Made by a program: the position numbers and the translations under genes
The notes under the pieces: model-generated
What the model saw: only the letters and a program-made list of their open reading frames with translations
Told to the model about the DNA's origin: nothing
The model's database searches: none
Shown: positions 1-23,844 of the stretch, piece by piece
Position numbering within the stretch: position 1 is the stretch's first letter
How the letters are laid out: each line of letters starts with the position of its first letter
Virus record (IMG/VR): IMGVR_UViG_3300042301_000161
Coordinates: 1 to 23,844 of that record
DNA: 23,844 nt
Strand: one strand, 5' to 3'
Origin: a virus

Positions 1-589
1 CAGACGTGCCGTTGGGGTCAAACAGGAAGTTTTTGGGGTTGACGGGCATGATCTTGACCGCAATCCGGCTTTTCTCGACCACACCAATAGCCGCTTGGCC
101 CATCTGGCCAGGAATCGCCTGAGTTGCAGGCTCAAACACCTTTTCCGTCTTCACAACGATCTCGCCAATGCCAGTGCCGTAGATTTCGGCCATCAATTCG
201 ATCTGGTCAATGGCTTTGCGGATCTTGTCCTGCTTGAAGTCCTCCGTGAGCTGCGCTTTGAGCATCTCAACGTCCAACGGGTTGCCGTTTACGTCTTTCA
301 GGTCGTCTTCGATGTCGAAAAAGTCGCCTTGCCCGAAGATGGCTTCCATGATCTCCGCGTGCCGGGTCTCGACAGCCTGCTGGGTGGCCGGAGTCACGAT
401 TCTTGATCGCTCAGAATCCCGTGTTTTGTCCTCTGCTGCCCACTCACCACGGAAAATACGCTCGTATTCGAGGTAATCGTCCAGAAAGTTGGTGTTGCGG
501 TAGTCGCGCCAGCGGTCGCAATGGTCAACGACAAAAGCCGTCAGCTCTTTGTCGTTCTCTGTCGGCTCATCGAATTCGTTTTGATCCAT
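1..589 (-). CDS. Portal protein, N-terminal part (runs off the left edge)
   Basis: The frame opens at ATG 589 (begins MDQNEFDEPTENDKELTAF) and stays open for 196 codons to the window edge, so the C-terminal part is missing. The N-terminal half is acidic and helical, with a stretch rich in R, E and D around residues 45-65, then a VTPATQQAVETRHAEIMEAIFG segment typical of the large podovirus portal family (P22 gp1 type, 600-700 aa). Portal rings sit at one capsid vertex, thread DNA during packaging and dock the terminase. The gene lies 20 bp downstream of the large terminase stop on the same strand, the usual terL-portal order. The ribosome site is weak (AGGGGT about 5 bases upstream). The family call rests on sequence resemblance plus position. 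Confidence 0.8.
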   Translation of the reverse strand, partial: MDQNEFDEPTENDKELTAFVVDHCDRWRDYRNTNFLDDYLEYERIFRGEWAAEDKTRDSERSRIVTPATQQAVETRHAEIMEAIFGQGDFFDIEDDLKDVNGNPLDVEMLKAQLTEDFKQDKIRKAIDQIELMAEIYGTGIGEIVVKTEKVFEPATQAIPGQMGQAAIGVVEKSRIAVKIMPVNPKNFLFDPNGTS

Positions 590-609
590 TTTGACCCCTA
601 TGTCGGTGG

Positions 610-1869
610 CTATACCCCCGATATTACATCCATCGGCTGCCAGTCCTCGTCATCAGCGTCTTCAAAGTAGCTGGTGACGGCCAACTGGTCGATGTAGGAC
701 AGCGCATCCGGCAGGTCGTCGTGGACGCCTTGCGACGGAAACATCAAAAGCTGGTCCACAAACGTGTCCCAGTTTTCTTCGCTGTTCAGGACGATTCTAC
801 CGTGTTCAAACCGCCCCTGCAAAGACCAAATCACCCGGTCGGTCTTCTTCCGGTTGCCGTGCGTCAGGTCCACGATGTGACTGTACACGTTGTTTTTCCG
901 CATCAGGTCTGACAGATACGGCAAAACCGCGTTCTTCAGCGCCCCTCTCTCGATTCCTATGCTTAAAGGTCGGTAATCGCGCATCTTCATCAGTATCTTG
1001 GCGGCTGTTTCCCTCACGTCCCAGCGTCCATGCTCGATCTCTTTCACAAACCACTTGCCGTCGTCCGTCACCTTGACCACCGCAATCGCCGACTCATCCA
1101 GCCGCTTCTTGCTGTTCGCCGCCTGCTTGGCCACTTCCTCAAACCCAGCCAAGTCCACCGCCACGAAGTAGCTGCCATAGTCCGGCTCCTCCCCGTACTT
1201 GATCCACTCCTCTTTGAAGACGTCGGCGCCCGCATTTGAAAAAGATGCAAGATATTCCTGTTTGAACGCAAAGGTGCTGAGGGTCTTCTTGGCCGACTCG
1301 ATCTCGGTGGGGTCGATCAGCGGGTTGTCCTGCGTGGTGAAGTGCCAGCTTTTCCAGTCGCTGTCTTGGTTATCCTGCCCCAGCTTCCACAGGTCGTGAA
1401 ACCAGTTGCGCCCTTTGGGCGTGCCGATGAACATCCCTCGGCCCTTCCTATCGGAGAGGGAAGCGCGGATAACTTGCTCCCACGCCTCTGGCTTGATGTC
1501 GGCTACCTCGTCCAGAACTGCGTAGGTTAGGGAGACGCCTCGCAGCGTGTCGGGTCGGTCTGCGCCCCTGACGTAGATACGCGCACCGTTGACCATCGTG
1601 ATGTCCAAGTTGTTGACGTGTGATGACTGGATCACGTCTCGCCCGAGGTCCAGCAACAAGTCCCAAACAATCTGCCTCGACTGACCCATCGTTGGAGACA
1701 CATAAAGCACCGCAGAGCCCGGCGGGCACTTCAGGCTTTCAACAATAAGAGTTGTTGCCGCCAGCCTACTTTTTCCACACCGACGTCCAGCGGCAATAAC
1801 TTTAAATCGATGCGGGTCTAAATAAACTTCTTGTTGCCACGGTAACAGTTGAAAATTAAGGTCAGACAT
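610..1869 (-). CDS. terL: Terminase large subunit (packaging ATPase/nuclease)
   Basis: This 419-aa motor cuts concatemeric DNA and pumps it through the portal. The ATPase half carries a Walker A (AAGRRCGKS, residues 26-34), a Walker B with catalytic Glu (AVLDE, 117-121) and a coupling motif near FIGTPKG (147-153). The C-terminal RNase H-like nuclease half shows VAVDLAG (D239), LDES (D258), IGIERG (E307) and the final acidic cluster HDDLPDAL (383-390). Length is normal for the family. I chose ATG 1869 because it forms an ATGTCTGA overlap with the preceding HNH gene. The frame also opens at a TTG at 1899, which adds ten residues with no family support. Confidence 0.93.
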   Translation of the reverse strand: MSDLNFQLLPWQQEVYLDPHRFKVIAAGRRCGKSRLAATTLIVESLKCPPGSAVLYVSPTMGQSRQIVWDLLLDLGRDVIQSSHVNNLDITMVNGARIYVRGADRPDTLRGVSLTYAVLDEVADIKPEAWEQVIRASLSDRKGRGMFIGTPKGRNWFHDLWKLGQDNQDSDWKSWHFTTQDNPLIDPTEIESAKKTLSTFAFKQEYLASFSNAGADVFKEEWIKYGEEPDYGSYFVAVDLAGFEEVAKQAANSKKRLDESAIAVVKVTDDGKWFVKEIEHGRWDVRETAAKILMKMRDYRPLSIGIERGALKNAVLPYLSDLMRKNNVYSHIVDLTHGNRKKTDRVIWSLQGRFEHGRIVLNSEENWDTFVDQLLMFPSQGVHDDLPDALSYIDQLAVTSYFEDADDEDWQPMDVISGV

Positions 1870-2368
1870 GGAATTTGTTTTTCTTTCGCTGGTTGTCAAC
1901 TTTGGTCAAGACTTGTAAGTTCCACGGAACATGCAGCCCACTTACTAACTTGCCCCGCAAAGGCACTATGTGGTCAACATGATAGTGCTCGCCCGTGTGC
2001 ATACCAAGCATATGCGCGGTGAAATAGTATTCTTCAATCTGCTCAAATGCGCCAGCGTCTAACCATTTTGGTGTCCGCAGCAACAGCTCGGACCTTTTTT
2101 TAGCGGAGTACACCGCCTGTTTGTGCTTATTATCGGATCGCCAAAGCGCCATCCTGTCCGAATAGTGCGATTTTTTGGACTCGTAATTTGATCGCATCTG
2201 GTTAAGGCGCGCTTCTTTTTTCAATTCAAAATCAACAGCCATACACTCGCAGCAAGTGCCTTTGGCTGTGTATCGTTTAGATATATGCCCGCGTTTGCAG
2301 GGCTTGCTTGTGGTGTAAAAACGCTCGCCAAGCGCTTTCGCTTGAGCGCGTTCTGCTGCTTTTGTCAT
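1862..2368 (-). CDS. HNH endonuclease, probable free-standing homing type
   Basis: This 168-aa protein has two parts. Residues 24-42 form a small Cys/His module with spacing C-x2-G-H-x3-R-Y-x5-C-x2-C (C24, H28, C39, C42), likely zinc-binding. Residues 128-168 are a classical HNH fold: EHYHVDHIVPL (H130, D132, H133), then G-x-L-V-x-G-L-H-V-P-W-N (N150) and the closing NQRKKNKF. The middle is Lys/Arg-rich. ATG 2368 has AGAGG eight bases upstream; the frame extends to 2416 without a better site. It sits between small and large terminase genes and overlaps the terL start by 8 bases. Placement beside a conserved packaging gene suggests a homing endonuclease, although some phage HNH proteins assist terminase cleavage directly. 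Confidence 0.85.
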   Translation of the reverse strand: MTKAAERAQAKALGERFYTTSKPCKRGHISKRYTAKGTCCECMAVDFELKKEARLNQMRSNYESKKSHYSDRMALWRSDNKHKQAVYSAKKRSELLLRTPKWLDAGAFEQIEEYYFTAHMLGMHTGEHYHVDHIVPLRGKLVSGLHVPWNLQVLTKVDNQRKKNKFHV

Positions 2369-2432
2369 GGTGGCCTCTTTTAGAAGGATCGGGGTGTTCA
2401 GCCACGCGCACCCCAAAACGCGCTAAAAGCTC

Positions 2433-2795
2433 TTACGAGTCGGCTTGCCTATATTCTACATCTTCAGCAGGATTTATGCTGTCGATTGCAGGCGCTTCGC
2501 CCAGGCCCGTGATGTTGATCGTGATGGCGCTGCGCTGGTTCTTGTCCTTCTCGAACATACCGATCGGCAGCGTCCTGTCCATGCACATCTTCAGCGCCGC
2601 CATCTGACCAGGGTGCGCATCATTCAGCGCAATCTGGATCACTTTCTCCGCGACATCCTTGCCGCCAGACCTGATCATCAGCTCTTTCAGCTCCTTGATC
2701 CTCTGGTTGTCAGTTTTCGGCAAGGTCGCCGGTGGGTTGTTTGCGTACTGCTGAATGGTGAGCTGCACCGCACTTTGCTTTTTTTTCGTAGCCAC
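2433..2795 (-). CDS. Probable terminase small subunit
   Basis: A 120-aa protein with a basic N-terminus (MATKKKQ), a helical middle and an acidic tail. The central stretch with DAHPGQMAALKMCMDRTLP followed by FEKDK matches a small protein I recall just upstream of terL in many environmental tailed phages. Small terminases recognise the packaging site and regulate the large subunit. Here the gene precedes terL with only the HNH gene between them. The start is GTG at 2795, supported by GAAAGGG a few bases upstream. No helix-turn-helix is obvious by eye, so the assignment depends mainly on position and on the DRTLP..FEKDK motif. It could be another packaging accessory protein. Confidence 0.55.
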   Translation of the reverse strand: MATKKKQSAVQLTIQQYANNPPATLPKTDNQRIKELKELMIRSGGKDVAEKVIQIALNDAHPGQMAALKMCMDRTLPIGMFEKDKNQRSAITINITGLGEAPAIDSINPAEDVEYRQADS

Positions 2796-2837
2796 TTTGC
2801 CCTTTCGGAGTTTTCGCTATTTTAGCTTTTTAAGGGC

Positions 2838-2884
2838 GGGGGAGGGTACATCAATATTCACAACAGCGACCGACCCCCTCCCCC
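2838..2884. repeat. G-rich/C-rich inverted repeat upstream of terS
   Basis: GGGGGAGGG at 2838-2846 is exactly complementary to CCCTCCCCC at 2876-2884, giving a 9-bp stem with a 29-base loop. The left arm continues a G-run series (GGG-C-GGGGG-A-GGG, 2834-2846), and the right side has unbroken C runs of 5 and 8. It could form a hairpin in the terS leader, or a G-rich secondary structure. No T tract follows on the minus strand, so it is not a standard intrinsic terminator. Confidence 0.5.
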
Positions 2885-2962
2885 CCCATCAAAAGTCGTC
2901 AGTTCCTAGGGTTTTCCCGATTCCACTTCATACAACGTCCATTATGTAAAGTCGATCCTGAG

Positions 2963-3051
2963 TTATGCACAGAAAAAGGAATACCGAAGGCAACAGCGCA
3001 GGGTTATGCACCGCAATCTGTGGATAAGTTTTGGATTCGGGCTGTGGATAA
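2963..3051. promoter_or_regulatory. Cluster of four DnaA-box-like 9-mers
   Basis: The bacterial DnaA box is TTATNCACA, with TTATCCACA the strongest form. In 89 bp I see TTATGCACA at 2963-2971 (plus strand, fits consensus), TTATGCACC at 3004-3012 (plus, one mismatch), and the exact strong form on the minus strand twice, at 3019-3027 and 3043-3051. The last two are 24 bp apart, a little over two helical turns, and the two types face each other. Two exact strong boxes so close together are very unlikely by chance. Host DnaA probably binds here. Confidence 0.7.
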
Positions 3052-3129
3052 CTGGGGTCGGCTGGGGAAATCGGGGAAAGAAAAATGAGAAAAGGGCGGG
3101 TGGTCCATTTCCGGGGGTCCATCGCCAAT

Positions 3130-3144
3130 TGAGAATGATTCTCA
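3130..3144. promoter_or_regulatory. Fur-box-like palindrome
   Basis: TGAGAATGATTCTCA is a perfect inverted repeat of 7 bases around a single central G. It has the 7-1-7 layout of the Fur operator (TGATAATNATTATCA) and matches it at all but two symmetric positions. Flanking bases (ATT on the left, TT on the right) also suit the 19-bp form. Fur represses iron-uptake promoters in proteobacteria when iron is plentiful. No iron gene is nearby: the site lies 79 bp beyond the last DnaA-like box in the candidate origin and about 335 bp upstream of terS. Binding is inferred from sequence only. Confidence 0.6.
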
Positions 3145-3216
3145 TTCAACAATCCATCCTTAAAACATCCACCCATCTCACCATCACCAATGCCTTACCA
3201 AAGGCCTCAGACGGGC

Positions 3217-3438
3217 CTACAAGCCACCATCATCTTGAGGCTGTGGGATGACAAGGACAACGCTCTCAAGAGGCGTATCGGGCCGCAATCCAAGATTGTA
3301 GAAATGACGGTAGGTATCGATGACCTCCAAGAAGCCAGCCGAGATGTCGCCACTGCCTGCCGCCAGCAAGATGGCACGTTCAGCATCACCGAGGGTGCGC
3401 TGGAAGTACTTAACCGTTGGAGTTGCTTTGCCGACCAT
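3217..3438 (-). CDS. Small phage protein of unknown function (73 aa)
   Basis: I do not recognise a named family. The 73-aa product (MVGKATPTVKYFQRTLGD..., ending PQPQDDGGL) has balanced composition and two predicted helices around residues 12-45, and reads as a genuine protein, unlike the antisense frames here. ATG 3438 is preferred because GGAAAG stands about nine bases upstream; the frame also reaches 3471 with a poorer site. It is isolated between the GC-rich repeat array and the DnaA-box block, so a role at the origin is a reasonable guess and nothing more. Confidence 0.6.
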   Translation of the reverse strand: MVGKATPTVKYFQRTLGDAERAILLAAGSGDISAGFLEVIDTYRHFYNLGLRPDTPLESVVLVIPQPQDDGGL

Positions 3439-3488
3439 TGCTGTCTTTCCAAACTTAATCAACCATCCCAAACATTCCGCATCCCGTT

Positions 3489-3600
3489 GCCCCTACCGCC
3501 CCTAACGTATACGTTTTAGGGGCGGGGAGGGGCGATTTCACGGGCTTTTGCCCCTAATCCCTAAAAACCCCTAGGGGCGCTCAGGGGCGTTTAGGGGCGT
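3489..3600. repeat. GC-rich repeat array with 10-bp phasing (iteron-like)
   Basis: AGGGGCG on the plus strand (CGCCCCT on the minus) occurs at 3518, 3528, 3573, 3583 and 3593. Neighbouring copies are exactly 10 bp apart within each group, so they face the same side of the helix. Inverted GCCCCT copies lie at 3489, 3498 and 3550, and CCCCTAGGGG at 3568-3577 is a palindrome. The two rightmost copies are inside the last codons of the primase-helicase. The G-strand GGGGCGGGGAGGGG (3519-3532) with a nearby GGG could fold into a G-quadruplex. Tandem phased repeats beside a replication gene resemble plasmid iterons. Confidence 0.6.
3496..3525. repeat. Long imperfect palindrome in the GC-rich array
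   Basis: CCGCCCCTAA (3496-3505) is exactly complementary to TTAGGGGCGG (3516-3525). Between and overlapping them sits the 12-bp perfect palindrome AACGTATACGTT (3504-3515), so nearly the whole 30 bp can pair with a small offset. It lies between the primase-helicase stop and the 73-aa gene. There is no T tract on either strand, so I favour a protein-binding site or a cruciform over a terminator. Confidence 0.55.
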
Positions 3601-5629
3601 TTCTTTGCATCAACATCGCACTGGCTTGTGCCTCATTTTTGAACACCCAGCCGTGCTCTGTTGGCTCCAAAGCGCCCGCATTAAGCATTGGTGCAATGAT
3701 GCCATCCGACCTGGAGGCTTCGGTCTTGTTCTTGGCGGTGCGCTCTGACATGCCATCCTTGACCAGCAAATCACGCAGTGCTGACCTGCTTACATAGGGT
3801 AAACCCTCACGATCTTCTGCGCCGGATGCCCACCAAGCACGCTCAATGGTGCGCATATTCTCATCATGTTTGGAGGGTTTTTTGTGGGGTTTGTTGGTGT
3901 TGGACTCCACATCTGGGATGGCAACGCAAGTGGTGGCTGGGCTTCCGAACTTGGTGGTGCCCATTTGCACGACCTCCAGCTTGAAGTAAATCGTGTCGCC
4001 TTTGCTTGGGAGTTCGCGCTGCTTGGTGACGGTGACTGACCTGATGCCATCTTTCTCCACCACCTCGATCTCGGTGTCGATGTGTGCTCGGATGCCTGAC
4101 CAGCCTCTAGCGCCTTTGGCTGCGTCTTTGCCATTGTGGTGAATGATCATCAGGGCTGCGCCTGTGGCGGTGGCCACTTGGTCGAATCTGGCCATAACTG
4201 GTCCCATGTCCTCGCCGCTGTTCTCGTTGGCTCCGGCGCTCATTCTGGCCAAGGTGTCGCCAATGATGAGGCGCACGGGCTGGCCCTTGATCTGCTCAAT
4301 GGTCCTGACCAGCTCGATGACGTCGTGGGCATCTTGATCGCCGTTATAGAAGTTCATGGGGACTGGCACCATTGCCAAGTTCTCAAGGTTGCAGCCGTGG
4401 TACTTTTTAATGGCCTGCATCCTTGAGCGAATACTGGCTGGTGCTTCGCTGGCCAAGTACACCACTAAGCCGGGATCGGTCTTTTTGCCGTAGCAGTCTG
4501 CACCAGTGGCAATGGCTGTGGCCACTGAAAGCGCCCAAAAGGTTTTGCCTGAGTTGCTGTCGCCGTACACCACGACTGCGCTGCCAATGGTCATCAAGCC
4601 CTCAACCAGTTCGTCTGGTGCCTCGTAATCACCGCCAAGATTGTCGCCAAACACGACCTTGAGCTTGTCAATTACTGCGGTGCCTGTTTGTTGCACCAAA
4701 AGTGCTGAAAGGTTGTTGCCTGCCTGTGCGTAATCATTGGCATCCATACCCTCAATGGGCGGCATCACCACTCTGGCCCCATATTTGGCGCTGGCTTGGT
4801 CTGCATAGCGTTGCCCAACGCCGTGTTTGTCATGGTCTGCCACGATAACGATGTCCTGAGTTGCGCCATACATTTCACGCAGGCTGGCTGTAACGGGCAC
4901 CAAGCTGCTGGCGCTGTAGGCCACTACGCAAGGTCGGTTGGTGGTTTCATAAATCGTGGCCGCAGTTGCAAAACCCTCAGCAACGTACAAGGTGCCAGGC
5001 TCATCCAGTGAGCCTATCATCCAGAATTTCCCGCCTGATTTGCCGCCAGGGTGGTAGAGCTTCCCACCATCCTCATCAATGTACTGGAGGGTGCTGAGTT
5101 TTCCCTCTGAATCGTACAGCGGCACCATCAATCGGCCATCGCCAGTGACGCGAACGCCATGCGTCTGGATGCCCTTGCGTTTAAGGTAAGGGTGATCGGG
5201 GTGCGCTCCAAGACCACTAAGCCAGATCTTTTCCACTGTCTCACTAGCAATTTGATGCTGGCGCTCTTGGGCAGCTTCCCGCAATAACATGGACTCATTG
5301 ATGCGCCTTGCGTGGGCCATTTCTTCAAATTCGGTCAGTTTTCTGCCAACGTCTGCCCTCCATGTCTGCTCAATGCCCGCCCTCCAGCAGCCGAAGCGCC
5401 CTGCTGGGATGCCATCACCAAACACCAAGTACCAACCGGGCTTGTCGATGCCCGGTGTTCCCTTAGTGCCTGACTTAAAACGATGAATCTTGCCATCCAT
5501 CTCGATGTGATCTGGTGGCTCCAAACCCACTGCACGCATTGCGTCAATTAGTTGAGCCTCTGGCGAGGCAACCAGTTTCTCTGGTGGTGGCGCCCAAGGG
5601 CCACCGAGGACTTTTGAAAGGTCAGCCAT
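3581..5629 (-). CDS. Primase-helicase: Toprim domain plus RepA-like hexameric helicase
   Basis: This 682-aa bifunctional replication protein should prime and unwind at the fork. The N-terminal third resembles the DUF7146 domain that precedes Toprim. Toprim follows at about 210-300, with LYVAEGFATA (E218) and IVIVADHDKHG (D265, D267). The RecA-like helicase follows, with Walker A GDSNSGKT (356-363), Walker B RLIIGD (453-458) and the sensor IIHHNGKD (495-502), as in plasmid RSF1010 RepA and phage AAA_25 helicases. The C-terminal 100 residues look like a winged-helix region. ATG 5629 has AGGAGG nine bases upstream and overlaps the cro-like stop by 8 bases. It is encoded with the packaging genes, opposite the recombination operon. 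Confidence 0.9.
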   Translation of the reverse strand: MADLSKVLGGPWAPPPEKLVASPEAQLIDAMRAVGLEPPDHIEMDGKIHRFKSGTKGTPGIDKPGWYLVFGDGIPAGRFGCWRAGIEQTWRADVGRKLTEFEEMAHARRINESMLLREAAQERQHQIASETVEKIWLSGLGAHPDHPYLKRKGIQTHGVRVTGDGRLMVPLYDSEGKLSTLQYIDEDGGKLYHPGGKSGGKFWMIGSLDEPGTLYVAEGFATAATIYETTNRPCVVAYSASSLVPVTASLREMYGATQDIVIVADHDKHGVGQRYADQASAKYGARVVMPPIEGMDANDYAQAGNNLSALLVQQTGTAVIDKLKVVFGDNLGGDYEAPDELVEGLMTIGSAVVVYGDSNSGKTFWALSVATAIATGADCYGKKTDPGLVVYLASEAPASIRSRMQAIKKYHGCNLENLAMVPVPMNFYNGDQDAHDVIELVRTIEQIKGQPVRLIIGDTLARMSAGANENSGEDMGPVMARFDQVATATGAALMIIHHNGKDAAKGARGWSGIRAHIDTEIEVVEKDGIRSVTVTKQRELPSKGDTIYFKLEVVQMGTTKFGSPATTCVAIPDVESNTNKPHKKPSKHDENMRTIERAWWASGAEDREGLPYVSRSALRDLLVKDGMSERTAKNKTEASRSDGIIAPMLNAGALEPTEHGWVFKNEAQASAMLMQRNAPKRP

Positions 5630-5807
5630 TGATTGTTGCCTCCTGCGTATCTGCTTTTAGTTTGCCGCCCGTCTTAACCTCCAGCTCGTACTGCCGTCCC
5701 ATTGGGGGTGTCTCGCCCCATTGGTAGATCACCTGCGGCCAAACATCTAAGGCTTCAGCCAACTTGCGAAGGCCTCCAAAATGGTCAATAGCTTCCTGTG
5801 TTTTCAT
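5622..5807 (-). CDS. Cro-like repressor
   Basis: A 61-aa helix-turn-helix protein. The layout HFGGLRKLAEALDVWPQVIYQWGE (residues 9-32) is the classic Cro arrangement: a short helix, the LAEALDV turn, and a recognition helix ending in QWGE. The tail ELEVKTGGKLKADTQ matches the dimerisation strand of small Cro proteins. Cro dimers bind 15-17-bp palindromes and repress divergent promoters. It is the first gene of the minus operon, beside a fitting palindrome at 5830-5846, and its stop overlaps the primase-helicase start, which suggests translational coupling. No CI-type partner is visible in the window. Confidence 0.82.
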   Translation of the reverse strand: MKTQEAIDHFGGLRKLAEALDVWPQVIYQWGETPPMGRQYELEVKTGGKLKADTQEATING

Positions 5808-5919
5808 GTTTTCTGCCTTTGTTGAAAAAATATGTTGACATCATATCTTTTAATTGTGGTAAAGTCTAGGCACACCACAAACAGATTCCCTGACAGTGGT
5901 GCAAAAGAAGGAGAGCCAG
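5808..5919. promoter_or_regulatory. Divergent promoter region with operator-like repeats
   Basis: This 112-bp gap separates the two main operons. Plus strand: TTGACA at 5835-5840 and an extended -10 TGGTAAAGT at 5857-5865, with a long 19-base spacer. Minus strand: TAGACT (5863-5868) and TATGAT (5840-5845) are spaced 17 bases apart, so the two promoters overlap face to face. The 17-bp palindrome ATATGTTGACATCATAT (5830-5846) covers the plus -35 and the minus -10. A second inverted repeat, TTGTGGT (5854-5860) and ACCACAA (5874-5880), brackets the plus start region. One bound dimer could silence both directions. Confidence 0.6.
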
Positions 5920-6597
5920 ATGGCTATCAATTTGAAATCGACTGGCGGTTTAACTGCCAATGGGGTGAAGTTGCTTGTTTACGGGCAAGCTGGTGCAGGC
6001 AAGACCACCTTGGTCAAGACTTTGCCCAATGTGATCGTATTGTCTGCGGAGGGTGGTTTGTTGTCCATTCAGGACGCTGACCTGCCTTACATCGAGATCA
6101 CCAGCATGGACGATCTGCGCGAGGCATTTACTTGGTGCCGTGACAGCAAGGAAGCATCTGGCTTTGAGTCAGTGGCGCTTGACTCGATCAGCGAGGTGGC
6201 CGAGGTGGTGCTGGCCCATGAGATGAAGAAGTCCAAGGACGGGCGTGCGGCTTATGGTGAGATGAACACCACCATGCAAGAGCTGATCCGTGCGTTTCGG
6301 GATTTGCCGGGCAAGCATGTGTACATGAGCGCCAAGCTGGAGAAGTCTACCGATGAGATGGGCAAGATGCTTTACAACCCTGGGATGCCCGGCAAGAGCT
6401 TGACGCAAGGTCTGCCTTACTTCTTCGACGAGGTGCTGGCGCTGCGTGTTGAGCGTGATGCCGAGGGCGTGACGCAACGTGCCTTGATGTGCGACAGCGA
6501 TGGCCTGTGGCTGGCCAAGGATCGTTCGGGCAAGCTGGCTGGCTGGGAAGCGCCAGACCTTGGGGCCATTATTAACAAGATTGGGGGCCGAGCATGA
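5920..6597 (+). CDS. Sak4-like RecA-fold ATPase (phage recombinase)
   Basis: A 225-aa AAA_24/Sak4-type protein. It has Walker A GQAGAGKT (residues 22-29), a Walker B-like stretch FESVALDSIS, and length typical of Sak4, a compact RecA-like core that anneals single strands and promotes phage recombination. ATG 5920 has AGGAGA six bases upstream; a GTG at 5896 is in frame but lacks a site. It is first in the plus operon, followed at 6594 by an ATGA-coupled gene. The DUF669 ssDNA-binding protein two genes on is the usual partner type for Sak4. Family confidence is high; the exact biochemical role is inferred. Confidence 0.85.
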   Translation: MAINLKSTGGLTANGVKLLVYGQAGAGKTTLVKTLPNVIVLSAEGGLLSIQDADLPYIEITSMDDLREAFTWCRDSKEASGFESVALDSISEVAEVVLAHEMKKSKDGRAAYGEMNTTMQELIRAFRDLPGKHVYMSAKLEKSTDEMGKMLYNPGMPGKSLTQGLPYFFDEVLALRVERDAEGVTQRALMCDSDGLWLAKDRSGKLAGWEAPDLGAIINKIGGRA

Positions 6598-6815
6598 AAA
6601 AGAACGACCAAGCCTTTCCCGTTGGCTACAACGGGCATGAGGGCATGACGCTGAGGGATTACTTTGCGGCGAAGGCGATGCAGTCACTTATTTTGGACAA
6701 ACATTTTCAAGAAATGTCTAAAGAAAGTCCTGCTTGTTTGTATGAATTGTGGAATGAAGTAGCTGTTGAATCTTACGATTGTGCCGATGCCATGCTGAAA
6801 GCGAGAGAAGCATGA
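6594..6815 (+). CDS. Small conserved phage protein (73 aa)
   Basis: A 73-aa hypothetical protein. The segment GMTLRDYFAAKAMQ near residues 17-30 is a recurrent motif of small uncharacterised proteins in phages and prophages. The rest is acidic and helical (SKESPACLYELWNEVAVESYDCADAMLKARE). The start overlaps the Sak4 stop as ATGA, and its own stop overlaps the next start in the same way, so it is translated with the recombination genes. No catalytic motif is visible. Confidence 0.75.
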   Translation: MKKNDQAFPVGYNGHEGMTLRDYFAAKAMQSLILDKHFQEMSKESPACLYELWNEVAVESYDCADAMLKAREA

Positions 6816-7207
6816 TCGAAACCACCGACATGGCCGAGTTGGCCCAGATGTGGCTCAGAGCAAAGCAAGAAGAAAAAGATGCAACAGAAGATCGACGCGA
6901 TATTGAGGACCACATCAAGAAGTTGGCACGTATATCAGACCAGCTTGACAGCACCGAGACCGTTGGTGCAGAAAGGTTTGAGATCAAGATCGAGGGACGC
7001 ATTGACCGCAAGGTCGATTCAGAGAAGCTGCAAATGCTTGCCACTGAGGCCGGACTGAGCGATCACCTTGCAACACTTTTCCGGTGGAAGCCGGAGATCA
7101 ACATGTCGATCTGGAAAGCAGCCGACGAATCCATCACTGGGCCTCTGGCTGGTGCTATCACGGCCAAGCCTGGCCGCCCATCTTTCAAAATCATCCCCAA
7201 GGAGTAA
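6812..7207 (+). CDS. Hypothetical protein with N-terminal coiled coil (131 aa)
   Basis: Residues 1-45 (METTDMAELAQMWLRAKQEEKDA-like pattern, rich in K, E and R) predict a coiled coil. The remainder is mixed alpha/beta, with a VGAERFEIKIEG strand and a basic tail GRPSFKIIPKE. Proteins of this shape sit between Sak4-type ATPases and DUF669 proteins in phage recombination clusters. The function is unknown to me; a scaffold or loader for the annealing complex is a guess. ATG 6812 is chosen for its ATGA overlap with the previous gene; the frame is open further upstream to 6779. Confidence 0.75.
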   Translation: MIETTDMAELAQMWLRAKQEEKDATEDRRDIEDHIKKLARISDQLDSTETVGAERFEIKIEGRIDRKVDSEKLQMLATEAGLSDHLATLFRWKPEINMSIWKAADESITGPLAGAITAKPGRPSFKIIPKE

Positions 7208-7210
7208 ATT

Positions 7211-7705
7211 ATGGCTTTTCTGAACGAAGAATTTAACGTCAACGACATGCCTGTTGGCAACACTGGCAGCTTTGAGCCTTTGCCTGCTGGCTGGTACACC
7301 GCCACCATCTCGCAATCCGAGCTGAAGGCCACCAAGGCTGGCAATGGCCAGTACATCAAGCTGCGTTACGACATTACTGGCCCAAGCCACCAGGGTCGTG
7401 TGGTGTTTGGCAATTTGAACATCAAGAATGCCAACCCCAAGGCCGAGGAGATTGGTCGCCAGCAATTAGGCGACATCATGCGTGCGATTGGCTTGGCAAA
7501 GGTTGCCGACACCGACCAGTTGATTGGTGGCCAGATTGGCATCAAGCTGGAGGTCAAGCAAGACGCTCAGTATGGGGCCAGCAACGAGGTGAAGGCTTTT
7601 AAGTCTTTGTCTGGAAGTGCAGCGCCTGCGGCCTCTATGCCACAAGGCCAAAGCAACCCTGCGCCATCTGCTGGCAAGGCAGCGCCACCGTGGGCTAAGA
7701 AGTAA
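7211..7705 (+). CDS. DUF669 family ssDNA-binding protein
   Basis: This 164-aa protein has the DUF669 (PF05037) signature: an N-terminal FEPLPAGWYTATI, then a core KLRYDITGPSHQGRVVFGNLNIKN with an OB-like strand pattern, then an Ala/Pro/Gln-rich flexible tail ending PPWAKK. DUF669 proteins act as phage single-strand-binding proteins and accompany annealing recombinases. The tail ends basic, unlike bacterial SSB whose tip is acidic, so recruitment through a DDDIPF-like tip is unlikely. ATG 7211 has a strong AAGGAG nine bases upstream. It is part of the Sak4 operon. Confidence 0.82.
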   Translation: MAFLNEEFNVNDMPVGNTGSFEPLPAGWYTATISQSELKATKAGNGQYIKLRYDITGPSHQGRVVFGNLNIKNANPKAEEIGRQQLGDIMRAIGLAKVADTDQLIGGQIGIKLEVKQDAQYGASNEVKAFKSLSGSAAPAASMPQGQSNPAPSAGKAAPPWAKK

Positions 7706-7715
7706 GCAAAAGAAA

Positions 7716-7739
7716 GCCCCGGCTGATGAAGGCCGGGGC
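7716..7739. terminator. Strong GC hairpin after the DUF669 gene
   Basis: GCCCCGGC (7716-7723) and GCCGGGGC (7732-7739) form a perfect 8-bp stem with an 8-base loop. No T run follows on the plus strand, but on the minus strand the stem is followed by TTTCTTTT, so it suits termination of antisense transcription. In the plus transcript it may partly uncouple or stabilise mRNA between the abundant ssDNA-binding protein and the nuclease gene, which starts 22 bases later. Confidence 0.5.
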
Positions 7740-7761
7740 AAAGTTCCCAACAGGAGAAACC

Positions 7762-8790
7762 ATGAAAATACCCGAGAGTGATCATAACATTCAGGCGCTG
7801 ATTGACAAGCACCATGAAGCCACTGCCGAAGTGCCTCGCCCACATCTTGGGGCCAGTAGTTTGGGCCATGTGTGCGACAGGTGGCTATGGCTGTCGTTTC
7901 GGTGGGCTGTTCAGCCTGAGTTCTCTGGCCGCATCCTGCGATTGTTCCGCCGTGGCCATCAAGAGGAAGCCAACATCATCAGTGACCTGCGTGCCATTGG
8001 TCTGGATGTGCGCAAGGTGTCGAGCCAGCACCGGGTTGATTTTGGCAGCCATGTCTCGGGTTCGCTAGATGCAATCATCGACTCTGGTGTTCCTGAAGCG
8101 CCAAAGACCAAGCATGTGGCCGAGTTTAAAACGCATAGCAAGAAGTCGTTTGATGCGCTGGTGAAAGATGGCGTGGAGAAGTCCAAGCCCGAGCACTTTG
8201 TGCAGATGCAGGTCTACATGGCTGGCACTGGTCTGGACCGTGCGCTTTATGTGGCCGTCTGCAAGGACGATGACCGCATCCACACCGAGCGCGTGAAGCT
8301 GGACAAGGATGTGGCCGACAAGGCCGTGCGCCGGGGCCATTACATTGCTTTGAGCGACAGGATGCCGGAGCCGATCAGCACCGATGCGAGCTGGTATCAG
8401 TGCAAATTCTGCGATGCGCATGAGTTCTGCCATGAGTCCAAGACTACCAAGCATGTGAACTGCCGCACCTGTGCGATGGCCACACCATTGTCAGACTCAA
8501 CCTGGCACTGCGGCAAATGGGACGATGTGATTCCGGTGGATGCACAGCGCAATGGCTGCGAGAGTCATGTCCTGCACCCTGATCTGGTGCCGTGGCAGCG
8601 CAAGGATGGGCCGGACGAATGGACAGCAATTTACGAGATCAATGGCACAACTGTGGCCAATGGCGACCCAGAGCAAGAGGGCGTGTTCAGTAGCAAGGAA
8701 CTGCTGGCAAATGCTGGGGCTTGCGCTGATAAGGGCTGGACGCAGTTGCACGATATGCGCAAACAGTTTGGTGGAAGGGTGGTGGCTTGA
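7762..8790 (+). CDS. Cas4-like PD-(D/E)XK exonuclease with Fe-S cysteines
   Basis: A 342-aa nuclease. The active site reads GSLDAII (D103) and HVAEFKTHS (E121, K123), with a helix carrying Q148 and Q150 as in the RecB/Cas4 family. C38 near the N-terminus, together with C214, C217 and C223 after the core, gives the Cas4/AddB arrangement of four cysteines for a 4Fe-4S cluster. Residues 234-270 add a second Cys set (C234, C237, C250, C266), probably zinc-binding. Such enzymes resect DNA ends for annealing recombinases. ATG 7762 has CAGGAG seven bases upstream; the frame's earlier ATG at 7726 lies inside the hairpin and is rejected. Confidence 0.82.
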   Translation: MKIPESDHNIQALIDKHHEATAEVPRPHLGASSLGHVCDRWLWLSFRWAVQPEFSGRILRLFRRGHQEEANIISDLRAIGLDVRKVSSQHRVDFGSHVSGSLDAIIDSGVPEAPKTKHVAEFKTHSKKSFDALVKDGVEKSKPEHFVQMQVYMAGTGLDRALYVAVCKDDDRIHTERVKLDKDVADKAVRRGHYIALSDRMPEPISTDASWYQCKFCDAHEFCHESKTTKHVNCRTCAMATPLSDSTWHCGKWDDVIPVDAQRNGCESHVLHPDLVPWQRKDGPDEWTAIYEINGTTVANGDPEQEGVFSSKELLANAGACADKGWTQLHDMRKQFGGRVVA

Positions 8791-8799
8791 TGTTATGAT
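8791..8799 (+). promoter_or_regulatory. Extended -10 promoter element before the endonuclease VII-like gene
   Basis: TGTTATGAT starts right after the nuclease stop codon and has the TGn-TATGAT form of an extended -10 promoter; no good -35 is present. The start of the next gene is 27 bases beyond it, a suitable leader. The same 9-mer occurs at 12257-12265 before another gene that is not coupled to its neighbour. Confidence 0.4.
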
Positions 8800-8825
8800 G
8801 AATCATTGTTCAATGTGAGTGCATC

Positions 8826-9461
8826 ATGGCAAAGAAACACGAATTTCACCCTGAGTTTTCCAAACTTGCAGCTACTGGCATTCGTGCCAGGGAGTTGGGA
8901 CAGACGCTGTATTTCACTGGTAAAAGATGCCTGAAAGGGCATCTGTCGCCACGATACGCATCGTCTGGTAACTGCGTCGAGTGCATCGCCAATGCCCGTG
9001 GCAAAGCCTCAATCAATTCAAGCGGAAGATCCAGCAAGAGATCTGCCGTTAATCACGCCGCAGCACTGGCCGCAATAGATGCTGGGGCTTTGGAGTATGT
9101 GTCAGACGCTGCCTGCCCAAATGGACATTACCGTCGATATGTGACCACCAACAACTGCATTGATTGCGATGTTGAGTCACGAACCAAAAGAGCAGAAAAA
9201 GCGCGATGGGCACGAATCAAAAAAGAATATGGGCTGTCTGAATTGGACGTTTCGCAAATGCTGAATAAGCAAAATTGTCAATGTGTGATTTGCACTATAA
9301 ATATTGAACCCGGCTATCACATTGACCACTGTCATTCGACAGGAAAAGTTAGGGGGCTGCTCTGTCAAAAATGCAATCAAGCGATTGGATTATTGCGAGA
9401 GAGTGAGTCGCTGTTTTTTAAAGCTGCTCAATACATCAAGGAACACAATGCAACTGCGTGA
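8826..9461 (+). CDS. Endonuclease VII-like protein with two Cys/His modules
   Basis: A 211-aa protein. The C-terminal half is an endonuclease VII domain (T4 gp49 type, His-Me finger): CQCVIC (C153, C156), HIDHCH (H165, D167, H168) and a GKVRGLLCQKCNQAIGL helix (C180, C183). T4 gp49 resolves branched DNA before packaging; many relatives are homing-type nucleases. The N-terminal half holds two copies of a small module, C35-x2-G-H-x3-R-Y-x5-C50-x2-C53 and C97-x2-G-H-x2-R-Y-x5-C111-x2-C114. The first copy has exactly the spacing of the module in the HNH protein at 1862-2368. It has a 35-bp leader, no clear ribosome site, and overlaps the helicase start by 14 bases. Confidence 0.82.
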   Translation: MAKKHEFHPEFSKLAATGIRARELGQTLYFTGKRCLKGHLSPRYASSGNCVECIANARGKASINSSGRSSKRSAVNHAAALAAIDAGALEYVSDAACPNGHYRRYVTTNNCIDCDVESRTKRAEKARWARIKKEYGLSELDVSQMLNKQNCQCVICTINIEPGYHIDHCHSTGKVRGLLCQKCNQAIGLLRESESLFFKAAQYIKEHNATA

Positions 9462-11043
9462 ATATCAAACACGCGCACTGGACATGCTTTATGCGTGGTT
9501 TGAAAAGAACATGACAGGCCATCCAGTGCTGAATATGCCAGGCGGTTCTGGCAAGTCTGTGGTGATTGCATCGCTGGCAAAGGATGCACTACAAAACTGG
9601 CCGGACACGCGCATCTTGATGCTGGTGCATTCCAAAGAACTGATTTTGCAAAACGCGGACAAGCTGCGCAAGCTGTGGCCAGGCGCGCCACTTGGCATTT
9701 ACAGCGCCAGCGTCGGCAGGCGCGATCTTGGGGAGCCGATCACATACGCTGGCATTGGCTCTGTGGCAAAACGTGCCAAAGAGATTGGACACATTGACCT
9801 GTGCATCATCGACGAGGTGCACGCTGTCTCAACTGCTGAGAGTGGCATTTATCGCAAGCTGATTGCCGACCTGTTGGAGACCAACCCGGCCATGCGGATT
9901 GTGGGCCTTAGCGCCAGCCCGTATCGTCTTGGGCAGGGTCTGATAACAGAAGGGCCGACTGCGATCTTTTCTGAGATTCTGGAGCCTGTGAGCATTGAGG
10001 AGTTGGTCTTCAAAACCCACCTTGTGCCGCTGCGATCAAAAATAACCAAGCACAAGCTGGACACTGATGGACTGCACAAGCGCCAGGGTGAATACATCGC
10101 ATCCGAGATGGAGGCCAAGTTCAACACCGATGACCACAACAGCGCCGTGGTGCAAGAGATCATCGAGAAGGCAAGCAGTTGCAAGCACTGGTTGATTTTT
10201 TGCTCTGGTGTTGCGCACTCTGAGGCCGTGGCTGAGTGCCTGCGTGCTTCTGGCATTGCTGCCGAAGCCTTGGACGCAACGCATAGCAAAGCGGAGCGAG
10301 AACGCAAGCTGGCCGACTTTGAATCTGGAAAGTTGCGTGCGCTGTGCAACGTAGGGATTTTGACCACTGGTTACGACTTCCCTGCGCTGGACTGCATTGC
10401 ATTCTTGCGGTCCACGATGTCGCCGGGGCTTTACCTACAAATGGCCGTGCGAGGCATGAGGCCGCACGCTGGCAAGGCCGATTGCTTAGTCCTCGACTTT
10501 GCTGGCGTGGTGGCCACACACGGCCCGATCACCAACGTGCAGCCGCCAAAGAAAGGTGGTGATGGCAATGGCGAAGCACCCCTCAAAGTTTGCGAGAACT
10601 GCGACGAGCTGGTGCATATCTCGGTGATGGTCTGCCCTGCCTGCCAGCATCCATTCCCGCCAAGGGAGGTCAAGAAACTGCAACTGCATGATGACGACAT
10701 CATGGGGCTGGAGGGTCAAGAGCTTGAGGTGACAAGCTGGACGTGGCGTGAGCACACCAGCAAGGCGTCGGGCAAGCAGATGCTGGCTGTGACGTACTAC
10801 GGGGGCTTGAGTGACCCGGCTGTGACCGAGTATCTGGCCATCACGCACGATGGTTATGCAGGCCAGTCTGCTGTGCAAAAGCTGATCACGATTGCAGAGC
10901 GTGCCCAAATTGTTTCTGGTGGTCTGAATGTTAAGACCATGATCGAGGTGGTGCAAAACATGAACAACGCAACACCTCCAAGCATGATTGAGTATCGCAA
11001 GGACGGTAAATTTTTCAAAGTAACGCGAAGGAAATGGGCATGA
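9448..11043 (+). CDS. SF2 DNA helicase with C-terminal zinc ribbon
   Basis: A 531-aa DEAD/DEAH-box-type helicase that should unwind duplex or branched DNA. Motifs in order: REYQTRAL (Q-like, 4-11), Walker A MPGGSGKS (30-37), DEVH (122-125), SAS (155-157), motif IV LIFCSGVAHSE (249-259), TTGYDFP (306-312) and QMAVRGMRP (331-339). A C4 zinc ribbon follows (C382, C385, C396, C399), then about 130 residues of unknown fold. ATG 9448 has AAGGA eight bases upstream; the frame stays open upstream within the endonuclease gene. It overlaps that gene by 14 bases, and the next gene begins at its stop (ATGA). Confidence 0.9.
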   Translation: MQLREYQTRALDMLYAWFEKNMTGHPVLNMPGGSGKSVVIASLAKDALQNWPDTRILMLVHSKELILQNADKLRKLWPGAPLGIYSASVGRRDLGEPITYAGIGSVAKRAKEIGHIDLCIIDEVHAVSTAESGIYRKLIADLLETNPAMRIVGLSASPYRLGQGLITEGPTAIFSEILEPVSIEELVFKTHLVPLRSKITKHKLDTDGLHKRQGEYIASEMEAKFNTDDHNSAVVQEIIEKASSCKHWLIFCSGVAHSEAVAECLRASGIAAEALDATHSKAERERKLADFESGKLRALCNVGILTTGYDFPALDCIAFLRSTMSPGLYLQMAVRGMRPHAGKADCLVLDFAGVVATHGPITNVQPPKKGGDGNGEAPLKVCENCDELVHISVMVCPACQHPFPPREVKKLQLHDDDIMGLEGQELEVTSWTWREHTSKASGKQMLAVTYYGGLSDPAVTEYLAITHDGYAGQSAVQKLITIAERAQIVSGGLNVKTMIEVVQNMNNATPPSMIEYRKDGKFFKVTRRKWA

Positions 11044-11231
11044 GACACGCTGAACCTGAGTTCTTGATTGAGTGGCGCGATTGGTATAACGCTGGGCCAC
11101 CACGCTGCTGCCACACATGTGAGCACTACGGCAACGATGGCCAGTGCGTTGAGTTTTTTATGAAGCCGCCGGCAGAGTTTGCCGAGGCTGTTGGCGAGTG
11201 CCCCAAGTGGGAACGTGAGGTTCCGTTTTGA
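11040..11231 (+). CDS. Small cysteine-rich protein (63 aa)
   Basis: Five cysteines (C23, C24, C27, C36, C54) in a pattern CC-x2-C-x8-C-x17-C, with aromatic residues between, suggest a small zinc-binding fold. The start ATG 11040 overlaps the helicase stop as ATGA, so it is probably coupled to the helicase. I do not know its function; similar tiny zinc proteins are common near phage replication genes. Confidence 0.72.
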   Translation: MRHAEPEFLIEWRDWYNAGPPRCCHTCEHYGNDGQCVEFFMKPPAEFAEAVGECPKWEREVPF

Positions 11232-11584
11232 CTGATCGCATACCAACGGAGCATGAGGAGCAGCGCGAGCTGGTGCGCTGGTTTCGCCAGACCCACAGAG
11301 GTGTTCGCATTTTTGCAATCCCAAACGGGGGCCAGAGAAGCATTGCCGCGGCCACCAGATTGAAGATCGAGGGGGTATCCGCTGGAGTGCCTGATCTTTT
11401 TATTCCCGCATGGCACTTGTGGGTGGAGATGAAGCGGATCAAGGGTGGCGTGCTCAGTGCCGAGCAGAAGGATTGGCTCAAGTATCTGGAGGAAGTGGGC
11501 TATTGTGCTAAAGTGTGCAAGGGCGCTGAAGATGCCAAGGAGCAGATCACTGCCTTTTTTAACCAACACAAGGACACGCTATGA
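11228..11584 (+). CDS. VRR-NUC domain nuclease
   Basis: A 118-aa stand-alone VRR-NUC protein, the PD-(D/E)XK subfamily also found in FAN1 and in phage nucleases that cut branched DNA. Visible features: an N-terminal helix EHEEQRELVRWFR (E11), NGGQRS, then GVPDLFIP (D56) and LWVEMKR (E67, K69), which form the catalytic set. Length is normal for viral members. The start is TTG 11228, which overlaps the previous stop (TTGA); no ATG lies close enough. It follows the helicase and zinc protein and probably trims recombination intermediates. Confidence 0.87.
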   Translation: MTDRIPTEHEEQRELVRWFRQTHRGVRIFAIPNGGQRSIAAATRLKIEGVSAGVPDLFIPAWHLWVEMKRIKGGVLSAEQKDWLKYLEEVGYCAKVCKGAEDAKEQITAFFNQHKDTL

Positions 11585-11745
11585 CCGAGAAAATCAAAGA
11601 CCGCTACATGACTTTGCGCCTGCCTGCGGATGTGGAGGTGGAGCTGCGGAGGATGGCCGAGGCCAACACCCGCACGCTGGCCGCGCAGATTTTGCACTGC
11701 ATCAAGTTGGAGCTGGCACGCCAGTTCGCAAGGGATAAAGCATGA
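11581..11745 (+). CDS. Arc-like ribbon-helix-helix protein (54 aa)
   Basis: This short gene has a 54-aa product starting MTEKIKDRYMTLRLPADVEV. The beta strand YMTLRLP (9-15), followed by a helix VEVELRRMAEAN, a turn and a second helix TLAAQILHCIKLEL, fits the ribbon-helix-helix fold of Arc/MetJ repressors. Such proteins bind operators as dimers through the strand. ATGA overlaps at both ends place it within the early operon. It may provide feedback on this operon, but no operator is identified. Confidence 0.72.
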   Translation: MTEKIKDRYMTLRLPADVEVELRRMAEANTRTLAAQILHCIKLELARQFARDKA

Positions 11746-12212
11746 AGCGGCCCAAGCGTTACACCATGCTGGACGGGCTGATGGCCAGCCCCACCGAGCC
11801 GCTGCCTGTGGAGTCACGCCGCCACCAGTTAACGCGCATGTATGCGGGGCTGGCCGCTATGGAGCAGGGTAAAAACCCCACGACTGACGATTGGCTGGTG
11901 GTGTCCGATGCGGTCAACCTTATGGAGACTCTGACCGAGACCATGAAGGTCTGCGAGGACAGTTCTGGCTTGCTGATGGACGCCATCACCGCAATGGCAA
12001 TGGCAGGTAAGCGCAACCTTGCTGGTAACGCAATCAGGCTGGACGGGGCTGGCATTCAGGCTGTCCGTGCTGTGCTGGAGGACTATGCCGCCTTGTTGGA
12101 TGTGCTGCCTGCACGCACCATGATTCACTGTCACCGCCTGACCGAGAAACGCATACACGAGATGCTGGACGGGAAGCGCAAACCGCATGATGTGGAAATC
12201 ACTTCGATGTAA
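11742..12212 (+). CDS. Conserved phage protein of unknown function (156 aa)
   Basis: A 156-aa mostly helical protein. The stretch PTTDDWLVVSDAVNLMETL (46-64) and the GAGIQAVRAVLEDYAALLDVLPART segment (102-126) look like a widespread hypothetical family I recall from Burkholderiales phages and prophages, for which I know no function. The start overlaps the ribbon-helix-helix gene as ATGA. It is the last gene before an 86-bp gap with promoter features, so it probably ends the first transcriptional block. Confidence 0.75.
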   Translation: MKRPKRYTMLDGLMASPTEPLPVESRRHQLTRMYAGLAAMEQGKNPTTDDWLVVSDAVNLMETLTETMKVCEDSSGLLMDAITAMAMAGKRNLAGNAIRLDGAGIQAVRAVLEDYAALLDVLPARTMIHCHRLTEKRIHEMLDGKRKPHDVEITSM

Positions 12213-12256
12213 GGGTTTGTCCCTATAAAATAATTGTGTGAGATTGTGGGAAGTGG

Positions 12257-12265
12257 TGTTATGAT
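12257..12265 (+). promoter_or_regulatory. Extended -10 promoter element for the small-gene train
   Basis: TGTTATGAT, identical to the element at 8791-8799, lies in the 86-bp gap 12213-12298. No convincing -35 is present at 16-18 bases. The start codon is 34 bases beyond it and is preceded by a strong GGAGG. This probably restarts transcription for the genes up to 14286. Confidence 0.45.
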
Positions 12266-12298
12266 TCAGTCATCAACAACCCAACTTTTGGAGGTCAC

Positions 12299-12487
12299 AT
12301 GACCGATTTCACTTTCTTTCCCGCAGACTTTAACTCCACCGAAATCATGGTGGTGGCCAATACGCCAGACGGCAAGCAATACCTTGCGGAGCGTTACGGC
12401 TTTGCTTGCGTTTCCATCAACATTCGCAAGTCTGCTGCTCCTGAGTTAGCAGACAGTTTTGAATTCCAGGGCTTGTCTTACTCTTAA
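12299..12487 (+). CDS. Small hypothetical protein (62 aa)
   Basis: A 62-aa protein with alternating strand-like segments (FTFFPADF, EIMVVANTPDGKQYLAERYG, ACVSINIRKSA). No motif is recognised. It has the best ribosome site of the region (TTTTGGAGG, six bases upstream), and the promoter-like element at 12257-12265 precedes it, so it may be strongly expressed. It is not coupled to either neighbour. Confidence 0.68.
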   Translation: MTDFTFFPADFNSTEIMVVANTPDGKQYLAERYGFACVSINIRKSAAPELADSFEFQGLSYS

Positions 12488-12494
12488 CTTAACC

Positions 12495-12509
12495 GGGGCC
12501 ACAGGCCCC
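12495..12509. repeat. Small GC hairpin between two small genes
   Basis: GGGGCC (12495-12500) and GGCCCC (12504-12509) form a perfect 6-bp stem with an ACA loop, 13 bases upstream of the next start. It lacks a T run, so it is more likely an mRNA structure affecting translation of the 47-aa gene, or an mRNA-processing or stability element, than a terminator. Confidence 0.4.
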
Positions 12510-12522
12510 AAGAAAGACCACC

Positions 12523-12666
12523 ATGAAACACCACAAATACAACCAGCACTACCAAGTCAGATCTGCCAAGCTGCACGCCCGTGCAGAGGCTGCACTGGAC
12601 CTGCTGACCGCACTTGTCATCGGCATTGGCTTGGCTGCCTGCCTGTTCTATGGGTGGTCGTCATGA
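12523..12666 (+). CDS. Single-span membrane peptide (47 aa)
   Basis: This short gene encodes a basic, His-rich N-terminus (MKHHKYNQHYQVRSAKLHAR) followed by a hydrophobic span at about residues 25-44 containing LVIGIGLAACLFYGW. That predicts one inner-membrane helix with a cytoplasmic N-terminus. The stop overlaps the next start as ATGA. Its size and topology would suit a small holin-like or regulatory peptide, but its position in the early operon gives no direct support. Confidence 0.62.
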   Translation: MKHHKYNQHYQVRSAKLHARAEAALDLLTALVIGIGLAACLFYGWSS

Positions 12667-12965
12667 GCTGCATGAACACCCAAATTATGCACAGCCGCCA
12701 GTCTGACGAGGACAGGGCCGAGCGCCTTGAGTTTGCAATCGAGGCGCGAGCTGCCGAGCTGCTGAAGCACGGCGAGGCTTGCGACCCGATGGATGGCTTC
12801 AACATCGCCGAGGCGCTGGGCGAGGCAAGCACCAACGTCAAGATGGTGCTGGGCAAGGTGCTGGCCGAGCGCAAATTCGACCAGGTGGGGATTCTGGTGG
12901 ATAGCGTCACCCGAGATTATTGGGGCAAAAAGGCCGATGAGATGGCGCGGGAGGAATTGGCATGA
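12663..12965 (+). CDS. Hypothetical protein (100 aa)
   Basis: A 100-aa acidic helical protein (QSDEDRAERLEFAIEARAAELL near residues 14-35, ending KKADEMAREELA). No enzyme motif is seen. It overlaps the membrane peptide and the next gene by ATGA at both ends. The start at 12663 is chosen for this overlap; a second ATG at 12672 is possible. Function unknown. Confidence 0.7.
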   Translation: MSCMNTQIMHSRQSDEDRAERLEFAIEARAAELLKHGEACDPMDGFNIAEALGEASTNVKMVLGKVLAERKFDQVGILVDSVTRDYWGKKADEMAREELA

Positions 12966-13171
12966 GGTTTGCGGCGTGGGAAGCGCACAACCTGGCCAAG
13001 TTTGCCCAAGACGCCGCCAAGCGGTTGTCTGAGCAAGACGAGCTGATCGAGAGTCTGCAAGCGGACTTGAAAGCAGCAATCCGTGCCTATCGGCACTTAG
13101 TAATCGAAAGAGCAAATGATGATCTATCCATCCGTACCGAACAAAGAATTCAAGTGGAGCAGCGGGGCTGA
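12962..13171 (+). CDS. Hypothetical protein with coiled-coil character (69 aa)
   Basis: A 69-aa protein dominated by one long amphipathic helix (NLAKFAQDAAKRLSEQDELIESL onwards), suggesting a coiled coil or oligomer. It overlaps the preceding stop as ATGA, and its last 56 bases overlap the next gene in another frame, the largest overlap in this operon. Function unknown. Confidence 0.62.
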   Translation: MRFAAWEAHNLAKFAQDAAKRLSEQDELIESLQADLKAAIRAYRHLVIERANDDLSIRTEQRIQVEQRG

Positions 13172-13280
13172 CGTTCAAGCCACCTGGCGCAAGTGGGGCT
13201 GGACCCCGCCCTCAGAGAAGATGACACCGCCGCCGCCAGAAAAACAAGTGACATTTGAAAAAGTCAGGAGATTCAAATGA
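13116..13280 (+). CDS. Small Trp/Pro-rich phage protein (54 aa)
   Basis: Starts MMIYPSVPNKEFKW; the core GADVQATWRKWGWTPPSE has three tryptophans, followed by a PPPPEK segment. I recall similar short proteins with a P-N-K/x-F-x-W start in phages of betaproteobacteria, without known function. It overlaps the previous gene by 56 bases and the next by ATGA. A GAAAGAG lies upstream of the first ATG; a second ATG directly follows. Confidence 0.6.
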   Translation: MMIYPSVPNKEFKWSSGADVQATWRKWGWTPPSEKMTPPPPEKQVTFEKVRRFK

Positions 13281-13492
13281 AAGACGAAGCATTGAAATTG
13301 GTGATGGAGGCGTTGGAGGCTGCAACACGATACGGCGCAGGGGGATTTGAGGATGCAAAAGACGCCCTGCGAGAAGCACAGGCTGCACAGCCAGCCGTGC
13401 CCGATGCGTTTGGAACGCGAGAGGGTGAGCATCCCCAATATGTGCAGGGCTGGAACGATTGCAGAGCAGAGATGCTGAGAGGCAAGCCATGA
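13277..13492 (+). CDS. Small conserved phage protein (71 aa)
   Basis: A 71-aa protein with an N-terminal helix DEALKLVMEALEAATRYG and a closing motif VQGWNDCRAEMLRGK. The GWNDCRAEML ending is common in small hypothetical phage proteins. ATG 13277 overlaps the previous stop and has AGGAG eight bases upstream. No biochemical role is known to me. Confidence 0.72.
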   Translation: MKDEALKLVMEALEAATRYGAGGFEDAKDALREAQAAQPAVPDAFGTREGEHPQYVQGWNDCRAEMLRGKP

Positions 13493-13644
13493 CCTGTGAA
13501 CACCAATGGCGGCGCGTCCTTAGCTTCATGTGCCCACGCGAACAGCAGCGGCGCTATGAGTGTCAAACTTGCGGTTTGCAGATTGAATGTTTTGAAGGGC
13601 CGATAAAAGAAATCGAAGCCAAACTCAAGGAGAAGAACACATGA
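13489..13644 (+). CDS. Small zinc-ribbon-like protein (51 aa)
   Basis: Cysteines and a histidine at C3, H5, C15, C25, C28 and C34 (CEHQW, MCPRE, YECQTCG) suggest one zinc ribbon, then a short Lys/Glu helix. It begins four bases before the previous stop (ATGA) and ends in an ATGA overlap with the next gene. Function unknown; a small nucleic-acid- or protein-binding adaptor is possible. Confidence 0.65.
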   Translation: MTCEHQWRRVLSFMCPREQQRRYECQTCGLQIECFEGPIKEIEAKLKEKNT

Positions 13645-13898
13645 CCGCCAAACTCTACCGCGCCCAGGTCGTCACGCTGGCGCTGACAGAGGCCCAAGTC
13701 GCAGCGATCACCGAGCCTGCGCTTGCGGGCCTACGCAAAGAGCATGAGCGCATCCTAAAGCGTGAGGCTAGGAAGCTGGACAAGGCGCTCGCAGCGGCAA
13801 AGGAAGCTGCTGCTGACTACCAACGCACCCGTACCTTGGCACTCAAAGCCCAGGGCGAGATTTTCTATCTGAAACAAAAACTGAGGGAGAACACATGA
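13641..13898 (+). CDS. Coiled-coil protein (85 aa)
   Basis: Residues 28-85 form a near-continuous charged helix (LRKEHERILKREARKLDKALAAAK onward to LKQKLRENT), a clear coiled-coil candidate, after a short Thr/Val-rich strand region. It is ATGA-coupled on both sides. No similarity to a named family is apparent; assembly of a homodimer or a partner complex is the likely mode. Confidence 0.68.
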   Translation: MTAKLYRAQVVTLALTEAQVAAITEPALAGLRKEHERILKREARKLDKALAAAKEAAADYQRTRTLALKAQGEIFYLKQKLRENT

Positions 13899-14110
13899 AC
13901 TGCTGCAACGATTTTGGAGACTGCAACCAGGGCCGCAACTGTCCGGTGCGTGTGGCTAAGTACAAGCCCGTGATGCGGGCCGCTGACCCGCTGCCGCCAA
14001 GCATCTGGCGTCAGCAGCTTCGATACTTGGCCGAGTGGGTGCTACTTAGCCTTGTCGGCGTGCTGTGGATAGCTTTTTTGTTGTTGCTATTTTGGAGCGT
14101 AACCAAATGA
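13895..14110 (+). CDS. Cys-motif membrane protein (71 aa)
   Basis: The N-terminal 18 residues carry C3, C4, C10 and C16 in NCCNDFGDCNQGRNCPVR, a pattern I recall in other betaproteobacterial phages. A strong hydrophobic span (about 48-68, WVLLSLVGVLWIAFLLLLFW) predicts one transmembrane helix near the C-terminus. The cysteines would face the cytoplasm and could bind zinc. It could serve as a holin-like or membrane-anchoring protein, but no lysis genes are adjacent. Confidence 0.7.
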   Translation: MNCCNDFGDCNQGRNCPVRVAKYKPVMRAADPLPPSIWRQQLRYLAEWVLLSLVGVLWIAFLLLLFWSVTK

Positions 14111-14286
14111 ACCCATTTGACTGGAAGAAAGACCCGCGCCCGAGCATCTTTATGAAAGATGTTTCTTACCGCGCCAAAGGCGTACCCGCCACGACCGACT
14201 ACAAGGCGTTTGGCATCTTCAGCCGGGCCAAGCCCAGCGTCAAGCCGTCCCTGAATAAGCATGAGCTACCCAAGGGACGGCTCTGA
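14107..14286 (+). CDS. Hypothetical protein, last gene of the plus operon (59 aa)
   Basis: A 59-aa basic protein (MNPFDWKKDPRPSIF..., rich in K and P, ending LNKHELPKGRL). ATG 14107 overlaps the previous stop as ATGA; the frame is open 42 bases further upstream inside the membrane-protein gene. It ends only three bases from the stop of the opposing virion operon. Function unknown. Confidence 0.62.
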   Translation: MNPFDWKKDPRPSIFMKDVSYRAKGVPATTDYKAFGIFSRAKPSVKPSLNKHELPKGRL

Positions 14287-14289
14287 GGC

Positions 14290-16161
14290 TTAATTTCCCA
14301 ACATCCCAGTGGCAGACCCAACAGCCGCAGCGCCAGTTAAAAGACCCGTTTTCGGTCTTTGCGCTCTGCGGTTAAGTTCTTGCAAGATTGCAGTTTGCTC
14401 AATGGGGTCAACGGTAAACAGACGCTTTTGCAAAGCCTCAGACGTTTCGCCGCTGATTCCCTTTGCTCTTGAAAGCAGTGCCTGACCACCAGCTCGCAAC
14501 ATACTCAATGGGTCACCAGTAGCGGTTGCTTGAGCCAAAGAACCCAAGAGGTTTGCATCACCTTGGACAGACAGGTTTTCTGCTGTGCGTGAGCCGCCAA
14601 GGATTCTTTGCTTGGTTGCGCTTTGCTGACCCAAGCCTTTGACGTACTGAGAAAATTCAGTGTAAGAGGCTTGATCTGGGAAAGCATTACGCAGCAAGAG
14701 CTTTTGATTTTCAGATTTGAATATCTGTTTGCTGAAATCGCCGCCCTTGAAGTTTCCAAGGCGGTTGTTGACGTCAGCCATAACGCCCAACCTGAAAGCC
14801 TCTTTCTCGTCTGAGTTGAGTTTCTTGATCTTTGATGCAGCTTCTGCTGGATCAAGTCGTTGATAGTCCTCGCCCATCTTGAAAGCATTTTTGATGCGCT
14901 CTGCATCAGCAAACTCGGCGTTTGCTTTCTTGTATTCAGGATTGAGTGACTTGATAAGGTCGTTGAACTCTGTTTTTACTTTAGAGACGTCACCGCCATA
15001 GCCTGTCATTTTTTTTGTAAGCGGGTCAGTTTCTGCATCAACAACGCGATCAAGGCCAATCTTGATCTGGTGCAAGATGTCGGTGGGCACTGATTGAGCG
15101 TTTCTAATGGCACTCAAATCAGGCAGAGTATTGCCATAAACACCAGCTCGTTTGACCGCTTCCTCATAGGCTTTTTGGAATACAGGGCGATCTACATACT
15201 TTCTAAATGGCGTTGCATCAACAGCCAATCGGTATGCTTCTGGATAGGCTTGGCTGGCAAGTCGTGATTGATTTGCAGTCAAAGCCTCAAGGTATTCAAA
15301 GCCATTGACGTTCTTAGCCAGGCCAGCTTTTTCAACCAAGCCCTTCACAATGTCATTGGGTTGGTCAATCATGCGGTTGACCAAGAAAGACTCTGTGCCT
15401 CCCTTGGCCTTGGATTGCACCACATAGGCGCTGTAAGCCAGATCGTTGAGGCTTTTCCCCAAGTCCGCAATGACTGGATTAGGGACGCCAATCTTGCGCA
15501 GCTCATCCAGTGCCTGCTGCGCCTCTGTTGGCGTCAGATTGTCCTTTTTGAGATAGCTTGCCAGCATTTTGGATGCTGCTGTTTCTTGGTCACCAATACC
15601 AGCAGAGTTCAGCACGTTCTTGATGAGTGTTCCGGCCTTGTCAACAACAATTGGCACAGAGCCACCAAGCAAACCGCCAAAGATGCCACCAAGAGCAGCC
15701 GCAGACCCAGCGTCTTTTTCGGCAGATCCATAGCCAGAAGCCGCACCAGTTGCAGCGCCAATGGCAGTGCCGCGGCCAGCTTGGCCCAGCAAAGTCTCGC
15801 CAATGATGGAAGATTGCGTTGCAGGGGCTAGTCGGCCAATCTGCTTGACAATACCAAGTGGAGCAATCAGGCTGCCGCCGATCTCCAAACCAGTCTTGAC
15901 GATGGGGCTATCTTGCCCAAATTGCTTCTGTTGCTCACGCAAAAGATTGCGTTGGCGCTCATACTCAGGCCCACTGATTGCACCAGTGCGAACAGCCGCT
16001 TCCAGCTCATCAAGAAAGCCAAAAGTTAAGCCTTGGCCGACTGCCCTTGCGCTTTCGGCAACGCCAGAGTAAGGGACGCCAGGGCCAAGGACAGAAGTAA
16101 AGGCTTGTGGTTGGTTAGCCTGTGGCTGGTCAGCCAAAGGCGCATCTTGGTAGTTTGCCAT
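14290..16161 (-). CDS. Putative DNA-ejection (internal virion) protein, 623 aa
   Basis: A large, soluble, mostly helical protein with one Gly/Ala-rich hydrophobic region at about 91-173 (GGSLIAPLGIV, then GTAIGAATGAASG and LGGIFGGLLGGSVP), which could insert in a membrane. Proteins of this layout at the end of podovirus tail operons correspond to P22 gp16/gp20-type ejection proteins or T7-type inner core proteins; they leave the virion first and form a channel for DNA. No lysozyme domain is visible. It overlaps the stop of the upstream gene as TAATG. The assignment rests on composition, size and position. Confidence 0.5.
   Translation of the reverse strand: MANYQDAPLADQPQANQPQAFTSVLGPGVPYSGVAESARAVGQGLTFGFLDELEAAVRTGAISGPEYERQRNLLREQQKQFGQDSPIVKTGLEIGGSLIAPLGIVKQIGRLAPATQSSIIGETLLGQAGRGTAIGAATGAASGYGSAEKDAGSAAALGGIFGGLLGGSVPIVVDKAGTLIKNVLNSAGIGDQETAASKMLASYLKKDNLTPTEAQQALDELRKIGVPNPVIADLGKSLNDLAYSAYVVQSKAKGGTESFLVNRMIDQPNDIVKGLVEKAGLAKNVNGFEYLEALTANQSRLASQAYPEAYRLAVDATPFRKYVDRPVFQKAYEEAVKRAGVYGNTLPDLSAIRNAQSVPTDILHQIKIGLDRVVDAETDPLTKKMTGYGGDVSKVKTEFNDLIKSLNPEYKKANAEFADAERIKNAFKMGEDYQRLDPAEAASKIKKLNSDEKEAFRLGVMADVNNRLGNFKGGDFSKQIFKSENQKLLLRNAFPDQASYTEFSQYVKGLGQQSATKQRILGGSRTAENLSVQGDANLLGSLAQATATGDPLSMLRAGGQALLSRAKGISGETSEALQKRLFTVDPIEQTAILQELNRRAQRPKTGLLTGAAAVGSATGMLGN
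14340..14360. terminator. Inverted repeat near the convergent operon ends
   Basis: AAAGACC (14340-14346) and GGTCTTT (14354-14360) pair perfectly across a 7-base loop. The stem starts with A's and ends with T's on both strands, so it could act in both directions. It lies 54 bases past the last plus-strand stop, inside the 3' end of the opposing gene. The T run is short, so termination would be weak. Confidence 0.35.
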
Positions 16162-17750
16162 TATGGTTTCACCCTTCTAACGCCATCTGGATCAACAAAA
16201 ACTGTACCACTTGGGAATTTCGGATTCTTCAAAAAGCTGTTGTATTCGGCTGGCGTAATGATTTGAACATCAAACTTGGGAATAACAATTGGTTGAGGAG
16301 CTGAAGGAAAACCTGCATTGGCTCGGCGCTTTTCCACTGAGCTTGCTGCGCCCTCTGCCCGTCGAGTGTTGATCTCAATCAATCGTTTCATTGCAGAGGC
16401 AGCAGCCTCTTTTGATTCTGAGCTTTTGAGTGCTTTTGCTTCTCGCACAGCATCACCTTCAGTTTGCGTTCCTTTATTCAGTCGCAAACTCTCATTGACC
16501 AAGTTTTCCACAAACCTGTCGTATTCTTCACGGGCAATGACATCTGGAGCGCCTGACCCAGCAAGCTGACGTGCTCGAATGCTGGCTCTGTCCTTGACTC
16601 CAAACTTAATCTCACCCGTTTTGATTCTGTTAATGTATCCATACGCATCTGTGGCAATGTTGGTTGCTGCGCTTGCGGCAGAGAAGTCGGCCTCCTCCTC
16701 TTTTGCCAAATAAGAAGGCAATGGTTTGTTCTTGCGTGCTTCTTCTTTAGCAGCCTCTTGCTGGCGCTTCATGTCTTGCTGGAACTGAATATTCTGCGCT
16801 TGCAAAGCCTGGTTGCCTTGCTGAATCAAAAGAGCTTGCTGAGAGTTCTCAAGACCTTGCTGACGCAGTGTCTGCATGATGGCTTGATTGTCTTTAATCT
16901 GCTGCTGGTTCTGGTCAAACTGCTGAACACGCTGCGTCATTTCAGCCAACTCTTTGACTTTTACATCAGCCTTTTCAGGGTCAAGCACTCCGCTTGCAAA
17001 ACTCTTTGAGTATTGCTGTGCAAGTGTTTGAACATTTTTTGGAATGGTTGCATCAGCGGTGAAAGTAGAAAATGGGTTCTCCTCACGCATTGAAGATGCA
17101 CCAAGTTTTCGCAATGCTGGCAGCAAGTTGGCTTGCTCTGTGATGGCTGCTCGCCCCTCTGGGGATTGCATGAGTTGAGGCAAGACAGGATTGATATTAA
17201 AAGAAGCTGGACGAGCTGGGATTGCCACTGGCTGGCCCTGCTCATCCACCTCAACAAATTGCTGTTGCTCTGGCGTAGCAGGCTGGTATGCGCCTTGCAA
17301 CAGAGATTGAGCCTGTTGCGTCCGAGCCTGGGACTCCATTGCAATTCGTCGTTTTGTTGCCGCATCTTGACGCGCAAGTTCTTGGTCTTGACGAGTCAGA
17401 GAGAGCTGCTGCGCTTTGTCTCTTTCCATTTGCAGCATCAAAGCGCCTTGACCATCGCCACCTCGTCGCAGCATCTCAATGCCGCTGTCAAAGGTGGACA
17501 GGTCGTTCGGGTTCAATTGCCCCGCGATCTGCTGGCGCAGCGTGATGCGCTGCAACTCAGGGTCTTGGCCACCGAGAGCACCGCCGATCGCGCCGCCCAG
17601 CATGTTGGCCCCACGGCCAATGGCGTAGTTCGCCTGCTGGAAGGGCGTCAGTTGCGCGTATTGCAGCGCCTGGGCATCGGCCCGCTGCTGTTGGGCCTGC
17701 TGGTAAGACTCCGGCGAAACGCCGAACAAGGATTGCACAATTTCTGCCAT
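16161..17750 (-). CDS. Putative internal virion protein, Gln-rich (529 aa)
   Basis: A Gln/Ala-rich protein. The N-terminus (SPESYQQAQQQRADAQALQYAQ) leads into a Gly-rich hydrophobic segment IGRGANMLGGAIGGALGG (44-61). A long coiled-coil region follows, around 265-350, dense in Q, E and K. This resembles the middle member of a podovirus ejection-protein trio. ATG 17750 lies ten bases after the previous gene, with AAGGAGTAAGAC just upstream. The enzymatic function is not evident; the role is inferred from composition and from neighbours on either side. Confidence 0.5.
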   Translation of the reverse strand: MAEIVQSLFGVSPESYQQAQQQRADAQALQYAQLTPFQQANYAIGRGANMLGGAIGGALGGQDPELQRITLRQQIAGQLNPNDLSTFDSGIEMLRRGGDGQGALMLQMERDKAQQLSLTRQDQELARQDAATKRRIAMESQARTQQAQSLLQGAYQPATPEQQQFVEVDEQGQPVAIPARPASFNINPVLPQLMQSPEGRAAITEQANLLPALRKLGASSMREENPFSTFTADATIPKNVQTLAQQYSKSFASGVLDPEKADVKVKELAEMTQRVQQFDQNQQQIKDNQAIMQTLRQQGLENSQQALLIQQGNQALQAQNIQFQQDMKRQQEAAKEEARKNKPLPSYLAKEEEADFSAASAATNIATDAYGYINRIKTGEIKFGVKDRASIRARQLAGSGAPDVIAREEYDRFVENLVNESLRLNKGTQTEGDAVREAKALKSSESKEAAASAMKRLIEINTRRAEGAASSVEKRRANAGFPSAPQPIVIPKFDVQIITPAEYNSFLKNPKFPSGTVFVDPDGVRRVKP

Positions 17751-17760
17751 GTCTTACTCC

Positions 17761-18843
17761 TTAGAACCCGAAATTCTGCGCGGCCAACATTTGCGCTTGC
17801 TGCGACTGCGGATTTGCAAACGCGCCAGCCAAATACTGGTCTTGTTGACCATACGCGCCTTGCTGCGTACCACCGTACGGGTTGAATTGGTTTGCCAGAG
17901 CGTTGGTTAGCTGCTTGTTCTGCGACGCGCCAACCAAAGCCGTGGCAAACGGGTTGTAGGCGTTGGCCGCAGCGTTAGAGCCAGCCGCTGCCATACCGCC
18001 GCCATACAGCGCGTTGGCCCCCGTGGTGTTGACGTTGCGCCCACCCAAAGCCGAGCCCATGTTCAATGCGTCTTGGCCCAAAGCCTCTAGGCCAGTCGCG
18101 CCTTGCAGGTACGCTTGGTACGGACCCAGAGCCGCAGCCTGACCACCGTAGCCCTGCGTGAGCAGGTTGCCGCCCGTGCCGAACAGACCAGCACCGAAGG
18201 CTGTCTGCTGCTGCCCGGCTTGCATGGCCTGCGCAGCCAAGCCAGCGTCTTGCTGGGCGATGGCGTTGTAGTACGCCTCCATCTCAGGGCTGGCAGCACC
18301 AAGGCCAGCCGCACCGCTTGGGCGCTCGCCTGTGGCCCCAACGGACAGACCGCCACGGCCAGTTTGGAACAACTGGTTCTGGAGCTGCGCAAACTGGCGC
18401 TCACGGCTTGGGGCCAGCAAGTTCTGCTGCCCGGCCATGTACTGCTGCGCGGCCTGCTCAGGCGACTGGGCTAGGTACTGCTGGCCGAGGCCAAACAGAC
18501 CCTGCGCCGCTTGGCCCAAAGGCGCGAACTGCTGCTGCGCTCCCTCGGCTTGCGTCAGCCCGCCACCTGCCAGACCCAAGAAGCGGTCTTGCATGGCCGC
18601 CAGTTGGGGGTCAAGCGTGTAGCTGGCCCCAGAGACGCGGCCTTGGGGGTCGGTCTGGAACTGCGACTGGCCAAAGCGTGTCGTGATGCCGACCGGACGG
18701 AACCGCGATTCTTCAGCCGCAATCCGCGCCGCCTCAACCTGCGCTGCGGCTTGGGCTTGCGCGGCTTTCTTGGCTGAACTGCCGCCGAGCATACCGCCCA
18801 ACAGAGAAGCGCCACCACCAATTAAGGCTGCTGTAATAGGCAT
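17761..18843 (-). CDS. Putative DNA-transfer/internal virion protein (360 aa)
   Basis: A 360-aa Ala/Gly/Gln-rich, low-complexity protein. It starts MPITAALIGGGASLLGGMLGGSSAKKAAQAQAAAQ: a hydrophobic Gly-rich hairpin (4-22), then a helix. Similar N-termini occur in podovirus DNA-transfer proteins and P22 gp7-like ejection proteins. The remainder is Gln-rich repeats such as QYLAQSPEQAAQQY. I start at ATG 18843, with GGAG eight bases upstream; an upstream TTG at 18855 is in frame. It heads the three-gene ejection block that ends at 14290. Confidence 0.55.
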   Translation of the reverse strand: MPITAALIGGGASLLGGMLGGSSAKKAAQAQAAAQVEAARIAAEESRFRPVGITTRFGQSQFQTDPQGRVSGASYTLDPQLAAMQDRFLGLAGGGLTQAEGAQQQFAPLGQAAQGLFGLGQQYLAQSPEQAAQQYMAGQQNLLAPSRERQFAQLQNQLFQTGRGGLSVGATGERPSGAAGLGAASPEMEAYYNAIAQQDAGLAAQAMQAGQQQTAFGAGLFGTGGNLLTQGYGGQAAALGPYQAYLQGATGLEALGQDALNMGSALGGRNVNTTGANALYGGGMAAAGSNAAANAYNPFATALVGASQNKQLTNALANQFNPYGGTQQGAYGQQDQYLAGAFANPQSQQAQMLAAQNFGF

Positions 18844-18844
18844 G

Positions 18845-19138
18845 TCAAACTCCAATCAAAACGTCGTCCACCTTTGACGGGTCTTTCTCGTCGGTGGCGT
18901 GAATACAAAACCAAACGCAATCCGTGATCGCCTTGACGCCATGCGTCAAACCAGCCTTGATCTCTATGCAGGCTGGCGCTTCAACAATGTCAATCTCTGT
19001 GCCGCGCAGCACCGCAACCTTGCCACTGGCAAGAATAGACAGGTGGCTGAACTCATGCGTGTGCTTCAGAATGGCCGTGCCTGCGGGGATAACCGCTTGC
19101 TTGGCGTATAAGCCATCGCTGAAGTGGTGGGTGATCAT
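18845..19138 (-). CDS. Cupin-fold small protein (97 aa)
   Basis: A single-domain cupin. The first cupin motif is near-canonical, G20-x5-H26-x-H28-x3-H32-x6-G39, with His replacing the usual Glu. The second keeps G63-x2-H66. The four histidines could bind one metal ion. Phage cupins of this size occur beside tail genes and may be structural or modify sugars; no substrate is apparent. ATG 19138 overlaps the tail-fibre stop as ATGA; the frame's longer start adds five residues with no support. Confidence 0.75.
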   Translation of the reverse strand: MITHHFSDGLYAKQAVIPAGTAILKHTHEFSHLSILASGKVAVLRGTEIDIVEAPACIEIKAGLTHGVKAITDCVWFCIHATDEKDPSKVDDVLIGV

Positions 19139-19890
19139 GCAGTACGCTTCCACATCGCCACGGTGATGTACGGCTGGAGGTTGGCGTCGGTGGCGCTGGA
19201 GCCTTGTGTGCTGGTCGTGAATGAGTGGTCATGTGCTCCAGCAGAAGTTGTTAGACCCCCGTTTGCTGCTGAAGATGCTCCATTTAGCGTGTAGAACTCA
19301 AACCCATTAGCGCCTCCCATACCAGCAATAGATTTGTTTGAAAAAACTGTCGGCGAATACTGGCTTGGGTCATCCGTTAACGCGTTGTAAACCGTCAAAT
19401 GCTGGTGCGCTCCGTTAGAAGCAGTAGTTCCGGTATGGTTGTGGCTAACCAGCGTGGCATCCTTACTACCGCCAGTTTCCTCAAGCGCATCGAACAAGGC
19501 ATCGCTGCCGTCTAAGCCCACCATGACCCGACCAGCGCCGAAGGCTGTCCAAGTACCGAACCCGAGCAGCGTCGCGGGGTTGGTTGTCACACCTGCGTTG
19601 ATGTAGATGGAGCCAACGGGGTAGAGAGCTTGCAGACCTGCGGTCACAAACGCCGTGGTCGCCAACGCGGTGGTGTTGTTGCCTGCACTTTGCGTCACCG
19701 CTGTTGTGCCCGTAGGCAGCGCAGGCGTACCTGTGAACGTAGGCGAAGCTAAATCAGCCTTGGTCGCCACCGCCGTGGCGATGTTGTTGAACTCGGTGTC
19801 GATCTCGGTGCCCTTGACAATCTTGAGCGCGTCACCCGATGGCAGCGCGTCCTTGGTGGCAAAGTTGGTGCTTTTTGTATAATTGCTCAT
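19135..19890 (-). CDS. Tail fibre/collar-like protein with HxH motifs (251 aa)
   Basis: The N-terminus (residues 1-60, NYTKSTNFATKDALPSGDALK) is a short attachment region seen on many phage fibres. The middle (YPVGSIYINAG, 90-100, and GFGTWTAFGAGRVMVG, 110-124) matches the C-terminal domain of phage baseplate/fibre proteins and tail-collar repeats. Three HxH motifs follow (H150/H152, H162/H164, H220/H222); in T4 gp37 such motifs bind iron along the trimer axis. It should be the receptor-contacting fibre. The gene overlaps both neighbours by ATGA. Confidence 0.78.
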   Translation of the reverse strand: MSNYTKSTNFATKDALPSGDALKIVKGTEIDTEFNNIATAVATKADLASPTFTGTPALPTGTTAVTQSAGNNTTALATTAFVTAGLQALYPVGSIYINAGVTTNPATLLGFGTWTAFGAGRVMVGLDGSDALFDALEETGGSKDATLVSHNHTGTTASNGAHQHLTVYNALTDDPSQYSPTVFSNKSIAGMGGANGFEFYTLNGASSAANGGLTTSAGAHDHSFTTSTQGSSATDANLQPYITVAMWKRTA

Positions 19891-21446
19891 GATACTTTCC
19901 CGTCTTTAGATTGAATCTCAATCCGTTGAATTGACAGAGGTGAGCCGCTGATGTTGGTCTCGTAGCCTGTTTGCACGATTTTACCGCTGCCAGTCGCCTG
20001 CACACTCAAAGTTTGCAAGGCCACACCTTCTGAATACTGAGCCACGGGCGACCCGTTGGCACCATACTCCGCAACGCCGTATTCAGAGATGCCCTGCACG
20101 GGAATGAGCACGTTGGCCGACTGGTAGTTGGTTAGAAAATCAAAGCCCCACTTCATCGTCACAAATTGGTTTGTACCGCCGATCACCACCACCTTTAGCC
20201 GCTTGAGCAGCGACGTTACGTTCTGGTTACCCAGATCAGCGTGGTTCGTGTAGTACTGCATCCGATACAGCGATGTGTGGTCTTGATAAGTGCCGTACTT
20301 GCCGATATAGCCATTCTTGCCGATCAGTACGTCACCGTTGCGCTTGGACAGCAGCGCCGTTGGCTCAATCGAGTCCCAGTTCGTCACTCGAAACGCGCCG
20401 TCTTGCAACTGCGTGCGGGTGTCAAAGCAGTACACCTCTTTCACCGACGGCAGCGTCAGCAGATAGAACGCCTCTGCCTCTGAGTACACCGACTTGATGT
20501 TGGCCAGCGTCTCGCCCGCCACAATTGACATGAAGTCGCTGCGGATGTTCTTGGACAGGTCGCCCAAGGGCGCTGACTTCTCCACAATCGTCCTGGCAAA
20601 CGACCGGATGCCTGAGTTAGACAGGAACAAGATGTCCTTGCCCGTGCTCTGAATGGTGTCACGGGCGATGCAGCCAATGCCCCCCACCGTGTCGCTCAGG
20701 CTCATCGTGGCGGGTGTCGTGGCGTTGGCGTAGACCAGAATCTGGCGCTTGCCGAAGATGATCAGAAAGCCGTTGTGGGCCGCGAGGCCAGTCACCTCGT
20801 CTGAGCCGTTTGGCCACACCCGGTCGATGTTCAGCGTGCCCGCTGTGCCCGTGCTCCAAACATGGCCGGACAGCAGGTCAGAGAAGAACACCGTCACGTT
20901 GTCGGTGGCGGTATCCGCAACCCACAAGCGGCCAAAGGCAGACAGCACGATGTTGCCTGAGGGCACAGTGCCGACGTAGCCTGTCTTCTCGCTGACGCGG
21001 CGATATGTTGTGGTGCTGATGGTTGGGTCAAAGATCAGCGGGTCGTGGCCCGTCTGGAAGAAGTAAGTGATGCCGTTGAGCGAAGCCACCGACCAGTTGC
21101 TGGCCGTGATCGTGGGCGCAGTACCCCCGCCCCCATAGGTCAACTCAGACACAGCGTTGGAGCCGTCCAGCTTGAACAGCTTGTTGTTCCCCGCGAACAG
21201 CACGGTCAGCGTGCCGTCAGCCTGCACCAGTTCATGGATGACGCCCACGTTGTTGGCCCCAAGAGCGCCGGACGAGGCGTTGACCCGTGCCCAGCCCTTG
21301 CGCGAGCCGATGCGACCGTACTGGTCAATGATGCAGTTCGTTGCGACCAAGGCAAAACCCTGCGCCAAGTCCAGAGGGCTGTCCTGCGTGTTCAGGCCAA
21401 AGAAGCCTGGCGCTGAGATGCTTGCGGTCTGGAGGGCTTGGCTCAT
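19887..21446 (-). CDS. P22 gp10-like packaged-DNA stabilisation protein
   Basis: A 519-aa beta-rich protein beginning SISAPGFFGLNTQDSPLDLAQG, with repeated strand pairs (VIHELVQADGTLTVLFAG, ITYFFQTGHDPLIF, GFLIIFGKRQILVYANA) suggesting a propeller-like fold. P22 gp10 (472 aa) forms part of the plug that closes the portal after packaging. Here it follows the tail-adaptor gene as in P22 and precedes the fibre gene. Identity to P22 looks low, so the family call is based on length, strand pattern and order. It could also be a tail-tube-type protein of the T7 gp12 kind. Confidence 0.55.
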   Translation of the reverse strand: MSQALQTASISAPGFFGLNTQDSPLDLAQGFALVATNCIIDQYGRIGSRKGWARVNASSGALGANNVGVIHELVQADGTLTVLFAGNNKLFKLDGSNAVSELTYGGGGTAPTITASNWSVASLNGITYFFQTGHDPLIFDPTISTTTYRRVSEKTGYVGTVPSGNIVLSAFGRLWVADTATDNVTVFFSDLLSGHVWSTGTAGTLNIDRVWPNGSDEVTGLAAHNGFLIIFGKRQILVYANATTPATMSLSDTVGGIGCIARDTIQSTGKDILFLSNSGIRSFARTIVEKSAPLGDLSKNIRSDFMSIVAGETLANIKSVYSEAEAFYLLTLPSVKEVYCFDTRTQLQDGAFRVTNWDSIEPTALLSKRNGDVLIGKNGYIGKYGTYQDHTSLYRMQYYTNHADLGNQNVTSLLKRLKVVVIGGTNQFVTMKWGFDFLTNYQSANVLIPVQGISEYGVAEYGANGSPVAQYSEGVALQTLSVQATGSGKIVQTGYETNISGSPLSIQRIEIQSKDGKVS

Positions 21447-22090
21447 ATGGCGACAAACTCTTGGTTCTCTGGATAGCGGGTGCCCTCCAGCGCAATCTGA
21501 TCAGCCAGCATCCCGCGATAAAGTTGGTACGCCTCGGACGAGTTCAAGCCGCCGTCCTCGCCGCGCTCGACCAGAGCACGGGCATAAGCGTTTTGCACCA
21601 CCAGCGCGTCAGACACCAGCACCAGCGTGTTGTCAGCCGACAGGGGCGCTTGAGGCACGGTCAGCGCAAACGGGAGGACGTAGACCCCATCAGGACGGGC
21701 GTACAGCACCACCTTGGTGTCGCCGTTGCCGTCCACACCGTCAAATGCGTAGTACTCAGGGATGCCGCTGATCGCGGGCACCAGATTCTGGAAGCGGTTC
21801 ATCTGCACGAAGCTGATGTTCTGCATACCGACGTTGGCGGTCGTGTTGAGCGCGTCCATCACTTGGAACTTCTGGCCAGAGCCAGTCAGCGAATAAATGT
21901 ACGTGCCGGGTGTGGTGGTGATCGTCACCGTCTGGCCCAACACGTTCCAACTAAAGGCGTCCTCAATCTGGCGCTTGGCGTCGTTGACAAACCGCCCGAT
22001 CAAGGTGGAGTAGGTTGTTTCGTTGCTGGACGACACCTGCGTCTCGCGCAGCCGTATCAGCACATCGTTGATGAGTTGAAGGTAGGTCAT
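21443..22090 (-). CDS. Head-tail adaptor / tail tube protein (215 aa)
   Basis: Begins MTYLQLINDVLIRLRETQVSSSNETTY and continues with FVNDAKRQIEDAFSWNVL, an N-terminal helical bundle typical of podovirus adaptor proteins (T7 gp11 / P22 gp4 class), followed by a beta-rich domain and a final helical segment. Such proteins form a ring under the portal. Neighbours are the gp10-like gene downstream (ATGA overlap) and a small beta-rich protein upstream. Whether it is gp11-like or gp4-like cannot be told by eye. Confidence 0.68.
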   Translation of the reverse strand: MTYLQLINDVLIRLRETQVSSSNETTYSTLIGRFVNDAKRQIEDAFSWNVLGQTVTITTTPGTYIYSLTGSGQKFQVMDALNTTANVGMQNISFVQMNRFQNLVPAISGIPEYYAFDGVDGNGDTKVVLYARPDGVYVLPFALTVPQAPLSADNTLVLVSDALVVQNAYARALVERGEDGGLNSSEAYQLYRGMLADQIALEGTRYPENQEFVAI

Positions 22091-22419
22091 TGGCGTGTCA
22101 ATCCGATTTGTTCAAAGGTTGCGATGATCGAAAACGCGCTGCCTGATTCTGGTGTGACGCGCAGTTGGTCGCCTTCTTCCATGACGACATAGGCGTTGTC
22201 AAACTGTGTGTACGTCTTGCTGGTGTAGGTCACCGCAGTCAGGATATCAATGGTGGTGGCCGCGCTTGCGTCGTACCACTGGACGGTCAAAGTCTTGGAC
22301 CCACCCCCCGTGTTGTGGACGTACAGCAGGTTGAACAGCGCGTAATAACCCGTCGGCACGGTGTAGACCGTGGTGGTCGCCCCAGCGGTGGGGTTGATGC
22401 CGACAGATATGGGTCTCAT
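22087..22419 (-). CDS. Small beta-rich structural protein (110 aa)
   Basis: A 110-aa protein dominated by Thr/Val/Tyr strands (TTTVYTVPTGYYALFNLLYVHN, TLTVQWYDASAATTIDI), consistent with a beta-sandwich head or tail component. I recall similar small proteins in environmental phages of this architecture. ATGA overlaps join it to both neighbours. No assigned function. Confidence 0.62.
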   Translation of the reverse strand: MRPISVGINPTAGATTTVYTVPTGYYALFNLLYVHNTGGGSKTLTVQWYDASAATTIDILTAVTYTSKTYTQFDNAYVVMEEGDQLRVTPESGSAFSIIATFEQIGLTRQ

Positions 22420-22709
22420 TTCTTGTTCCTTGCGGAGATCGCCTTGGCTTTGGACTTAGCATCCTCTTTGGATGATGCGCCCCAAGCCTTCAGAGACAAG
22501 AGCAGCCGGGTGGGCTTACCGTCTTTCATCTCAGGCCCAGGCATATTGCCCATGCGTGCTAAGAAGGAGGCCCGTCTTGGGTTGTCGCCCGACTTCACGG
22601 GGGCTTTGAGATCACCCCCGGTTGCCGCATTATAAGACGCCCGACCCTTGGCGTTCAAGCCTCCGGTCTTGGACTGTCCTTCTTTGCGCTGCCAGGCGGG
22701 GGTTTTCAT
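22416..22709 (-). CDS. DUF6321 family protein (97 aa)
   Basis: The sequence TPAWQRKEGQSKTGGLNAKG (3-22) with NPRRASFLARMG and RLLLSLKAWGASS is the hallmark of DUF6321, a small basic phage family with no known function, regularly found in structural gene blocks. It is Lys/Arg-rich and could bind DNA or another virion protein. It is ATGA-coupled to both neighbours. Confidence 0.78.
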   Translation of the reverse strand: MKTPAWQRKEGQSKTGGLNAKGRASYNAATGGDLKAPVKSGDNPRRASFLARMGNMPGPEMKDGKPTRLLLSLKAWGASSKEDAKSKAKAISARNKK

Positions 22710-22852
22710 TTCTTTTTCGCCGTCTTGGCAGCAGCCTTGAAGGCGGCTGCTGTTGGAGCGCCCTTGGCGCCGGGCTTTCGCATCTTCTCGCCAGAACCCG
22801 CTTTGATGCGGTCTTTCTTGGCTGCGATGTTGGCGTAGAGGCCGGGCTTCAT
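22706..22852 (-). CDS. Tiny basic protein (48 aa)
   Basis: The product is 48 aa with 13 Lys and 2 Arg (MKPGLYANIAAKKDRIKAGS...). The MKPGLYANI start and GEKMRKPG motif recur in small phage proteins I recall next to DUF6321 genes. It overlaps the upstream gene by one base (TGATG) and the downstream one by four. Its strong charge suggests DNA contact or packaging inside the capsid, which is inference. Confidence 0.68.
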   Translation of the reverse strand: MKPGLYANIAAKKDRIKAGSGEKMRKPGAKGAPTAAAFKAAAKTAKKK

Positions 22853-23001
22853 CAGTAGCCTTTTTTGGCTTTGTTGGTTGCCGTGCGTGAGCCGCGAACA
22901 GGCATGGACTTGACAGGCTTGCCCGTCTTCATCGACATGTCTTTGGCTTCTTTTTTGCCCTTGGGTGTGTAGGCAAACTTCTTTGTTCCGACCATTGGCA
23001 T
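22852..23001 (-). CDS. Tiny basic protein (49 aa)
   Basis: A Lys-rich 49-aa peptide (MPMVGTKKFAYTPKGKKEAKD..., ending RTATNKAKKGY). The start ATG 23001 has a strong AAGGAG eight bases upstream, the best site in this block, so it is probably well translated, with the overlapping 48-aa gene coupled to it. Function unknown; together with its neighbours it forms a run of small basic proteins. Confidence 0.68.
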   Translation of the reverse strand: MPMVGTKKFAYTPKGKKEAKDMSMKTGKPVKSMPVRGSRTATNKAKKGY

Positions 23002-23011
23002 GGTGTGCTCC

Positions 23012-23221
23012 TTAGATGGTTACTGCCTTGCGGGGTCTGCCCATGCGCTTTACGGGCACAGCGGGCGTCATCGGTAGTTCTTTGCTGGCCTCTTGGACCT
23101 TTACCTGCTCACCTTGCTCATCAACCAAAACGTAGCCGCCGTGGCCGCGCATCGAGTCAATGTCGTGTTGCAAAGTGAACGTCACCGTATTACCACTTGC
23201 CAAACAACGATATGTAGCCAT
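23012..23221 (-). CDS. Small hypothetical protein with basic tail (69 aa)
   Basis: Residues 1-45 predict a small beta domain (ATYRCLASGNTVTFTLQHD, GYVLVDEQGEQVKV). The C-terminus KRMGRPRKAVTI contains the GRPRK core seen in AT-hook peptides. Similar small proteins precede basic peptides in other phages' structural operons. The ribosome site is weak. Function unknown. Confidence 0.62.
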   Translation of the reverse strand: MATYRCLASGNTVTFTLQHDIDSMRGHGGYVLVDEQGEQVKVQEASKELPMTPAVPVKRMGRPRKAVTI

Positions 23222-23239
23222 GATTTTCTTTCTGTAGAA

Positions 23240-23259
23240 AGGGGGACCGAAGCCCCCCT
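23240..23259 (-). terminator. GC hairpin with TTCG loop downstream of the 107-aa gene
   Basis: On the minus strand a run of G's, then C, closes on a TTCG tetraloop and pairs with CCCCC (plus strand 23241-23258 read in reverse), followed by TTTCT. The tetraloop makes it very stable. The T tract is short, so I expect partial termination, lowering expression of the genes beyond. Confidence 0.55.
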
Positions 23260-23264
23260 GTCAT

Positions 23265-23588
23265 TTAGACCATGCGAGCCACTACAACGCGGAGCGTTGA
23301 AGAAGCCAAGTCAACGGTCGAGCCAGACTCGTTTTGAACACGGAATTTGACGGTATTTGCTGCCGACACATAGCCGGTAACGGTCAAGCCAACCAAATCC
23401 ACGCCCAAAGACGCGCCGATAACCATATCACCCAAGGCAACGCCGGGGATTGTGATGTCGTCAGTCTCGCCAGCGGCGTCAACCAAGGAGCCAGCGTTCA
23501 AAGTGGCTGTGACCACCCATGTGTCGCTGAAGATGCCCCGGAACTGATCGTTGCCTCTGCGGGATGTTACTGCTGATGCGGTTGCCAT
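23265..23588 (-). CDS. Capsid-associated, decoration-like protein (107 aa)
   Basis: A 107-aa beta-rich protein (TWVVTATLNAGSLVDAAGETDDI, VIGASLGVDLVGLTVTGYVSAANTVKFRV) with a Ser/Ala-rich N-terminus. It directly follows the major capsid gene, with a strong AAGGAG seven bases before ATG 23588. Small Thr/Val-rich proteins in this position are often capsid decoration or cement proteins, but direct homology is not established. Confidence 0.6.
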   Translation of the reverse strand: MATASAVTSRRGNDQFRGIFSDTWVVTATLNAGSLVDAAGETDDITIPGVALGDMVIGASLGVDLVGLTVTGYVSAANTVKFRVQNESGSTVDLASSTLRVVVARMV

Positions 23589-23600
23589 TTGAATCTCCTT

Positions 23601-23631
23601 AAAAAGATGCCCCCAGCTTGTGGCCGGGGGC
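23601..23631 (-). terminator. Rho-independent terminator after the major capsid gene
   Basis: On the minus strand GCCCCCGGC pairs with GCTGGGGGC (plus-strand 23609-23617 and 23623-23631, one G-T wobble) around a 5-base loop, then ATCTTTTT (23601-23605 are A's on the plus strand). Stem and T tract together are a good intrinsic terminator, placed 7 bases after the capsid stop. It would favour capsid over downstream genes. Confidence 0.7.
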
Positions 23632-23637
23632 TATTCA

Positions 23638-23844
23638 TTAGGCTGGTACAGCCAAAGCGTAAGCGCCGGATGCGTTAGCAGCCGATGAAGACGCGGCAGT
23701 GCGCAGAGCCTTCACGCCGTACAGAGTGTCAGCAGTGAACAGGGTACCGAGGTATTCCTGCTTGTACTGAGTCTGCGAACGGATGCCGATCTGCTCAACC
23801 AACACCATCGAGTCCTTGTGACCCATCAGGCAGATACGGTCAGT
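23638..23844 (-). CDS. Major capsid protein, C-terminal part (runs off the right edge)
   Basis: The frame is open from the right edge for 68 residues to a TAA at 23638. It reads TDRICLMGHKDSMVLVEQIG then IRSQTQYKQEYLGTLFTADTLYGVK. This tail, with the TQYKQEYLGTLFTADTLYGV segment, resembles the C-terminus of a major capsid protein family common in environmental podoviruses. The downstream decoration-like gene and the strong terminator support this. The N-terminal part, and probably a scaffold gene, lie outside. Confidence 0.7.
   Translation of the reverse strand, partial: TDRICLMGHKDSMVLVEQIGIRSQTQYKQEYLGTLFTADTLYGVKALRTAASSSAANASGAYALAVPA

Follow-up and report, generated by a model that had tools for sequence, protein, structure and literature searches.

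A putative XerCD-type recombination core with a fixed array of predicted DnaA boxes in tailed-phage genomes from metagenomes

The window analyzed here is a stretch of 23,844 nucleotides (positions 1–23,844 of IMG/VR virus record IMGVR_UViG_3300042301_000161). Terminase and primase-helicase genes lie on either side of a short region that holds four predicted DnaA boxes, a putative recombination core and a repeat array (Table 1). The boxes fall in a non-coding block bordered by the probable small terminase gene and a small ORF at 3217–3471(−), a homologue of which is present in the related locus L036; a search with the large terminase returned only remote relatives. Three of the boxes match the consensus TTATNCACA exactly and the fourth has one mismatch. 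Four boxes within 89 bp were found in 0 of 2000 dinucleotide shuffles, as were three boxes with two exact, which rules out a chance cluster. The window as a whole is unremarkable in its total of boxes with at most one mismatch (19, versus 13.4 ± 3.5 in shuffles), and only one further exact box occurs, at 12685. The original prediction had correctly located the two exact boxes at 3019–3027 and 3043–3051, with their 24 bp spacing and facing orientations, in a non-coding block near the primase-helicase gene. It had described the boxes at 2963 and 3004 as near-consensus, which holds for 3004; the box at 2963 is exact, which makes the cluster a little stronger than originally stated. A perfect 15 bp palindrome, TGAGAATGATTCTCA, lies further on at 3130–3144 and occurs among the aligned relatives only in the window and the near-identical locus L005; it resembles a Fur box. 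No Rfam family reached its gathering score anywhere in the window.

Table 1. Features of the window around the predicted DnaA boxes
Feature	Position	Strand	Details
Large terminase gene	610–1872	−	phrog_2
Probable small terminase subunit gene	2433–2795	−	position beside large terminase; no own Pfam/PHROG match
XerCD-type recombination core (putative)	2925–2952	+	28 bp; sequence comparison
XerC arm (putative)	2925–2935	+	ACTTCATACAA
Core centre (putative)	2936–2941	+	CGTCCA
XerD arm (putative)	2942–2952	+	TTATGTAAAGT
DnaA box 1 (predicted)	2963–2971	+	offset +38 from core start; TTATGCACA; exact to TTATNCACA
DnaA box 2 (predicted)	3004–3012	+	offset +79; TTATGCACC; 1 mismatch
DnaA box 3 (predicted)	3019–3027	−	offset +94; TTATCCACA; exact
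DnaA box 4 (predicted)	3043–3051	−	offset +118; TTATCCACA; exact
Repeat array, candidate phage origin, separate from the Xer/DnaA element	3489–3598	−	dyad 3497–3524; directly 3′ of primase
Primase-helicase gene	3581–5629	−	phrog_2249, phrog_2850

When the block was aligned with relatives identified by their primase, a conserved stretch of 28 bp emerged that ends 10 bp before the first box; it lies 10 bases outside the block originally reported and had been overlooked. This stretch has the layout of a XerCD site, with two 11 bp arms around a 6 bp centre and a XerD arm that is better conserved than the XerC arm, in keeping with the rule for dif/xrs sites (two 11 bp arms, a centre of 6–8 bp, the XerD arm the better conserved; PMC2731167, PMC11724359). 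A loose core pattern occurs once in the window and in only 2 of 2000 shuffles. Comparison with host dif sequences taken from the literature revealed that most relatives have a XerD arm, TTATGTTAAGT, identical to the Rhodoferax ferrireducens dif arm, while the XerD arm of the window, TTATGTAAAGT, is identical to the Bordetella pertussis dif arm (PMC2731167). Judging solely from this dif resemblance, the host likely belongs to the Burkholderiales, perhaps to the Comamonadaceae. An oligonucleotide similar to the core, ACTTCGTATAATCGCCATTATGTTAAAT, has served in XerC/XerD binding and cleavage assays (PMC7399989). A site with the same centre as the window, ACTTCGCATAA-CGTCCA-TTATGTTAAAT, is found beside blaOXA-72 on the Acinetobacter plasmid pAB-NCGM253. 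We take GGTGCGCGCAAGATCCATTATGTTAAAC to be the psi core of pSC101. That sequence, which is given in PMC8340030, has TCCATTATGTTAA in common with the phage core. A further dif-like site, ATATCGTATAA-TGCATA-TTATGTCAAAT, is present in L036 at 8763–8790 of record G011, upstream of the terminase genes; its XerD arm is identical to the Burkholderia mallei dif arm and no DnaA-box cluster accompanies it. G011 (80,527 b) is roughly double its relatives in length, and the contig is possibly a chimera.

Core and predicted DnaA boxes form one compact element of ~130 bp, which is common to more than 100 phage contigs from metagenomes. A search with the core pattern retrieved 17 viral contigs, most of which have boxes at +38, +79, +94, (+104) and +118 from the core start, as in the window. 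A second pattern, consisting of the XerD arm and the first box, retrieved at least 120 contigs, and pooling with the first set gave at least 110 distinct IMG/VR modules. In this set the XerD arm and the +38 box are fixed by the search pattern and the other boxes are free; among the 110 modules listed, a box is found at +79 in 97, at +94 in 100, at +118 in 60 or +117 in 20, and at +104 in 42. The phased array has four to five boxes. Diverse modules share 42% identity in the spacer that separates boxes 1 and 2, compared with 32–35% outside the element, yet the offsets are the same in most modules, thus indicating that the length of the spacer is kept and its sequence is not. Variation in the +79 box falls mostly on the free fifth base of TTATNCACA, as is usual for DnaA boxes, and the XerC side of the core is 35% identical, near background. 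In L095, 41 bp between the first two boxes have apparently been lost. Box positions that are kept to the base across divergent phages lend support to two of the original predictions, namely that host DnaA would bind in an ordered way and that the block is plasmid-like. High-affinity boxes on a multicopy phage genome could also act as a datA-like decoy that titrates host DnaA and slows host replication; a decoy would leave the Xer core and the fixed spacing unexplained, and we consider this function very improbable.

The two parts of the element are present or absent together. Among 80 primase relatives, box clusters occur only in loci of the core-carrying group. Of 68 readable upstream regions from relatives of the window's small terminase, cluster and core occur together in 26 (22 scored by rule, plus four whose diverged XerC arm was recognized by eye) and are both missing from 42, when the weak box group in L255 is scored as absent. 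Shared ancestry means that these counts do not represent independent events. In L282 and L289, the slot of the module upstream of the small terminase gene holds repeats of the GGCTTGGGGC/GGCTTCAAGC type, adjoining a shared C-rich stretch. A 130 bp sequence model of the element was run on module-bearing records, module-less primase relatives and isolates, and it revealed one full copy per genome in most module-bearing records, with partial copies in L095 and in L166, which is cut by a contig end. Among the module-less primase relatives examined, the model gave a partial copy in L010 and none in 22 others, and it found no copy in the isolates CGphi29, XX1924 and 1N2-2, which are relatives by primase. 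Most of the primase relatives that lack the module (L015–L084) carry an exact, isolated DnaA box, TTATCCACA, at a near-constant place ~133–151 bp after the primase stop codon. A known phage or plasmid element was sought in reference collections, and no match covered most of the query when the window segment was compared with INPHARED or when modules from two other contig groups were compared with INPHARED and PLSDB; the matches obtained were only p-dif-type cores or short pieces of the box array.

The cluster had first been read as a candidate replication origin. Boxes grouped beyond chance are what a DnaA-dependent origin would have, the consensus TTATNCACA is that of oriC/oriV-type origins, and many modules are AT-rich between approximately +200 and +249; an origin serving the phage or a plasmid-like stage could happen to sit beside a dimer-resolution site. 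Several observations make this improbable. GC skew, which is confounded by gene direction, does not switch at the element in the window, its minimum lying at 5890, where gene direction flips, and its extremes are not at the module in eight longer module-bearing records. Unlike oriC/oriV-type boxes, these are bound to a recombination core and are dispensable among close relatives: the whole element is absent from most relatives whose primase-helicase is 76–88% identical. Spacing that is base-exact relative to a Xer core would be unexpected for an independent origin, and GC-rich sequence intervenes between the boxes and the AT-rich stretch. The array at 3489–3598, which consists of GCCCCT/AGGGGC repeats, is found in the window and in 31 of 31 relatives aligned. 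Paired positions of its dyad change on both sides in 36 cells, versus 10.8 expected from shuffles and far above slid controls. The isolates have seemingly analogous arrays after their primases, judged by eye and built from other repeat units. We infer that this array is a better candidate for the phages' own origin than the box cluster. With relatives that lack the element, no turn in skew and a better candidate nearby, a general phage origin at the boxes is unsupported, and the element resembles a site for resolving plasmid dimers more than it does an origin.

The element adjoins the small terminase gene. Of 87 core-side neighbors, 69 are small terminases of the Sf6 type, and in some of the remaining modules the small terminase is on the box side. 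This constant proximity would fit a part of a packaging site (pac or cos) that is recognized by the small terminase, as would a mild enrichment of contig ends within 500 bp of the module (19 observed versus 8.9 expected), which could also reflect assembly breaks at shared sequence. The element nonetheless occurs beside unrelated small terminases and in either orientation, it is missing next to closely related copies of the same terminase, and its motifs match host DnaA and Xer sites, all of which makes a role in terminase recognition extremely improbable.

The main rival to dimer resolution is integration, in which host XerCD would insert a temperate phage at host dif by using the element as attP, with DnaA assisting or timing the event. 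Such a site would resemble those of the IMEX phages CTXφ, VGJφ and TLCφ, which are likewise phage sites for host XerCD that work with no phage integrase (PMC5357621). Consistent with this, 75 records, many of them fragments, yielded no tyrosine integrase (a result that also fits dimer resolution by host XerCD), the XerD arm is identical to Burkholderiales dif arms, and in some modules the first bases of the centre are TGT, as in dif (TGTATA) and as a VGJφ-type attP would have. On the other hand, IMEX phages integrate at dif and PMC5357621 describes no DnaA array for them, and p-dif sites similarly lack an accessory array, whereas no integrated copy of the phage element was found: a scan with one primase group detected no integrated close relative in 84,980 GTDB species genomes. 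The identified neighbors on the core side are phage terminase genes, with no host flank seen, and S24 repressor genes were found in 0 of 31 records, many of them fragmentary. We therefore regard integration at dif as unlikely. A plasmid prophage of the Par type likewise receives no support from ParA/ParB or S24 repressor genes, as ParB (PF02195) was found in 0 of 50 records and ParA-type ATPase (PF13614) in 0 of 31; many of these records are fragments, so the absence of such genes is no proof.

Plasmid sites for XerCD offer a closer model. At cer and psi, PepA, which has no recognizable motif, and either ArgR or ArcA bind ~200 bp of accessory DNA next to the core, and this lets XerCD act when two sites are on one molecule; accessory sites beside the core are a mark of small-plasmid Xer sites (PMC11724359). 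The phage element follows the same plan with predicted DnaA boxes in the accessory place, which suggests resolution of dimers or concatemers, or circularization of terminally redundant genomes. On the evidence of sequence comparison, it is moderately probable that the element is a site at which host XerCD circularizes or monomerizes phage genomes, DnaA taking the place of ArgR/ArcA as accessory protein. A mechanism is proposed where host XerC and XerD recombine two copies of the site on one molecule, supplied by phage genome dimers or concatemers or by a linear genome that is terminally redundant on injection, to yield circular monomers. DnaA would wrap the box array and form an architectural gate, as ArgR/ArcA (with PepA) do at cer and psi, and a site near the small terminase gene would be close to the packaging start. 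XerD may cut first, unlike at cer and psi, because the array flanks the XerD arm.

More tentatively, a DnaA-gated, XerD-side Xer site could circularize or monomerize the genomes of uncultivated tailed phages and so link resolution to the replication state of the host. A literature search of partial coverage turned up no account of DnaA acting as an accessory factor of Xer. For small-plasmid Xer sites the described factors are PepA and either ArgR or ArcA, and the phages that a review of the field presents as Xer users are vibriophages such as CTXφ. A widespread tailed-phage Xer core with a base-exact DnaA array would bring a new regulator into Xer recombination, and the element would suggest how phages without an integrase circularize or stay monomeric.

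In phage P1, loxP lies close to the packaging site. Like the phage element as proposed here, loxP is a tailed-phage recombination site that keeps the genome monomeric (PMC2409434), but P1 encodes its own recombinase, Cre, whereas the phage element would use host XerCD. The XerC/D-like (p-dif) sites of Acinetobacter have a nearly identical core, ACTTCGCATAA-CGTCCA-TTATGTTAAAT, but are without accessory sequences (PMC7399989) and often number several per plasmid (PMC5790767), in contrast to the array and the single copy per phage genome. The phage element shares with psi (pSC101) and cer (ColE1) one short Xer core and adjacent, ordered sites for host architectural proteins, and its predicted DnaA boxes stand at fixed offsets, as host-protein sites at a defined distance from the core do in cer and psi. 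It differs in having DnaA boxes in place of ArgR or ArcA sites, in being carried by tailed phages rather than plasmids, and in the side of the core that is occupied, since the accessory sequence of psi and cer adjoins the XerC arm (PMC11724359) and the phage array adjoins the XerD arm. With its array on the XerD side, the element would thus work like cer and psi but is no member of them.
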